Below, in pieces: positions 1 through 64,000 of a stretch of DNA of 64,000 nucleotides. Origin of the DNA: Chitinophagales bacterium (GTDB taxonomy: Bacteria; Bacteroidota; Bacteroidia; Chitinophagales; CAIODY01). Both the position numbers and the translations under genes were made by a program. Where the stretch lies: assembly GCA_947449695.1 (NCBI GenBank), contig CANFST010000002.1, forward strand, positions 62,001 through 126,000, given 5' to 3'. Below the pieces are notes generated by a model. The model was not told the DNA's origin. It worked only from the letters and a program-made list of their open reading frames with translations, and made no database searches. Every line of letters begins with the position of its first letter. Position 1 is the first letter of the stretch.

Positions 1-2
1 GT

Positions 3-1172
3 TTAACTCGGATTTTTTATCGCAATAAATTTTTCTATTACCCATTGCAAGCTATGAATGCTTTGGGTAATCTGCCTTTTACTACTGTATTTGAAATTTT
101 ATTTAGCTATGCCAAACAACGCATTTCGCCTATTAAAAATCCACAAACATTTGAAGAATGGGTAACTAACAGATTTGGCAAAAAATTATTCTCCATATTC
201 TTCAAAAATTATTCTGAAAAATTATGGGGTATCCCGTGCAGCAAAATTGATGCTGATTGGGCGGCACAACGCATCAAGAATTTTTCTTTATTAGAAGCTG
301 TTAAAGGCGCTCTGTTTGGTAATACGGGGAAACACAAAACATTGGTTGACCAATTCGCTTTTCCAAAAACAGGCACAGGAATGCTGTATGAACGAATTGG
401 GGAACAATTCAAAAAAGCGAATGGTGAATTACACTTGAGTAGTCCTGTAAAAAAAGTTTTGCAGGATGAAAATGGTATAGCCACTGGCGTCGAATTAGCA
501 AATGGAGAAACTCATTTGGCTGATCAAATAGTTAGTACAATGCCACTAACACTAATGGTGAAAAGTTTAGCTCACTCACCTTCAGATGTAAAGGCAGCTT
601 GTGATAAATTATATTACCGTAATACTATTTTGGTTTATGTTGAAATTAATTCATTGGATTTATTTCCGGATAATTGGATATACGTTCATAGCCCAGAAGT
701 ACAACATGGCAGAATAACTAACTTCCGAAATTGGTGTCCAAGTTTGTATGGTGATAAAAAAACAACAATTCTTTGCTTGGAATATTGGTGCTTTGATAAT
801 GATGATATTTGGAAAAAAGATGAAGTTTCGATGGGTAAATTAGCTGAAGAAGAATTGAGAATTATGAAATTGATAAAACCGACTGATAAGGTTCTAAATT
901 CTTATTTGTTGCATATTCCAAAGTGTTACCCAGTATATGAGACTGGCTACATGAAAAACTTATCTATTGTTCAAAATTATTTAGATTCTATTAAAGGACT
1001 GATGGTAATAGGGCGATATGGCTCATTCAAATACAACAATCAAGATCATTCCATATTAATGGGGTTATTAGCTGCTCGACAAATCAATACAGGCAAAGAT
1101 CAACACTTGTGGAGTATCAACACTGATAGTGAATATCAAGAACAAGGTGAGGTAGAATATGAAAATGAATAG
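3..1172 (+). CDS. FAD-dependent amine-oxidase/UDP-galactopyranose-mutase-like oxidoreductase (5' truncated)
   Basis: This is the C-terminal part of an NAD(P)/FAD-binding oxidoreductase of the amine-oxidase / protoporphyrinogen-oxidase-like superfamily, which includes UDP-galactopyranose mutase-like proteins. The frame is open to the window edge and the residues before the first possible start (a TTG at 45) still look like family sequence (RIFYRNKFFYYPLQA), so the true start and the N-terminal Rossmann GxGxxG lie outside. Visible family marks are a PKTGTGMLYERIGEQ stretch before the substrate domain, and near the C-terminus YPVYETGY followed by VIGRYGSFKYNNQDHS, the usual closing FAD-contact segment. 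Substrate cannot be told from sequence; relatives often sit beside surface-polysaccharide genes, which fits the rest of the window but is inference. The downstream neighbour is convergent. Confidence 0.8.
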   Translation, partial: LTRIFYRNKFFYYPLQAMNALGNLPFTTVFEILFSYAKQRISPIKNPQTFEEWVTNRFGKKLFSIFFKNYSEKLWGIPCSKIDADWAAQRIKNFSLLEAVKGALFGNTGKHKTLVDQFAFPKTGTGMLYERIGEQFKKANGELHLSSPVKKVLQDENGIATGVELANGETHLADQIVSTMPLTLMVKSLAHSPSDVKAACDKLYYRNTILVYVEINSLDLFPDNWIYVHSPEVQHGRITNFRNWCPSLYGDKKTTILCLEYWCFDNDDIWKKDEVSMGKLAEEELRIMKLIKPTDKVLNSYLLHIPKCYPVYETGYMKNLSIVQNYLDSIKGLMVIGRYGSFKYNNQDHSILMGLLAARQINTGKDQHLWSINTDSEYQEQGEVEYENE

Positions 1173-1178
1173 TTTTTA

Positions 1179-1321
1179 TTTTAAAACTTTAATTCAAATC
1201 CATTTGCTGAACCAACTCAAATTTACAGCAAAGTTAATAATGGCTTGGGAATAGTTGGAAGCCGCAACTATCAAACATTTATGATACTAAAAAAATTAAA
1301 TGGATTTATCCGAAAGCAATA
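1179..1321 (+). pseudogene. Remnant of a DUF4249-like lipoprotein C-terminus
   Basis: Between two convergent genes one frame reads FNSNPFAEPTQIYSKVNNGL followed by GIVGSRNYQTF and runs to a stop near 1321. It is closed by a stop codon just upstream, so it has no start and no N-terminal domain. The motif NPFAEPxxIYSxxxNGLGI resembles the end of Bacteroidota DUF4249 proteins, which are SusD-like-locus lipoproteins. I read it as the surviving tail of a deleted gene. The match is from memory of the family and is short, so confidence is modest. Confidence 0.4.
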
Positions 1322-1326
1322 ATTCT

Positions 1327-1374
1327 AAAACCAGTTTCTAACGCACTTTGCCCTATGTTACCTGAACTGGTTTT
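1327..1374. terminator. Inverted repeat between convergent genes, possible terminator
   Basis: AAAACCAGTT at 1327-1336 is the exact reverse complement of AACTGGTTTT at 1365-1374, with a 28-nt spacer. It lies between two convergent transcription units and has T/A-rich flanks. The loop is long for an intrinsic terminator, so this is a weak call. Confidence 0.35.
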
Positions 1375-1444
1375 TAATAATGCTCTAATGAATCCCCAAA
1401 AAAAAACAAGAATTTGAATGATAATAATCTGAATTAAATTTCAG

Positions 1445-4400
1445 TTATCTGATAAGTGTTATATCTCCTTTATAATTAAAGCCGTTATCTTCTACATCCA
1501 TGCCATCAATCATGTAAATATAAGTGTCCATAGGTTGTTGAACACCATGAAAAGTACCATCCCAACCTTGGTTTACTTCAGTAGTAGAAAATACACATTG
1601 ACCCCATCGATTGTAAATATTAAAATGATTCAAAGTTTTAATACCAGCAAATATTGGCATGATTACATCATCCAAACCATCACCATTTGGCGAAAATGCA
1701 TTAGGCATTAATACTATTGGATTAGGGAACACATATACTTTTACGGTATCGTAATTAAAACAACCATTTCCATCAGATATTTTTACAACATAGACCTGAT
1801 CATGCTGCAATATACAAGTTGGTGTTGCTGAAGTGCTGTCAGATAACCCTGTACTTGGCATCCACAAATAATAATTGCCATTGTAGGCATTTAAAGTGGA
1901 TGGAATATTTTTTACAATATTAGTGTCGTTCTGAACATATCCATTTTTATAATGGTCAACATATACAGTTACACTATCAGTTTCAGGTTTTAAACATACA
2001 GTTGTATCGACTACGGTTACAAAATATTTAGTTGTGAGTTTTGGATATACAACTGGGTCAGGAGTATTGCTGTATAGCATATTTGTAGTTGGTGACCAAC
2101 TAAAGTAGGTGCCATGAGTTGCATGCAATGTAGTTGAGAGATTGTTGCAAATTGTAATATCATCACCTGCATTTGGTGTAGCCAATACCTTGACATTTAC
2201 AATGGCCGTATCAAAACGGACACAATTACCATTTCTAATATAAATTTGATAAATTGTTTCTTGAAAAATGTTTGCTAACGGATTTGATATTGATGGATTA
2301 CTTAATCCTAATGCTGGTGACCAAATATACAAATTTCCAAGAGCAGTTGGAGCTTTCAATTGAATAGTATCCCCAAAGCAGATTATGGTATCTTTTATAA
2401 TTCCATCTGATTTAGGATTTACATTGGTAATTAAAACACTATCTCTTGCTACACATCCATCGGATGTAATGACTGATACAAAATATTTAGTTGTTTTATC
2501 AGGTGTAACTGTTGGAAATTGCAGAGTGGTGTCATCAATAGCATAATTAGGAGTCCATGCATAATTGCTGCCACCAAAGGATTGCAGACTGATTGTATCT
2601 AAATTACAAATGGAGGTATCTCTACCAGCATGAATAATTGGAATAGGATAAATCGTCACATTATGAACAATAGTATCTCTGCAACCAAAAGTATTCTGCG
2701 CTATTTGGGTTACTTGATAAGTATTTGCGGTTACATAAATATGTCGAATGATACCACTTGAACTATGCATAGAATCTCCATCACCAAAATACCAAACTGT
2801 TGGTACTAAAGCTGAAGGTCCGCCATTGGCAGTGTTAAAGAATTCTGCTGAATCATAAACACAAACATTGATAGGAATAAAATCTGCCCGAATTCCAAAT
2901 TCTACTTGTATAGTTTGATGTGAAGTATCAGCACAACCCGTATTCGGAAACACAATTAATGTAGTTGTATAAGTACCAGCCAACTTATAAATATGTTTTG
3001 GATTTTGAATAGTATCGGTATTTTTTGATGAAGCATTTTCACCAAAATTCCACCAATAGGTTGAATTTGCCGGCGTCTTAAAATGTATTACGCTATCACA
3101 ACTTAAATTAGGAACAATAATTTTTGAATGTGTTTGCGTATCAATTACAATACTATGAACAATACTATCCATGCATCCTTTGGCATCGTAGATAATTAAT
3201 TTTACAAGATAACTTCCGGCTGAACTGTAAATATGTTTTGGATTTTTTAAAGCAGAAGTTGTTCCATCACCAAAATTCCATAACCATTGATTTGGTCCCT
3301 TAGGGCTTGTAGAAGAATCTGTAAAATGTATTATATGATTAGGGCAATTGTAAGCATGAAACCAACCAAATTTTGGTACAATTGGTCCGAATACCCTTAC
3401 AGTAGCATAAGCAGTATCGCTGCATGAATCTTGAGCCCCTGGATTAACTACAAACATCGCTGTATAAGTACCTGTATCTGCGTAGGTATAAGTTGGTGAA
3501 AAATGCCAACTGGTATCAAACGGAGCATGATGATTGTCATTAAATTTCCAGAAATATCCACCGCTATAAGTTTGTGATTGAAAACCAACTGTTAAACCAC
3601 TGCAAACCAATGATGGCGCAGCAATAAGTGCTTTGGGTGGTGCATACACATGAATTGGGGTGGTTACACTATCATGACAACCAACCGAATTCCAGATAAT
3701 TAATTTAATATTAAAAATACCAGTATCATTAAACTGATGAATTGGATTTTTTGCAATTGAAAAAACACTATCGTTCAGCTTCCATGTCCATTGATTAGGC
3801 ATCACCTTTCCTTTTGAGGTATCAGTAAATTGCACAAAATTTCTACGACAGATATATGGTGGAGAATATTCATAGCCAACATAATATGGCGAATAAATTT
3901 TTAATGCAGCAATGGTTGCAGTATCGGTGCAAGTGCCTGTTGCGCCAGGATTTAAAATTAAAGTAATATTATAAACCCCCGAATCAGAATAATTATAAAT
4001 CGGATTTTGATGCCAACTGGTATCAGTAGTAATATTAGTTACGCCAAAATCCCAACTGTATAGCTGTGCTATGCCAGTGGTACTGAACAAAACTTTATTT
4101 GAAAAACAATTCAAATACTGTGGTACGCTAATATTAGCAATGGCTTGCGGATAAATGGTTTTAGTAATGATAAATGAATCTTTACAACCCTTCGAATTTT
4201 GCGCTACTAATTTTATTTGATAAGTGCCTGGTGTAATAAAGGTATGTGATGGATTTTGTAAATTAGAAGTAGTACCATCTCCAAAATTCCAATTCCAGCT
4301 ATTCGGCATCAAAAGACCGCTTGATGAATCAGTAAATTGAACAGGCATATTGATACAAATCATTTGTGGCGAATAGCCATATTTCACTTTGAATGGTGGA

Positions 4401-6097
4401 TATATCTGAAATGTTTTTATTGCAGTATCCTGACAATGCCCACCAAAACCTAAATTAGTAATAACCTCTACTGTATAAACTCCTGAATCAGGATAAACCC
4501 AAGTTGGATTTTGTAAGTGACTGGTATCAGCAAAGGTTGTTGGGTCACCGAAAAACCAATTATAATTAGCAGCTGAGGCCGCATTTTGAAATGTGTTGCT
4601 AAGCGATGTGCAATTCAATGCATTATTCAAAATTGCAGCAGCAGGATATGCGGATGAAATTACTAATATTTTTTTTACTGTATCCATGCACTGCCCAGCA
4701 TTTTGGATAATTTCCGTTACTGTATAGGTGCCGCCATTCAAATAGACATGCACCGGATCTTTGAGCGTTGAAGTACTACCATCGCCAAACGACCATTTAT
4801 AAGTGAGTGGCAGTGGTGCGCCAGTTGTACTATCTCTAAAATAGATAGGTACACAAGTCGTCATCGCTTGCGAATAGTAGTAATAGCTGGCATTGTTGCG
4901 GTGATATACTTTTACAGTAACATGAGCTGTATCAGAACAATTACTTCCATATGCAGCAGGATTCATAACTAAAGTCGCAGTGTAAGTTCCCGTATCATGA
5001 TAAACCCAAGTGGGTGCTTTCAAATGACTTGTATCGTATCTTGAAGTATCACCAAAATTCCAATAATAAGTTGATAAAGTATTTTGAGGGGTACTCGTAT
5101 TTGAAAAACTTACTTTAGTAGAACTACTACAATTTAAAATATAATTTACACCTCCACTGCTATGGTTGGTTGGAACTGTTGCCGTAACAACAGTATTACA
5201 TGCTGTAACATTAAATTGAAAATCTCTGTAAACAGAACCGATATAATTTCCATTCCGATATTCATCTACCCTTATCCCAACTACAAATCGACCAACGGTA
5301 GGCGGATTGCAAGTAAGAATACCAGTCTTCGCATCTACAGCTAAAGCAGGTGTCCCACCAATATAGTTTGTAAGAGAATATGGAGAATTCCATGTCAAAG
5401 GCGCATATCCTGCTGGTCCAGCATTAGTTCCATTGAACGGTGTATATAATGAATAAGACAATGAATCTCCATCACCATCAGTTGCTCCACATGGAAATGA
5501 AAATGGTTGATTTTGACAAATTGCTGTAGGTGGTAATTGTGTGAATACTGGACTACTATCTGCTGAATTTCCTATGCCTGGTAAAATACATTTGTAAGTT
5601 GATCCAGCCCCACCACCGCCTCCACCGCCACCTGTATTAGTAGCAAAATTCAATATCCCCGAATTCCTTGCAGCGTTTTGATAAATAACTGTATACCCAC
5701 CTGCAATTGGAGGAAGAGCAACTGTGCCTGTAAAAATTGCCTCTGCAACACATAAGCCTGAAGGATAAGTAAGACAAGGGCTATAGTAATATGCTGCAAC
5801 TTGGGTTCCAGAAGTTCCTCCATAAGTATTAGTTAAAGAAAGAGAAACCGGAGAGGCAGCTGTTCCTAAATTCGCATCCGTATACCCAGTTGTTTTGTAG
5901 AAGTAAATCGTCCAAGGAGATTGAAATGTAGTGCTGGCGGTACAATCGCGATAAAGATGAAGAGTAAATTTATATTGATTATTGCCTAAATAAGCGTAGG
6001 TTAACTCACCACCAACAATATGGGAGGCGAATAAATTAGTTTTAACTGAAAACAAAATCAGCGTAAGCAGCCAATATTTTAAAAAGCTGAATTTCAA
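1445..6097 (-). CDS. Giant PKD-repeat surface protein with T9SS type B (gliding/CHU) sorting domain
   Basis: A 1550-residue secreted protein, probably an adhesin or surface filament component. It starts with a signal peptide (about residues 1-24, ending near FASH) and an N-terminal domain beginning HIVGGELTYAY, common in Bacteroidota gliding-associated proteins; a run of eight glycines sits near residue 155. About ten PKD repeats follow between roughly residues 330 and 1155, recognisable by WxFGD and GTYxVxLI cores and a conserved C-D pair. They alternate between two subtypes: one with DTSH/DTSW and NPxWxY, the other with GDGTTSxLxNPxH. Four Ig-like repeats with SPxxGLS-type cores come next. 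The last ~85 residues (MPNAFSPNGDGLDDV, NRWGQCVF, GWDGTF, DTYIYMIDG) are the type B sorting domain, TIGR04131-like, which directs T9SS export. Nothing enzymatic is visible. Confidence 0.9.
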   Translation of the reverse strand: MKFSFLKYWLLTLILFSVKTNLFASHIVGGELTYAYLGNNQYKFTLHLYRDCTASTTFQSPWTIYFYKTTGYTDANLGTAASPVSLSLTNTYGGTSGTQVAAYYYSPCLTYPSGLCVAEAIFTGTVALPPIAGGYTVIYQNAARNSGILNFATNTGGGGGGGGAGSTYKCILPGIGNSADSSPVFTQLPPTAICQNQPFSFPCGATDGDGDSLSYSLYTPFNGTNAGPAGYAPLTWNSPYSLTNYIGGTPALAVDAKTGILTCNPPTVGRFVVGIRVDEYRNGNYIGSVYRDFQFNVTACNTVVTATVPTNHSSGGVNYILNCSSSTKVSFSNTSTPQNTLSTYYWNFGDTSRYDTSHLKAPTWVYHDTGTYTATLVMNPAAYGSNCSDTAHVTVKVYHRNNASYYYYSQAMTTCVPIYFRDSTTGAPLPLTYKWSFGDGSTSTLKDPVHVYLNGGTYTVTEIIQNAGQCMDTVKKILVISSAYPAAAILNNALNCTSLSNTFQNAASAANYNWFFGDPTTFADTSHLQNPTWVYPDSGVYTVEVITNLGFGGHCQDTAIKTFQIYPPFKVKYGYSPQMICINMPVQFTDSSSGLLMPNSWNWNFGDGTTSNLQNPSHTFITPGTYQIKLVAQNSKGCKDSFIITKTIYPQAIANISVPQYLNCFSNKVLFSTTGIAQLYSWDFGVTNITTDTSWHQNPIYNYSDSGVYNITLILNPGATGTCTDTATIAALKIYSPYYVGYEYSPPYICRRNFVQFTDTSKGKVMPNQWTWKLNDSVFSIAKNPIHQFNDTGIFNIKLIIWNSVGCHDSVTTPIHVYAPPKALIAAPSLVCSGLTVGFQSQTYSGGYFWKFNDNHHAPFDTSWHFSPTYTYADTGTYTAMFVVNPGAQDSCSDTAYATVRVFGPIVPKFGWFHAYNCPNHIIHFTDSSTSPKGPNQWLWNFGDGTTSALKNPKHIYSSAGSYLVKLIIYDAKGCMDSIVHSIVIDTQTHSKIIVPNLSCDSVIHFKTPANSTYWWNFGENASSKNTDTIQNPKHIYKLAGTYTTTLIVFPNTGCADTSHQTIQVEFGIRADFIPINVCVYDSAEFFNTANGGPSALVPTVWYFGDGDSMHSSSGIIRHIYVTANTYQVTQIAQNTFGCRDTIVHNVTIYPIPIIHAGRDTSICNLDTISLQSFGGSNYAWTPNYAIDDTTLQFPTVTPDKTTKYFVSVITSDGCVARDSVLITNVNPKSDGIIKDTIICFGDTIQLKAPTALGNLYIWSPALGLSNPSISNPLANIFQETIYQIYIRNGNCVRFDTAIVNVKVLATPNAGDDITICNNLSTTLHATHGTYFSWSPTTNMLYSNTPDPVVYPKLTTKYFVTVVDTTVCLKPETDSVTVYVDHYKNGYVQNDTNIVKNIPSTLNAYNGNYYLWMPSTGLSDSTSATPTCILQHDQVYVVKISDGNGCFNYDTVKVYVFPNPIVLMPNAFSPNGDGLDDVIMPIFAGIKTLNHFNIYNRWGQCVFSTTEVNQGWDGTFHGVQQPMDTYIYMIDGMDVEDNGFNYKGDITLIR

Positions 6098-6285
6098 GGT
6101 TGTTTTAGATTTTAGTTTTTTTGATCCAATATCAAAAAAGAAAAGAGTTTAAAATTAACCATTAAATTTTCAAACACCAAACTTTTTATTGCCAAATAAA
6201 AACCAAAATAGATGGACAAAAAAAACAAAGAAAGGTTTAATATTTACCGTTTAAAAAAATAAAAAAAATGTTTACTCAATTAAAA

Positions 6286-7281
6286 TTATTCCCTATTCAA
6301 TTCAGCCCACAGCAAATCTTTTAATTGCTGCACGCCTTCCCCTGTAGCTGATGATATAAATACAGATGGTATTTTTCGGGGCATGGTTTTTTTAATTAAT
6401 TTTTTTAATTCTTCATCCACAATATCGCATTTGGTGATGGCTAATACCGAACGTTTCAACAACAATTCTTTGTTGAATTTTTTTAATTCGGTTTGTAAAA
6501 TTTTCAATTCTTTTTTAATGTCAGCTGCATCAATCGGAATCATAAAAAGTAATACAGAATTTCGTTCAATATGCTTTAAAAATCTTAAACCCAAACCTTT
6601 GCCTTCGGATGCACCTTCTATAATACCCGGAATGTCAGCCATCACAAATGATTGATGGTTACGATGTGCCACAATGCCTAATTGTGGGGTAAGTGTAGTA
6701 AAAGGATAATCGGCAATGACAGGCTTTGCAGCCGAAACTTTTGATAACAAAGTTGATTTACCAGCATTTGGAAATCCTACCAAACCCACATCAGCCAATA
6801 CTTTCAACTCTAATATTTTCCAACTTTCAATTCGTGGTTCGCCTTGCTGCGAAAATCTTGGTGATTGCCTTGTAGCAGTTTTAAAAAAAGCATTTCCCTT
6901 TCCTCCTCTTCCACCATTCAACAAAATTTTTTCTTCGCCATCTTCAGTTATTTCAAACAAAATTTCACCAGTTTCAAAATCTTTTGCTACAGTACCTAAT
7001 GGCACATCCACAATTACATCTTCACCCGAAAGACCACTGCACAACTGCCCCGACCCATTTCCACCATCTGGTGCATAAATATGTTTTTTATATTTCAGAT
7101 GCAATAAAGTCCATAATTGCTTGTTGCCCCGTAAAATAATATTTGCTCCTCTTCCACCATCGCCGCCATCAGGTCCACCTTTGGCTGTTATTTTATCACG
7201 ATGAAAATGCGTACTTCCATTGCCGCCTGCACCGCTGCGGAAAAGGATTTTTACATAATCTACAAAATTGCTACTTTCCAT
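6286..7281 (-). CDS. obg: GTPase Obg
   Basis: Obg/CgtA is an essential GTPase that binds the 50S ribosomal subunit and couples ribosome assembly to growth. Residues 1-160 form the glycine-rich Obg fold ([19 protein letters not shown]). The G domain carries G1 GFPNAGKST (about 169-177), the switch I threonines FTT near 194-196, G3 DIPG (216-219), G4 TKCD (283-286) and G5 SSA (310-312). At 331 residues it is the short Bacteroidota form without the C-terminal OCT domain. It lies 75 nt downstream of adk on the same strand, an arrangement frequent in Bacteroidota, so co-transcription is likely. Confidence 0.97.
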
Positions 7282-7356
7282 TTTTTTAGTCGTTAGTCGT
7301 TAGTAATAAGTCATGTGTCGCTAAATTCTCAACGACTGACAGAGACTATTGACAAT

Positions 7357-7935
7357 TTATAAAGAATCAATTGCATTACAGAGCAAAGCAAAAATTTCAT
7401 CTACACTGCCTTCGCCTTTTACTCGGGTAAGTTTGTGTTGTTTATCATAAAAGCCAGCTACAGGCTCGGTTTTAGAACGATACTCCACTACTCTTTGACG
7501 GATAATTTCTTCATTTTGATCATCGGCTCTACCACTTGTTGCACCTCTGCTTAGTAATCGTTTCACCAATTCTTCTTCACTTACTTCCAAAGATAGAACA
7601 ATTTTGATAGGAATATTTTTAAACGCCATCAATTTATCCAAAGCCTCTGCCTGTGGTATAGTTCGGGGGAATCCATCAAAAATAAATCCTTTTACTTCTT
7701 GTTCGATGCAAGCATCAATTTTACTTCCAATCATACCTATCACTACTTCATCGGGCACTAACAAACCCTTATCCATAAATTTTTTTGCTTCCATCCCTAA
7801 AGCAGTTTGATTAGCAATTTCGCTACGAAAAATATCGCCAGTGCTTAAATGTTGGAGTGCATATTTTTTTATTAACCCTTCTGATTGTGTGCCTTTACCA
7901 CTTCCTGGAGGTCCGAATAAAATTAGATTGAGCAT
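7357..7935 (-). CDS. adk: Adenylate kinase
   Basis: Catalyses ATP + AMP to 2 ADP in the cytoplasm. The P-loop GPPGSGKGT is at residues 8-16, the AMP-binding region STGDIFRSEI follows, then GFPRTIPQAEAL and the LID-flanking arginines in RLLSRGATSGRADD and RQRVVEY. At 192 residues it has the short LID without a zinc knuckle, usual for Bacteroidota. It is the first gene of the adk-obg pair. A TAnnTTTG-type element (TATTTTTG on the minus strand, 7959-7966) lies 24 nt upstream of the ATG. Confidence 0.97.
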   Translation of the reverse strand: MLNLILFGPPGSGKGTQSEGLIKKYALQHLSTGDIFRSEIANQTALGMEAKKFMDKGLLVPDEVVIGMIGSKIDACIEQEVKGFIFDGFPRTIPQAEALDKLMAFKNIPIKIVLSLEVSEEELVKRLLSRGATSGRADDQNEEIIRQRVVEYRSKTEPVAGFYDKQHKLTRVKGEGSVDEIFALLCNAIDSL

Positions 7936-7958
7936 AAAATTTGAATTTAGGTAGATGC

Positions 7959-7966
7959 CAAAAATA
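7959..7966 (-). promoter_or_regulatory. Candidate -7 promoter element for adk
   Basis: Minus-strand TATTTTTG matches the Bacteroidota -7 consensus TAnnTTTG and sits 24 nt before the adk start. No clear -33 TTTG partner is seen at the expected distance. Confidence 0.45.
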
Positions 7967-8044
7967 GCAATGGATTTAATTATGAAATAGATTTTTTGTT
8001 AGTTTTACAAATAATATTTTTTTTAAAATAAAGTTATTGAATAA

Positions 8045-8458
8045 TTGCCACTCATTTCTAAAATACTATTTTTATTTTTTTGCACTGCTACAATTTTATC
8101 TTGTAAAAAACAAAGTGGCAGGTATGCCGCTTCCAATGCAGATTTGAAAGGAAATGTAACTTTATATGTGCATGTAGTTCATCATACTTATACTTTATCA
8201 AACATTACAGTTTATTTAAAAAAAGGAGCAACCTTATATCCAGGCAACGACGCTAATGCTTACGAATACAAAGCAGTTTCGGATGCAACTGGAGTTGCCG
8301 AATTTGACCAATTGCCTTTGGGTGCTGTTTGGATTTATGGCTTAGGTACTGATACTAATATCAAACGGGGTGTAACTGGAAACACCGGCATTGAATTATC
8401 GCAAAGCTTTGTGGGCAGCGATAATAAAGCTGATTTAACTTTGTATGTAAGTGAATGA
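8045..8458 (+). CDS. Small lipoprotein with predicted beta-sandwich domain, TTG start
   Basis: A 137-residue predicted lipoprotein of unknown function. A hydrophobic N-terminus runs into the lipobox ILSC at about residues 17-20, followed by KKQ. The rest (NVTLYVHVVHHTYTLSNITV, then GVAEFDQLPLGAVWIYGLG) looks like a small carboxypeptidase-regulatory/transthyretin-like beta-sandwich. An in-frame TAA lies directly before the TTG at 8045 and no ATG occurs before the lipobox, so TTG must be the start if the lipoprotein signal is used. Its end overlaps the following acetyltransferase gene by 4 nt (ATGA), indicating translational coupling. Confidence 0.7.
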   Translation: MPLISKILFLFFCTATILSCKKQSGRYAASNADLKGNVTLYVHVVHHTYTLSNITVYLKKGATLYPGNDANAYEYKAVSDATGVAEFDQLPLGAVWIYGLGTDTNIKRGVTGNTGIELSQSFVGSDNKADLTLYVSE

Positions 8459-8946
8459 AAACAATTTCTTTCAAAACCTGCACTGTTGCTGATTTAGCAA
8501 CCATTCAACAATTAGCTGAAAAAATTTGGCGCAATCATTATACATCCATTATCACTATTGAACAAATTGATTACATGCTGAAGAAAATGTACAGTTTGGA
8601 AAGTTTAAGACAACAATTAAATGCTGGTTGTCATTTTGTTTTAGAATTTTCAGATGAAACACCTGTTGGGTTCATATCAATCAGTAAAAAAAACAAAGAG
8701 GAATATTTTATACATAAATTATACATAGATACTTCTCGGCATCGAACAGGTTTAGGAAAAGCCTTGTTAAATGAGGCGTTGAGCCGATTTGAAGATTGGC
8801 AAAAAATCAGATTAACCGTAAACCGACAAAATCATAAAGCCATTAATTTTTATTTTAAAAATGGATTCATTATTGAAGAAGTAGCCGATTTTGAAATCGG
8901 AAATAATTTCGTTATGAACGATTTTGTAATGCTGCTTAAAAAATAA
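8455..8946 (+). CDS. GNAT-family N-acetyltransferase
   Basis: A 163-residue acetyl-CoA-dependent GNAT acetyltransferase. The acetyl-CoA pyrophosphate loop is seen in RHRTGLGKALLNEAL, preceded by the beta4 strand EYFIHKLYI and followed by IRLTVNRQNHKAINFYFKNGF, the classic end of the fold. The substrate cannot be predicted. It overlaps the stop of the upstream lipoprotein gene by 4 nt and is likely translated from the same mRNA; the pairing with a lipoprotein has no obvious functional logic. Confidence 0.88.
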   Translation: MKTISFKTCTVADLATIQQLAEKIWRNHYTSIITIEQIDYMLKKMYSLESLRQQLNAGCHFVLEFSDETPVGFISISKKNKEEYFIHKLYIDTSRHRTGLGKALLNEALSRFEDWQKIRLTVNRQNHKAINFYFKNGFIIEEVADFEIGNNFVMNDFVMLLKK

Positions 8947-8968
8947 AATCTTATTCTATTTTATCCTT

Positions 8969-11900
8969 TTATTGCTTTTGCTTCATCCATTTTGTCGTCA
9001 TTTCTTTGCCATCAATATCTGTGCATCTTATAAAATAAATAGCGGCAGCCAAATGGGCGGTATTGAAAAAAAATGAATTATTATCTTTACAATCAGTTTG
9101 TAATAAAACTGTTTGACCCAAAGTATTTATCAATTCAGCTTTTTGAGGTTGGATGAAATTTTTTAAAACCACCTGCAAATTATTACTTGTCTTATTGCAT
9201 AACAATATTTCTTTAGGCAAAGCCAAAACAGTTTCAACACCTGTAATTGTTGTAATATTAATATGAATTGAATCGGATGCGGCACATAAACCATTATCAA
9301 CAGTGAGTGTAACGATATAAGTACCGTTAGTAGAATAGATATGTGTTGGATTAGTTTGTGTGCTGCTGCCGCCGTCACCAAACGACCAATAATAATTTGC
9401 AGAAGAAGAACTATTTACAAAAGTAACATTGCCACCTAAAATATGTGCCGTGAAGTTGGCTATGGGCAAGGCTTGTACAGTTACATTTTGTGAGGTAATA
9501 TCTGATAAACAGCCATTTTCAGCCACCTGCAATGAAACAATTTTACTTCCCGTTGTCGTCCAATTAGCTGTGTATGGTCCTTGACCCACACCAGTTGTGA
9601 TAGCGCTGTTAAATGTCCAAGTATAATTAGCTGTAGTTGTTGCGTTACCCGTGTAGCTTATCACATCATTATTACCAACACACACTGAAGAAATCACAGC
9701 AAATGAGCTGGTTGGTTTTGCTTCCACGTTAATTGTATCTAAAACAGTAGCTGAGCCACCAGCATTTGAAACAATTAATGCTATAGCATGTTTACCGGGT
9801 GTAATAAACTTCACAATTGGATTAGGCAGCAGCGAAGTGATAGGAATACTCCCACCACCAAAATTCCAATACCAATTTAATGTGCTAAAAGTTGTCGAAT
9901 CTTTTATTGATATTGTATCGCCTGCACAAATTACTCCTTGTCTAAAAATAATAGTTGGTAAAACTGGGTAACCTACAAGGCAACTTCCATCATTAATTTG
10001 TGAATATGGATTATAGTTATTTGAGCTTGAATTGGTGCAACCTTTACAATTTAATACTTTGAAGGCATCAATCTTTCCATAACCCCAATTATAATCTGGT
10101 AAATTAGTGCCGGTAAAATTATCGGTTTTTACACAAGTTGTAATTGAAGCTTTTACATCGGCCCAATTGGCATTTGGATATTTTTGTAAATATAAAGCTA
10201 CTACTCCACTTACTGCAGGAGCCGCAGCAGAAGTGCCTTTGTGAGGTCCGTGTAATGTATCTGACAATAAACTATTTGGGTTATTTGTTTTTGCCCAATT
10301 CAACCAAAATAAATCATTAGCAGCCATTGTCCATTCGCCACTTGCAGTAATATCAGGCTTTTGTGCGCCAGTACGAGTTGGACCTTTACTACTACTATAA
10401 AATCTGCTGCCTTGTTGATGAGTTTCGCAAACATAATTATTTCCTTGCCATGTGTTATAGTTGGTTCGATTTAAATAATTAGCTACTGAAATTATTTTTG
10501 GGCTACAATTCCATTCGCCTACAATTGTTTGTTCTGTATCAGGTAAAATATATTTTACTATATCTGGCAATTGAGCAATAGAAGGTAATCCGTTATATAA
10601 CATAGCTGATGTGCCAGTATAGTTTGGGTGACTCCATACATCCAATTTCCCACTACCTTTTGTCATGAATCGCCAAACATAATTGGTAACCGAATCGGCA
10701 ATTACACCAAAATACATAAAGTAGTGCCCGTTTTGTTTTTCACAATACGATTCCATTATACCTAATCGTTGTCCATTGATATTTTTTATGGTATCGTATC
10801 GGGTAAATGTTGTTTGCGAACTCATTTGATAATCGGCGAGTACATTCAAAAATTTTGTTCTTGGTAAATGTGTAAATGGATTGGTATAATCGGTTCCTAC
10901 CGCAAATTGTGCATTGTTCCAATTAGCATAATCACTAAATAATTCAAAATACATTACATGCAAACCGCCAGTGGTAAATGTATTAAAAAACGTATAAGCC
11001 GAATCGTTTGCAGGAATGTTATAACCCAAGTGAATAGGCTTGCTACCTGCATTTCCGGCGGCTGCTACAAATACTCTTCCGCTTTGAGCTGTTAATAAAT
11101 TTTCAATTGCTTGTGTTGCCAAATCAGTTCCATCATGTGAACCTGAATAAGTCCCCAAGCTTGCGTTGATAACGCATGGCTTGCCCAGAGCTGCTGCTTT
11201 AGCAAAAATATAAGCAGCACCATCAGCCACACACGATTCAAAACTATTACCGGTAATGCCTGCAAAATCAATTGCAACAAAAATAATATCAGCATTTGGA
11301 GCAATGGCTCTATAGCTACAATGTTGCTGACTATTTCCGCAAGCTACACCTGTAGTTAAAGTACCATGACCATAAAAATTCAAGGGTGGTGAGTGTGTGC
11401 AAGTACCATTATTTATTTTAGTGCTATCCCAATCCTTTCCATATCCATAAGGTAAAGGATGAACGTAACCTGCTGTATCCGCTTGATCCCACAAATATTT
11501 TATTCTACTATGGCCATTTGACAATTTGAAATCAGGATGATTGATATCCAAACCAGAATCTAAAAAACCAACAATTACGCCTGTTCCATCATACCCTTGA
11601 GTAAGCGGTAACGTGCCATTATGTACCAAACTTACATTATTATTAATGTTAGATTGGTCATCCATTGTTAGTCCGTGATAATAATCTAATTGTCGACTTT
11701 CGTACCAATCAGCATTCATAAACTCTTCATACTTATTGGCTGGAATTATTATTGATGCTATGTTTCCAAATGCTGACTTAAAAGTTCCACCAATTTTTTT
11801 TACCTCATTTTTAATTTTACCAATATCTCCTTTTACAAAAAGCGAATATTGCTTGGGTTTATAATAATTGAATCTCTTTGCAAATTGCGGATGAACTTGG

Positions 11901-11977
11901 GCTAATAAGACATTAGAAAAAAACAGATAACTTAATGAAGCTAAACAAAAAAATAATATTTTAAATTTACTCATCAT
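8969..11977 (-). CDS. T9SS-exported subtilisin-like (S8) serine protease with PKD domain
   Basis: A 1002-residue secreted protease. A signal peptide ends about residue 27 (LLAQ). The S8 catalytic triad is visible: Asp140 in GFLDSGLDINHPDF, His204 in FYGHGTLTTGVACG and Ser583 in KGTSAAAPAVSG, with the oxyanion-region Asn in VAAAGNAGS near 309. About 200 residues with no S8 motif separate the Asn from the Ser, as in other Bacteroidota subtilases. After the protease come a segment with several Cys, then PKD-like modules including FITPGKHAIALIVSN and the canonical YYWSFGDGGSSTQTNPTHIY. The end (ELINTLGQTVLLQ ... AAIYFIRC) is a type A T9SS sorting domain. It is probably a nutritional or surface-processing protease, inferred from architecture. 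Confidence 0.93.
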   Translation of the reverse strand: MMSKFKILFFCLASLSYLFFSNVLLAQVHPQFAKRFNYYKPKQYSLFVKGDIGKIKNEVKKIGGTFKSAFGNIASIIIPANKYEEFMNADWYESRQLDYYHGLTMDDQSNINNNVSLVHNGTLPLTQGYDGTGVIVGFLDSGLDINHPDFKLSNGHSRIKYLWDQADTAGYVHPLPYGYGKDWDSTKINNGTCTHSPPLNFYGHGTLTTGVACGNSQQHCSYRAIAPNADIIFVAIDFAGITGNSFESCVADGAAYIFAKAAALGKPCVINASLGTYSGSHDGTDLATQAIENLLTAQSGRVFVAAAGNAGSKPIHLGYNIPANDSAYTFFNTFTTGGLHVMYFELFSDYANWNNAQFAVGTDYTNPFTHLPRTKFLNVLADYQMSSQTTFTRYDTIKNINGQRLGIMESYCEKQNGHYFMYFGVIADSVTNYVWRFMTKGSGKLDVWSHPNYTGTSAMLYNGLPSIAQLPDIVKYILPDTEQTIVGEWNCSPKIISVANYLNRTNYNTWQGNNYVCETHQQGSRFYSSSKGPTRTGAQKPDITASGEWTMAANDLFWLNWAKTNNPNSLLSDTLHGPHKGTSAAAPAVSGVVALYLQKYPNANWADVKASITTCVKTDNFTGTNLPDYNWGYGKIDAFKVLNCKGCTNSSSNNYNPYSQINDGSCLVGYPVLPTIIFRQGVICAGDTISIKDSTTFSTLNWYWNFGGGSIPITSLLPNPIVKFITPGKHAIALIVSNAGGSATVLDTINVEAKPTSSFAVISSVCVGNNDVISYTGNATTTANYTWTFNSAITTGVGQGPYTANWTTTGSKIVSLQVAENGCLSDITSQNVTVQALPIANFTAHILGGNVTFVNSSSSANYYWSFGDGGSSTQTNPTHIYSTNGTYIVTLTVDNGLCAASDSIHINITTITGVETVLALPKEILLCNKTSNNLQVVLKNFIQPQKAELINTLGQTVLLQTDCKDNNSFFFNTAHLAAAIYFIRCTDIDGKEMTTKWMKQKQ

Positions 11978-12069
11978 ACAAAAAGAAATTTTACAAATAA
12001 AAAATTTTTATAGCAAAATACTACAAAAAAGATTAAACCTATTATGAATGAGAGTGAGAAGTAATTAAA

Positions 12070-12112
12070 AAGCTACTGCTGTTTTTAATTTTTTTAAAAA
12101 CAGCAGTAGCTT
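12070..12112 (-). terminator. Strong intrinsic terminator of the OmpA/TSP3 gene
   Basis: An 18-bp perfect stem: the arm at 12070-12087 pairs with 12095-12112, with a 7-nt loop. On the minus strand it follows the stop of the OmpA-family gene by 8 nt and runs into TTTTTAATT. It separates that gene from the downstream subtilase gene. Confidence 0.88.
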
Positions 12113-12119
12113 GAAATCA

Positions 12120-14309
12120 TTATTGCATTGATTCTGGAACAACTGTAAATTCAACCCTACGATTGATATATTGCTCACGTTCAAATCTTGAATCGTAGTG
12201 GTCTGGTAAGTCTTTAACTAAGTTAGTAGTTTTACCCAAATACCTTACAATCAATCGGGCTGGGTCAATACCATAGTTTTTCAATAAAAAGTTTCTGGCG
12301 TTTTCAGCACGACGATGAGATAATTCTTCGTTATATTTATTCGAATGACGAATATCTGTATGCCCATCAACATATAATTTCATTTGTGGATACAATTTCA
12401 TCACCTGGGCTATATGAAATAAATCCCCATAAAAATCAGGCTTAATATAATCTTTATCTAAATCGAAATGAATCATTGGCAAATACCAACCAGGAAAAGT
12501 TGAATTTTTGTTTGCCCCATTTGCTATCAAATCTTTAATATGAGCCATTAATGAATCCATTTCTGGATTGTTTTTCTTTTCAGCAACACCTTCTGCATCT
12601 ACTTTTGCACCAGGAGGAGAAAATGGCTCTTTATCGCGGCAATCGGGTATTCCATCTTTATCACTATCCAGCATTACACCATGAGTATCAACTGGACATC
12701 CTTCAGGTGTATTAGGCTCTCTATCTAAAAAGTCTATTACGCCATCATTATCACTATCAGTAAATTCAGGAATACGAGCTAGTTTGTTTTTAGCTTCGTT
12801 TAAAACGACCAATTGATTATCCATTGGATTAAGCCACCATAATGGTTCAGCTGAACGACTTCCAATATTGTAGTTCAAACTTACAGAAGAGAAATTCAAA
12901 TTATCATTGTTTCCTGAAAGAGATGGATCATTGATTGGGCTTTCTTGCCAACGTTGACCGTCTAATAAATCATCGCCAGTAAGTGTTTCTAAAGTTTCAA
13001 AATTTAATGTCCATCTTCTGTTTAAACGTATGCTCATTCCCATTCCCAAACAAGCAGTGTAATCTAAACGCCAATCGTAATAGTTTCTTGCATTTTTTCC
13101 TATATGCTTTTGTCCCAAATGGATATATGAATTGTCTTGTTCGGCATAAGATTCATAAGTACCATCCCACAAAGATTTCAAAGCATCTCTCCTTGCTTTA
13201 TCATTGCTATGATCGTTATCAATCAAAGCGATTTTTGAATAATCATACATTTTTCCTTGAGCATTTAGCTGATCCATCATAGTACGATATATTAACGGAC
13301 CACCACCCACTACAGCGTAAAAAATAACTTTAGGTCTTTCTCTATGAAATTTAATGTTGTTCAAATTAATTACTAATTGGCCATACATTGCATGATAAGT
13401 CATTTTGTAATTACCAAATATTTTTCCAGCATTTGTATAATCAACATTTGGATCATAAAAACCTGTTAAAGCAGGGTTTTTTAAAACCCCATATTGCATA
13501 CCTTTCCATTGAATTCCATAGGCAGTCCCTTGATTATATTGAAATCGTAATGAAGCAACGTAGCCCAACGCTTTTCTGACAGTAAAGCCAATTGCATTTG
13601 TCTTTCCAAATCTAAACCAAGGTTGAATATCCCCACTGATGTATGGAACACCAACATTTATACAAAATTCCCACATATTTCTTGGTTTTGCAGGATATGG
13701 CTCTGTGCCAGCCTTATAATCGTGCGCCTGACGGAGATTTTTAGATGATACCCAATTAGTATCATTCAATGGACGATACAAGTTTAATTGACCCTGAGCT
13801 GATGAATCTAAAACTTCATAGGTCGGTGGATTGGTACTCTTATTTTGCACAGTATAAGTTCTATCACCATTATCTGTCTTTGGTGCAGGTACAGGAGGAG
13901 CAGGCTCTGCTTCAGGTTCAGGCACAACTTCAATTTTTTTCTTAGCAACTTTTGAGTTATCTTTTTTGGTAGAAGAAGTTTTTACAGTAGAAGCTTTTGA
14001 GGTTTTAGCTGTTTTATTATCCTTTGAATTTGCTTTCGTATTAGTTGAATTATCTGTTGCATCTGGAGCATATTCATCCTGAGGCTGATCAGCAGCCTTA
14101 GTGGTGGTTTTAGAATTTTTACTATTACTTTTTGAAGACGATTTTGATTTATTTTGTTTCGACGCTTCTTTAGCCAACTTTTTCTGTTGGGCTTTAGTCA
14201 AAGTAGTTTGCGTATCTTCTTCTTGCAATTCTTCTTGGCAATATGCCTTAAAGATAAAAGAGGATAAAACGAAAACTAAGCTGAACAGCAAGAGTTTCTT
14301 CATATTCAT
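12120..14309 (-). CDS. OmpA-family outer-membrane protein with TSP3 repeats
   Basis: A 729-residue cell-envelope protein. The signal peptide ends about residue 24 (KAYCQ). Residues ~25-145 are a low-complexity Lys/Ser/Thr/Asn-rich linker, followed by a Pro/Glu stretch (EPEAEPAPPVPAP). The middle region, rich in aromatic beta-strand-like segments, may be a barrel or exposed domain. Calcium-binding thrombospondin type 3 repeats follow (DSDNDGVIDFLDREPNTPEG and DSDKDGIPDCRDKEP). The C-terminus is a peptidoglycan-binding OmpA domain (IHFDLDKDYI, VDGHTDIRHSNKYNEELSHR, RAENARNFL, NRRVEF). It probably anchors the outer membrane to peptidoglycan. A second in-frame ATG at 14303 is possible. It ends at a strong terminator. 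Confidence 0.9.
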   Translation of the reverse strand: MNMKKLLLFSLVFVLSSFIFKAYCQEELQEEDTQTTLTKAQQKKLAKEASKQNKSKSSSKSNSKNSKTTTKAADQPQDEYAPDATDNSTNTKANSKDNKTAKTSKASTVKTSSTKKDNSKVAKKKIEVVPEPEAEPAPPVPAPKTDNGDRTYTVQNKSTNPPTYEVLDSSAQGQLNLYRPLNDTNWVSSKNLRQAHDYKAGTEPYPAKPRNMWEFCINVGVPYISGDIQPWFRFGKTNAIGFTVRKALGYVASLRFQYNQGTAYGIQWKGMQYGVLKNPALTGFYDPNVDYTNAGKIFGNYKMTYHAMYGQLVINLNNIKFHRERPKVIFYAVVGGGPLIYRTMMDQLNAQGKMYDYSKIALIDNDHSNDKARRDALKSLWDGTYESYAEQDNSYIHLGQKHIGKNARNYYDWRLDYTACLGMGMSIRLNRRWTLNFETLETLTGDDLLDGQRWQESPINDPSLSGNNDNLNFSSVSLNYNIGSRSAEPLWWLNPMDNQLVVLNEAKNKLARIPEFTDSDNDGVIDFLDREPNTPEGCPVDTHGVMLDSDKDGIPDCRDKEPFSPPGAKVDAEGVAEKKNNPEMDSLMAHIKDLIANGANKNSTFPGWYLPMIHFDLDKDYIKPDFYGDLFHIAQVMKLYPQMKLYVDGHTDIRHSNKYNEELSHRRAENARNFLLKNYGIDPARLIVRYLGKTTNLVKDLPDHYDSRFEREQYINRRVEFTVVPESMQ

Positions 14310-14395
14310 GTTTGTTGTTAATGCTATCTCAACGATTCAGTTGGGTGGTTGAATCACTGATTTCGGTTATAATTTATTTATGACTTAGGATGCTA

Positions 14396-14403
14396 CAAAA
14401 ATA
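14396..14403 (-). promoter_or_regulatory. Candidate -7 promoter element for the OmpA/TSP3 gene
   Basis: Minus-strand TATTTTTG fits TAnnTTTG and lies 87 nt upstream of the start, implying a leader of roughly 80 nt. It is identical to the elements before adk, the E1 gene and the 50301 gene. Confidence 0.4.
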
Positions 14404-14444
14404 GAATTAATTTTAGAAAAAAGAAGTACCTAAATAATTATTTC

Positions 14445-15620
14445 TCAATTAAGTCGTTCAATCACACCTGCAATGCCTTGTCCGCCGCCTACACATGCTG
14501 AAACAATGCCGTATTTCTGATTTCTTCTTTTTAATTCATTCAATATTTGAATACTCAATTTTGCGCCACTGCACCCTAATGGATGCCCAAGCGAAATTGC
14601 GCCACCGTTTACATTCAGCAAATCCGTATTTATACGTAATTCTCTAACTATAGACAACGACTGTGATGAAAACGCTTCATTGATTTCAAACAAATTTATT
14701 TCATCTTGCTTCAAACCCACTTGTGCCAATACTTTCGGGATGGCAACAATTGGCCCAACACCCATCACTCTCGGATTTACTCCAGCACTCACACAGCCCA
14801 ACAATCTGCCAATCGGGCTTTTGTTCAATTGCTTCATCAATCTTTCACTCATCACTACAACAAATGCAGCACCATCACTGGTTTGTGAGCTATTACCAGC
14901 AGTTACAGTTCCATTTACTGCAAACACTGGTTTTAATTTTGCTAATGCCTCTAAAGATGTATCAGCTCGTGGACCTTCATCCACAGCCACGATTGACTTT
15001 TTAGTTTTGCGTTTTTTATTTTCGTCTAAATAAACTTCTTCTACTTCCACTGGCAAAATCTCCTCTTTAAATTTCCCTTCAGCAATTGCTTTCACTGCCT
15101 TTTGATGCGATTGAAAAGCAAACATATCTTGGTCTTCTCTGCTGATTTTATAATCCTTTGCAACCGCTTCAGCCGTGAGTCCCATGCCCAAATAATAATC
15201 AGGATGTTCTTTTGCTACTTCATAATTCGGCACCGTTTTCCAACCCACAGTTGGCACCAAACTCATACTCTCGGCACCGCCTGCAATGATGCAATCAGCC
15301 ATGCCACTTTTTATTTTTGCAGTTGCAATAGCAATGGCTTCCAAGCCACTGGCGCAATAACGATTAATTACATAACCTGCACAATCGATTCCCACAGCTC
15401 GAAGAGCAATCATTCTTCCAATTTGCAAACCTTGTTCGGCTTCGGGTACAGCATTGCCAACAATTACATCATCTACTAATTTTGGGTCGAGTTGTAAATC
15501 AGCCATCAATTGTTGAATGACTTTCACAGCCAAATCATCGGCTCTGGTAAATCTAAATCCACCTCTGTTTGCCTTGCCCACAGCGGTTCTCAAACCATGA
15601 ATGATAAATGCTTCTTGCAT
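14445..15620 (-). CDS. Acetyl-CoA acyltransferase (thiolase)
   Basis: A 391-residue type II thiolase, either degradative (3-ketoacyl-CoA thiolase of beta-oxidation) or biosynthetic acetyl-CoA acetyltransferase. The nucleophilic Cys89 is in NRYCASGLEAI, the catalytic His in GGAISLGHPLGCSGAK, and the second Cys in SACVGGGQG at the end. The GNAVPEAEQGLQIGR segment and the start are typical of the FadA-like group. No beta-oxidation partner is adjacent, so direction is undecided. The start ATG at 15618-15620 gives a complete N-terminus. Confidence 0.93.
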   Translation of the reverse strand: MQEAFIIHGLRTAVGKANRGGFRFTRADDLAVKVIQQLMADLQLDPKLVDDVIVGNAVPEAEQGLQIGRMIALRAVGIDCAGYVINRYCASGLEAIAIATAKIKSGMADCIIAGGAESMSLVPTVGWKTVPNYEVAKEHPDYYLGMGLTAEAVAKDYKISREDQDMFAFQSHQKAVKAIAEGKFKEEILPVEVEEVYLDENKKRKTKKSIVAVDEGPRADTSLEALAKLKPVFAVNGTVTAGNSSQTSDGAAFVVVMSERLMKQLNKSPIGRLLGCVSAGVNPRVMGVGPIVAIPKVLAQVGLKQDEINLFEINEAFSSQSLSIVRELRINTDLLNVNGGAISLGHPLGCSGAKLSIQILNELKRRNQKYGIVSACVGGGQGIAGVIERLN

Positions 15621-15859
15621 AAAATTGTTTTTTTAATTGCGTAATAACTCAACGGCTCAATACCTCAATGAAAAAAAATTGAGCGACTGAAAATTGAATT
15701 GCTAAAATAATTTGCACCAAATAACTCAAAAAATAAGAACTGAATTGTTTTTTGGAAAAATAAAATTGAACAACCGAAAATTAAACAACCATTTTATCAT
15801 ACAGCAAAAGAAGTTTGACATTTTTTTTTGCTAAAGATTTACAATACGATTCATCAATT
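15621..15859. other. Intergenic stretch with CTCAA periodicity and a duplicated gene end
   Basis: No gene is seen in these 239 nt. CTCAA recurs at 8-nt steps near 15648-15670. At 15788-15808 the sequence matches 20 of 21 bases of the 3' end of the oxidoreductase gene at 16343-16363, suggesting a leftover of a duplication. Confidence 0.5.
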
Positions 15860-16252
15860 TTATTGCGGTGGGTTTGTTTTGAATTGATTTACATATTTCA
15901 CATAATCACTGCTGTCTTTTACTGGATAATCAAATAACATTCTTGAATTATCATCAAATCCTTGAGTAGAACAAATATTATTAGGATTATACTGAACCAT
16001 AAACATATTTCCCTTTGTGATGCTGTATACAGATGGAACTTCCCACTTACTGCCATACTCCTTATTTGTATATTGATTCCGGCAATTACAATTATTAGCC
16101 ACAAATGTATAGTTTATTAAGGCACTATTATGTTGATTCCCTCCTTGATATTCATAAACCACCCCAATTGCATATTGTGCATTGTCAATGTTGTATTTTT
16201 TACAACTGCAAAAAAGTGATAAAAAAGTTAGCAAACAAAAAAAGATTTTCAT
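15860..16252 (-). CDS. Hypothetical lipoprotein, Cys-containing
   Basis: A 130-residue predicted lipoprotein I do not recognise. The N-terminus is hydrophobic and ends in the lipobox LFCSC, with the lipidated Cys near residue 17 followed by KKYN. The mature part is small and polar, with NNCNCRNQY in the middle and another Cys in NNICSTQG, so a disulfide-stabilised fold is possible. It has no clear operon partner: 83 nt separate it from the oxidoreductase gene upstream and 239 nt from the thiolase gene downstream. Confidence 0.65.
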   Translation of the reverse strand: MKIFFCLLTFLSLFCSCKKYNIDNAQYAIGVVYEYQGGNQHNSALINYTFVANNCNCRNQYTNKEYGSKWEVPSVYSITKGNMFMVQYNPNNICSTQGFDDNSRMLFDYPVKDSSDYVKYVNQFKTNPPQ

Positions 16253-16335
16253 GATTACAACTCGTAAAATTAATCAATCATTGAACACCATGTATTGATT
16301 AAAAGCAGTTTGACAAATCATTATAATTTCAATTC

Positions 16336-17283
16336 TCAACCCACCATTTTATCATACAACAAAGCATTTTCGGCTTGTTGATGAATATTGATAAAACGAG
16401 TGAAATCATTTTGTAAAAATGATTGTGTTTGTAAAAACAAACCGGGCTTAAAATCTTTATCCAATTTATCATCAATGGCAACTTCTTCAACAGCAACGCT
16501 ACCTAATTTTTGTAGTTGTAATTTCTCCAAAGGTTTTAAAATGAAACGATGCTTATTAGTCATCCATTCCACACTCCATCTGCCGGGTGCATTCCAATTA
16601 GCATTGTAACTAAACAAAACATCTTTATCAGTGATGCCTGCGCCTGCAAATGCAGCACCGTTGGGATGCCACGAGATTAATCCATTTTTATAAGAGGTCA
16701 TTTCTTTGGGCATTCCGCCTAATGCAAATGCTAAATCAACCACATGAGTAGAGTTGCCAAAAAACCAATTTTCTTTTACACCTTTTGCCTTTTGCAAAGG
16801 TTCAATTACATGACTCCATTCTGTAAATTCAAAGTGCATAGATGTTGCGCCGCCATCCTCTTTTATCATTTTTTCAGCAGCTAAAGTTGATGCATAAAAT
16901 CTACGATTGTAAGCAATCAATACTTCGGCTTTTTTTTCATTTGCTAACTTTGAAACTTGCTGAATCTCACTGCTGTTCATGCCAGCAGGTTTTTCAACCA
17001 ATATTTTTTTGAAATTATTTACCAACAATTTTAAAGTTGCGTTGGCTAATTGCTCCATGCTCACGGCAACAATTGCCGCATCATATTTCGCTGAAAAAGC
17101 CTCACCCTCCGCCCTCTCCAAAGGAGAGGGAACTATGATGACTGTTTTATTCGTTTTCTCAAAAAAAGTTTTTGCAGATGCTTCACCTCTTCCAATGACA
17201 TCAAACTCAATAGCCAATGATTGTAGCACTTTTGCATATTCAACAGCCATCGGACCAGCACCAACTAAAAGTATTTTATTCAT
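16336..17283 (-). CDS. Gfo/Idh/MocA-family oxidoreductase with an in-frame palindromic insert
   Basis: A 315-residue NAD(P)-dependent oxidoreductase acting on a sugar or similar substrate. The Rossmann start KILLVGAGPMAVEYAKVL and the EKPAG motif near residue 100 mark the family; a His in NSTHVVDLAFALGG fits the substrate domain. I chose ATG 17283 over an upstream ATG at 17310 because the extra nine residues (MCLRGKKII) precede the Rossmann strand and derive from a CACGAAGACACAAAG intergenic phrase. Residues ~52-63 (PSPLERAEGEAF) are encoded by a GC-richer hairpin element at about 17101-17131 and look foreign to the fold. The gene follows another Gfo/Idh/MocA gene by 93 nt on the same strand, suggesting a joint sugar pathway. 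Confidence 0.85.
   Translation of the reverse strand: MNKILLVGAGPMAVEYAKVLQSLAIEFDVIGRGEASAKTFFEKTNKTVIIVPSPLERAEGEAFSAKYDAAIVAVSMEQLANATLKLLVNNFKKILVEKPAGMNSSEIQQVSKLANEKKAEVLIAYNRRFYASTLAAEKMIKEDGGATSMHFEFTEWSHVIEPLQKAKGVKENWFFGNSTHVVDLAFALGGMPKEMTSYKNGLISWHPNGAAFAGAGITDKDVLFSYNANWNAPGRWSVEWMTNKHRFILKPLEKLQLQKLGSVAVEEVAIDDKLDKDFKPGLFLQTQSFLQNDFTRFINIHQQAENALLYDKMVG
17101..17131. repeat. Palindromic repeat element inserted in a coding sequence
   Basis: CCCTCTCC at 17112-17119 pairs with GGAGAGGG at 17123-17130 around an AAA loop, preceded by CTCACCCTCCG. It is visibly richer in GC than its surroundings. The same kind of hairpin with a CTCACCC flank is, as far as I recall, a dispersed intergenic repeat in Bacteroidota. 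Here it lies inside an oxidoreductase gene and keeps the frame, adding about twelve codons. Confidence 0.75.
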
Positions 17284-17376
17284 GATTATTTTTTTGCCAC
17301 GAAGACACAAAGAAAAATAAGTTTTGATGAACTTCTTTATAAACTTTACAAACTTGATGAACTTAATAAACTGTGA

Positions 17377-18372
17377 TTAAGTTATCGGGCAAGTTTCATT
17401 TTCAATCAAAAAATTCATTGCTCTCAAATGCGCCAAATAAGCCTTTATCAAGGCGGTATGCAATTGTGCCGACACAAAATAATCAGTGAGCAAACAACTG
17501 CCAGTGTTCAACAAATCATCCACAAATAAATTAGCTGATTGACTTAATGGCAAGGCTTTGTAATCAATTTTCAAATCATTGAAGTGTTTGTTTTCTTCAT
17601 TTTCTAAAACAGCTCGGCAACTAATATTACCAGCAGTTTCGTTGATAATAAATTCAGCTTGATTAGTTTTAAATTGAATCAAAAGTGGCTCTCCATTTGA
17701 ATTGTGTGATGTGGCAGCAAACTGAAGCAAATCTTTTGCTTCGGTTTTTATGGTGCCTGTGAGTTCAATAAATCCTTTGCGTTTCGATTCGTGAACTGTT
17801 TTATCAATGCCATCAATTTCAAAATGATAATCGGTGTTATCATTAAAATAGTTGAACAAATCAAGTAAATGAATAGTGTTGCAAGCCAAGCCCCAATTGC
17901 TGCCTGACACTTTCATTTCCATAAACAAACTACCTACAATGGCTTTCTTTATTTGCTGATAATGCGGAAAATATCTTCGTGTGCAATTGACAAATGTTTT
18001 GATTTGCTTTTCGTAGAGCTGCTTTCCAACCGTTTTGTAATCGTCTAAATTTTGAAACAACACTTTTTCCAACACCAAATAAGTCAATGTTTTTTTCGAT
18101 AAAAAATCTAACAAAACATTTTTGCGCACATCGGCGCTGGTGGCAATAATGACAATTTCAAAATGCTGATGCACTATTTCATCAAGCGATGAAAATATTT
18201 GCAGGTTGTGCTGCCTTAAGCCTCCAGCTTCGATTACAGCCTGATTGATTAAATCATGATTGGGCAAATGTGGCTCCACCACAAAAATTTCGAGGTGATT
18301 TTTTGCCAATAAAATTCCTTGTAAATGTCGGCGACCGATATTACCTGCGCCGATGAGAAGTAGTGTTTGCAT
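17377..18372 (-). CDS. Gfo/Idh/MocA-like oxidoreductase
   Basis: A 331-residue protein with the N-terminal NAD(P)-binding motif LLIGAGNIGRRHLQGI and the EKVLFQN segment at the EKP position, so it belongs to the Gfo/Idh/MocA group or a close sugar-dehydrogenase relative. CTRRYFPHYQQIKKAI and SNWGLACNTIHLLDLF form the start of the substrate domain. Proteins of this kind act in biosynthesis of rare surface sugars, but the substrate is not evident. It lies upstream of the second oxidoreductase on the same strand (93-nt gap) and downstream of queD, with no clear link to the latter. Confidence 0.78.
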   Translation of the reverse strand: MQTLLLIGAGNIGRRHLQGILLAKNHLEIFVVEPHLPNHDLINQAVIEAGGLRQHNLQIFSSLDEIVHQHFEIVIIATSADVRKNVLLDFLSKKTLTYLVLEKVLFQNLDDYKTVGKQLYEKQIKTFVNCTRRYFPHYQQIKKAIVGSLFMEMKVSGSNWGLACNTIHLLDLFNYFNDNTDYHFEIDGIDKTVHESKRKGFIELTGTIKTEAKDLLQFAATSHNSNGEPLLIQFKTNQAEFIINETAGNISCRAVLENEENKHFNDLKIDYKALPLSQSANLFVDDLLNTGSCLLTDYFVSAQLHTALIKAYLAHLRAMNFLIENETCPIT

Positions 18373-18469
18373 TTATATTTATTGAAGTATTTTGTAATTT
18401 ATAATAATGCTTGAATTAAATTTCAGAATATAAAAACAATAATATTTTAGACTAAATCGATACCAAAAA

Positions 18470-18919
18470 TCAATTATCAGAAGCTAACCATTCGGCATAA
18501 GATGTTGGCGTTTCCTCTAATCGAACACTGCAAAGAGTAATTTGCTGAGGAAGTTTATTGATAATCTTATTTTTAAAATCGAGTAATAAATTTTCACAAC
18601 TTGGTTGATAATCGGTTAAAATTACTTTTTCAAATTCATGAGTAATTAGTTCATTTTTGGTGTAAGGGGCTTCTCTGTTTAAAACCAAAGCATGATCAAA
18701 TACATCAATAATTTCCGCATTAACTAAATTTTTCAAATCTGTAAAATCAACCACCATCCCCAATTTAGGGCTATTAATATCTTTATCTACATGCCCTATA
18801 ACTGTTACAGCCAAATGATAAGTGTGTCCATGAATGTTTTTACAAGGACCATCATAGCCAAATAAGGCATGCGCCATATCAATCACAAATCTTTTAGTAA
18901 CGCGTATTTTGCTGTTCAA
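18470..18919 (-). CDS. queD: 6-carboxy-tetrahydropterin synthase-like (QueD/PTPS family)
   Basis: A 149-residue member of the 6-pyruvoyl-tetrahydropterin synthase/QueD family, which converts 7,8-dihydroneopterin triphosphate to 6-carboxy-tetrahydropterin for queuosine. The zinc histidines are in DMAHAL and HGHTYHL, the catalytic Cys in GPCKNIHGH, and VVDFTDLK, FDHALVLN and EETPTSYAEWL complete the signature. Other queuosine genes are not in the window, so a pterin-synthase role cannot be fully excluded. A TACTTTTG element lies 33 nt upstream. Confidence 0.9.
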   Translation of the reverse strand: MNSKIRVTKRFVIDMAHALFGYDGPCKNIHGHTYHLAVTVIGHVDKDINSPKLGMVVDFTDLKNLVNAEIIDVFDHALVLNREAPYTKNELITHEFEKVILTDYQPSCENLLLDFKNKIINKLPQQITLCSVRLEETPTSYAEWLASDN

Positions 18920-18951
18920 TTCTTTATTATTTTTATTTATTTAAAACTTTA

Positions 18952-18959
18952 CAAAAGTA
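18952..18959 (-). promoter_or_regulatory. Candidate -7 promoter element for queD
   Basis: Minus-strand TACTTTTG matches TAnnTTTG, 33 nt upstream of the queD ATG. It is divergent from the metK promoter about 100 bp away. Confidence 0.45.
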
Positions 18960-19054
18960 AAAAAACTTGTTGCAGAAATTACTTTATTATTTTTGGATTC
19001 TATTTTATTTTCTAATAATTCTTTTTCTATCTAAAAAAATCATTTTGGCTTGCT

Positions 19055-19062
19055 TACATTTG
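19055..19062 (+). promoter_or_regulatory. Candidate -7 promoter element for metK
   Basis: TACATTTG matches TAnnTTTG and is 40 nt before the metK ATG, leaving a short leader with no room for a SAM riboswitch. Confidence 0.5.
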
Positions 19063-19102
19063 CGCTTCAAAATTTTAAATCATTTTAAAAATACAATAAA
19101 AA

Positions 19103-20338
19103 ATGCCGTATTTATTTACATCCGAATCAGTTTCAGAAGGACACCCAGATAAAGTTGCTGACCAAATTAGTGATGCAATTTTAGATGCTATGTTGGCGCA
19201 AGACCCACACAGTCGTGTAGCTTGCGAAACTTTGGTAACCACCGGTCAAGTAGTTGTTGCTGGTGAAATCACAACAAAAGCAAACATCGATTATCAAGAA
19301 GTAATCAGAAACACAATTCAAAAAATTGGCTACACCAAAGCTGAATATAAATTTGATGCTGAAAGTTGCGGCATTTTAGTAGCTGTTCATCAGCAGTCGC
19401 CTGATATTGCGCAAGGTGTTGATTCGGATAAAGGATTGCACAAAGAACAAGGTGCTGGCGACCAAGGAATGATGTTTGGTTACGCCAATAAAGATACTGA
19501 TACTTATATGCCTTTGCCATTAGCGCTTTCGCATTTATTGTTAGAAGAATTATCAAAAATCAGAAAAGAAGGCAAGCAAATGAAATATTTGCGCCCTGAT
19601 GCTAAATCGCAAGTAACTATTGAATATAATGACAATAATCAACCAATGAGAATTGATACGATTGTTATTTCTACACAACACGATGATTTTGGCGCAGAGA
19701 AAAAAATGTTAGAGCAAATCAAAAAAGATATGATTAACATTTTGATTCCACGAGTGATGAAAAAATTGCCTAAAAAAGTTCAGGCATTATTCAATAACAA
19801 AATTGTTTACCACATCAACCCAACTGGAAAGTTTGTCATAGGTGGTCCACATGGTGATACAGGTTTGACAGGCAGAAAAATTATTGTTGATACTTTTGGC
19901 GGAAAAGGAGCTCATGGTGGTGGTGCATTTAGCGGTAAAGACCCATCAAAAGTGGATAGAAGCGCTGCTTATGCGTCTCGTCATATTGCTAAAAACTTAG
20001 TAGCAGCAGGTGTTTGTGATGAAATTTTAGTACAAGTTGCCTATGCGATTGGTGTTGCTAAACCAGTTGGTTTATATGTGAACACTTATGGAACTTCAAA
20101 AGTAAAAATGACCGATGGTGAAATAGCTAAAAAAGCTGGCGAATTGTTCGACATGCGCCCAGCAGCAATTTTGGAAAGATTGAAATTGAAAAATCCTATT
20201 TATAGCGAAACTGCCTCATATGGTCACATGGGACGTACACCAGGTAAAAAAACTGTGAATGGAAAATCGTATGAAACTTTTACTTGGGAAAAATTAGATT
20301 TTGTTCCTCAAGTGAAAAAAGCATTTGGGATTAAATAA
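19103..20338 (+). CDS. metK: S-adenosylmethionine synthetase
   Basis: Makes S-adenosylmethionine from methionine and ATP. The 411 residues are full length. [19 protein letters not shown] near the N-terminus holds the ATP-binding His and Mg-binding Asp. The hexapeptide-like loop reads [23 protein letters not shown] and the P-loop-like [19 protein letters not shown] are intact. It is a monocistronic unit: a TACATTTG element in front and a strong hairpin terminator behind. The product supplies the methyltransferase in the EPS locus and all other SAM enzymes. Confidence 0.98.
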
Positions 20339-20364
20339 TTCAAAACCAAATTTTAATAAAAAAG

Positions 20365-20393
20365 GCCGAGCTAAAGTTTAGCTCGGCTTTTTT
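20365..20393 (+). terminator. Intrinsic terminator of metK
   Basis: GCCGAGCTAAA at 20365-20375 pairs with TTTAGCTCGGC at 20377-20387, followed by TTTTTT. It begins 27 nt after the metK stop. Confidence 0.92.
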
Positions 20394-20488
20394 ATTTCTC
20401 AGCAGCAAATTTATTATCAACAAAGTAAAGTGTAAATTTCAAGAAGAATTGCAGCCTAATAGTATGGTAGCAATTTTAATTTTGTGGT

Positions 20489-21619
20489 ATGATGAATGTT
20501 GATTGGAAAATGATTTTAACAATTGCACTATACGCATTTTATGGAATAGCAGCAATTCAGATATTTTATTACTTGTTCTTTTTTAGCCGCATTATATTTT
20601 TAAAGCGAAAGAAAAAAGAAGATGGCAATATGCCTCCAGTTAGCATAATAATTTGCGCTAAAAACGAATTAGAAAATCTGCAAAAAAATCTTCCTTCAAT
20701 TTTAGAACAAAATTATCCGCAATATGAAGTGATTGTAATAAATGATAATTCGCAAGATGGAAGTAACGATTTTTTGAGCCATCTTAAATCGCAATATGCT
20801 CATTTAAAAGTAATAGATATTTTACAAGAAAGCCGAACTTTTAAAGGTAAGAGATTGGCTCTAGGTTTGGGTTTAAAAGGTGCTAAATATGAATGGTGCT
20901 TATTAACAGATGCTGATTGCGCACCGGCCGGTAGCAATTGGCTAAACAAAATGCAACGTAATTTTCGTGAGCCGAAAGAAATAGTTTTGGGTTATGCACC
21001 TCATTTAAAACAATCAGGTTTTTTAAATAAGTTAATAAGATTTGAAACTTTTTTTACTGCCTTTCAGTATATCAACTTTGCGCTAAGTGGTTTACCATAT
21101 ATGGGTGTAGGCAGAAATATGGCTTATAAAAAGCAAATGTATTTTGATAAGAAGGGTTATATGCCACAATCAGATACAATTTCGGGTGATGATGATTTGT
21201 TTATTAATAAAGTAGCAACTGCGAAAAATACAAAGGTCGAAATAGATGCCGCTACTTTTATGTATTCAATGCCTAAAACCACTTTTGAAAATTGGTTTAT
21301 TCAAAAGCGAAGGCATGTAAGTACTGGAAGCAAATACAAAAAGAGTCATAAATTATTATTGGGTCTGCAAAGTGTTACACAATTATTATTCTACGTATTT
21401 CTCATATTACTGTTGTGTTGCAGATTTCAATGGCAAATTGTACTGATGATTTTTGGCGCAAGATTTTTAATACAAGCCATTGATTATGCAGTAGCCATGA
21501 GAAGATTGAAAGAATCAGATTTGTATTGGATATTCCCGGTTTTAGATGTATTGCAAGTAGTTTATAACGTTATTTTATTACCATCATTGTATAAAAAACC
21601 AACTACCCAATGGAAGTAA
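20489..21619 (+). CDS. Membrane-bound family 2 glycosyltransferase
   Basis: A 376-residue inner-membrane GT2. A transmembrane helix at about residues 10-32 precedes the GT-A domain (VSIIICAKNELENLQKNLPS, VIVINDNSQDGS, LLTDADCAP with the DxD-like DAD). QKRRHVSTGS matches the QxxRW-type acceptor region and two or three helices follow near the C-terminus. It transfers a sugar in polysaccharide or glycolipid assembly; donor unknown. The second codon is also ATG (20492). Its stop overlaps the sigma-factor start by 10 nt, so both are translated from one mRNA. Confidence 0.9.
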   Translation: MMNVDWKMILTIALYAFYGIAAIQIFYYLFFFSRIIFLKRKKKEDGNMPPVSIIICAKNELENLQKNLPSILEQNYPQYEVIVINDNSQDGSNDFLSHLKSQYAHLKVIDILQESRTFKGKRLALGLGLKGAKYEWCLLTDADCAPAGSNWLNKMQRNFREPKEIVLGYAPHLKQSGFLNKLIRFETFFTAFQYINFALSGLPYMGVGRNMAYKKQMYFDKKGYMPQSDTISGDDDLFINKVATAKNTKVEIDAATFMYSMPKTTFENWFIQKRRHVSTGSKYKKSHKLLLGLQSVTQLLFYVFLILLLCCRFQWQIVLMIFGARFLIQAIDYAVAMRRLKESDLYWIFPVLDVLQVVYNVILLPSLYKKPTTQWK

Positions 21620-22212
21620 ATCCAAATTTTTCGGAAAGCTCAAAAGAAGATTTCGAGTTGATACAAGCTGCCCTAAAGCAAAATACTTCGGTAGCTTTTG
21701 AAAGGTTATTGGTAAAATATAAAGAACCTGTTTTTCACATGGTTTTAAAGATGGTGAATAACAGAGATGATGCTGAAGATATTACCATTGAAGCTTTGGG
21801 TAAAGTATTTAACAGATTAGAGCAGTACAATCCCAATTGGGCTTTCAGCACTTGGTTATATAGAGTAGCGACCAATTTGGCAATAGATTTTATACGAACA
21901 AAAAGAATTGAGACACTTTCTATTCATCAACCTTTGCAAAACGAAAAAGACAAGGATCATTCGCATAATATTCCATCTGAATCACCTGACCCCGAAGAAG
22001 TTTTTATAAAAAAGCAACGAGCTGAAAAATTAAAAGTAACATTAGAAAGACTGAATAGCAAATATCGTCGCTTGATTGAATTGCGTTATTATAAAGAATT
22101 AAGCTATGAGGAAATTGCTATTGAAATGAATATGCCAATTGGTACAGTAAAAACACATTTATATCGAGCTAAAGATCTTTTATATGCAATACTAAAAAAT
22201 AGCAGCATTTAA
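21610..22212 (+). CDS. ECF-type RNA polymerase sigma factor
   Basis: A 200-residue sigma-70 family factor of the ECF group. Region 2 is FHMVLKMVNNRDDAEDITIE and following residues (AFSTWLYRVATNLAIDFIRT); region 4 is KYRRLIELRYYKELSYEEIA ending in IGTVKTHLYRAKDLL. No anti-sigma gene follows: the next gene is convergent and encodes a four-helix membrane protein. The 10-nt overlap with the glycosyltransferase gene implies coupled expression, which is an unusual partner for a sigma factor. Confidence 0.93.
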   Translation: MEVNPNFSESSKEDFELIQAALKQNTSVAFERLLVKYKEPVFHMVLKMVNNRDDAEDITIEALGKVFNRLEQYNPNWAFSTWLYRVATNLAIDFIRTKRIETLSIHQPLQNEKDKDHSHNIPSESPDPEEVFIKKQRAEKLKVTLERLNSKYRRLIELRYYKELSYEEIAIEMNMPIGTVKTHLYRAKDLLYAILKNSSI

Positions 22213-22592
22213 CTTTTGTTCTTAGTCGCCATCATTAAACAAGCGGTTTCTATTCCGCTGAAAAGAAAATAACATACGCCAAAAACGGCGATGAATGACC
22301 ATTGTACGTGTTTTATTTGTGATAAATAAATCATCACAAAGCTAAGTGACAGAAAGAGTTTTATCATAAAACTGCCATAGAAAAAACTCATAAATCCAAT
22401 ATTGTTTTTCGATTGCAAACCTTTTATCCCAAAGAAATAAATGATAGGCGAAAGCAATGCGAAGAAAATAAAACAAAGCAAAAAATCTTGTTGCAATTGA
22501 GTTTCAGCAGGTTTAATTTTTCTCAATCCAATTGTGATAATTGTAGAAAATATTAACGCAGAAATGTAGAGATAGAAATATTTTTTGTGCAT
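22209..22592 (-). CDS. Small four-helix membrane protein
   Basis: A 127-residue hydrophobic protein with four predicted transmembrane helices (about residues 5-23, 38-56, 66-88 and 100-120) separated by short charged loops. I recognise no family. It is convergent with the sigma-factor gene, the two stop codons overlapping by 4 nt, and lies 11 nt downstream of the E1 gene, so it is probably co-transcribed with E1. Confidence 0.7.
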   Translation of the reverse strand: MHKKYFYLYISALIFSTIITIGLRKIKPAETQLQQDFLLCFIFFALLSPIIYFFGIKGLQSKNNIGFMSFFYGSFMIKLFLSLSFVMIYLSQIKHVQWSFIAVFGVCYFLFSGIETACLMMATKNKS

Positions 22593-22603
22593 GATAGTAG
22601 TAA

Positions 22604-24985
22604 TTAAATTGTCATCAACTCCATCACCGCATCAAAGACATCATCTGCACTGGGTTTGCAGAAGTAATCACCATCAGTGCCATAAGCACTGCGATTAGCA
22701 ACAGCAGTTAAACATTTGGCAGGCGTATCTAAATGATAATAGCCGCCTTGCACATCAATCACTTGTTGCATCATGTAAGCTGAAGCACCGCCTGGTACAT
22801 CTTCATCAAAAAATAATATGCGATTGGTTTTCTTCAATGATTCAACAATCGAATGATTTACATCGAATGGTAGTAAAGTTTGTACATCAATCAATTCTAC
22901 AGAAACACCTTTTTTACTAAGCATTTCCATTGCTTCCTGAGCAATACGAACACAGCTGCCATAAGTCACTAACGTAACATCAGTGCCTTCTTGTAAAATT
23001 TCAGGAACACCAAATGGTACAGTAAATTCAGCAATATTATTCGGTAATTTTTCTTTCAATCTATATCCATTCAAGCATTCAATTACCAACCCTGGTTCAT
23101 CACTTTTCAGCAAAGTGTTGTACATGCCAGCGGCTTGCGTCATATTTCTCGGTACACAAAAGTACATGCCGCGAAGTGAGCCTAAAATCATTTGCATTGG
23201 TGAACCTGTGTGCCAGATTCCTTCCAATCTATGTCCACGAGTACGAACAATCAATGGTGCTCGTTGTCCGCCAGCAGTGCGATATTGCAAAGTTGCAGCA
23301 TCATCACTTAAAGGCTGTAAGCCGTACAATAAATAATCCAAGTATTGAATTTCGGCAATCGGTCTGATGCCTCTCATCGCCATACCAATACCTTGTCCCA
23401 TGATGGTTGCTTCACGAATACCCACATCAAAAATGCGTTCGATGCCATGCTTTTCCTGTAAGCCAGCAAAGCCTTGATTCACATCGCCAATATGACCTAA
23501 GTCTTCGCCGAAAGCCACCACTAAAGGATTGTTGGCAAATGTTTCATCGAAGAATTTATTTAAAATTTCAAAGCCATTTAACACAGGTGATTGCTCATCG
23601 AATTGCGCTTTTACTTCAGCAACTTTCATTGCATTCAATGGCGTTTCGCTATGTAAATTGGTGGTGTAGCGATATTTATTTTCTGCTTTGTACTGGTCAA
23701 TTAAATTTTTCAAAGTGCTTACAGATGAAGCATTATAAGCTGATGCTTCAGCATAAATTCTTCTTAATGCACTCACAATATCTTTGCGGAAAGGTTCTTT
23801 AATGCTTTGCAAAGTCTGCTTGGTTTTTGTTGCTAAATCAGTAACCACACCTTCCGAAATTAAATTATCCAACACATTGCAAGCCTCCGCAATTTCTTGT
23901 TTAATCGGCTGCTGATAAGCTGCCCATGCGGCTTGCTTCGCTGCTAAAACATCTTGCTTTGCTTGTTCTTCTATAGCTGCAATTTCAGTTTCATTCGCTA
24001 TTGCATTGGCTTGCATCCATTTTTTCATTTGCACTATGCAATCATAATCTTTTTCAAATTGCAATCTTTCAGGTGATTTATAACGCTCGTGAGAACCGCT
24101 GGTACTGTGGCCTTGCGGCTGTGTAACTTCCTCAATGTGAAATAAAACTGGTGTATGATTTTTACGGCACAATTCAATTCCTTCAGTGAATGCTTCACAC
24201 AATGCAGGATAATCCCAGCCTTTTACTTTATAAATTAAATAGCCTTCGCCTTTTTCATTGATTTCAAAACCACTCAATGCATCACTGATGCTGCCTTTGG
24301 TGGTTTGATATTTTTTCGGAACTGAAATTCCATAACCATCATCCCACACACAAACAGCCAATGGCACTTTTAAAACGCCAGCAGCATTAATGGTTTCCCA
24401 GAAATGTCCTTCTGAAGTTGATGCATCGCCAATTGTAGCAAAGCAAACTTCATTGCCATTTTCTGAAAAATTATCGAATGATTTTAATTGATTTATTTCT
24501 CTGAATTTTTTAGAAGCCAATGCCAATCCCAATGCACGAGTCATTTGCCCGGCAGTGGGTGAGGAATCAGCAGAAGTGATTTTTTTATCAGTCAGACTTT
24601 TCCAACTGCCATCATCATTGATTAATCGTGTAGCAAAGTGTGCATTCATTTGTCTGCCGCCACTATTAGGTTCAGCATTCACATCAGGTGTAGCATATAA
24701 TTGCGCAAATAATTCTTGTAATGAAACCATCTCGGCAGCTAACATAAATGTTTGGTCACGATAATAACCACTGCGCCAGTCGCCATTTTTAAAAGCTTTC
24801 GCCATAGCTATTTGTGGCAATTCTTTGCCATCGCCAAAAATTCCGAATTTGGCTTTGCCTGTCAATACTTCTCTGCGACCTAATAAACTGGCTTCACGGC
24901 TTTCGCAGGCAATACGGAAATCGTTCAGAATTTCTTTCTTAAAATCTTCAAAAGCTAAAACTACTTTTTCTTTTTCGTTCGTCAT
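22604..24985 (-). CDS. 2-oxoacid dehydrogenase E1, fused alpha and beta subunits
   Basis: A 793-residue thiamine-diphosphate-dependent E1 in which the alpha (about 1-390) and beta (about 450-793) chains are joined in one polypeptide. The alpha part has SGYYRDQTFMLA, the ThDP-binding GDASTSEGHFWETINAAG and WDDGYGISVP, and GHSTSGSHERYK. The beta part has VVAFGEDLGHIGDVNQGF, RIFDVGIREATIMGQGIGMA, RTRGHRLEGIWHTGSPMQ and VTYGSCVRIA. It decarboxylates pyruvate or a branched-chain 2-oxoacid and hands the acyl group to a lipoyl E2 encoded elsewhere. The fused form is common in Bacteroidota, where the branched-chain type is likely. Confidence 0.93.
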   Translation of the reverse strand: MTNEKEKVVLAFEDFKKEILNDFRIACESREASLLGRREVLTGKAKFGIFGDGKELPQIAMAKAFKNGDWRSGYYRDQTFMLAAEMVSLQELFAQLYATPDVNAEPNSGGRQMNAHFATRLINDDGSWKSLTDKKITSADSSPTAGQMTRALGLALASKKFREINQLKSFDNFSENGNEVCFATIGDASTSEGHFWETINAAGVLKVPLAVCVWDDGYGISVPKKYQTTKGSISDALSGFEINEKGEGYLIYKVKGWDYPALCEAFTEGIELCRKNHTPVLFHIEEVTQPQGHSTSGSHERYKSPERLQFEKDYDCIVQMKKWMQANAIANETEIAAIEEQAKQDVLAAKQAAWAAYQQPIKQEIAEACNVLDNLISEGVVTDLATKTKQTLQSIKEPFRKDIVSALRRIYAEASAYNASSVSTLKNLIDQYKAENKYRYTTNLHSETPLNAMKVAEVKAQFDEQSPVLNGFEILNKFFDETFANNPLVVAFGEDLGHIGDVNQGFAGLQEKHGIERIFDVGIREATIMGQGIGMAMRGIRPIAEIQYLDYLLYGLQPLSDDAATLQYRTAGGQRAPLIVRTRGHRLEGIWHTGSPMQMILGSLRGMYFCVPRNMTQAAGMYNTLLKSDEPGLVIECLNGYRLKEKLPNNIAEFTVPFGVPEILQEGTDVTLVTYGSCVRIAQEAMEMLSKKGVSVELIDVQTLLPFDVNHSIVESLKKTNRILFFDEDVPGGASAYMMQQVIDVQGGYYHLDTPAKCLTAVANRSAYGTDGDYFCKPSADDVFDAVMELMTI

Positions 24986-25009
24986 ACCATTTCAATTTTA
25001 TCGAGTAAC

Positions 25010-25017
25010 AAAAATAG
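25010..25017 (-). promoter_or_regulatory. Candidate -7 promoter element for the E1 gene
   Basis: Minus-strand TATTTTTG, 24 nt before the E1 ATG, with a TTTG (minus strand of CAAA at 25042-25045) about 24 nt further upstream as a possible -33 partner. Confidence 0.5.
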
Positions 25018-25101
25018 CAGATTTGGTGCAATGTTTTGCTACAAAAGAGTTTGAATAGGATGGCCTATTCTAAAAAACGAGCTTGAAACAAGGTTAAAAA
25101 A

Positions 25102-27663
25102 TTATTTTTTCTTTTTGTTGGTAACCAATTTTTCAGATTCTGAAATTGGTTTAATTTTCCTTTGTTCCATCCACCATAATACAATGGCTGCTAACATTAA
25201 ACCAGTGAGCAACCAACTACCAATATTTGCAATTTTCTGCCCAGTAATATAAGCTCTTGGCTCAAATTTAAATTCAATATGATGATTACCAGCAGGCAAA
25301 ATCATTCCACGGAGAATATAATTAACTCTAAAATGGTCAGTTGGTTTACCATCCACATAAGCTTGCCAGCCTTTACCTTTTTTATCCGCATAATATATTT
25401 CGCTGAAAACAACCAACTGTTCTTTTGCAGATTGAAAATTATATTCTAAAGTATTCAAATCATTTTTGATTAAAACAATTTTTGAAGTGCTATCTCGTTC
25501 AAAAATTGTTTTAGACACATCGGTTTTAAATTTTGAAGCATCAATCAACGCGGTAGTTTTTGGATTAAAATTTTTAATTGCCATTATTTCTTCACGTGGT
25601 GAATTCACCCATTGCACACTATCAACCATCCAAGCATTGCCCAGCGCTTGCTGATTTTGCTGTGGTATTTCTTGTCCGTTTTGCCCTTTTACAATAAAAT
25701 ATTTTGTATTCAGCATATCAAATGCTTGCATATTGCCTCTACCTAAACAAGAATCGATTAAATCTTGATATCGAGCCAATTTAGCAGGGCTATAACCTCC
25801 AACATTTTTATGAAAATATGAAGGTGTAGCTTCATTGTAAGGATTGGGTGAGTAATAAACACGGTAGCTAATTGATGGATCCTTTAATATTTCTGCATCA
25901 GCAAGTGATGGCTGAAAATTAGCATCTTGCTCAACTTCTTCTTTAAAATTTTCATCACGAACATAACGACGATCTAAACTCCACAAATCAATTAATGACG
26001 CAACACCAATTATTGCAATCAGTAAATTCTTTTTTAATTTATTTTTTGCAAATGCCCATAATGCACCAGCAGCAATTAATATAAATATTAAAGAGCGCCA
26101 AGCATCCATCATAGCCAAATGCTCTCTATCCAGTTTTAGAGCACTCATAATTTTTTCTACTACATTTCTTGCCATATCGGCGGTGCCACCGCCACGAGTG
26201 AAATTATCAATCAATTGTCCTTTGAGTGCATCATCTTCGCCACTTATGAAGTTCAAAAAAACTGAAGGCATTAAAGCAAAAAACAACAAAACCGCACCTA
26301 AAATAATACTACTGATTTTTAATTTTCTCAACAATTCATCTTTACTGATTTCTTCATCAGTAATTTTTTTCAAAGTCAAAATAGCAATAACCGCTACAGT
26401 AAATTGTGTGATTGCCAATACCATTTCAGGTGTTCTAAACTTATTATACATAGGCAGATAATTAAAGAGAAAAGCATTGATTGCCATAAAATTACTGCCC
26501 CATGCCATGATAATAGTAAGTGCAGTAGTTGCATACAACCACCAACGCCATTTATCTTTAATTAAAAAAACACCTAATAAAAAGAGAAAACAAACTATTG
26601 CACCAAAATAAACTGGGCCACTTGTACTGGCATTATGAAAAGTTTTTGGTCCCCAATAAGTAGGCATTGACCTTGCAAAGTCGGCAGCATTTGATTCTGG
26701 AATACCTGCATTCACAGCTTCTTTATAAACTTTACTTCCATCATCCAATTTACCACCTGATGATGAACCACCAAATAAGTCAGGAATTAAAAAAGTAAAG
26801 CTTTCCATTTTGCCGTAGCTCCACATAAAAGCGTAACTTATATCTAAACCCTTTTCATTTTTTTTGCTGTTTGAATTCCCAGAAACTAACTCACTACCAC
26901 CTCTCATAGTATCTTTAGTATATTCGTAAGTAACCCATAATTGAGCAAAATTAGCAGCTACTGCCAATGTCACAGCAACAGTAAATGCTGAGGAAGCTAC
27001 AAAAAACGTTTTCAATTGTTTAGTCATTACTGCTTCTACTAATTGGTAGATAAAGTAAAAACCCAACATGATAAACATGTAATAAATAATCTGAGGGTGA
27101 TTTGATTTAATTTGAAAAAACAAAAACAAACCGCAAAGCAATGTGCCAATAGCATATTTGCGCTTAAATAACAATATCAACCCAGCCAAGATGAATGGAA
27201 TAAACCCAATACAACGTGCTTTGGTGTTGTGTCCTGCTTCCAATATAATTATATTATATGATGAAAGTGCAAATAAAACCGCACCAATTGCACTTATCCA
27301 AGGGTTGCAACCCATAACAATCAGTAACAAATAAAATCCTAAAAAATAATATACAGCATAGGAAGAAGGCGACTTAAAAAAAGTTTCAAATGGTACTAAC
27401 AAATGACCAATGACAGGATTATTGTATGAAACACCAACCATAAAAGTTGGCATGCCACTAAATAAATTATTCGTCCATAAGGCTTGTTCACCAGTTTTTT
27501 CTTTATGAACTGTCATTTCATGTTGCATGGCAGCAGCTTGCGTTACGTCATTTTGCTGTAAAACCTTTCCTTGATAAACAGGGAGAAAAAAAGCGCATAC
27601 AACTAATATTCCAGCTAAAATTGCTAGGCCATGTGTCTTTAGATTATTAATAACTGATTGCAT
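25102..27663 (-). CDS. YfhO-family polytopic membrane protein
   Basis: An 853-residue inner-membrane protein of the YfhO family (GT-C-like fold), linked in Firmicutes to glycosylation of teichoic-acid-type polymers and of unknown substrate in Bacteroidota. A first helix (HGLAILAGILVVCAFFLPV) is followed by the loop typical of the family (LWTNNLFSGMPTFMVG), then about a dozen helices to residue ~560. The last ~270 residues are extracytoplasmic with YFIVKGQNG and FSEIYYADKKGKGWQAYVDG, ending in one helix and a Lys-rich tail. It is transcribed alone. Confidence 0.85.
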   Translation of the reverse strand: MQSVINNLKTHGLAILAGILVVCAFFLPVYQGKVLQQNDVTQAAAMQHEMTVHKEKTGEQALWTNNLFSGMPTFMVGVSYNNPVIGHLLVPFETFFKSPSSYAVYYFLGFYLLLIVMGCNPWISAIGAVLFALSSYNIIILEAGHNTKARCIGFIPFILAGLILLFKRKYAIGTLLCGLFLFFQIKSNHPQIIYYMFIMLGFYFIYQLVEAVMTKQLKTFFVASSAFTVAVTLAVAANFAQLWVTYEYTKDTMRGGSELVSGNSNSKKNEKGLDISYAFMWSYGKMESFTFLIPDLFGGSSSGGKLDDGSKVYKEAVNAGIPESNAADFARSMPTYWGPKTFHNASTSGPVYFGAIVCFLFLLGVFLIKDKWRWWLYATTALTIIMAWGSNFMAINAFLFNYLPMYNKFRTPEMVLAITQFTVAVIAILTLKKITDEEISKDELLRKLKISSIILGAVLLFFALMPSVFLNFISGEDDALKGQLIDNFTRGGGTADMARNVVEKIMSALKLDREHLAMMDAWRSLIFILIAAGALWAFAKNKLKKNLLIAIIGVASLIDLWSLDRRYVRDENFKEEVEQDANFQPSLADAEILKDPSISYRVYYSPNPYNEATPSYFHKNVGGYSPAKLARYQDLIDSCLGRGNMQAFDMLNTKYFIVKGQNGQEIPQQNQQALGNAWMVDSVQWVNSPREEIMAIKNFNPKTTALIDASKFKTDVSKTIFERDSTSKIVLIKNDLNTLEYNFQSAKEQLVVFSEIYYADKKGKGWQAYVDGKPTDHFRVNYILRGMILPAGNHHIEFKFEPRAYITGQKIANIGSWLLTGLMLAAIVLWWMEQRKIKPISESEKLVTNKKKK

Positions 27664-27724
27664 TGAAAAAATATTTTTTTTAAGACCGCTAACTTAATGT
27701 TTCTTTGCGGATTGTTAAATTAAT

Positions 27725-28888
27725 TTGCCACGAAAAAAATTGAAACCAATTTCAACTTCTGCTACTCAAACTTTGAAAGGCTTAAATGGTTTGCGTTTCA
27801 TTGCAGCATGTTTAGTTGTAAACGGGCATAGTAAATTAATTTCGCAGCAATTAGCCAACTATAATTCCAACCCGATTTGGAATTTTTTTTATTGCAATGC
27901 AACTAATGCAGTTACATTTTTCTTTGTTCTATCTGGCTTTTTAATCACTTATTTATTACTTATTGAATGGGAGAAAAATGAAACCATTAGCATCAAAAAA
28001 TTTTATGCAAAAAGATTGCTGCGCATTTTTCCTTTATACTATTTAATACTGATGGCTACCGGAGTTATAATTCCATTATTATTTTTCGTTTTGCAGAAAA
28101 ACGTAATTACTTATCAGGTACCACAATTGGTTTTATATTTTTTATTTCTACCTAATTTTGTTGGAATGATAGGCAAACTAAGCCATTTGTGGTCAATTGG
28201 TGTTGAAGAACAATTCTATTTATTATGGGCTCCATTGGTAAAGTATTGTAAGAAATATTTATTACCAATTATTATTTTATTTATCATATCTAAATGGATG
28301 ATCGAAATTTTTATCCCACACAAAACTTTTCTTTTTGAAAATGTATCAATGCACACTATGCTAATTCATTTCATTACAACATTCCAAATTCATTACATGG
28401 CTTTTGGTGCTTTGGGAGGTTATCTGCTGGTATATCATCCAGAAATAATAAAAAATAAAATTTTAATGAGTAAAGCATCTCAACTAATTATTTTCATTTT
28501 GATTGCATTAAAATTTTCGACAGCTCAAAATATTTTTACAGAGCAATTTCCTATAATGAAAATACTTTGCAGTGTTCATTTTGATGCATTATTCTTGCCT
28601 TTTTTATTTCTGCTTATAATCCTTAATGTAAGTCTCAACACAAAAAGTATTTTAAAATTACACAACAAAATCTGGGATTATTTAGGCGATTTGTCGTTTG
28701 GGGTTTATATGTTTCATTTACCATTGATTTATGTTATAAAACCTTTATTCAAAAGCCTTACAAATATCTCACAATGTAATTCTTCCTATATCTTGTATTC
28801 CATTTTAGTTTATCTGATTACAATTTTTTGCGCCGCTATTTCCTTTCATTTCTTCGAAAGCAGGTTTAAAAAATTTCGGCCTAAATAA
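27725..28888 (+). CDS. Acyltransferase 3 (OafA/YrhL-type) membrane protein, TTG start
   Basis: A 387-residue inner-membrane O-acyltransferase. The RX10H motif of the family is visible: Arg in NGLRFIAACLVVNGHSK with the His ten residues further on. About ten helices follow, with LWSIGVEEQFYLLWAP, the usual VEEQFY motif, near residue 160. It would move acetyl or acyl groups onto a surface sugar. An in-frame TAA lies at 27716-27718 and no ATG occurs before the RX10H helix, so the TTG at 27725 is the best start. Confidence 0.88.
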   Translation: MPRKKLKPISTSATQTLKGLNGLRFIAACLVVNGHSKLISQQLANYNSNPIWNFFYCNATNAVTFFFVLSGFLITYLLLIEWEKNETISIKKFYAKRLLRIFPLYYLILMATGVIIPLLFFVLQKNVITYQVPQLVLYFLFLPNFVGMIGKLSHLWSIGVEEQFYLLWAPLVKYCKKYLLPIIILFIISKWMIEIFIPHKTFLFENVSMHTMLIHFITTFQIHYMAFGALGGYLLVYHPEIIKNKILMSKASQLIIFILIALKFSTAQNIFTEQFPIMKILCSVHFDALFLPFLFLLIILNVSLNTKSILKLHNKIWDYLGDLSFGVYMFHLPLIYVIKPLFKSLTNISQCNSSYILYSILVYLITIFCAAISFHFFESRFKKFRPK

Positions 28889-28979
28889 CTTTTTTTAATA
28901 ATCATGTAAATTAAAAATTATTTATTCTGCTCAATATAAGATTAGATGATTAAAAAAAATATTCATCATTTCAAATAAC

Positions 28980-28987
28980 TATTTTTG
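28980..28987 (+). promoter_or_regulatory. Candidate -7 promoter element for the CDF transporter
   Basis: TATTTTTG, 14 nt before the ATG at 29002; identical to the minus-strand elements at 7959, 14396, 25010, 42114 and 50358. Confidence 0.4.
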
Positions 28988-29001
28988 CTTTTCAATTTTA
29001 A

Positions 29002-30003
29002 ATGGCATTGAAAGAAGCATATCAAAAAAAAGAAAAACTTTTTGCTATCAAATTAGCTTTGATAGTGGGTTTAATGCTTACGTCAATAAAATTTACTGCG
29101 TATTTTTTAACTCACTCAGAAGCAATTTTGACTGATGCCTTAGAAAGTATTGTAAATTTAGTTGCTGGATTGTTTGCATTATTCAGTATTCATTATGGTT
29201 CCAAATCAAAAGATGATGACCATCCATATGGGCATGGGAAAATTGAATACATCAGTGCAGGATTTGAAGGTGGACTAATTTTAATTGCTGGCTTTTTAAT
29301 TTCTTATGAATCTGTAAGAAATTTAATTATTGGTCATGAAGTCCATAATATTGATTTGGGTTTGGTGCTTACAGCTGTCGCAGGCGTTACGTTTTTTATA
29401 CTCGGAAAATTTTTAATTACCCGAGGTGAAAATCTGCACTCACTTTCTATTATTGCCGAAGGAAAACATTTTTCAACTGATGCATACACTAGTTTTGGTT
29501 TAGTAGCAGGTTTAGTATTTTTGCGTATTACGGGTTTGCAATGGATTGATAGCGCTTTAGCAATCGGTTATAGTGCATTCATAATTTTTACAGGATATAA
29601 ACTTGTATTAAGGGCTTTAGACGGATTGATGGATAAAATAGATTTTGCAACAGTGGAAGAAATTGTGAAAGTATTAAACGACAATAGAGACAAAAATTGG
29701 ATTGATATTCACAATATGCGAATTCAAAAATTTGGAAGCCAATTGCATGTTGATTGCCACGTAACCTTACCGTGGTACAATAATCTGGAGCAAACACATT
29801 TACAAATGGAAAGTATTGCTGCCTTGTTAAACAATCATTTCGAAAACAGGGTTGAATTTTTTATTCATCCAGACCCATGCCTGCCAGCTGCCTGTGGTTT
29901 ATGTCAAATTGAAAAATGCAATGAAAGAAAATTTGCATTCCAAAATAAACTGCAATGGACAAAAGAAAATATTTTGGCTAACAAATCACATCAATCGCTT
30001 TAA
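29002..30003 (+). CDS. Cation diffusion facilitator family transporter
   Basis: A 333-residue CDF protein exporting divalent metal (Zn, Fe, Co or Mn) by proton exchange. Six helices are seen. The metal site residues are in helix II (SEAILTDALESIVNLVAG), in the loop HPYGHGKIEYISAG, and in helix V (HFSTDAYTSFGLVAG). The cytoplasmic domain is followed by a Cys-rich tail (HPDPCLPAACGLCQIEKCNE) with four cysteines, which could be an extra metal-binding site. The next gene starts 16 nt downstream, so the two are probably one operon. Confidence 0.92.
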   Translation: MALKEAYQKKEKLFAIKLALIVGLMLTSIKFTAYFLTHSEAILTDALESIVNLVAGLFALFSIHYGSKSKDDDHPYGHGKIEYISAGFEGGLILIAGFLISYESVRNLIIGHEVHNIDLGLVLTAVAGVTFFILGKFLITRGENLHSLSIIAEGKHFSTDAYTSFGLVAGLVFLRITGLQWIDSALAIGYSAFIIFTGYKLVLRALDGLMDKIDFATVEEIVKVLNDNRDKNWIDIHNMRIQKFGSQLHVDCHVTLPWYNNLEQTHLQMESIAALLNNHFENRVEFFIHPDPCLPAACGLCQIEKCNERKFAFQNKLQWTKENILANKSHQSL

Positions 30004-30018
30004 ATACCAATTATAGGA

Positions 30019-31284
30019 ATGATTTTATTTTTTATTTTTTTAACTATTTTAATCTCAGCTTTTTTTTCGGGATATGAAATTGCTTTCATAACGGCTAATA
30101 AATTAAAAATTGAACTTAATAAAAAGCAGGGTAAATTGAGTGGTAACATTTTAGGAAAATTCATTAAGCAACCATCGCATTTCATCGGTACAATATTGGT
30201 AGGGAATAACATTGCTTTAATTTTTTACTCTTTACTAATGAGTAGTGTTTTAGATAAACCATTAGATACTTTTTTAGAAAATTACACTAAACATTTCCAC
30301 TCACTTTCATTACTGATTAGTACAATTATTTCCGCTGTGATAATTTTGATTTTTGGCGAATTCTTGCCCAAAGCCATTTTCAGGATTAACCCTAATGGTG
30401 TATTGTCTTTTTTTGCCATTCCATTTTTATTTATTTACTGGTTGCTTTCGCCTGTTGCATTATTATTTGCTAACTTGGCAAAATGGATTTTGCAATTTTT
30501 TATTGGTTTAAAATTAGAAGAAAAAAAGCCTGTTTTTGAGAGAGCTGATTTAGAACACTTTGTGAAACAAACACAACCACAAGAAGAAAACAATCAAGAA
30601 TTAAACACCAATTTATTTGAAAATGCATTGTATTTAACCCAAGTAAAAGTAAGGGAATGTATGGTGCCTCGAACCGAAATCGAATTCATAGACTTACATG
30701 ATCCATTAAGTGAATTAAAGAAAAAATTTGTTGATACAAAATTGAGTAGATTGCTGGTAGTTGATGGTGAGATTGATAATGTATTAGGCTATGTTCATCA
30801 TCAGGATTTACTCAAAAGCCCAACCAGCCTGCGTTCTATCCTTAAGCAAATTCCTCCCGTGCCTGAAAGTATGCAAGCCGTTGACCTAATGAATTTATTA
30901 ATGAAAAGCCATAAAAGTATTGCCTGGGTGGTAGATGAATTTGGTGGTACTGCTGGACTTGTAACATTAGAAGATGTATTAGAAGAAATTTTTGGTGAAA
31001 TAAAAGACGAACACGATGTAGCAGAAGAATTAGTTGAAAAACAAATTTCAGAAGATGAATTTATTTTTAGTGGCAGAATTGAAATTGATTATATCAACGA
31101 AAAATATCAACTTAATATTCCACATGGTGATTATGAAACCCTTGCAGGATATATTGTTGCAAATCACGAAAATATTCCTGAGCAAGATGAACATCTTAAT
31201 ATTGATAATTTCGAAATTGATATCTTGATGGTAAGTGAAACAAAAATTGAAACAGTAAAAATGAAAGTGTTACCCCTTGAATAA
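30019..31284 (+). CDS. CNNM/CorC-HlyC family membrane protein with CBS pair
   Basis: A 421-residue 'hemolysin-family' protein of the CNNM/CorB type, now linked to Mg2+ or other cation export and in Bacteroidota including GldE. The N-terminal membrane domain (DUF21) spans about residues 1-165 with the FSGYEIAFITANKLK start. A CBS pair follows (CMVPRTEIEFIDL and DEFGGTAGLVTLEDVLEEIF), then the CorC_HlyC transporter-associated domain (FSGRIEIDYINEKYQLNIP). It lies 16 nt after the CDF gene, so both may handle metal homeostasis. A gliding role (GldE) is possible but not shown. Confidence 0.88.
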   Translation: MILFFIFLTILISAFFSGYEIAFITANKLKIELNKKQGKLSGNILGKFIKQPSHFIGTILVGNNIALIFYSLLMSSVLDKPLDTFLENYTKHFHSLSLLISTIISAVIILIFGEFLPKAIFRINPNGVLSFFAIPFLFIYWLLSPVALLFANLAKWILQFFIGLKLEEKKPVFERADLEHFVKQTQPQEENNQELNTNLFENALYLTQVKVRECMVPRTEIEFIDLHDPLSELKKKFVDTKLSRLLVVDGEIDNVLGYVHHQDLLKSPTSLRSILKQIPPVPESMQAVDLMNLLMKSHKSIAWVVDEFGGTAGLVTLEDVLEEIFGEIKDEHDVAEELVEKQISEDEFIFSGRIEIDYINEKYQLNIPHGDYETLAGYIVANHENIPEQDEHLNIDNFEIDILMVSETKIETVKMKVLPLE

Positions 31285-31297
31285 TTAAATCAAGGCT

Positions 31298-32494
31298 CTA
31301 TAAAACACTCAGAGCTGATTCAAAATCGTTGATAATATCATCTGCATATTCCAGCCCGACACTCACTCTGATTAATCCATCCGTGATGCCGTATTTTTGC
31401 CTTTCAGCGCTTGGTATATTCACATGAGTCATAGAGGCTGGATGAGAAACCAAAGTATCTACAGTGCCTAATGACACTGCCTTTACACACAGTTGCAATT
31501 GATTGATGAATTTTCTGCCAGCCGATATTCCACCTTTTAAATCAAAAGATAACATACCGCCAAAATCTTTCATCTGTTGTTTTGCCAAAAGATGATGAGG
31601 ATGATTAATCAAACCTAAATAATTTACTGTTTGGATTTGATGTTTTGAAGATAAATATTCTGCAACTTTCTGCGCATTCATGCAATGGCGCTCCATTCGC
31701 AGAGATAATGTTTTTAATCCATTCATTACCAACCAGGCATCAAAAGGATTACTATTTACCCCCATCAACCGAAATGTTTTTTTAAAAACAGTATTCATAA
31801 ATTCAATATCATTACCTAATACAATACCACCGATAGTGGTTCCATGACCATTTAAATATTTAGTAACAGAATGAAAAACAAAATCTGCTCCTAATGCAAA
31901 TGGTTGCTGTAAAATGGGGGTGGCAAATGTATTATCAACACTAACTTTTATATTATATTTTTTTGCCAATGTACAAATAGCTTTTATATCAACGCACTTC
32001 AATGTAGGATTAGCTGGTGTTTCAAGATGAATCAATCCGATAGAATTATCATTTTTCAAAATTTCTTCCACTCTATTCAAATCATCAAAATCAATAACTA
32101 ATGCTTCAACATTTAGTTTTGGTAAAAATCTATTTAGCCATTCTTCAGTGCCGCCATACAACGAGTAATGCGTCAAAACTTTTTGCCCTTGCTTCAGTAA
32201 TGATAACATCAAGACACTAACTGCACCCATCCCTGATGAGGTTAAGTATGCCTGCAATGGCATATTCAGTCCATAACTTTCTAAAGCTGTAATCTTCTCT
32301 GCAACAGCATCACTGGTTGGATTTTCGAAACGGCTATAAACATAACCTTGCTCTATACCACTTAAAATATTACCGCCTTGTTCTGCATCATCAAATGTAT
32401 AGGTTGAAGTCGGGTAAATAGGCAGCACATGGCTATGATTAGGGTACTCACCTGTTTTAATACAAATACTATCAATATGTAGTGGTTGATTCAT
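31298..32494 (-). CDS. PLP-dependent trans-sulfuration enzyme (cystathionine gamma-synthase/lyase type)
   Basis: A 398-residue Cys/Met metabolism PLP enzyme. The PLP lysine is in FHSVTKYLNGHGTTIGG; YSRFENPTSDAVAEKI, SSGMGAVSVLML and LIHLETPANPTLKCVDI are family signatures, and SLGTVDTLVSHPASMTHVN closes the active site. Gamma-synthase, gamma-lyase, beta-lyase and O-acetylhomoserine sulfhydrylase share these motifs, so the exact reaction is open. A TACTTTTG element (32515-32522) sits 21 nt before the start, giving it its own promoter downstream of the metal-receptor gene. Confidence 0.9.
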   Translation of the reverse strand: MNQPLHIDSICIKTGEYPNHSHVLPIYPTSTYTFDDAEQGGNILSGIEQGYVYSRFENPTSDAVAEKITALESYGLNMPLQAYLTSSGMGAVSVLMLSLLKQGQKVLTHYSLYGGTEEWLNRFLPKLNVEALVIDFDDLNRVEEILKNDNSIGLIHLETPANPTLKCVDIKAICTLAKKYNIKVSVDNTFATPILQQPFALGADFVFHSVTKYLNGHGTTIGGIVLGNDIEFMNTVFKKTFRLMGVNSNPFDAWLVMNGLKTLSLRMERHCMNAQKVAEYLSSKHQIQTVNYLGLINHPHHLLAKQQMKDFGGMLSFDLKGGISAGRKFINQLQLCVKAVSLGTVDTLVSHPASMTHVNIPSAERQKYGITDGLIRVSVGLEYADDIINDFESALSVL

Positions 32495-32514
32495 TGCAAA
32501 TTATTTTTGAACAA

Positions 32515-32522
32515 CAAAAGTA
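32515..32522 (-). promoter_or_regulatory. Candidate -7 promoter element for the trans-sulfuration gene
   Basis: Minus-strand TACTTTTG, 21 nt before the ATG, in the short gap after the preceding gene. Confidence 0.45.
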
Positions 32523-32553
32523 CTCATTTGAAAAAATTCTTGCTGACTTGCCT

Positions 32554-33339
32554 TCAAATATTGCTTAAATTTTTCCTTAAGTCAATAAAATATTGAGCGG
32601 CTTTTTTCATTCGTGAACCATACCAACTAAACATTTCACCATCTACTAAAATGATTTTTTTTGATGGAAAATTTTTCTCGAATATTTGTTTATCATACTC
32701 CTTAAATGGATAAGGTTCACTTGAAAGCAAAATATATTCAGCATCTGAAAGTCTGATTTGTTCTTTAGTTATTTCAGGGTAGCGGAGTTCAAGATTAAAA
32801 ACATTTTGCATACCAGCCCTATTCAAAAGCTGATGAATAAAAGTATCTCCACCAATTGTGAGCAATGGCTTTTGCCAAATCAAATAAATAACTTTTTTTA
32901 TTTTAAAAGATTGAAGTTGGTTGAAATCATTTCGGATTGAATCAATCAAAAAATCCGTTTTAGTTTTTACATCAAAAATATTTCCGAATGAATTCATCAT
33001 TGAAAAAGCATCGTCAACACTAGATATATCGCTTATCCACACCGGGCAAAATTTTTCAAGCAGCTCAATCTGTTCTTTTACATTTTCCTCTTTGTTTGCA
33101 ATAATTAAATCAGGGTGCAAAGATTTTATTAAATCGATGTTTATATTCTTTGTACCACCTATTCGTTGCACATTTTTTACTTTATCATTTGGGTGAATAC
33201 AAAATTTTGTACGACCGATAATATTTTTTTCTAACCCTATATCAAATAATAATTCGGTGAGTGAAGGCACTAATGAAATGACACGTTGTGGAACATCTGG
33301 CAGAAATATTTTGCGCTGCAGTTGATCAATGGTTTCCAT
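32554..33339 (-). CDS. BtuF/FhuD-like helical-backbone metal receptor without signal peptide
   Basis: A 261-residue protein of the class III periplasmic-binding fold (BtuF-like). Typical features are RVISLVPSLTELLFDIGLEK, IIGRTKFCIHP, LIKSLHPDLIIANKEEN and the helical backbone. I chose ATG 33339 over an upstream ATG at 33366 because the latter overlaps miaA by 41 nt; neither start gives a signal peptide or lipobox, so the protein appears cytoplasmic, unlike transport receptors. It overlaps the end of miaA by 14 nt. No ABC permease or ATPase is nearby. The function is unknown; a cobalamin or corrinoid ligand is possible. Confidence 0.8.
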   Translation of the reverse strand: METIDQLQRKIFLPDVPQRVISLVPSLTELLFDIGLEKNIIGRTKFCIHPNDKVKNVQRIGGTKNINIDLIKSLHPDLIIANKEENVKEQIELLEKFCPVWISDISSVDDAFSMMNSFGNIFDVKTKTDFLIDSIRNDFNQLQSFKIKKVIYLIWQKPLLTIGGDTFIHQLLNRAGMQNVFNLELRYPEITKEQIRLSDAEYILLSSEPYPFKEYDKQIFEKNFPSKKIILVDGEMFSWYGSRMKKAAQYFIDLRKNLSNI

Positions 33340-34261
33340 GCTGAATTTTTGTTTCAATAAAATCAATTACATCGAAATTACTATGCTTAATCCAATGCCA
33401 ATCTTTTTCTTTTCTAAACCAAGTGAGCTGTCTTTTAGCGTAGTTTCTGGTATTTTGCTGAATCAATTCTATTGCTTCAGCTTTCGAGATATTTTTATCA
33501 AAACAATCAAACAACTCTTTGTAGCCCACTGTTTGTAAGGCTTGCAAATGCTTGAACTCAAATAAATGCTCAGCTTCATCTACTAATCCTTGTTGAATCA
33601 TCTGAATAACTCGTTTATTAATTCGCTGATACAATTCCTCTCTTTCCATATCAATTGCAATTTTTAAAACATCAAATGGTAATTCATTTTTGGGCTGCGA
33701 TAGTAAGGAGGAATAAGGTTTGCCCGACACCAGACACACTTCCAAAGCCCGTAACAAACGCATCGGATTATTGATATCAACTTGATAGAAATAGCTTTCA
33801 TCTAACTTTTTGATTTCATCTTGAAGCCACTTTAGCCCTTTTGATTCGTATTGCTCACGAACTGATATTTTTGTAACCTCATCAACTGGAGGAAATTCAT
33901 CTAATCCATTAATTACTGCTTTTATATACAATCCTGTTCCACCAACCATTACAGCAATATTTTTATTGCTAAATATTTTACGAAGTCTCTCTAATGCTTC
34001 ATCGGCATATTTACCAGCATCATAATTCTTATGAATTGAAACATGACTAATAAAATGATGTGGCGCTTGCAAAAGTTCATCATTGCTGGGCTTAGCAGTA
34101 CCAATTGTTAGTTCTTTATAAATTTGTCGGCTATCGGCAGATAATATTTCTGCATTAAAATGTTTAGCAATTTGAATTGCTAATGAAGTTTTACCGCTGG
34201 CAGTTGGTCCGCCAATAATTATCAATAAAGGCTTTGAAGGAATATTTTCGTTTCCTGTCAT
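33326..34261 (-). CDS. miaA: tRNA dimethylallyltransferase
   Basis: Adds the dimethylallyl group to N6 of A37 in tRNAs reading UNN codons. The P-loop GGPTASGKTS is at about residues 16-25, followed by ILSADSRQIYKELTIGTAKP, VMVGGTGLYIKAVINGL and the C-terminal RNYAKRQLTWFRKEKDW. The 311 residues are full length. It abuts the acidic pRiA4b-like gene upstream with no gap and overlaps the metal-receptor gene downstream, so the three form a tight operon. Confidence 0.96.
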   Translation of the reverse strand: MTGNENIPSKPLLIIIGGPTASGKTSLAIQIAKHFNAEILSADSRQIYKELTIGTAKPSNDELLQAPHHFISHVSIHKNYDAGKYADEALERLRKIFSNKNIAVMVGGTGLYIKAVINGLDEFPPVDEVTKISVREQYESKGLKWLQDEIKKLDESYFYQVDINNPMRLLRALEVCLVSGKPYSSLLSQPKNELPFDVLKIAIDMEREELYQRINKRVIQMIQQGLVDEAEHLFEFKHLQALQTVGYKELFDCFDKNISKAEAIELIQQNTRNYAKRQLTWFRKEKDWHWIKHSNFDVIDFIETKIQHGNH

Positions 34262-34837
34262 TTAAATTTCTTCATGTTCGCTGCCAAATTCACCACCAAA
34301 TTCATCGCTCTCTTCATTTGATTCATCATCTGAATTTGATTCAGTTTCATCACCCTCCTCTCCCATTTCATCGCTATCATGCTCATCATATTTCTCCTCA
34401 ATATCAAAACCATCAACCTCCTTATCAGCTATCGGTTGAGCACCATATTGTTTAGGCGCAACGCCTTCAGATTTTACAATTTGAGGATAGGTGATTTTCT
34501 TTTTCTCTTCTTCTAGACTCATCAACTCAATTAAAAAATTCCACTCCACATCATAATCGTAAGTGTAAATAAATTTTTGATGAGGGTCGTCAATTAAGCT
34601 TGCCATCAAAATTTTACTCATCGATTGTGCATTTGGTTTTTTATTTAATGCAATCTCACTACCTATCACCCAATTATCATTAGTAGTAAAAAAAGAGGCT
34701 TCATGTTTGCCATCAAAAGCAAAGGCTTTAATTATAGCGTAATGAAAATCAGCAAACGTTTGCGTAGGTTTGATTTCAATATCTCTGAATATGGTATCGT
34801 CCTGCTCTAATACAACTCTGAATTTAAAAACTGACAT
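34262..34837 (-). CDS. pRiA4b ORF-3-like (IS1096 TnpR-type) protein with acidic tail
   Basis: A 191-residue protein. The N-terminal ~150 residues (SVFKFRVVLEQDDTIFRDIEI, then FADFHYAIIKAF, and HKFIYTYDYDVEWNFLIEL with one residue differing) resemble the plasmid pRiA4b ORF-3-like fold, a conserved Bacteroidota family despite its mobile-element name. The last ~50 residues are extremely acidic (Glu/Asp/Ser rich). I chose ATG 34837 over one at 34918 because the longer N-terminus is unrelated and a TAnnTTTG element (34865-34872) lies between the two. Its stop directly abuts the miaA start. Function unknown. Confidence 0.8.
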   Translation of the reverse strand: MSVFKFRVVLEQDDTIFRDIEIKPTQTFADFHYAIIKAFAFDGKHEASFFTTNDNWVIGSEIALNKKPNAQSMSKILMASLIDDPHQKFIYTYDYDVEWNFLIELMSLEEEKKKITYPQIVKSEGVAPKQYGAQPIADKEVDGFDIEEKYDEHDSDEMGEEGDETESNSDDESNEESDEFGGEFGSEHEEI

Positions 34838-34864
34838 GCTATTAAAATGGTTTTTATCAACGCC

Positions 34865-34872
34865 CAAAGATA
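34865..34872 (-). promoter_or_regulatory. Candidate -7 promoter element of the pRiA4b-like/miaA operon
   Basis: Minus-strand TATCTTTG matches TAnnTTTG, 28 nt before the chosen start. It would lie inside the gene if the upstream ATG were used, so it favours the shorter protein. Confidence 0.5.
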
Positions 34873-34994
34873 GAAAAAGAAAAAAACAATAAAAGTTTAC
34901 AGCAAATTTTTGAAACAATTTTTTTAATGATTTATAGAAACTCGGTTGGCAATAAATGATTTATTGATAAACTGATTTATACTAAATGAATTTC

Positions 34995-35002
34995 TATATT
35001 TG
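34995..35002 (+). promoter_or_regulatory. Candidate -7 promoter element of tRNA-Ala
   Basis: TATATTTG matches TAnnTTTG and ends 16 nt before the mature tRNA 5' end. Confidence 0.55.
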
Positions 35003-35018
35003 CAATCCGAAAAAACAA

Positions 35019-35092
<74 letters not shown>

Positions 35093-35099
35093 CCTTAAT

Positions 35100-35130
35100 A
35101 AAAAAGGAGTAAATTTTTCACTCCTTTTTT
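35100..35130 (+). terminator. Intrinsic terminator of tRNA-Ala
   Basis: AAAAAAGGAGT (35100-35110) pairs with ACTCCTTTTTT (35120-35130) with a 9-nt loop; the T-run is part of the arm. It starts 8 nt after the tRNA. Confidence 0.85.
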
Positions 35131-35399
35131 ATTTATACTTTTTATACATCATTATTATAAAGGTTATCAAGTTGATTACAGAATTTATTTGGCTGTTCAA
35201 TATTTGTTTTTCGAAAAAATTGTTTTTCAAGAAGGTCGAAATAACGGTTTGTTACTTTAGAAGCAAATTAGCAAAACGACACTATACACCGATTAATTAA
35301 GGCTTTAGAAGATAGCTAATTTTTTTAATTAGAATTTCAATCAGACTACAAACTACCAGATTGGTTTTACGGTTTTAAACTCTGCTATTTTTTAAAAAA
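35131..35399. other. Gene-free stretch after tRNA-Ala
   Basis: No gene is supported here: the only open frame is interrupted by the tRNA and has no family resemblance. It holds the first copy of a 24-bp direct repeat (35167-35190) and a weak AT-only hairpin (CTAATT/AATTAG at 35316-35332). Confidence 0.6.
35167..35190 (+). repeat. 24-bp direct repeat, copy 1
   Basis: The sequence starting TCAAGTTGATTACAGAATTT and ending ATTT is identical to 55691-55714, in the same orientation. It lies 75 nt after the tRNA-Ala 3' end. The two copies bracket 20.5 kb containing the EPS locus. Confidence 0.85.
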
Positions 35400-36689
35400 C
35401 TACTCCATAAATTTAAATTCTTTAACGAAATTTAACTTTTTTAACAACTCCAAATTTTTGCCATCAAGGATTAGATGATTGACAAAATTGTGTTTACTAG
35501 ATTTTGTAATACCCCAAAATTGTTTAGTTGAAAAAAGATTGTCCTTGAAAGATATGGATTCAATTTGGTAATTGATTACTAAATCCATTAATGCATATTT
35601 CTCATCCGTTTTAAAGTTATTTTGCTTTATTGTAAAACACTTCGCCCCATAATCTTTGAACAAAACGAAATTAGTTGTTACTTCATTTCTGGAGAATACA
35701 ATAGTACCAACTTGAGATGTTGTACTTGATAATGAAACAGCATAATTATTGCCTTTCAAATCAAAAGAATTATCTAAAATAAAGATGCTATCATTTTTCT
35801 GAATCAGGGCAATTGCAGATTGACAACTCATTTTTTTTGTAAAAAGAAAATGATTGTTTTGAATAGAAATATTTTTCGAACGACAACACCAAGTAAAACA
35901 ATTCACAAACAGATTATTTTCAATTCTGAAATTATTCGCCAAATGCATTGTGTCGGCGCCGCCAATTGAAAGATTGTAACAGTTGATAAAAAAATTGTGA
36001 TGAATATACACATCTTCTGTTATCCCACTTTGCGGTTCAGTATGAATGCTCGATTTTATTGTTGAATCAAAATTACAATGACTAATTTCAATGTAATTAA
36101 ATCCACTTCCTAATGTAATTGCATCGCGATGTGAGTTTGAAAAAAAACAAGAATCAATCAAAATATTTGCGGATGGATTTTTGCCTAATCCTCTAATACC
36201 AATTCCATCGCCTCCAGCATTTTTAAAACCACAATTCTTGATTTTTATTTGCTTCCCTTCATTTATAAAAACAGAATGCAAATGTTCGTTTAACTTTCCA
36301 TTTTTTATTTGTTCCAAACTATTTCCATCAAAAATTAAATTGAACATTTGAACTTGTCCAATTTTTTCTATGTAAATAATTCTTGTAAAATTTTCTTGTT
36401 GAGGTAGCAATTTAATGATTGACTTCATTCTTTCACCCTGAAGAGTGCAATTGCTTTTTAAGTAGATGCAACCTGCTTCAGCATGACTTTTTCTGGTAAC
36501 CAAATAAATTCCCTCTGGAAAAAAAATGATTGAATTTGCTGGCGCACTATCAATAGCTTTTTGAATTGCCTTTGTGTCATCATTAATTCCATCGGCTTTA
36601 GCCCCAAAGGATTTTACATTAATTATTTGTTGTGCAAAAAGAAATTGGGTTAAAAAAAAAAGAAATGAAATTATTTTGAGTGCCTTCAA
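35400..36689 (-). CDS. Secreted right-handed beta-helix protein (pectate-lyase/GH28-like)
   Basis: A 429-residue protein with a signal peptide ending about residue 19 (LFAQ). INVKSFGAKADGINDDTKAI and ANSIIFFPEGIYLV are the usual entry to the Pectate_lyase_3/GH28-type beta helix, followed by repeated short strands (IKNCGFKN, ILIDSCFFSN, IEISHCNFDS) forming helix turns. It could be a polysaccharide lyase, hydrolase or epimerase trimming the polymer made by this locus. No catalytic residues can be assigned. It overlaps the CapK-like gene by 4 nt and is the last gene of the EPS operon. Confidence 0.82.
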   Translation of the reverse strand: MKALKIISFLFFLTQFLFAQQIINVKSFGAKADGINDDTKAIQKAIDSAPANSIIFFPEGIYLVTRKSHAEAGCIYLKSNCTLQGERMKSIIKLLPQQENFTRIIYIEKIGQVQMFNLIFDGNSLEQIKNGKLNEHLHSVFINEGKQIKIKNCGFKNAGGDGIGIRGLGKNPSANILIDSCFFSNSHRDAITLGSGFNYIEISHCNFDSTIKSSIHTEPQSGITEDVYIHHNFFINCYNLSIGGADTMHLANNFRIENNLFVNCFTWCCRSKNISIQNNHFLFTKKMSCQSAIALIQKNDSIFILDNSFDLKGNNYAVSLSSTTSQVGTIVFSRNEVTTNFVLFKDYGAKCFTIKQNNFKTDEKYALMDLVINYQIESISFKDNLFSTKQFWGITKSSKHNFVNHLILDGKNLELLKKLNFVKEFKFME

Positions 36690-38098
36690 GATAAATTAAA
36701 TTTCCGTTCTACAGCTTTGAATTTTCCAGATGCCCCTAAAGGAATTTCATTCACTATTTTGATTTCAATGTTTATTTTTTCCCCTAATCTATCACGAAGA
36801 TTCTTTAACAAACGGTGTTCAACTTTTTCAGAATAATTTTCATCTACAATATTTACGACTTCTATAAAATCAATTTGATGTTGAATGATTTTTGATTTTT
36901 TTATCCCGATCAATCCTTTATAAGCTGGGTCAAGCCTACCTACATGACCTTTTTCCAAAGTAAATAAAATATCATCTTCCCTGCCTATGATTTCGTCTAT
37001 GACAGGCATATTGCAACCGCAATCACACGATTGATAAGTAAAACTCTTATCTGATATTTTCACCCAATCTCCTGTGCTATATCTGATTAAAGGAGTTTTC
37101 CATTGACGGAAACTTGTAACAACTAATTCAGCAAATTCTCCTGCAATGGCAGGTTTCCCGAGCGCATTTATAAATTCAAAAATACCCGAATCTGTTTGTA
37201 AATGAAGTTTTCCGTGAGTGCATTCAGCAATGAAAGGTCCTCCTTCTGAGGAAGAATATTGATTATAGACTTTACATCCAAAAGCTTTCTCAATTTCTGC
37301 CTTATAGCAGCCATATAATGTTTCAGCTGTGGTTGCAATTGCAATCGGTTTAAATTGTAATTTAATCTTATGTTTATTAATGTACTGAGCAATTACAAAA
37401 ATAGCAGAAGGGTAACCATCAATTAATTGTGGCTTGTATTCATTAAATTTTTTAATATATGCTTTAATATTTTTTTCGGTTAAATGATAAACCGACATAA
37501 ATAATTGTTTAGAGGAATAGTTGTGAATCCAGAATGGAGGTTTATTTTTTGATGGTAACACTACAATCTTACCAGATAACCGAACAGATTTAAATTCCTT
37601 TGGCAGTCCAATTGTATCATAAAATCTTCTTAATAATGCAAAACCAATTTGCAAAGATTCGTCATCATAACTAATAACATTTGGAGTACCAGTTGTACCA
37701 CTGGTTGAGCTCAAATAAGTTCTTCGACGAGATAAGTTATCAATTTCTTGTTTATATTTTTTAAGAAAATCTTTCTGAAAAATTGGAAGTTTCGAAATTA
37801 GTTCAGTAACCGAAGATGCAGAATTAATGAGCTCTTTTGTAATTCCTTTATTATTAAAAATGCCATTAAAATATTCAGTGTTATCAGAAACTTCTAATAG
37901 AATATTTTTAAGTGTGGAAAGTTGGATGACATCAAGTTCATCCTTACTTTTAGATAAATTTTGAGAATAAAATTTAAGATATTGATTATAAAACTTTCCA
38001 TATCGAGTTTTCCTTTGCACTAATAGTGACGAAGAAACCGCAAGGTTTTTCATTACTGTAGGCAGGGCGTAATAAATTTCTTTATGGATACTTTTCAT
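36686..38098 (-). CDS. CapK/phenylacetate-CoA-ligase-like adenylate-forming enzyme
   Basis: A 470-residue member of the adenylate-forming superfamily, of the CapK/PaaK-like group found in polysaccharide loci. The AMP-binding P-loop is STSGTTGTPNVISYD near residue 130; QYSSSEGGPFIAEC and IRYSTGDWVK follow, and GREDDILFT is the hinge region. Such proteins may activate a carboxylate that decorates a sugar. CDCGCNMP within the C-terminal part is a Cys cluster typical of the group. It is translationally coupled to the beta-helix gene. Confidence 0.87.
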   Translation of the reverse strand: MKSIHKEIYYALPTVMKNLAVSSSLLVQRKTRYGKFYNQYLKFYSQNLSKSKDELDVIQLSTLKNILLEVSDNTEYFNGIFNNKGITKELINSASSVTELISKLPIFQKDFLKKYKQEIDNLSRRRTYLSSTSGTTGTPNVISYDDESLQIGFALLRRFYDTIGLPKEFKSVRLSGKIVVLPSKNKPPFWIHNYSSKQLFMSVYHLTEKNIKAYIKKFNEYKPQLIDGYPSAIFVIAQYINKHKIKLQFKPIAIATTAETLYGCYKAEIEKAFGCKVYNQYSSSEGGPFIAECTHGKLHLQTDSGIFEFINALGKPAIAGEFAELVVTSFRQWKTPLIRYSTGDWVKISDKSFTYQSCDCGCNMPVIDEIIGREDDILFTLEKGHVGRLDPAYKGLIGIKKSKIIQHQIDFIEVVNIVDENYSEKVEHRLLKNLRDRLGEKINIEIKIVNEIPLGASGKFKAVERKFNLS

Positions 38099-38186
38099 AA
38101 ACTATTCGTTGATTTGAATAGTTGCGAAGTAAAAAGCAATGCATAAACAAAATGTTAAGCGAAATTTATATTTTCCTCAACTATAA

Positions 38187-39422
38187 TTATTCAGGGGATT
38201 TTTCTTTGATTGAAGATGAATGAATAAGGCGAAACGCTAAAAAGGCAATTGCAAACATTATCCAAAATTCACGTTTGCGTAAATGATACGTATATCCCCA
38301 ACTGATAATACAGCCAATAATCAATGGAGATAATTCTCGAAGAAAATTTGCATAAGGATTTGCACGACTAATTTTTGAAGGAATAAAAATTGTCTTCAAA
38401 AAATAAAACATAAAAATAATATACCCAATAACTCCAATCAATCCAGTTTCGCCAATAATCTTTAAGTATGTGCTATGCACTTCATATCTGCCATAGCGAT
38501 TCATAAAACCGCCTATGCCTGAGCCAGTTAAAGGATTATCATTAAATGCTTGCAATGCTCCACCAAAATTTGCTTTAATAAAATTTGAACCGGCATTATT
38601 TTCCTTTCCCTCAGCAGGTTCCAAAATCCTAGTTTCAACTTTACGAACTAATCTTTCGTATAAAAGTGGTGCAGCTGCTTGGAACCGAATCACAACAAAA
38701 CCAACAATAAGCACCAGCAAGGTGGTTCCAACAAGCACTTTAAAGTTTCTTTTGTATATAACATAGCAAAATATGCTTACCAATAGACCGATGTATGCAG
38801 CAATTTTTCCAGTAGTAATGAAAAATAAAAACGAAAAAAATAAAGTCGTACGAATCAAATTTCTTTGCTTCCGATTCAATAAACCAAACAATTGACTATT
38901 ATAAAAAGCAAATAGAGTCACAATAGCAATAAGCATATAAGCCCCCGCCTGTCCTGCATTTCGGAAACCACTTACTGCTTCACCACTTGCTCTTTCAGGA
39001 AAAATTCGTGGCAATCCATGTCCGCCAATAAATATATCATACAAACCAATTGCACTACCTATTAAAGTTGCGTAGGCAAAAGCAATAATTAACCGTGAAA
39101 ATTTTTCAGGGGTATTATAATGAGAAACAATAGAGTTAAAAATCAACACCAAAAATGCCAAAATAATAACTTCAAAGAGAGACTTTAAAGGAAAATAAGA
39201 ACCGAAAATACCTAAAGCAAATGCCGCAATTAATATCCATGCCGAATTGATTCGGTTTGAACTAAAATATTTTTTACCATCAATAAAATAAATGAGAATT
39301 GCTATTGCACCAAAAATATCAGCTACAATAATTCTGCTAAACAATCCATCATCACCACCAAATGTACGAGTGATGAAGGAAGTGAGAATGAACAGAAAAA
39401 TAAAGAATTCGTATAGTACCAA
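38187..39422 (-). CDS. O-antigen ligase/polymerase-like membrane protein (Wzy type)
   Basis: A 411-residue polytopic inner-membrane protein with about eleven helices. The Wzy_C/O-antigen-ligase loop is recognisable in NPLTGSGIGGFMNRYGRYEV followed by HSTYLKIIGETGLIGVIGYI. It would polymerise the repeat unit made by this locus. It begins 1 nt after the stop of the GT4 gene upstream and lies 88 nt before the CapK-like gene, consistent with one operon. Confidence 0.87.
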   Translation of the reverse strand: MVLYEFFIFLFILTSFITRTFGGDDGLFSRIIVADIFGAIAILIYFIDGKKYFSSNRINSAWILIAAFALGIFGSYFPLKSLFEVIILAFLVLIFNSIVSHYNTPEKFSRLIIAFAYATLIGSAIGLYDIFIGGHGLPRIFPERASGEAVSGFRNAGQAGAYMLIAIVTLFAFYNSQLFGLLNRKQRNLIRTTLFFSFLFFITTGKIAAYIGLLVSIFCYVIYKRNFKVLVGTTLLVLIVGFVVIRFQAAAPLLYERLVRKVETRILEPAEGKENNAGSNFIKANFGGALQAFNDNPLTGSGIGGFMNRYGRYEVHSTYLKIIGETGLIGVIGYIIFMFYFLKTIFIPSKISRANPYANFLRELSPLIIGCIISWGYTYHLRKREFWIMFAIAFLAFRLIHSSSIKEKSPE

Positions 39423-39423
39423 C

Positions 39424-40716
39424 TTAATTTAAGTTTTGAATGATTTCAGCTAATTGTTGGGCTTGATAATCACGTCTAAAATTTTTAAATCGAGATTTAT
39501 CCGATTGATATTTTCTTTTCTCAATTACAATGTCACGAAAGGCTTTTAGTATTTGTTGTTGGTTGAATTCTTTAAATTCTTTTTCTAAATAACAAATGTA
39601 ACCAAGATTGAATTCTGTAGCAATTTCACTTAATTCAGCTCCTTTTGGAACAAAAAATAAAACTGGTTTTTCAGAAGCAATATATTCAAAGGTCTTGATA
39701 GGAATAGCACCTACATCTTGTTTTGAATTACCTAAGATATGCCATAATAAATTTGCTTGCTGCATTTCAAGCAAAACATTTTCTCGTTTTATTATGCCTA
39801 AAAGTTTAATCGAGTTAAACATAAAATGCTTTTCAATTTTCATCATCAAATCAGGATGAATGAAAGCAGCAATTTTAATTTCAATTTTTTCTTTTGAAAT
39901 AGATTTGTTTTTAACCAACGTTTCTAACGCATCCAACAACATAAAAATATCTCGTGGATGTTTGGATTCAAAATATAGCGAACCAGCAAAAAAGATTTTC
40001 AGATCATTGTTAGAAGTTTCAACTGCTTGAATATTTTGAAAATCACTATCATCAAATCCGTTGTAAATAAGCGTTGATTTATTTTTAATAAACGGATATT
40101 CATTTTCATAGACTGCTTTCATATTTTTTGAAATAAAAATCAAGTGAGCTGAAGTTTTCACTATTGTTTTCTCCAATAATTTATCTAATAAATTCAATGG
40201 AAATATTCTTTTAAATAATCCATTCACCACATAAAAATCACGGAAATCGCAAATCAATTTTTTGTTAAATCGTTTCGATAAAATGTAAGCAATCAAAAAA
40301 TTAGTGAATGACGGTGCTGTTGCATAAATAGAATCAATAGCATTGTTTTTTCTTAAAAAATCAGACCCAAATTTTAAAGCTTTTGGCAACCAGATAATTC
40401 CTCTGTCAGGAATCATTAATTGAACCAATATTTTTTTTAACCAATTATTTTTAATGATATTCTTTGAGGTGATAGCTTGATGAACTGTTGTGCTGTTGGT
40501 AGAATGAATGACAGAATCGGTATCAATTATTTTCATTCCTTCGGTATTCATTGAATTACCATAACCCAATGAAGAAATATTCTTTGAAGTGGTCAATACA
40601 CTTAGTTCAATATTGTTTTCAGGAAGATATTTGGCAAAATAAAATGCCCTTTGAGCAGCAGGTGCATTAGATGGTGGAAAGGAATAAGACACTAACAAAA
40701 CTTTTTTTTGAGTCAT
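39424..40716 (-). CDS. Family 4 glycosyltransferase
   Basis: A 430-residue GT-B glycosyltransferase. The N-terminal domain starts KVLLVSYSFPPSNAPAAQRA, and ICDFRDFYV plus LIFISKNMKAVYE mark the interdomain region; the C-terminal domain has KIFFAGSLYFESKHPRDIFM and PIKTFEYIASEKPVLFFVP with the EX7E-like acidic pair. It probably adds one sugar of the EPS repeat. It overlaps the acetyltransferase gene by 4 nt. Confidence 0.9.
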   Translation of the reverse strand: MTQKKVLLVSYSFPPSNAPAAQRAFYFAKYLPENNIELSVLTTSKNISSLGYGNSMNTEGMKIIDTDSVIHSTNSTTVHQAITSKNIIKNNWLKKILVQLMIPDRGIIWLPKALKFGSDFLRKNNAIDSIYATAPSFTNFLIAYILSKRFNKKLICDFRDFYVVNGLFKRIFPLNLLDKLLEKTIVKTSAHLIFISKNMKAVYENEYPFIKNKSTLIYNGFDDSDFQNIQAVETSNNDLKIFFAGSLYFESKHPRDIFMLLDALETLVKNKSISKEKIEIKIAAFIHPDLMMKIEKHFMFNSIKLLGIIKRENVLLEMQQANLLWHILGNSKQDVGAIPIKTFEYIASEKPVLFFVPKGAELSEIATEFNLGYICYLEKEFKEFNQQQILKAFRDIVIEKRKYQSDKSRFKNFRRDYQAQQLAEIIQNLN

Positions 40717-41315
40717 TTATATTGCTTTATAAGTTTTGCAGGATTACCTCCAAACAAACAATTAGCTGGCACTTCACCTTTCACCACACTATTTGCAGCG
40801 ATAACACTTCCATCACCAATTTTTGTTCCAGGTAGAATTATACAACCTGTGCCTAACCAAACATTGTTACCAATGTCAATTTTTTTAGGTTGATCAATGG
40901 TGTTTATTCTGTTCGCAGGATTAGTCATGGAAAGTTCATGAGCATTGGAATCAAAGATTTGACAATTTGCAGCTATCAGGCAATTGTCACCAATTACTAT
41001 TTCGCCTTGCGCATGAATACATGAACCATGTATACGAGTATTTTTACCAATGACTATTTTTGAGTTTTTGCCATCTGCTAGCAATTTTACTTTTGAATAC
41101 ATATTTAAATGATAACCAAAATTCAAAGAATTCAACACCACATTTTCTTCTAAAATTATTTTAGATGAATTACTTGCAAAAACAGATGGAAAGCTTACAA
41201 ATCTTGCGCCTCGGTTCAACTCAATGTTAGCAAATACAATTTGATAAACTAAAAAAGAAAGTTTACCCGAAATTCTTGCAAAAGCCCGTATAAAAAAAGA
41301 AACTATAGAATTCAT
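40713..41315 (-). CDS. Hexapeptide-repeat O-acetyltransferase
   Basis: A 200-residue left-handed beta-helix acetyltransferase of the maltose/WcaF type. Hexapeptide repeats are clear from about residue 80 (KIVIGKNTRIHGSCIHAQGE, IVIGDNCLIAANC) to 190 (IGNNVWLGTGCIILPGTKIG, DGSVIAANSVVKGEVP), ending NPAKLIKQYK. The active-site His is likely the one in SNAHELS. It would acetylate a sugar of the polymer. It overlaps both neighbours by 4 nt. Confidence 0.92.
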   Translation of the reverse strand: MNSIVSFFIRAFARISGKLSFLVYQIVFANIELNRGARFVSFPSVFASNSSKIILEENVVLNSLNFGYHLNMYSKVKLLADGKNSKIVIGKNTRIHGSCIHAQGEIVIGDNCLIAANCQIFDSNAHELSMTNPANRINTIDQPKKIDIGNNVWLGTGCIILPGTKIGDGSVIAANSVVKGEVPANCLFGGNPAKLIKQYK

Positions 41316-42106
41316 AAGTGATTTTTCCTTTTATAAACAGCTATAAACCATCTTGGTGAATTATAGAAAAATATTTTTTTGATAATTTTAATGTAAGTTT
41401 TCGGACTTGTCATTTTTGTAATACTGTTTTCTGATTTCACATTATGCTTGCCATCATTTTTACTATAAAAACAAAGGGGACAAACACAATGTGCAGGAAA
41501 TCGTTTATCGCCAAACAATGATTTAGCTAATCTTCTGTATTTGCCAAAATACATTTCTCTTTTATTACCCAATGCTTGCAGCGATTCTAATTCAAAATCT
41601 ATGAATAGATTTTTCAATTTCATTTCATCAAACGAACGAACATGGGTATTAGGATTGAATGAACAAGCACAATTGGGGCAAGTTACATTTACTCGGTTTT
41701 CTTTATATGGTACTGAAATTAAAATATAGTTTTTGGCTACTCTTTCCAACTCAGTTAAGCCTTTTTCATAAATGCTAACCGGCAAATGCTCAATTACTTC
41801 CAATGCAGAAATGCAATCAAATGATTGATTGGCTAATTTCAAATCGTCGATAGAACCTTGAATGATTTCACTTTGGCAAACTTTATTCCTGATGCCACCA
41901 ATTGAGTATTCAACCCCTTTTGTTTGAATATTTAACTTGGTTTTTTCAATAAAATTCAAGAATGCTCCATTACCTGCACCAACATCTAATAAGGAAGAAC
42001 AATCTTGTGGTATTACTTTAACTGTTTCTTCAAATCGCTCATGTTCATCACCATGCAGGTAAATAGCGCTATTCCAGGTAATATCTTTTTCAAACGATTC
42101 ATTCAT
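41312..42106 (-). CDS. SAM-dependent methyltransferase with Cys clusters
   Basis: A 264-residue class I methyltransferase. The SAM motif I is LLDVGAGNGAFLNFIEK, followed by IQGSIDDLKL and SFDCISALEVIEHLP. Downstream it carries CPNCACSFNPNTH and HCVCPLCFYSKND, two pairs of CxxC that could bind zinc. I chose ATG 42106 (MNESFEKD); an ATG at 42124 is also possible, but a candidate -7 element (42114-42121) would then lie inside the gene. It heads the minus-strand EPS operon and is divergent from wzx. Confidence 0.87.
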   Translation of the reverse strand: MNESFEKDITWNSAIYLHGDEHERFEETVKVIPQDCSSLLDVGAGNGAFLNFIEKTKLNIQTKGVEYSIGGIRNKVCQSEIIQGSIDDLKLANQSFDCISALEVIEHLPVSIYEKGLTELERVAKNYILISVPYKENRVNVTCPNCACSFNPNTHVRSFDEMKLKNLFIDFELESLQALGNKREMYFGKYRRLAKSLFGDKRFPAHCVCPLCFYSKNDGKHNVKSENSITKMTSPKTYIKIIKKIFFYNSPRWFIAVYKRKNHL

Positions 42107-42113
42107 AACCTCA

Positions 42114-42121
42114 CAAAAATA
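42114..42121 (-). promoter_or_regulatory. Candidate -7 promoter element of the EPS operon
   Basis: Minus-strand TATTTTTG, 7 nt before the chosen methyltransferase start, implying a nearly leaderless mRNA or a later start. Confidence 0.35.
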
Positions 42122-42175
42122 CACAACAATAAGGCAACGCAGATTAACAAATTCTTAAAAATGGTAGCATTTTGG

Positions 42176-42194
42176 TAACCTTGAATCAAGGTTA
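42176..42194. promoter_or_regulatory. 19-bp perfect dyad between divergent EPS genes, possible operator
   Basis: TAACCTTGAATCAAGGTTA is a perfect inverted repeat around a central A. It is 24 nt upstream of the wzx ATG and 69 nt upstream of the divergent methyltransferase start, with no T-run, so a dimeric regulator site is more likely than a terminator. Confidence 0.5.
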
Positions 42195-42218
42195 GATTTT
42201 TACTTTTACCCTTACAAA

Positions 42219-43571
42219 ATGATTCCCTTATTCAAGAAATTTTTTGATAAAAACTCTATCAAAGGAGCTACTATTAATTTGATGATTGGACAAGCATTAA
42301 TCACTGCATTGTTCATCATGTTCGATTATATCATTGCTCGAAAATTTACAGTTGAAATTTTCAGCACATGGAAACAACTGCAAGTATTGATTAATTTGAT
42401 ACTGCCAATTTTAGCATTTGGTTTACCTGAAGGTTATAAATATTTTATTGCTTACGAACCAGAAAAATCAAAGCAGCATCACCAATCTATCATCGGGTTT
42501 TTATTATTAATGACAGTGATGATAGCATTAACAGGAATTTTTTTTGGTAGAACTTTGTTGCAAATCTATTTTCATAATCCGTTATTGAATAATGTAGCAA
42601 AAATATTTGCATTCTTATTTTTTAGCATCACCATCAACAGAGTGTTACGCTACCAACTCATCAATCAGAATAAAACAGACATTTACTTAAAAGGCAGTGT
42701 AGCAGCCATTTTTATTGGTACTTTGTCTTTGCTTGCAGTGGCATTTTTTCATTTGCAAATTCATACTGAAAATATTATTTTGGTTTTTGCATTTATTGTG
42801 AGCCTTGTTTTTATCATTCCATCCTTAGTGAATTTCTTGTTGGCTGAAAAATATAATTTTGAAAATGATTTCAATTTTAGCCGATTAGGTGATTATTTAA
42901 AAATCGGATTCCCGTTGTATTTAGCCACTTTTATGGGAGTTATCATTTCTAATTTAGATAAAACAATTGTGAGCAAATACGCTTCGCTTTCGGCATTTGG
43001 CTTATATGCAGCAGGTGCTTTAGAAATTCCAGTTTTTTCAATGTTGAGTGCATCGTTTTCACAAAGCACATTCCCCAAGTATGTAGCACTATTGAAAGAA
43101 AATAAAAAACATGATGCAGTATTGCTTTGGATAAATATTACCAACAAAGTTTCTAAACTTACTTATCCTATTTTATTGGTGTTGATGCTATTTGCCAAAA
43201 CAATTTTTGTGTTGATTTATTCTTACAAATTGGCAGCCGCAGTACCTATTTTTAAAATATTTCTATTGATATGTTTATGGCGAAACAATTATTATGGCTC
43301 ACTAATCTCAGCTTCAGGCAAAACAAAATGGATTACTTTTTATAGCCTGTTGAATTTGATTTTGATGGGAGCAGGATGTTGGTTTTGCTTTCAGTATTTT
43401 GGTTTTAAAGCCTTGCCATGGGTGATTTTCAGCTCAACCAGTTTTGTAGCTATTATGCAATTGATTCATGAAAAAATGTTACTGAATTTTATCACTCAAT
43501 TTGTTTTAAAGCCTTATAATTTAATGATGATAGCGATGATAATTGCAGCGTTTATTTTTTCACCGTTTTAG
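42219..43571 (+). CDS. Oligosaccharide flippase (Wzx/MOP family)
   Basis: A 450-residue MOP-superfamily flippase with about twelve to fourteen helices, starting with INLMIGQALITALFIMFDYI. It would move the undecaprenyl-linked repeat unit across the inner membrane for Wzy polymerisation. It is the only plus-strand gene of the EPS block; it starts divergently from the methyltransferase gene and converges with wzc (4-nt gap). A 19-bp dyad precedes it. A second flippase at 59017-60489 is in a different context. Confidence 0.88.
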   Translation: MIPLFKKFFDKNSIKGATINLMIGQALITALFIMFDYIIARKFTVEIFSTWKQLQVLINLILPILAFGLPEGYKYFIAYEPEKSKQHHQSIIGFLLLMTVMIALTGIFFGRTLLQIYFHNPLLNNVAKIFAFLFFSITINRVLRYQLINQNKTDIYLKGSVAAIFIGTLSLLAVAFFHLQIHTENIILVFAFIVSLVFIIPSLVNFLLAEKYNFENDFNFSRLGDYLKIGFPLYLATFMGVIISNLDKTIVSKYASLSAFGLYAAGALEIPVFSMLSASFSQSTFPKYVALLKENKKHDAVLLWINITNKVSKLTYPILLVLMLFAKTIFVLIYSYKLAAAVPIFKIFLLICLWRNNYYGSLISASGKTKWITFYSLLNLILMGAGCWFCFQYFGFKALPWVIFSSTSFVAIMQLIHEKMLLNFITQFVLKPYNLMMIAMIIAAFIFSPF

Positions 43572-43575
43572 AAAA

Positions 43576-45951
43576 TTATTTTCTGCTCAGCAATCTTCTC
43601 CACCAGCTTTTCTTTTCATTTTCTTGTCCATAAGAATAGCCGTAACCATAGCCATAACCGTATCCATAACCATATTTATTGCCATAGCCCAAGCCACGGG
43701 TTTTAATACCATTAAACACAATACTCACATTGTTAAACGCTTTTGTTTTAATTAAATCAGTAGCCACTTTAGCAAAAATATCTTTTGGTGTATGGTTGTG
43801 TCGGGCTACAAAAACAGAAGCATCAGCATAAGGTGCAATCAATTCAGGGTCTGAAATTAAACCCAATGGTGGAGTATCAACAATAATAATGTCATATTGC
43901 TCACGAAGTAATTCAATTAATTCTTTAAATTTATTATTACTTAATAATTCAGATGGATTTGGTGGCAACGGACCTACAGGAATGATGCTCAAATTTTCAA
44001 AACCAGTTGGGTAAATTATATCATCCACTTGCGCCATGTTCACCAAAAAATTACTCAATCCTTTTTTGATACTCAAGTTAAAAACCTTATGCAAGGAGGG
44101 TTTACGCATATCGGCTGTTACCATAATTGTTTTTTTGCCAGTCAACGCATAGCTTCTTCCTAAATTCAAAGTGAAAAAAGATTTGCCTTCGCCTGGTATG
44201 CTCGAACTCACTAACAACACTTTTTTGTCATTTCCATTTAAGTAATAAACCATTTTGGTTCTGATAGCCCTGAAAGCTTCAGCAATCAGCGAACGAGATT
44301 TTTCGGAAATAACAAAATCTTTATGCTCAGGGTCAAACATGATTTCACCTATAATTGGTAATGATGTTATACGTTGAATATCGGAACGGAATTGAATTTT
44401 TGAGTTCAATTTTTCACGGGAGAAAATAAAAAGAAATGGAAGTATTATTCCCAAAATGATTCCTAATAAAATCACCATGAATTTTACAGGTCTTACCGGA
44501 ATGCCAGTAGTGAAGCTAGGTTCAATCAATCGGGTATCGCTTATTGTAGAAGCATAGCTGATAGCTGACTCTTCACGTTTTTCTAACAATAAAGTGTAGA
44601 TAGAATTTTTGATAGCTTGCTGACGACTTATATTCACCAATGCTCTTTCAATATTTGGCACTTTCTTTAGCAATTCATTTTGCTTGAGTAAATTGGCATT
44701 GATGTTTTTTTGAGCAGCTTGTAAATTATTTTTTAAATTTTCGATGGCTTCGCTAATGCTTTGTTTTAATTGTTCTACATTGCTTTTCATCACAATAGTT
44801 GCATCATCTTTTTGCCCTGAAATCTGAATTTGTTTTTGCAATTGAAATTCAGCGTCATACAATTTGGGCAACATACTCAATAATAACGGGTCTTCAATGC
44901 CCATCAACGAAGGCGCAGAACCAGGATTGCTGCCTTTGCCTTTCATATATTTTTCAACTTCTTCTAATACTGAAAGTTGAACGTTAATCTTATTTAAATC
45001 TAAATCATTCTGTTGCACTTCAGCCAAAAAAACTTTGCTTTGTTCGCTGATGTCAACAATAGAGTTGTGTGATTTATATCGTTCCAAATGCCTCTCAACA
45101 CTATCTAATTCATTGGTAACTAAGGCTAATCTTTCATTGATAAAATCAAGTGTGTATTGCGCAATTAATCGCTTATCAGCAATGGAGGCTCTGTTGTATT
45201 CATTCACAATCGAATTAAGTAAACTTAATCCCCTACTTGGTTCATCCGTGTTTAATGATAAATCTATAATTGAAGTTTCATTACTTGTGCGCTTCACATC
45301 TAACACTTGTAGTACATTATTGATTTCAGTATTCAATGAATTAACCTGTACTAAAAACTCATCTTTACTCCAATGTTGCAATTGATTAGGCGAACAACGT
45401 ACAATAAAAGTATCTTTTGAATTGATTACAATTATGCTCTCATCTTTCAAATCAAAATCATTTTTATTGATGGAGAATTTATTGTTCGGCAAATCAAACT
45501 TTAGCAAAGCAGATTTTGCCCATTGTGTTGAATCAGGATGCAATGGGATGAGTTGAAATGGGAATTGTTGAACCACTGAAACATTTCTGATACGTGCTTT
45601 ACGGAAAAATTTAACTTCTGCATTTGAATTCTTAATGGCAGCAAAAAGAACAGGCCTGCTTTTTATTATTTCTAATTCATTTTCAATTTTCTTGTCATCG
45701 TCGAAAAGTGCCAATTGCGTTACACCATTGCTGTTACTAGAACCCAGTCCTTTATTTTCATCTTTAACTAGTAATTTTGATTCAACCACATACACCGGAC
45801 TGGTGTATCTTAAATAAAGAAAAGCTCCTAAAATTCCAACAGCAACGCATATAGCATATACTGCCCAATAAGGAATAAAATGTTTTCTGATATTGTTAAA
45901 AATTTCAGATAAACTCTGCTCTCTCTCAAAATCAATTTGCTCGTGTATCAT
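43576..45951 (-). CDS. wzc: Wzc-like polysaccharide co-polymerase and tyrosine autokinase
   Basis: A 791-residue fusion of a Wzz chain-length domain and a BY-kinase. The first helix is near residues 30-50 and the second near 490-510, enclosing a long coiled-coil periplasmic domain. The cytoplasmic kinase has Walker A SSIPGEGKS near 585, Walker A' VTADMRKPSLHK, and Walker B IIIVDTPP. The C-terminus is a Tyr/Gly stretch (eight Tyr in YGYGYGYGYGYGYSYG, about residue 765) that acts as the autophosphorylation cluster, followed by a basic tail. It overlaps the wza-like gene by 4 nt; the PHP phosphatase encoded just upstream would reverse its phosphorylation. Confidence 0.94.
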   Translation of the reverse strand: MIHEQIDFEREQSLSEIFNNIRKHFIPYWAVYAICVAVGILGAFLYLRYTSPVYVVESKLLVKDENKGLGSSNSNGVTQLALFDDDKKIENELEIIKSRPVLFAAIKNSNAEVKFFRKARIRNVSVVQQFPFQLIPLHPDSTQWAKSALLKFDLPNNKFSINKNDFDLKDESIIVINSKDTFIVRCSPNQLQHWSKDEFLVQVNSLNTEINNVLQVLDVKRTSNETSIIDLSLNTDEPSRGLSLLNSIVNEYNRASIADKRLIAQYTLDFINERLALVTNELDSVERHLERYKSHNSIVDISEQSKVFLAEVQQNDLDLNKINVQLSVLEEVEKYMKGKGSNPGSAPSLMGIEDPLLLSMLPKLYDAEFQLQKQIQISGQKDDATIVMKSNVEQLKQSISEAIENLKNNLQAAQKNINANLLKQNELLKKVPNIERALVNISRQQAIKNSIYTLLLEKREESAISYASTISDTRLIEPSFTTGIPVRPVKFMVILLGIILGIILPFLFIFSREKLNSKIQFRSDIQRITSLPIIGEIMFDPEHKDFVISEKSRSLIAEAFRAIRTKMVYYLNGNDKKVLLVSSSIPGEGKSFFTLNLGRSYALTGKKTIMVTADMRKPSLHKVFNLSIKKGLSNFLVNMAQVDDIIYPTGFENLSIIPVGPLPPNPSELLSNNKFKELIELLREQYDIIIVDTPPLGLISDPELIAPYADASVFVARHNHTPKDIFAKVATDLIKTKAFNNVSIVFNGIKTRGLGYGNKYGYGYGYGYGYGYSYGQENEKKSWWRRLLSRK

Positions 45952-46739
45952 TTATGTAAGTAGTTCAAAACAAGAATTAATAAAGTAATTGCGCTAACTG
46001 TTGCTGGCCAAACTTGAAAAAAAGGAGCACTGTTATTTATTCTTACTTTGTTAGGCTGAACATAAATCACATCACCACTTTGAATAAAATAAGCAGGATG
46101 ATGTAATAAATTTTTATCAGTTAAATTGATTCGGTAAGAAATTTTTGATTTATCAGTTTGACGAACAAGCAACACAGTTTCTCTGATTCCATTAATAGTT
46201 AAATCACCAGCTAAGCCTAATGCTTGCAATATATTCAAGTCAGCATAAGGTACTGTGAATGTTCCAGGGTTTCGAACTTCACCTAAAACAGTTACTCTGA
46301 AATTTACTAATCGGATGCTTACAATAGGATCTTTTAAATAGGGAGAAAGCAAATGCTGAATTGAATCTTTTACAGCGGAATAACTTAATCCAGCGACATG
46401 AATTGCTCCAATTTTGGGCATCACAATTTCTCCTTTGTCATCTACCAAATAACCTGACACTGGATTATTTTGTGTTTGACCCTGTTGCATATTTTGAGAT
46501 GCAACATTAAAATTGGGCAAGTTATAAATGCCAGATGCGTCAGTATTTACACTACTTACAAAAATATAAAGTTGATCACCTAAGTGAATAATAGATTCTT
46601 GAGTGGCAAGTTTATTTTGAATGGTAGTGTCTTGTAGTTGTTGTAAATAATATAATCGCTTGGGTCCATAACAACTGCTACTAAATAATAATGTAACTAA
46701 AATAAAAAAGTAAAATAAATTCTGTTTAAGCAATTTCAA
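45948..46739 (-). CDS. wza: Wza-like outer-membrane polysaccharide export lipoprotein
   Basis: A 263-residue lipoprotein, lipidated at Cys23 (FSSSC). The poly-export domain contains IHLGDQLYIFVSSVNTDAS and GYLVDDKGEIVMPKIG; an SLBB domain follows (VTVLGEVRNPGTFTVPYAD). A C-terminal hydrophobic helix (TVSAITLLILVLNYL) would serve as the membrane-crossing segment. It overlaps wzc by 4 nt and the phosphatase gene by 14 nt, so the three are one translational unit. Confidence 0.92.
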   Translation of the reverse strand: MKLLKQNLFYFFILVTLLFSSSCYGPKRLYYLQQLQDTTIQNKLATQESIIHLGDQLYIFVSSVNTDASGIYNLPNFNVASQNMQQGQTQNNPVSGYLVDDKGEIVMPKIGAIHVAGLSYSAVKDSIQHLLSPYLKDPIVSIRLVNFRVTVLGEVRNPGTFTVPYADLNILQALGLAGDLTINGIRETVLLVRQTDKSKISYRINLTDKNLLHHPAYFIQSGDVIYVQPNKVRINNSAPFFQVWPATVSAITLLILVLNYLHK

Positions 46740-47418
46740 ATTGATTGTTTTTTAGTGAATAGGTTTCTATTAAATCTTGTATGCCTGTTTTACCAAAATA
46801 TTTTAGCAGAGCATTCAAGTGTCGTTCGTGATGAATATCTGTACCGATATAATCTATCATGCCTGCTTTCAAAAGCTGATTAGCAGTATCTTTCACTTGC
46901 TTCCCATAATATTCGGTAAGGCTTAAAGCATTCATTTGAAATGCAAAGCCAATATCTTTTAATCTTTCATATTGCACTAAATTTCCTTGCCAATAATTAT
47001 ATCGCTCAGGATGAGCTAATACCAGAGTGTAATCTTGCAATTGAACAGGAAAAGTTAATTCTGTGATCTTTTCAGGCTCTTGAGAATAGGAGTATTCTAC
47101 TAATAAACCTTTATTGGGAAAACTGAGTAGTTGAATATCGTTATTTATTTTATTCAAAACACTTTCGTCTAAAAAATATTCTGCTGCTAAACCAATTGAT
47201 AAATTGATTCGATGTTTTTCGATTTCCTTTTTAAGAGAATCAAATGAATCTTTTAATTTCTCTTCTGAATTAGGATAAGTATCGCTAATAATATGTGAAG
47301 TAGCATAAACTCCTTTAAAACCTAATTCCACTAAGCCTTGGCAAAGCATAATAGATGTTTCCATGTCAGGAGCACCATCATCTACTTCAGGTAAAATATG
47401 TGAGTGAATATCGAACAT
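46726..47418 (-). CDS. PHP-type protein tyrosine phosphatase (CpsB/YwqE)
   Basis: A 230-residue metal-dependent phosphatase of the PHP fold. Metal ligands are in DIHSHILPEVDDGAPDMETS, YATSHI, LAHPERYNYW and IGTDIHH, the full CpsB/YwqE set. It dephosphorylates the Tyr cluster of Wzc-type kinases. It is the first gene of the phosphatase-wza-wzc unit, with a TAACTTTG element 17 nt upstream. Confidence 0.93.
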   Translation of the reverse strand: MFDIHSHILPEVDDGAPDMETSIMLCQGLVELGFKGVYATSHIISDTYPNSEEKLKDSFDSLKKEIEKHRINLSIGLAAEYFLDESVLNKINNDIQLLSFPNKGLLVEYSYSQEPEKITELTFPVQLQDYTLVLAHPERYNYWQGNLVQYERLKDIGFAFQMNALSLTEYYGKQVKDTANQLLKAGMIDYIGTDIHHERHLNALLKYFGKTGIQDLIETYSLKNNQFEIA

Positions 47419-47434
47419 AATAGTTAAGGGATTG

Positions 47435-47442
47435 CAAAGTTA
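47435..47442 (-). promoter_or_regulatory. Candidate -7 promoter element for the phosphatase-wza-wzc operon
   Basis: Minus-strand TAACTTTG matches TAnnTTTG, 17 nt before the ATG at 47418. Confidence 0.5.
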
Positions 47443-47501
47443 TTTTTACAATATTGCTTTATTGTTAATTGAATGTTTCTTTATAGAAAAGCATAAAAAG
47501 A

Positions 47502-47527
47502 AAAAGGCGGAAAAAATTCCGCCTTTT
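47502..47527 (-). terminator. Intrinsic terminator of the T9SS cargo gene
   Basis: AAAAGGCGGAA (47502-47512) pairs with TTCCGCCTTTT (47517-47527) with a 4-nt loop; minus-strand sequence after the hairpin is TTTCTTTTTATGC. It follows the stop at 47557 by 30 nt. Confidence 0.9.
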
Positions 47528-47556
47528 ATCTTATCAAAAATCAAACCTGAAGAAGT

Positions 47557-50301
47557 TTATTTTACTAATTGCAATGCTTCAGTAGTATTGTTAGTTAAGT
47601 CAGTAACTTTAACTGTATAAACACCAGCGTTGAATTTTTCGCAATCAACAACAATTGAATTAGAACCTTCCATAACTGAATTTTTAGATTCAGATACTTT
47701 TCTGCCTAATACATCATAAACCGAAATCATGATTTCTTTGCTTGATTCAGCAGTATATCTTACTGTGAATTGAGTAGAAGCAGGATTAGGGAATAATGTA
47801 GTAACTGTAGAAGTTGTTTCTTCAGTTGAATTGTTATTAGTGTTTCTCATTCTGCAACCTGTATTTACAGTGATTGCCAATGAAGCGAAAGTAGTTGAAG
47901 TAGCACAGCTGTTTACTGCATAACATTTAATAGCAGAACCACTAACAAATGTTCCTTTAGAATAACGGATAGTAGCTGTGTCCGTACCTTGACCATCTAA
48001 CAATGATGCACCTTGTGGAGTAACCCATGAATATGCTGTTGCACCATCAACATGAGCCATTTTGTAACCCATAGTTGCAAAACCATCATTTGAATTATGT
48101 GTAACACCGCAGAATGAAGTAGGACCTGAAATTACGTTAGCAGTAGCTACTACTGGTTTAACAAAAGGTTTAATTGTTTTTGCAGCACTTGATTGGCAAT
48201 TACCTTGGGTAGCAACTGAAATGTTACCAGTTGTAAAGCTATGAGAGAAGAATATACTTGCAGTTGTTGTACCTTGACCATTAAAAATAGTAGCACCAGC
48301 TGGAGCAGTCCAAGTATAATTTGGATAACCAGCAACTGGAGTTACAGTATAAGTAGCTAAATTAATAGAATCACCTAATTTAGCACAAACCATTAAAGGA
48401 CCGGTAACTGAAGATGGCATTGAAGGCTTAGCAACAATTTTTAAAACTCTTGCAGAGCTAGCGTTACAATTGTTACTAGCTCTAACACTGATTAAACCTG
48501 TTAAATAAGGGCTGCTGAAAGAAATATAAGCAGTATCACCTTTAGCACCTGAAGTTGATACCAAAGTTGCATTTACAGGAACACTCCAAGAATAAGAAAC
48601 AGCATTAGCAGCTGCAGCAGCATAATATTTGTAAGTAGTACCATAACAAATATCAACTACTTGACCATAAATTTTAGCAGGTGTAGCAGCTAATGGATCA
48701 ACGTAAACTGTAATAGCTTTACGTGGGCTTTCAATACCTAAAGAGTTAATTTGTGATACATAATAAGTTTTAGTAGCAGTATTAGATACAGTTGGAGGTA
48801 CTGTAGTAAATACAGTTGTTGTAGCTGTAGTGTACCATTTTAAAGTACAACCACTTAAAGCAGTTGCTGTTAATGTCGGAGCAGTTGCTAATTTGCAAAT
48901 ATGAATAGTATCAACTGCAACTGGAGCAAACATAACTAAACCGTTAAATGTTGCATCAGTGAAATTAGCACCACTTAAAGCCAATGAACCTGCAGCAGGA
49001 CGATAGTCAGCAGTAGAATAATTTGTTGGGAATGGATTTGTTAACAATCCAGCTTCAGCAGTTGAATCATTATGCGCATCGTGGAAATATTTTCTTACAT
49101 TGAAAGTGCTTCCGCTATTTCTTTCATACCAAGTGCCGGTAATACCAGCTAAAATGTTGTAAGCAAATCTTAAATATGGAGAAGTTGAAGTTAAACCGTT
49201 AGTTGCATTTGTTTCGCACAATGAACCATCAATATGCAAACCATTCAAATAGCTTAAAGCAACACAGTTGTAAACTCTTAATTCAGAGTTACGACGGATA
49301 CGAGCAACTCTTTTGAAACCAACAGCAATAGTAGAAGAAGGATTGCCACGTTTTGGTCCGATTAAAGTAATGTTAGAGAAAATAGCAGTAGTTTTTGGAG
49401 TAGCTGCGTCACCATTAGGATCGTTATCTGATTCAAAACCTTCTGAAGTAGAGATAGCAGGATTGTCAGCAATTTGTGGGTCACGAACTGACAAGCAGAA
49501 CTGAACATGACCAGAGAAACCATTATCAGTATCCCAATCATCATCTAAACTTCTGTATGCTACTAAATAACGACAGTTAACTGAACCACCAAACCATTCA
49601 AAAGCATCATCATTAGAGAATGATACTTGAATATGGTCAATAGTAGTACCACGACCAACACCACCAAAAGTTAAACCATTGATTTCTTTGTTAGGTTGGT
49701 AAACATAACCACCAAACTCAATACGGCAAAATTGCATTGTACCAGAGTTGTCGTTATCATCTTGACCACCATATAAAGTGTAAGGATTTGGAGCAATACC
49801 TTCAATGTGGTTAGTATCACCAGGATTGTTAGTGTGTGCTTTCCCCATCAAAATTACACCACCCCAGTCACCGATATTACGTTGACCTTTAGGTTGGTTT
49901 GATGTAAATACGATTGGGTTAGTAGCAGTACCAACTGCATTGATTTTACCACCTTGAGAGATAAACAAACCAGCACCAACTGTGTTTTTATCACCCAAGA
50001 TTTTTGTACCGGCTTGAATAGTAAGCGTAGCGCCGCTTGTAACATAAATCTGACCTTGTAAAAGGTAAGTGTGGTTTGAAGTCCAAGTTGTGTTGGAAGT
50101 AACGTTTGATGTAATGACTACATCTGCTGAAGGGTAAGTGGCATTTTGTGGATCCCAGTTAGTCCAACCTGCAGTCCACATTGCTGCTGGTGCAGGGGCG
50201 AATGCACCACGATAAGTTGTTGGCACAAAGAAACTTTGTGCGAAGGCAAAATTGCAAACTAATGCAATCATAGCCGTGAGAATCAGTTTGTTGATTTTCA
50301 T
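47557..50301 (-). CDS. Large T9SS type A cargo with beta-helix-like N-terminal domain
   Basis: A 914-residue secreted protein. I chose ATG 50301 (MKINKLILTAM) because it gives a clean signal peptide ending in FAFAQ; an upstream in-frame ATG at 50352 adds 17 basic residues. The N-terminal ~450 residues contain LTIQAGTKILGDK, GGKINAVGTATNPIVFTSN and WGGVILMGKA, a right-handed beta-helix-like surface domain seen in many Bacteroidota cargo proteins. Three Ig/PKD-like repeats follow with TWTAPAGATIFNGQGTTTA-type cores, and the end (LFPNPASTQFTVRY ... VYDVLGRKVSES ... AGVYTVKV) is a type A sorting domain. Strong termination and an Ala/Thr-rich composition suggest high expression. Function unknown. 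Confidence 0.9.
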   Translation of the reverse strand: MKINKLILTAMIALVCNFAFAQSFFVPTTYRGAFAPAPAAMWTAGWTNWDPQNATYPSADVVITSNVTSNTTWTSNHTYLLQGQIYVTSGATLTIQAGTKILGDKNTVGAGLFISQGGKINAVGTATNPIVFTSNQPKGQRNIGDWGGVILMGKAHTNNPGDTNHIEGIAPNPYTLYGGQDDNDNSGTMQFCRIEFGGYVYQPNKEINGLTFGGVGRGTTIDHIQVSFSNDDAFEWFGGSVNCRYLVAYRSLDDDWDTDNGFSGHVQFCLSVRDPQIADNPAISTSEGFESDNDPNGDAATPKTTAIFSNITLIGPKRGNPSSTIAVGFKRVARIRRNSELRVYNCVALSYLNGLHIDGSLCETNATNGLTSTSPYLRFAYNILAGITGTWYERNSGSTFNVRKYFHDAHNDSTAEAGLLTNPFPTNYSTADYRPAAGSLALSGANFTDATFNGLVMFAPVAVDTIHICKLATAPTLTATALSGCTLKWYTTATTTVFTTVPPTVSNTATKTYYVSQINSLGIESPRKAITVYVDPLAATPAKIYGQVVDICYGTTYKYYAAAAANAVSYSWSVPVNATLVSTSGAKGDTAYISFSSPYLTGLISVRASNNCNASSARVLKIVAKPSMPSSVTGPLMVCAKLGDSINLATYTVTPVAGYPNYTWTAPAGATIFNGQGTTTASIFFSHSFTTGNISVATQGNCQSSAAKTIKPFVKPVVATANVISGPTSFCGVTHNSNDGFATMGYKMAHVDGATAYSWVTPQGASLLDGQGTDTATIRYSKGTFVSGSAIKCYAVNSCATSTTFASLAITVNTGCRMRNTNNNSTEETTSTVTTLFPNPASTQFTVRYTAESSKEIMISVYDVLGRKVSESKNSVMEGSNSIVVDCEKFNAGVYTVKVTDLTNNTTEALQLVK

Positions 50302-50357
50302 TTTGTAAAATTTTGTTTTTTGTTTTGGTTTATATTTTTTGTGAAAATTCACGAAGG

Positions 50358-50365
50358 CAAAAATA
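50358..50365 (-). promoter_or_regulatory. Candidate -7 promoter element of the large T9SS cargo gene
   Basis: Minus-strand TATTTTTG, 56 nt before the chosen ATG and 5 nt before the alternative ATG at 50352, which favours the shorter protein. Confidence 0.45.
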
Positions 50366-50421
50366 TTTGAGGGTTTTATCTTCAGCGTATAATCAGGGTT
50401 ATATTGATTTTAAATGAAGCG

Positions 50422-50453
50422 TAACTTAATGTTAAGTATTTAATCTTAAGTTA
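50422..50453. repeat. AT-rich inverted repeat between two T9SS cargo genes
   Basis: TAACTTAA (50422-50429) pairs with TTAAGTTA (50446-50453) around 16 nt. It lies 13 nt after the stop of the 50467 gene on the minus strand and may weakly terminate it. Confidence 0.35.
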
Positions 50454-50466
50454 AGCCAAAAGAAAA

Positions 50467-51420
50467 TCAATCAACTTTTATAAGCTTTTTTGAGAAAGAA
50501 AAATCCTTTGAAGAAAAATTAAGTAAGTAAACGCCTGAACTCAAGCTAACACTATTGAAATCAATTATTGTTGATTTATCTAATAAGTTGTACTCAATCT
50601 TTCTTGTCAAAATCAACTTACCACTTAAATCGTAAAGGGATAAAATTATATTTCCATCATTTGAATTAGTTAATCCTTCAACAAATACTTTATCAATGAA
50701 TGGGTTTGGAAATATGTTAATAGCAGGCGTTGAAGGCATAGTATAAATTCCATTTGCATGATGAGAAGTGTCTGCAGTTGAATCTGGTTTAGCCAAATCA
50801 AGCACCAATGAATCAGTATTCCAAAAATCACCACCAATATGTGTATCACCATTGCTTGCATTAATCACACCCCAAAAAGATATTTTACCAATATAAGTTG
50901 ATGGAGCAGTCCAATTAAAAGTTTCTGAATAAATTGTCCCATAATGACCAGTTCCACTAGTTGCGGCAATTCTATCATTTTGTTCCATGATATTTACATC
51001 AAATACACCAGGCCAATTTGGTGTGAATTGAGTATTTACTGGCAAATTGGTTGTATCCCAATTCCCTGCATTTGTTGCTATACTAGCTGAAGTATCGCCT
51101 TTTATACAAGTTAATTGAAAACCAAAAACAGGAAGTTTTTTAAAACTATTATTTGTTCCAACAATTTTTACTTGATAAGTATGCCCAGGTATATAACCTT
51201 TAACTGGTATTCCAGCAGAATCCATTTCAATTTTTACTCCAATTGAATCTAAGGCATTGGTGGAATGACAGCCTAAACTGCCGTTGCTACAGCCCTTTGG
51301 ATTTAGCTTTTCAGCACCTGTACAATCAACTAATCCTAGAAATGCTGCACCATTATGATAGCTACTCAATGTTATTGAAATCGCAACAGTAACAAAAACG
51401 AACAAAATATTTCTTTTCAT
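50467..51420 (-). CDS. T9SS type A cargo with choice-of-anchor V (Reeler-like) domain
   Basis: A 317-residue secreted protein. The N-terminal signal is followed by a short segment with CSNGSLGCHSTNA and a beta-sandwich (YIPGHTYQVKIVG, GFQLTCIKGD, FNWTAP, ISFWGVINASNGD), which fits the choice-of-anchor V group of Bacteroidota surface proteins. The end (INIFPNPFIDKVFVEGL ... SLYDLSGKLIL ... SSGVYLLNFS) is a type A sorting domain. It is separated by only 3 nt from the TonB-receptor gene upstream, so the two are co-expressed and may work on the same ligand. Confidence 0.87.
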   Translation of the reverse strand: MKRNILFVFVTVAISITLSSYHNGAAFLGLVDCTGAEKLNPKGCSNGSLGCHSTNALDSIGVKIEMDSAGIPVKGYIPGHTYQVKIVGTNNSFKKLPVFGFQLTCIKGDTSASIATNAGNWDTTNLPVNTQFTPNWPGVFDVNIMEQNDRIAATSGTGHYGTIYSETFNWTAPSTYIGKISFWGVINASNGDTHIGGDFWNTDSLVLDLAKPDSTADTSHHANGIYTMPSTPAINIFPNPFIDKVFVEGLTNSNDGNIILSLYDLSGKLILTRKIEYNLLDKSTIIDFNSVSLSSGVYLLNFSSKDFSFSKKLIKVD

Positions 51421-51423
51421 TTA

Positions 51424-54393
51424 TTAAAATTTATAGGATGCTGTTAGGGAGAAAATTCTGCCATACTTAATTGTCCAAACGGTGTTGTCAAAGGTTGGCT
51501 CATAACTATTCTTGTTTTGAGAATCACCATAAATCAAATTATTGAAAAACTTCTCAACTCCACTTTTATTGCGTTCAAGCGCATTGTACTTATTCTCGTA
51601 AAAAATCTGATTTTGAGCAAAAACATTTTGGATATTTAATTTCAGCTCTAATCTTTTTTTCAAAAACAATTTGGCAAATTGAATATCGAATAAAGACCTT
51701 GAACTTTCCCATAAGGCTAAGAAACCACTTCCACCTACATAATAAATTCTTGGCCCAACTCTGTTAAAGCTAAAAGTAACAGTAGCACCTTTCTTTTCAT
51801 TGTTATACATTAAACCTGCATTGAAAACATAAGGTGATTGCCCTTGCAAAGGTCTGCCAGATTCTTCCAAAGATGTTTGCCCTAAAGTATTTACTTGCGA
51901 ACGAATGATGGAAAGGTTTGAAAATGCAGTTAGGTTATTTAAAAATTTTGATGAATCCTTTTTCAATAAAGAAGCTAACAAAGTTCTGAATTCAAATTCA
52001 ACACCATAATTTTTTGCGCTGGGTACGTTAGCATAACGCATTTCATGATCATTCCAAAGTATCTGCTCTATTGGATTAGTGAAATTTTTATAAAAAAATG
52101 AAGCAGATAATAATTGAGCTCTGCCTGGATAAAATTCATAACGGGCATCATAATTATTGATTACTGCTCTTTGTAAATTTGGCGTTCCTGAAATTGATAA
52201 TTCTGTAACAAAGTCATAAAATTCGAAAGGCGCTAACTCCCTAAACTCCGGTCTGTTTAATGTTTTATAATAAGAAAAACGTAGATTTTGTTTTTTACTT
52301 AATGATAGTATTAAGTTACCCGATGGCAAAACATCAACAATGGTTGAATCAAGATTGATATCATCTTTAGCATATTGAGATTGATGTGAAAATAACCTTT
52401 GTCTGTAACTTTCAACTCTTGCCCCCCAAACTAATCTTGCAAATTTATATTTATTATCCAGCATAATAAATGCAGCATTGTTGTTAGCAGATGCGGTATA
52501 AGCATCATTATATCTTGATCCACTTGATAACTTAAATCCACTTACACCCAAAACACCACTACCATTAATATGTGGCTTTATGATGCCCATATTTTGAGGT
52601 GAAAAAATTTGGTCTTGAGGCAAATAAAGAAGGTTATCATTGAATTTTAGAGTAACAGAACCTGGAGGAGCGTATTGTGTATAACCAATTCTTTTAGCCT
52701 CAAAATCTCTATCTCTATATTGAATCAATCCACCTATTTTTATTTCATTTTGTAATCCGAAATCAAAATTAAGTTGTCTCGAAAAAGTCAATTTAAAGCT
52801 TTTTAATTTTTCGGCTGTGTGCGCCCAAAACATTCCGCCACCATAATCTGAACCAACATTTGTGGATGAAATATTTGCTTTCCAAAGTGTATCTGTATAA
52901 TCAGATGAGTTAGTGTCATGATTCTTACTTCTTGTGTAAACACTAAGGCGTTCGTTTGGTATATCACGAGTGATTTGACTGAAAGAGCCTATCCAGTTAA
53001 TTTTGATTCTTGTTGGTTTCCAATAATGATCCCCATTCAATTGCCCCGAATATATTTTGCTGCTAGAAAAAAATCTATCATTTTTATTTTCAATAATCGG
53101 GTTGGTTGAAGCTGCATCAACATCTCCTGTTCTGTTGATTACTTTATTATCAGAATTGGTGCTAAAAAGATTTTTAAAACTTATAGAATTATTTTTATTG
53201 ATTTTATAAGAAAGGTTTGCCATTGCTCCTGTTAAAATCTTTGTTGAATAAGTTCTGTCTAAGTAGTTATGTTGAATTTGAGAAGTATCATTTTGTGTAA
53301 CAAAGGTGTTGATCTTCTTTTCGCTATACTCATTGCTTTTATTGTATGAAACCGCCACAACTAAAGCCAAAGGATGGTTCTTGGTGATTTCTTTAGTTAA
53401 GCCCATTGAATATTGAAGCGATAAATTGGGCGAAAATTTTTGCTGTTCAATTGACCAATCGGTTGTTAATTTTTTAGCCAAGTTTCCTTGCACAGAAGAT
53501 AAGGTTGGAAATGCAGAAGTATTAGGATTTGGTACCCCGTATGGAAAATCTCTTGAGCCATTATCATAACCAAGCCAATCTGTACTGCTGCCATTATAAG
53601 TAAGTTGTGTTTTACCAGTAGTGATGGTATTATATCCTCCACTTAAAGAGAAAGAGTAGAAATTTTTTTCAGGAATATCTTTAGTTGTAATTTGAATAAT
53701 ACCTCCGGCAAATTCACCTGGCATGTCAGGTGTGGCTGTTTTAATGATAACTAAATTATCCAACATGGCTGAAGGGAAAATATCAAATGAAAATGCTTTC
53801 CTATCTGATTCAGAACTTGGCAGTGGCGCACCATTTAAGTAGGCGGCATTGTATCTATCATTCAATCCTCTAACCACCACAAATTTATTATCTTGAATAC
53901 TTGCTCCACTTACTCGTTTCAAAACATCACTTGTATTTTTATCAGGTGTTCTTCTGATCAATTCTGATGATACGCCATCTGAAACACTTGCACTATTTTT
54001 TTGAGCCATTAACAGACCAGCATTTGTTTCCCTTTTTGCAGAAGAGGTGATTTTAATAGTTTTTATACTATTAGTATTTTTGTCTAAAACAATTACAAGA
54101 TTTGTAACTTCGTTTTTCTTTACAATCACATCAGTAATTGTTTTTGATTGATAGGAAAGTGAACTACATTCTAAAGTATAATTTCCTTCTTCTAAGCCAC
54201 TAATTGAAAACAAACCATTATAATCTGAAACACCTCCCAATGTTGTGCCTTTAACTTGAATTATGGCACCAATTAAAGGTTCAGCATTTTTACCATCTAA
54301 AATTTTACCACTAATAACTGATTTATTTTGTCCAAATGTTGAACAATAAACAAGAAGCAGCAAAGGGATAAATAAAAGTAGCTTTATACGCAT
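51424..54393 (-). CDS. TonB-dependent receptor with carboxypeptidase-like regulatory domain
   Basis: A 989-residue outer-membrane receptor. The signal peptide ends at about residue 22 (STFGQ). A carboxypeptidase-regulatory-like domain follows (ISGKILDGKNAEPLIGAIIQ and VKGTTLGGVSDYNGLFSI), then a plug (RRTPDKNTSDVLKRVSGASI, VVRGLNDRYNAAYLNGAPLP) and a long barrel ending in the aromatic TASYKF. I chose ATG 54393 over 54423 because a candidate -7 element (54408-54415) lies between them. There is no SusD partner; the downstream partner is the choice-of-anchor V cargo. The ligand is unknown. Confidence 0.93.
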   Translation of the reverse strand: MRIKLLLFIPLLLLVYCSTFGQNKSVISGKILDGKNAEPLIGAIIQVKGTTLGGVSDYNGLFSISGLEEGNYTLECSSLSYQSKTITDVIVKKNEVTNLVIVLDKNTNSIKTIKITSSAKRETNAGLLMAQKNSASVSDGVSSELIRRTPDKNTSDVLKRVSGASIQDNKFVVVRGLNDRYNAAYLNGAPLPSSESDRKAFSFDIFPSAMLDNLVIIKTATPDMPGEFAGGIIQITTKDIPEKNFYSFSLSGGYNTITTGKTQLTYNGSSTDWLGYDNGSRDFPYGVPNPNTSAFPTLSSVQGNLAKKLTTDWSIEQQKFSPNLSLQYSMGLTKEITKNHPLALVVAVSYNKSNEYSEKKINTFVTQNDTSQIQHNYLDRTYSTKILTGAMANLSYKINKNNSISFKNLFSTNSDNKVINRTGDVDAASTNPIIENKNDRFFSSSKIYSGQLNGDHYWKPTRIKINWIGSFSQITRDIPNERLSVYTRSKNHDTNSSDYTDTLWKANISSTNVGSDYGGGMFWAHTAEKLKSFKLTFSRQLNFDFGLQNEIKIGGLIQYRDRDFEAKRIGYTQYAPPGSVTLKFNDNLLYLPQDQIFSPQNMGIIKPHINGSGVLGVSGFKLSSGSRYNDAYTASANNNAAFIMLDNKYKFARLVWGARVESYRQRLFSHQSQYAKDDINLDSTIVDVLPSGNLILSLSKKQNLRFSYYKTLNRPEFRELAPFEFYDFVTELSISGTPNLQRAVINNYDARYEFYPGRAQLLSASFFYKNFTNPIEQILWNDHEMRYANVPSAKNYGVEFEFRTLLASLLKKDSSKFLNNLTAFSNLSIIRSQVNTLGQTSLEESGRPLQGQSPYVFNAGLMYNNEKKGATVTFSFNRVGPRIYYVGGSGFLALWESSRSLFDIQFAKLFLKKRLELKLNIQNVFAQNQIFYENKYNALERNKSGVEKFFNNLIYGDSQNKNSYEPTFDNTVWTIKYGRIFSLTASYKF

Positions 54394-54407
54394 TTTTAGA
54401 TTTTTTG

Positions 54408-54415
54408 CAAAACTA
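54408..54415 (-). promoter_or_regulatory. Candidate -7 promoter element for the TonB receptor
   Basis: Minus-strand TAGTTTTG matches TAnnTTTG, 15 nt before ATG 54393. It would be inside the coding region if translation began at 54423. Confidence 0.5.
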
Positions 54416-54638
54416 CATTTCACTAATTGAGCTGATTTTAATTTAGCATTAACAAAAAATGAAGTAAACTATAAGTTCAAATTAATAGCCCTTGCAAAAT
54501 GAATGAATAAAGTAGTTGTTTTGACCAATCTTTTTCATAGCTATCATTCTAAGATTTAAAACAAAAGAGTTGAAATTTGCATTGTGCATAGGTAGCAGAA
54601 ATCTGAAAAAATATTAGTGTGAACGATGACAGACTATA

Positions 54639-55646
54639 TTATGCAACGCCTGACAGATTGCTATACAGTGAAATTAATTTTGTTCGGATTTCATTTTTGT
54701 CAAACTGTTTGACTAAAACTTCTGACATGAATTTTCCATTGGCATAAAAAGCTTTATTGTGCATCATTCGTTGAATCATCGAGAAAAACTCTACATTATT
54801 TTTTGCTTTTAAGTAAGGGTTCTCATACAGCATTTCATACTCTTTCAAATCTCGGAAAATGACTGGAAGACCAGCAGCAGCAGCTTCTAATGGTGCAAGC
54901 GGACAGTTTTCTTGATAGGATGGAAAAATAAATAAATCAGCGGCGGCATAAACATCGGGCATTTGCATCAAATCTAATAAACCTGTAAAATGCAAATTTG
55001 ATGGAGAGTTTGATATTCTATCGTTTAGTCTTTTCACACCTTCGGTAAATGCGCCAAATGGTCTGCCACCAGCCCAAACAAACTTAGCTTCAGGGATACT
55101 TTCAGCCATATCAATAAAATCATCAACGCCTTTTCTTTCTTGCAATTGCCCAACACCCAACACCATAAAATCATCATCTTTCAGATTCAAAAATTTTCTA
55201 CCTCGTTTTCTTTTTTCATTAGTTCTTCGCCAACGTTCTAACGGAACCGGATTGCTAATGCTTGCTATTTTAGATTTCACACCTAATTGCTTGATGGATT
55301 GTTCAACCATTGGTGAAATTGCAATACATACATCAGCATAAGAATAAACCTGCTTAAAATACCATTTCGCTAATGGCATCAACATTTTCCACATAGGCAC
55401 TGAGCCCTTTAATGAATCAGGAATGACATGCACTGTATGAATGCGTTTGCCCCTGTAATTTCTCCCTTTCCAAAAATAGTATGGCCCGTAAGTATGACTA
55501 TGAAATACATCGCCTTTGCCTTCATCATTCACTACAACATCAACATCTTTTTTTTCTCTCAATAACTCCAGCAAATCAACATGAGCAGTATGAACACCTT
55601 GACCTTTTGTTACAAATTCAGTTTCAGAAACTATATGTACTTTCAT
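54639..55646 (-). CDS. Family 4 glycosyltransferase
   Basis: A 335-residue GT-B enzyme. The acceptor domain starts KVHIVSETEFVTKGQGVHTA with DVFHSHTYGPYYF; CIAISPMVEQSIKQLGV precedes the C-terminal domain (FMVLGVGQLQERKGVDDFID), and FIFPSYQENCPLAPLEAAAA holds the EX7E motif. The type often makes glycolipids or adds mannose/glucose to lipid acceptors. It is transcribed alone; the second copy of the 24-bp direct repeat lies 45 nt before its start. Confidence 0.9.
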   Translation of the reverse strand: MKVHIVSETEFVTKGQGVHTAHVDLLELLREKKDVDVVVNDEGKGDVFHSHTYGPYYFWKGRNYRGKRIHTVHVIPDSLKGSVPMWKMLMPLAKWYFKQVYSYADVCIAISPMVEQSIKQLGVKSKIASISNPVPLERWRRTNEKRKRGRKFLNLKDDDFMVLGVGQLQERKGVDDFIDMAESIPEAKFVWAGGRPFGAFTEGVKRLNDRISNSPSNLHFTGLLDLMQMPDVYAAADLFIFPSYQENCPLAPLEAAAAGLPVIFRDLKEYEMLYENPYLKAKNNVEFFSMIQRMMHNKAFYANGKFMSEVLVKQFDKNEIRTKLISLYSNLSGVA

Positions 55647-55690
55647 TCGGACAGATTATTGTTGTGCAAAAATCTGTTTGTAGTGTTACT

Positions 55691-55714
55691 TCAAGTTGAT
55701 TACAGAATTTATTT
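55691..55714 (+). repeat. 24-bp direct repeat, copy 2
   Basis: Identical over 24 bases to 35167-35190, same orientation. Downstream the two copies resume similarity with a one-base shift (TTTGGCTG versus TTTTGGGTG). Confidence 0.85.
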
Positions 55715-55756
55715 TGGGTGAATAAAAAAGAAAGAAATTGTAAACTCTTTTCACAC

Positions 55757-55795
55757 AGCCATTACTTCCATACCAGCAATTACATTGCTATGGCT
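55757..55795. other. Two-part hairpin in a gene-free region
   Basis: AGCAAT (55775-55780) pairs with ATTGCT (55784-55789) around TAC, and AGCCAT (55757-55762) pairs with ATGGCT (55790-55795) outside it, leaving a 12-nt bulge on one side. It may be part of a small RNA or untranslated region. Confidence 0.4.
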
Positions 55796-55858
55796 CATTT
55801 ATCTTTTACAAAAAAAATTTTATAATGACCAAACTTGTTTCCAGGCATTAACGAAAAC

Positions 55859-55889
55859 AAAAAAGCGAATCGATAGGGTTCGCTTTTTT
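55859..55889. terminator. Stand-alone bidirectional terminator-like hairpin
   Basis: AAAAAAGCGAA (55859-55869) pairs with TTCGCTTTTTT (55879-55889), loop TCGATAGGG. Both strands have T-rich ends. On the minus strand it lies about 540 nt after the stop of the 56430 gene, with the 42-bp array in between; on the plus strand no gene precedes it. Confidence 0.75.
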
Positions 55890-55910
55890 TATGGCTAAAA
55901 AAAAATTTGC

Positions 55911-56252
55911 CCTATAACGAAATTTCATAATACCATCTGAAAATGTTTTTGCCCTATAACGAAATTTCATGATGCCATCCGAAAATGTTTTTGCTCTATT
56001 CCCTGATTGGGGAAAGCCATCTGAAAATGTTTTTGCCTTATTCCCTGATTGGGGAAAGCCATCCGAAAATGTTTTTGCCTTATTCCCTGATTGGGGAAAG
56101 CCATCCGAAAATGTTTTTGCCTTATTCCCTGATTGGGGAAAGCCATCTGAAAATGTTTTTGCCTTATTCCCTGATTGGGGAAAGCCATCCGAAAATGTTT
56201 TTGCCTTATTCCCTGATTGGGGAAAGCCATCCGAAAATGTTTTTGCACTATC
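55911..56252. repeat. 42-bp tandem repeat array
   Basis: Seven complete 42-bp units start at 55933, 55975, 56017, 56059, 56101, 56143 and 56185, with partial units on both sides. All begin CCATC(C/T)GAAAATGTTTTTGC. Units 2-7 end with TTCCCTGATTGGGGAAAG, holding a 5-bp hairpin (TTCCC/GGGAA), while unit 1 and the left partial copy instead end with CCTATAACGAAATTTCAT and a variable tail. Units 3-7 differ only at the C/T position (T in units 3 and 6). Because 42 is a multiple of three, several frames on both strands stay open; they are not convincing genes. Confidence 0.95.
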
Positions 56253-56429
56253 ATCCGCAGAGCTTATAGCATCCGAAAAATTTCGGCTGCCTCCTTTAGT
56301 GCCCTCACTAACCGAAATAAATATTTGATGTATGTGGGAACATGAACCTCGGAGGAGTTTGAGCGAAGGAAATTTGAAAACAAAAAGTGAGCAGTAAAAA
56401 CGAGATTATTTTTTGCATGAATGATTCTA

Positions 56430-57971
56430 TCAATTTTCTTTTACAAATTTTTTAGTGATGACATTTCCTTTTTCATCGGTGAGTTTTAGAAAATAAATGC
56501 CATTAGCAAAGCAACTTGCATCTATTTCTGTTTTGGTGTTGTTTGCAAATAAATGTTGCATTTCTTCGCCTAAAAGATTGGTTATAAAAATTTCATTTTT
56601 GCCAGTGCTTAAATTTTCAACAATTAATTTATCATTAGTTGGGTTGGGATAAATTGTTAATTGTTTTTTATTGTTTACTAATTGTTCTTCTATTCCTACA
56701 TTACAAGTTATTTTACCCAATGCATAATTAGGCACATTAGGTAAACCGCCATCGCTTGAATGGGCTTCGCCGTTGTTATGACCATAATAGCCAACTGTGC
56801 CAAACACCAATTGCTTTTGTGTAAAGCGGCAAAAGGTATCTAATAAATCAGGATAATTAATTACATGCATGAATGGTGTGCTGCCATTTGTACTAACATA
56901 TATTTTTCCATCGGGTGCATTTACCATCTTCCAAAAAATTGTATTGGAAGGGAATTGTGTATGATCCCAATCACCAACATCAATTCTTGAATTAAAAGGA
57001 TTTGGGTTTTGCAAATCTAACTGAACTAATATTGTAGCTTGGTGCAGGTATAAAAATCGATTATTTGGTGAAAAACAAGTGGCTCCAGTAAAAAAAGTGT
57101 CAGTGGAGTTTGCTAATAAAATCATTTTGTAATTGCTCAAAGTACCTGTACACCTGTCAAAATCATAAATATCTAATTGACTTGGTTGAATATAGCTTGG
57201 ATAATTATAATTAAAAGCATAGCTTAACTTACCCCCATCCACTGAGGCATGACAATCAGATTGGTAAATTGCTGACTGCATATACGGAGTACCTAAGTTT
57301 TGTATTATTGGATGATTAGGCCCTGAACTATCCACCAATATCATATAAAATTGGTTGCTATGATGCTTTCGAACGATAATCCACCAATCTATTCCATTGC
57401 CATGACGAATTGCGTACACATTGCCTGCCATGAGGCTATCACCTTTTATAATGGCAGAATCTTTAAAAACTACATCACCTAATCCACCGTCTAAGCGTTT
57501 ATCAACAACTAAATACTGCAATCTGTCAGGCAAACCACGACCACCATCACTGTATTCAGCATTTTCATAAAACATATAAAATTGGTTGGTGTCTTTTACA
57601 AAAGGTACTATCACAGCTCCATTATGAATAGGATAAGGTCCATATGCAGTTATAGCGGCATTTGCCATTGTGCCATGATTGAAATTGTTACCATTCGGCA
57701 TTTGTTGAAATAATCGGTTAAACATCAAATAAGAGTTGCTATAAAAAAGCAAATTACCGTTTCTATCACAAACTTGTGTGCATCCTTTTGGTAAAATAAG
57801 TGGGTTGGTATAATCAGTTGAATCAACAATGCAAGGCACACAAGGTCCGTTTCTAAAATCCAAAGCACAGTTTCTGCCAACAACCCAATAATTATTATTA
57901 AACTGTGCTTGTAAAGAATAAGCAATGAATAATAGACAATAAGTGAGAAATATTTTTTTCATAAACTTCAT
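56430..57971 (-). CDS. T9SS type A cargo, NGNLLFYSN-type surface protein
   Basis: A 513-residue secreted protein with a signal peptide ending near residue 22 (LQAQ). NYWVVGRNCALDF, CDRNGNLLFYSNSY and SDCHASVDGGKLSYAFNYNY recur in Bacteroidota propeller-like cargo proteins, and the middle probably forms a beta-propeller. The end (LTIYPNPTNDKLIVENL ... ITNLLGEEMQHLF ... ANGIYFLKLTDEKG) is a type A sorting domain. A second ATG at 57962 is equally possible. It directly abuts the TolB-like gene, so both sit in one operon with the flippase gene at 59017. The 42-bp array lies in its 3' flank. Confidence 0.88.
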   Translation of the reverse strand: MKFMKKIFLTYCLLFIAYSLQAQFNNNYWVVGRNCALDFRNGPCVPCIVDSTDYTNPLILPKGCTQVCDRNGNLLFYSNSYLMFNRLFQQMPNGNNFNHGTMANAAITAYGPYPIHNGAVIVPFVKDTNQFYMFYENAEYSDGGRGLPDRLQYLVVDKRLDGGLGDVVFKDSAIIKGDSLMAGNVYAIRHGNGIDWWIIVRKHHSNQFYMILVDSSGPNHPIIQNLGTPYMQSAIYQSDCHASVDGGKLSYAFNYNYPSYIQPSQLDIYDFDRCTGTLSNYKMILLANSTDTFFTGATCFSPNNRFLYLHQATILVQLDLQNPNPFNSRIDVGDWDHTQFPSNTIFWKMVNAPDGKIYVSTNGSTPFMHVINYPDLLDTFCRFTQKQLVFGTVGYYGHNNGEAHSSDGGLPNVPNYALGKITCNVGIEEQLVNNKKQLTIYPNPTNDKLIVENLSTGKNEIFITNLLGEEMQHLFANNTKTEIDASCFANGIYFLKLTDEKGNVITKKFVKEN

Positions 57972-59009
57972 TTATTCTTTCCAATCAGCAATAAATAAAT
58001 TGGTGTCGTGTGTGCCATGATTATTGCGGTTGCTGCTGAAAATTAATTTTTTTCCATCCGGCGAAAACATCGGGAAAGCATTGAAATAGCTTTCGGTAGT
58101 GATTTGTTCTAATCCTGTTCCATCCACATTTATCATCCACAAATGAAAATCATAACCTTTTTTGCCTGCATGGTTGGAAGAGAAAATAATTTTCTTTCCA
58201 TCGTGTGTAAAATACGGTGCCCAGTTCGCCTTGCCCAAATGCGTTACCTGATGAAGGTTGGAGCCATCCACATTACAAACAAAAATTTCCATGTCAGTGG
58301 GTGCTACCAAATTTTGTTTCAATAAATTTTTATAGTTAGCAATCGCAGAATCACCTTTTGGTCGTGAGGCTCTGAACACCAATTGCTTGCCATCAGGCGA
58401 AAAAAATGCGCCGCCATCATAACCCAATTCGTGAGTAATTTGATGTTTGTTTTTGCCGTCAATATCCATTATCCATAAATCCAAATCACCTCCGGCAGTT
58501 GATGTATAAACGATTTTATCGCCTTTGGGCGAAATAGTTGCTTCAGCAGAATAGAAAGTATCGTTGGTCAGTTGTTGTGTGATTTTACCGTTTTCATCAG
58601 CCACATAAATATCAAACGTGTTGTAAATCGCCCACAAATATTTCTTAGGGTTAAATGGCGGTGATGGCGGACAATCTTTGCCACTTTTAAAAGTGCTGGC
58701 AAATAAAATATGCTTGTTATCAGGCATGTAATAACTGCAAGTAGTTCTGCCTTCGCCATTGCTGATTCGAGTGGGGATTTTTGTTGAATCAACTTTGTCA
58801 TTCAAATTCATGATATGAATCTGGTCGCAATTATTGCCCCATTTTTTATAGTTCGATTGAAAAGAAATTTTATCGCCTTTGTTGTTGAAATAGGCTTCAG
58901 CATTATCTCCACCGAAAGTGAGTTGAGTAATGTTGCTCAAATGTTTTGCTTCTTGAGCAAATAAATTGGCAGTAAGAAAAACTAAAATAATTGTTTTAAA
59001 AATCTTCAT
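57972..59009 (-). CDS. Secreted TolB-like PD40 beta-propeller protein
   Basis: A 345-residue exported protein with a signal peptide (cleavage near LFAQ, residue 19). Repeated blades with the PD40 signature are visible: ISPKGDKIVYTST, FSPDGKQLVFRASR, FTHDGKKIIFSSNHAGKKGY and FSPDGKKLIFSSNR, each followed by a DLWIMDIDG-like strand. These are TolB/WD40-like propellers usually binding partners or peptides in the periplasm. It directly abuts the T9SS cargo gene and is 7 nt from the flippase gene. Confidence 0.92.
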   Translation of the reverse strand: MKIFKTIILVFLTANLFAQEAKHLSNITQLTFGGDNAEAYFNNKGDKISFQSNYKKWGNNCDQIHIMNLNDKVDSTKIPTRISNGEGRTTCSYYMPDNKHILFASTFKSGKDCPPSPPFNPKKYLWAIYNTFDIYVADENGKITQQLTNDTFYSAEATISPKGDKIVYTSTAGGDLDLWIMDIDGKNKHQITHELGYDGGAFFSPDGKQLVFRASRPKGDSAIANYKNLLKQNLVAPTDMEIFVCNVDGSNLHQVTHLGKANWAPYFTHDGKKIIFSSNHAGKKGYDFHLWMINVDGTGLEQITTESYFNAFPMFSPDGKKLIFSSNRNNHGTHDTNLFIADWKE

Positions 59010-59016
59010 TAAAAAT

Positions 59017-60489
59017 TTATTGATGAATTAATTGTCGGTTCATTTTCCAAATTGCAAAAATAGCAATTCCCATCAAACTCACTAAAATCAATATTCCAGC
59101 GATAGTGTGTGGTTGAAAAATTCCGAAATGAAAATAAGTCGATTTCACCAAAACAGTTGCCATCGAATACAAAATCAGCAATAAAGAAAATTGCTTAAAA
59201 ATATTTTTCAGCGGATAATTGATTGGATAATATTTTTGTCCAAGAAAATATGAAGCTGCCATCATTGCTGCATAACAAGCCAGTGTAGCCCATGCAGAGC
59301 CAACGTAACCAATTTTTGGAATCAACATAAAATTCAAAAACAAAGTGATAGCTGCACCACCCAAGGTGATATAAGTACCCATAATGGTTTGATTAGTGAG
59401 TTTATACCAAATAGTGAGATTGTAATAAATTCCTAAACAAATATTGGCCCACAATAAAATCGGAACAACTTGTAATCCTTCTCTGTATTGACTTCCAATA
59501 AAATATTTCACTTCATCAATAAAAATCATCGTACCGAAAACAATCAACAAACAAGCTGCCACAAACACTTGCATTACTTTGGCGTAAGTTTCTTTTGCAT
59601 TATCATGTTGCGCATGATTGAAAAAAAATGGTTCGCCTGCCATTCGAAAAGCTTGAACAAACATGGTGATGATGAGTGAAATTTTGTAACAAGCTCCATA
59701 AATCCCGATTTGTGCTTTAGCGGTGGAAACATCAGGCAATAGGAAGTTAAGTAAAATTCTGTCGAAAGTTTCATTCACCATTCCGCCTAATCCAACAATT
59801 AAAAGTGGTAAAGCATAAATTAGCATTCGCTTGAGCAAAACTTTATCCAATTGCCATTTCATATTTATCCAGAATTTTACCATCAGTAAAAATGTGATAA
59901 TGCTTGCGAACAAATTGGCAATGAAAACATAACTAATTCCGATTTCAGAATGGAACGAAAAAATACCTTTTAAATGTGGTGAAACTTTGATGAAAAATAT
60001 GACCATCAATATATTGACACCAATATTTAGCAGCCTAAAAAAAGCAAATTGCATCGGTCTGTTTTCTTGTCGCAAACGATTGAAAGGAATAGTTACAAGT
60101 GTATCAAAAAATAAAATCCCAGCCACACACCACATAATTTCTTTATGCATTTCATAATGCAATTTCGCATTGATAAGTGGCGTTACAAAAAGTAAAATCA
60201 CTGTGAAAGTCACACTGGTCAATAGTAGTGAGATGTTGGCAGTTGAAAAAACTTTTTCTTTGTCAATGTCTTTTTCCTGACAAAATCTGAAAAAAGCAGT
60301 TTCCATTCCATAGGTAAAGACCACATTCAGTAAACTTATGTAGCTATAAACCTCAGTATTGATGCCGTATTCAGCAGGTAAGAAAAAATTGGTCAATAAT
60401 GGGGTTAGTAAATAATTGAGTAATCGCCCAACTACACTACTCAATCCGTAAACAGCAGTTTGGCCTGCTAATTTTTTAATTGTACTCAA
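59017..60489 (-). CDS. Second oligosaccharide flippase (MOP family)
   Basis: A 490-residue MOP-superfamily lipid-linked-oligosaccharide flippase with about fourteen helices. The start (KKLAGQTAVYGLSSVVGRLL, NYLLTPLLTNFFLPAEYGI) is typical of the polysaccharide-synthesis protein family. It heads an operon with a TolB-like protein and a T9SS cargo, an odd context for a flippase, and is distinct from the wzx in the EPS locus. Confidence 0.9.
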   Translation of the reverse strand: MSTIKKLAGQTAVYGLSSVVGRLLNYLLTPLLTNFFLPAEYGINTEVYSYISLLNVVFTYGMETAFFRFCQEKDIDKEKVFSTANISLLLTSVTFTVILLFVTPLINAKLHYEMHKEIMWCVAGILFFDTLVTIPFNRLRQENRPMQFAFFRLLNIGVNILMVIFFIKVSPHLKGIFSFHSEIGISYVFIANLFASIITFLLMVKFWINMKWQLDKVLLKRMLIYALPLLIVGLGGMVNETFDRILLNFLLPDVSTAKAQIGIYGACYKISLIITMFVQAFRMAGEPFFFNHAQHDNAKETYAKVMQVFVAACLLIVFGTMIFIDEVKYFIGSQYREGLQVVPILLWANICLGIYYNLTIWYKLTNQTIMGTYITLGGAAITLFLNFMLIPKIGYVGSAWATLACYAAMMAASYFLGQKYYPINYPLKNIFKQFSLLLILYSMATVLVKSTYFHFGIFQPHTIAGILILVSLMGIAIFAIWKMNRQLIHQ

Positions 60490-60543
60490 AAAAAATATTT
60501 TGCGAAAGATAAGTTGAAAATAAAGAAACTAAATACTATGGAC

Positions 60544-60581
60544 AATAAAAATCCCTCTACTTTCATAAAGGGATTTTTATT
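60544..60581 (-). terminator. Intrinsic terminator of the PorE-like gene
   Basis: AATAAAAATCCCT (60544-60556) pairs with AGGGATTTTTATT (60569-60581), 12-nt loop. It follows the stop at 60593 by 12 nt on the minus strand. Confidence 0.8.
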
Positions 60582-60592
60582 AAAAACTTAGA

Positions 60593-62605
60593 CTATTTCT
60601 TTGGTCGAACAATCACTTTGCCTGCGTTGTTTGATGATTCATCAGCTTTAGTAGCATCAATGCGTTTTTGTTCATCAGTACGCAATTTAATTATTTTAAA
60701 TTCTATTCTTCTGTTCAATGCAAATTGCTCATCGCTACATTTTGCTCCATCGCGGCAATTGTTCACTGGCTTACTTTCACCGTAACCCTTTCCAGCTAAT
60801 CTATCTTTTGATATGCCACGTTTAATTAAATAGTTTACAGTTGATTGGGCACGACGCTCACTTAACCATTTATTGAATCGGGCTGAACCTCGGCTATCAG
60901 TGTGTGCACCAATTTCAACATCAATATTTGGTTCGGCTCTTAATTTTTTTGCTAATGTATCTAATGTTTTTGATGATTCACTGCTGATTGCAAAACTACC
61001 GAATGCAAAGTAGATATTTCTTACCAATACATTGCTGCCAATTGTTTCTAACGCAAAATTCAGAGCATACCCTTTGCGGCGTTTTTCTTTTTTTGTTTTG
61101 ATTGATGCCCGACTTACTTTGTATTTTTCTTTACCTGCCTTAATTGTATAGCTTGAGCGACACATTAATTTATCGTAATAAAATTTACCAGTTTCGTCAG
61201 TTGAAATAATTGATTTTGTGCCATCGGCATCATTAATGATTTCAATTCTTGCATTTACAATTGGCTTATGAGAACTTTTGTCGGTCACAGTTCCTTGTAA
61301 AAATAAAATAGGATCGTGTCGAGTCCATTCATAAATTCTTTCATGACCACTTTTATTAGATGATACCCAACCAGCCGCTTCTTTATTAGGGTCAGTTGTA
61401 AAACAATAATCATCATGTGAAGTATTAACTGGAATATTTAAATTTTCGGCCGTAGAAAAACTATTGCCATCCCATTCTGATTCAAAAACATCTAAGCCTC
61501 CTAAAGTAAATCTGCCATCAGTAGAAAAATATAACATGCTATCTTTTGACACAAAAGGGAAAACTTCATTTCCAGCTGAGTTGATATTTTCACCCATATT
61601 ATGCGGTTCGCCCCATTCACCATTGTCTTTCATCGTAACCATGTATAAATCTGAACCACCTAATCCACCAGGCTTGTCAGAAGCAAAAATCATTGTCTTA
61701 CCATCAGGCATTAACGCAGGATTCATCACTGAATACTCATCGCTACAAAACGATAACGGCTGCGGATTTACCCATGTTTCATCAGCTTTCTGAACTGAAT
61801 ATATTTTCAAAACATTTTCGGCTTTTACTACCTGTTTAGTTTTAGCATCAATTCTTTCAACCACTGTTGAACGACTAAAATACATGATATTACCATCATT
61901 TGAAAATGCACAAGGGCCTTCATGCGCTAAAGAGTTTACATCACCTTTAAGTCTTTGTGGTTTAATATATTCGCCAGTTCCAGCAACAGCATCTTTTTCA
62001 GTATAATATAAATCTAAATTACCTGGACCTAACCAAGGAAACCGTTGTTTAGCATTTTGGTCAATGGATTGAATTTCGCTACAAATAATTATTCCGTTAC
62101 CACTTGGAGTTGCACCAAAACGCTCACCCACTCCACGAATAACAGCTTCATTGGCATCATACATGGCTGTATCTTGATGAAACATTGAAACTGAATCGCA
62201 TGATAGCATCATGTATTTTGCTAAATCACTTTTGAATTCCATCAGGCTATCATATTGGTGAAAAACCAGTTTGGCATCAGCATAATTTTCGTCAGCCATC
62301 AACATTTTTCCGTAGTTCAAATAATCTTCAGGAGTTGCGCTCTTAGCGGTTTTGCTACCTTTAATCAATTTAGCATAAACATACTCAGCCTTACGGGTTT
62401 GATTGGTTAAACGATAGCCATCAGCCAACATTCGTAATGTTTTTGCGTCGTCTTTTTTTTCATCCAATGCCTTTTTTAAAAAGTAATTAGACTTATCGTA
62501 TTGCATTTGATTGTAGGCCTGGGTACCCTTTTGCAAATTGTTCATACAACTTGCCGCCAACATCGCCACAGCAACCAAAAGAAACAAGAGTTTAGTAGGT
62601 TTCAT
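60593..62605 (-). CDS. porE: PorE-like lipoprotein: TPR, PD40 propeller, regulatory and OmpA domains
   Basis: A 670-residue lipoprotein, lipidated at Cys20 (LAASC). Domain order: TPR-like helices (about 25-150, KGTQAYNQMQYDKSNYFLKK), a PD40 beta-propeller (about 160-430, ALMPDGKTMIFASDKPGGLG), a carboxypeptidase-regulatory-like domain (about 445-530, FLQGTVTDKSSHKPIVNARI) and a C-terminal OmpA domain (YFAFGSFAISSESSKTLDTL, IGAHTDSRGSARFNKWLSER, NRRIEFKI). This is exactly the architecture of PorE, the peptidoglycan-anchored component of the type IX secretion machinery. Other OmpA/PD40 paralogs exist in Bacteroidota, so the assignment is likely but not certain. The nearby T9SS cargo genes fit. 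Confidence 0.8.
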   Translation of the reverse strand: MKPTKLLFLLVAVAMLAASCMNNLQKGTQAYNQMQYDKSNYFLKKALDEKKDDAKTLRMLADGYRLTNQTRKAEYVYAKLIKGSKTAKSATPEDYLNYGKMLMADENYADAKLVFHQYDSLMEFKSDLAKYMMLSCDSVSMFHQDTAMYDANEAVIRGVGERFGATPSGNGIIICSEIQSIDQNAKQRFPWLGPGNLDLYYTEKDAVAGTGEYIKPQRLKGDVNSLAHEGPCAFSNDGNIMYFSRSTVVERIDAKTKQVVKAENVLKIYSVQKADETWVNPQPLSFCSDEYSVMNPALMPDGKTMIFASDKPGGLGGSDLYMVTMKDNGEWGEPHNMGENINSAGNEVFPFVSKDSMLYFSTDGRFTLGGLDVFESEWDGNSFSTAENLNIPVNTSHDDYCFTTDPNKEAAGWVSSNKSGHERIYEWTRHDPILFLQGTVTDKSSHKPIVNARIEIINDADGTKSIISTDETGKFYYDKLMCRSSYTIKAGKEKYKVSRASIKTKKEKRRKGYALNFALETIGSNVLVRNIYFAFGSFAISSESSKTLDTLAKKLRAEPNIDVEIGAHTDSRGSARFNKWLSERRAQSTVNYLIKRGISKDRLAGKGYGESKPVNNCRDGAKCSDEQFALNRRIEFKIIKLRTDEQKRIDATKADESSNNAGKVIVRPKK

Positions 62606-62645
62606 TCAACTGAGAAATTAATATAAAGTGCCGAAAAAATTTCAG

Positions 62646-62653
62646 CAAATTTA
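62646..62653 (-). promoter_or_regulatory. Candidate -7 promoter element for the PorE-like gene
   Basis: Minus-strand TAAATTTG matches TAnnTTTG, 40 nt before the ATG. Confidence 0.45.
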
Positions 62654-62775
62654 AGATTATAAACGATTTATTCTAAATATTACTTCACAAAATTCCACAA
62701 TGAAATATAAAACGTATAGCAATTTAGAATTAGAGCTATAAAACGAGCTATATTTTTTTTGCATTAAGTTTAATT

Positions 62776-62783
62776 TAATTTTG
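62776..62783 (+). promoter_or_regulatory. Candidate -7 promoter element for the right-edge membrane gene
   Basis: TAATTTTG, 7 nt before the ATG at 62791, with a TTTG at 62758-62761 as a possible but closely spaced -33 element. Confidence 0.35.
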
Positions 62784-62790
62784 CCAACAA

Positions 62791-64000
62791 ATGCTATCAC
62801 AAAAAAAATATTTATTACTACTTGGTTTTTTTATTTATGCAGTTCTGCTTGTTGGTGCAATTTGGTTTTTTAAAGAGCGAACAATTTTTGTTGATATTGC
62901 ATTTCATACTTTTCATTTTATTGTTTACAAACAATTGCTCCTTAGCAATTTGCGCTTTGCAGGTGCATTTACACAAGGTATTCCTTTTGTACTGATTCAA
63001 CTTGGGGCATCTCTGAAAACAATACTTATAGCCTATTCACTTGATTATTGGTTGTTTTATTTTTTATGTTTTATAGTCATTGCATATGGTTTCAAAAATA
63101 CTTCACTTGCTTTTTTGCAGGCACTTTATCTTATTTTTTTAAGTTATGATAGTTTTTATTGGATGCAATCAGAATTGCAATTAGTCGCCTCTTTAATATT
63201 TGTATATGTAGCGTATCTTTTATCACTCAAAAACAATGGGTTTTTAAATCTAAAGTATATTCTGTTCAATATTCTGTTTCTTATCATTCTGATTTTTTCA
63301 CATCCGTTGGCAATTATTCCCCTAATGTTTGTCATAATCTATTTTTTGGTGGCGAATAAAATTAATACCCATTCCTTTTTATTTATTAGTGTTGCTTCCA
63401 TCTGTATTTATTTGACCAAAAAATATTTTTTTAGTAATGCTTATGATGATAGTATTAGTTTAGACATTGCATATTGGAACACATTTCCAAACTGGATTTG
63501 GAATCCTTGCACAAAAAACTTTTTACATTATTTACTTACCGATTATTTTATCTACGCTATTATAGGGTTATTCACGATAATTTATTGTGTCATTCAAAGA
63601 AAATGGTTGCCGATCTTACTGCTAATTTCTTTTTCGGTTGGGCTAATATTAATGGTAAGCATTGCTTTTCATGATGGTGGCGAAAAATTTTATTTTGATA
63701 ATTTTTATAAACTTCTCGGGCTGTTTTTGTTGGTAATAATTTATGTTGAATTGGAAGGAATCATGCTGACAAAATTGGGTGCTATTATTATGGTGATAAT
63801 TGTTTTGTTACGACTTAACCTCACATACACAGCTCATGAGTCTTATTCGGAAAGACTAAACTGGCTTTATAATAAAATTAATGGCTGTAAAAAAAGTAAT
63901 ATTTCACGACTATCCATTTTACCGAATAGAATTAATATGAATCAAATAAAAATGACTTGGGGATTGCCATACGAATCAATGCTGTATTCTGCTTTACTTT
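62791..64000 (+). CDS. Polytopic membrane protein, 3' truncated by window edge
   Basis: An uninterrupted frame from ATG 62791 to the end of the window, 403 codons so far without a stop. It begins MLSQKKYLLLLGFFIYAVLL and contains about ten hydrophobic segments separated by short polar loops (for example FLNLKYILFNILFLIILIF, and LLGLFLLVIIYVELEG near the end). A conserved-looking SFYWMQSELQLVASLIF loop and ISIAFHDGGEKFYFDN-like stretch (starting VSIAF) resemble integral-membrane glycosyltransferase or mannosyltransferase-like proteins in general shape, but I recognise no family. It is divergent from the PorE-like gene. Confidence 0.75.
   Translation, partial: MLSQKKYLLLLGFFIYAVLLVGAIWFFKERTIFVDIAFHTFHFIVYKQLLLSNLRFAGAFTQGIPFVLIQLGASLKTILIAYSLDYWLFYFLCFIVIAYGFKNTSLAFLQALYLIFLSYDSFYWMQSELQLVASLIFVYVAYLLSLKNNGFLNLKYILFNILFLIILIFSHPLAIIPLMFVIIYFLVANKINTHSFLFISVASICIYLTKKYFFSNAYDDSISLDIAYWNTFPNWIWNPCTKNFLHYLLTDYFIYAIIGLFTIIYCVIQRKWLPILLLISFSVGLILMVSIAFHDGGEKFYFDNFYKLLGLFLLVIIYVELEGIMLTKLGAIIMVIIVLLRLNLTYTAHESYSERLNWLYNKINGCKKSNISRLSILPNRINMNQIKMTWGLPYESMLYSALL

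Follow-up and report, generated by a model that had tools for sequence, protein, structure and literature searches.

How did a perfect palindrome come to be translated as part of an oxidoreductase, and to what kind of element does it belong? The palindrome lies in a gene for a Gfo/Idh/MocA-type protein in the window, which is the whole stretch of 64,000 nucleotides that was analyzed. The positions of the gene and of the parts of the repeat are collected in Table 1.

Table 1. Positions of the oxidoreductase gene and of the repeat elements in the window
Feature	Position	Strand	Description
Gfo/Idh/MocA-type oxidoreductase, 315 aa	16336..17283	-	complete ORF; PF01408 (GFO_IDH_MocA) E=4e-7; 15 orthologs aligned; AlphaFold2 model
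TM/PIT-type repeat element, solo copy	17100..17130	-	in-frame PSPLERAEGEA, residues 52-62; other members in its genome, genus, order and phylum
Third-strand tag GGGTGAGG	17100..17107	-	mirror image of the purine arm, one T for A
Hairpin arm, 8 bp	17112..17119	+	CCCTCTCC; minus strand is the purine arm GGAGAGGG
Hairpin loop AAA	17120..17122	+	TTT on the minus strand
Hairpin arm, 8 bp	17123..17130	+	GGAGAGGG; minus strand is the 5' pyrimidine arm CCCTCTCC

Sequence and anatomy of the repeat

The plus strand reads CCCTCTCCAAAGGAGAGGG at positions 17112-17130, i.e. CCCTCTCC-AAA-GGAGAGGG, which is an exact palindrome. Ahead of it, positions 17100-17107 read CCTCACCC. The first-pass annotation had placed a palindrome with its flank in frame inside a coding sequence, and this is confirmed. 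The minus-strand ORF is complete, and its codons CCC TCT CCT TTG GAG AGG GCG GAG GGT GAG GCT encode PSPLERAEGEA from residue 52. With up to three mismatches allowed, the palindrome pattern has a single match in the window and none in 100 dinucleotide-preserving shuffles.

The grammar of the repeat consists of the pyrimidine arm CCCTCTCC, a loop of three nucleotides, the purine arm GGAGAGGG, a short spacer and the mirror-image third strand GGGTGAGG. The same arrangement is found in the intrastrand-triplex motif TM/TMECO (PIT), for example CCCTCTCCCTGTGGGAGAGGGCCGGGGTGAGGGC, which is present in more than 260 genomes and for which physical triplex tests (CD, NMR or footprinting) exist (PMC4666352). 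A TM/PIT motif has a pyrimidine/purine stem of 6-15 nt and a short loop. The window stem has 8 perfect base pairs and a loop of 3 nt, and its tag GGGTGAGG qualifies as the third strand by comparison with the exact mirror image of the purine arm, GGGAGAGG. The window copy carries a single tag, as do the other copies inspected. In E. coli, the TM motif is always intergenic and has no known mover (PMC4666352). The window copy departs from this intergenic habit, which is not part of the structural definition. Judged by its sequence, the feature in the window is a TM-type repeat, present as a solo copy and translated in frame. Its structural kind is known, but we have found no report of it in such a setting.

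The host protein and its loop

The palindrome and the residues it encodes are absent from all 15 aligned orthologs, which come from several phyla. These are the sister species (71% identity) and 14 others from Bacteroidota, Betaproteobacteria, a Lachnospiraceae bin and elsewhere. At the position of the repeat the orthologs mostly have a segment of the GG(L/I)xxFL type, and the GG-type loop is also present in three further orthologs of the order. Compared to the sister species, the window protein has a net gain of three residues and has lost the usual GG loop. This indicates that the repeat replaced the native loop, or that the loop was trimmed afterwards. A clean-insertion model was dropped for the same reason. 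The insertion originally proposed therefore stands as an in-frame repeat whose residues begin at 52, but not as a clean addition of 12 residues. In the DNA alignment, neither a clean insertion nor a recognizable target duplication was found at the repeat.

The structure of the oxidoreductase was predicted by AlphaFold2 with a mean pLDDT of 92.4. The only weak stretch is residues 51-60, with a pLDDT of about 59, and in the model it forms the loop between the strand at 48-50 and the helix at 61-65. This loop is on the surface and adjoins a Rossmann strand, in line with its earlier assignment to a loop of the Rossmann domain. The translated repeat probably forms an extra, disordered surface loop of the oxidoreductase.

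Distribution of the repeat family

As the first-pass annotation anticipated, the genome contains other copies of the hairpin, some of them in genes. Three exact palindromes, including the window copy, and five more within two mismatches were found in the window genome, and most share the one-sided tag GGGGTGAGG. Copies in the family are 31-36 bp long. In the sister species, 13 copies match the tagged pattern exactly. Of 299 genomes of the order, 42 contain the exact tagged pattern, as do 19 of 395 genomes across the phylum; the reversed pattern, searched as a control, is found in none of either set. The searches were run with exact patterns on a single genome per species, and the copy numbers rest on pattern searches of this kind.

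Among 105 inspected copies, 46 lie within an ORF of 120 aa or more that extends at least 20 codons beyond the repeat in both directions, and all six frames are represented. In the window genome and its relatives the repeat is translated into peptides such as PSPLERAGVRS, and other frames are translated too. Hosts identified by Pfam are the type I restriction specificity subunit HsdS, GcpE, a GH92 enzyme, PDH E2 and a ketoacyl synthase; pyruvate carboxylase, UvrA and a 2-oxoacid dehydrogenase were named from the sequence by eye. In three secreted proteins of the window genome (L003, L005 and L019) the repeat is located at the end of the signal-peptide region (SLSFGEGWGEVAFAQ, SPLYWRGVGGEVYSQ), and L003 and L005 also have a Por_Secre_tail domain.

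The family as a whole is depleted from genes. Across the order, 36 of 95 copies are located within ORFs of at least 150 aa, compared to 625 of 760 control offsets. In the window's own genus the numbers are 9 of 14 copies and 93 of 112 offsets, a difference that is not significant. A preference for genes was dismissed because the repeats avoid them overall, and the intragenic copies are best seen as survivors of selection. We also rejected the idea that the repeat, with its five open frames, is built to be translated. Shuffled sequences with the same composition have five or six open frames about two thirds of the time, so the openness is accounted for by base composition.

DUF559 cassettes in host proteins

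In the leucyl-tRNA synthetase (LeuRS) of the sister species, two copies of the repeat bracket an inserted DUF559 domain (119.5 bits; PDB 3hrl, E=2.5e-15). The inserted domain belongs to the DUF559/MTES_1575 family (PF04480), of which PDB 3hrl is described as an ‘endonuclease-like protein’. DUF559 is present in 136 of the 299 genomes of the order, with many matches within ORFs of 800-1500 aa. Inspected loci, at which hosts were assigned by sequence motifs, revealed cassettes embedded in frame in LeuRS (two sites), IleRS (two sites), MetH, UvrA, MnmE, HsdR and others. LeuRS site A is located between NWIGRSEGA and VFTTRPDT. Three alleles are seen in the alignment: an empty one with a short loop, a filled one with a cassette of about 130-165 residues, and one with a solo repeat. 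In a tree of 73 DUF559 domains, one large group holds most of the embedded ones. Embedded domains cluster by host site more than shuffled labels do, in a tree with few columns and many weak forks.

Several loci differ from this pattern. LeuRS site A contains unrelated short tandem repeats in L226, L240 and L242 (e.g. TCAATTTTCAATTTT, CCAAATTCCAAATT), and the loop, as far as its alleles can tell, is a general hot spot for tolerated indels. At the same site in L237 (genome G108), LeuRS has a different repeat-like peptide, PVILSGVEGEGESLGE, possibly from another intragenic repeat family. A second DUF559 group is found inside type I restriction HsdR genes (L199, L202, L203 and L207), where it is accompanied by other proline-rich peptides, e.g. 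PPLEGWLKAGV, with no perfect hairpin alongside. Two versions of LeuRS are present in genome G000, on contigs C20 (L249) and C62 (L248), each ending at a contig edge, with a near-identical overlap of 143 bp. This suggests a mixed bin or strain variation; the contamination of the bin is 4%.

Paired and matched ends

Perfect 8-bp hairpins flank 24 of the 59 embedded DUF559 domains on both sides and another 14 on a single side, compared to 34 of 863 control windows. They are on both sides of one of 15 standalone DUF559 genes. A scan for the triplex grammar that is independent of sequence gave similar numbers, 22 of 59 on both sides and 12 on one, and 5 of 573 in control windows. The motif is absent in the strict triplex scan at 25 of the 59 embedded domains, and at 12 of the 15 standalone genes of the order. 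In the innermost pair around DUF559 the tags point outward in 18 of 23 cases. The two ends of one cassette have identical 8-bp arms in 16 of 27 cases (5.4 expected) and identical loops in 14 of 27 (2.5 expected). This matching was reached in none of 5000 permutations, a comparison that still includes kinship among related genomes. The shared arms and loops indicate that both repeats of a cassette act as the matched termini of a single unit.

Neighboring repeats up to 700 bp apart have a similar orientation. Their tags are outward in 52 pairs, inward in 9 and in the same direction in 32. The tags-outward pairs form a short class, below 150 bp, which looks MITE-like, and a long class. The TM pairs listed for E. 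coli, by contrast, seem for the most part to have the reverse orientation (PMC4666352). Solo copies outnumber cassettes. They were considered as scars of deletion between two ends, which would keep tags on both sides; this is unsupported, as none of the 105 copies has them.

The presence of DUF559 also tracks that of the repeat. It is found in 32 of the 42 repeat-bearing genomes and 104 of the 257 others (p=2e-5), with an odds ratio of 4.5 when stratified by family from counts tallied by hand. The remaining 10 repeat-bearing genomes have no DUF559. The window genome has no DUF559 match; if DUF559 is the mover, its copies would be leftovers or would have been moved in the past. E. coli, one of a 14-genome control panel, has no match either. 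The exact motif was found in 65 stretches of viral contigs, none of which contains DUF559 within the DNA examined.

The sample from other phyla consists of 12 DUF559 loci from a plasmid collection. Three of them, two from Deinococcus and one from Pseudanabaena, have the triplex motif on both sides. Five further loci have at least one motif nearby: Synechocystis twice, Deinococcus, Azospirillum and Photobacterium. The tag is inward in Azospirillum, and the motifs in Photobacterium are an array at a distance. Two Deinococcus records have a different arm, CCTCCCCC, and the third strand varies along with the arm. DUF559 in these Deinococcus records stands alone between genes of one catabolic cluster, and its position differs by species. 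In Bacteroidota and beyond, TM-type repeats are thus present as paired ends around DUF559 genes.

A candidate mobile element

The best explanation, which we consider reasonably probable, is that a solo TM/PIT repeat landed in the stretch coding for the loop and that such repeats are the ends of a DUF559 element. In Bacteroidota, the repeats would be inverted ends, with tags outward, of an element of about 0.4-0.5 kb that encodes only the DUF559 nuclease. The nuclease may recognize the ends by their hairpin or their triplex-forming sequence, and cleave or nick both the donor and the target DNA. When the break is repaired or replicated through, full elements, short MITE-like doublets or single ends could be copied to new places. 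Insertions in genes would last only if they preserve the reading frame and the added peptide can be accommodated in a surface loop; with this requirement, survivors should be located in loops of conserved proteins. Only one end is present in the window copy, and no DUF559 gene accompanies it; inverted matched ends surround DUF559 in many cassettes of its relatives. We infer that the window repeat represents one end of a DUF559 mobile element, solo and non-autonomous, that DUF559 mobilizes the repeats, and that it does so in this manner. No case of movement was seen and no target-site duplication was recognized.

For the motif in general, we lean slightly toward the view that TM/PIT repeats represent the termini, and the solo relics, of minimal mobile elements of an undescribed family. 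These would encode only a DUF559 nuclease of about 115 aa, often in frame in essential enzymes such as LeuRS and IleRS, in at least Bacteroidota, Cyanobacteriota and Deinococcota. In the literature covered, to which most subscription journals do not belong, we found no earlier description of DUF559 as a palindrome-bounded or gene-embedded mobile element. The intrastrand-triplex literature likewise yielded no earlier account of repeats flanking DUF559, although reports in subscription journals are possible.

The origin and spread of intrastrand-triplex repeats have been a question since a 2015 survey of E. coli found no mobility gene nearby (PMC4666352). The paired repeats that bracket DUF559 elsewhere give these orphan repeats a likely mover. 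With a nuclease between matched, outward-facing motif pairs in several phyla, their spread can be tested with a protein of about 115 aa. Palindromes that code for protein are now seen not just in Rickettsia and Wolbachia but also in a large bacterial phylum whose members are mostly free-living. A nuclease domain is located inside translation and repair enzymes, and the filled, empty and solo alleles at one LeuRS site offer a natural setting in which to study the tolerance of proteins to inserted DNA.

Alternative explanations

The repeats could spread with no enzyme of their own, through recombination or through replication errors that the triplex induces, with DUF559 a passenger or bystander at hot spots of instability. 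TM loci in E. coli are rearranged between strains with no mobility genes near (PMC4666352), and LeuRS site A takes unrelated small repeats elsewhere; inserts of many kinds are thus tolerated in some loops. However, a bystander role would not predict the outward bias of the tags, the agreement in arms and loops between ends, or the repeats around DUF559 in unrelated hosts, and we regard this explanation as unlikely.

Slightly less likely still is that RAYT-type (Y1) transposases move these repeats as ordinary REPs, and that a few in-frame insertions into genes have survived. The window genome encodes one Y1_Tnp protein, as do 36 of the 42 repeat-bearing genomes at least once, and intragenic GTAG/CGTC REPs are known, including in uvrA and uvrB (PMC3733652). 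However, the association by presence is weak (p=0.09), and the motif is near none of 20 Y1_Tnp loci in repeat-bearing genomes. No copy was seen at the Y1_Tnp locus of the window genome, several Y1_Tnp loci have other palindromes of their own, and the tag GGGTGAGG is neither GTAG nor CGTC. A RAYT as the mover is thus unsupported. Y1 loci L335, L337 and L347, in relatives of the window genome, are flanked by their own palindromes (e.g. CCCCACGCTAAAGCGTGGGG, CCGCGGACTTCAGTCCGCGG) and are likely RAYT-REP pairs.

A new kind of element resembling the Rickettsia palindromic elements (RPEs) and unrelated to DUF559 is very improbable. The repeat is palindromic, repeated, in frame and in a surface loop as such an element would be, but it is from a different phylum, has the triplex grammar and measures 31-36 bp, whereas RPEs are 105-146 bp (PMC2229807). 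For these reasons of size and grammar, and since the family is depleted from genes and the native loop was replaced, the proposal of a Rickettsia-type element was abandoned. That a chance palindrome was born in a fast-evolving loop, whose length does differ among orthologs, is next to impossible given the shuffles and is ruled out by near-identical copies elsewhere that bear the same tag.

Comparison with known systems

The DUF559 element proposed here shares features with several known systems. Homing endonucleases and inteins also place a small nuclease in frame in essential genes, at the same site in many species. The DUF559 cassette differs in having no visible splicing domain, and appears to be retained in the protein. 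GTAG/CGTC REPs with their RAYTs are likewise short tagged hairpins, frequently in inverted pairs and in some cases intragenic (uvrA, uvrB) (PMC3733652). Unlike them, the repeat here has no GTAG/CGTC tag, and the Y1 genes are not flanked by it.

RPEs are also palindromic repeats that reside in frame in conserved genes, where the extra peptide is tolerated. They are longer and Rickettsia-specific (Ogata et al., 2000, via PMC2229807), and the portion of PMC2229807 that concerns them mentions no associated nuclease. The repeat family resembles them in its in-frame residence in conserved genes, but not in size or in specificity to Rickettsia. By analogy, the window repeat seems to work like an RPE but is not one.

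The closest relative is TM/PIT (Holder et al., 2015; PMC4666352). Both have the same order of arm, loop, arm, spacer and mirror-image third strand, a near-identical sequence and a presence in many genomes. In E. coli, TM/PIT is intergenic with no mobility genes near, whereas the family here is often translated in frame and paired around DUF559.
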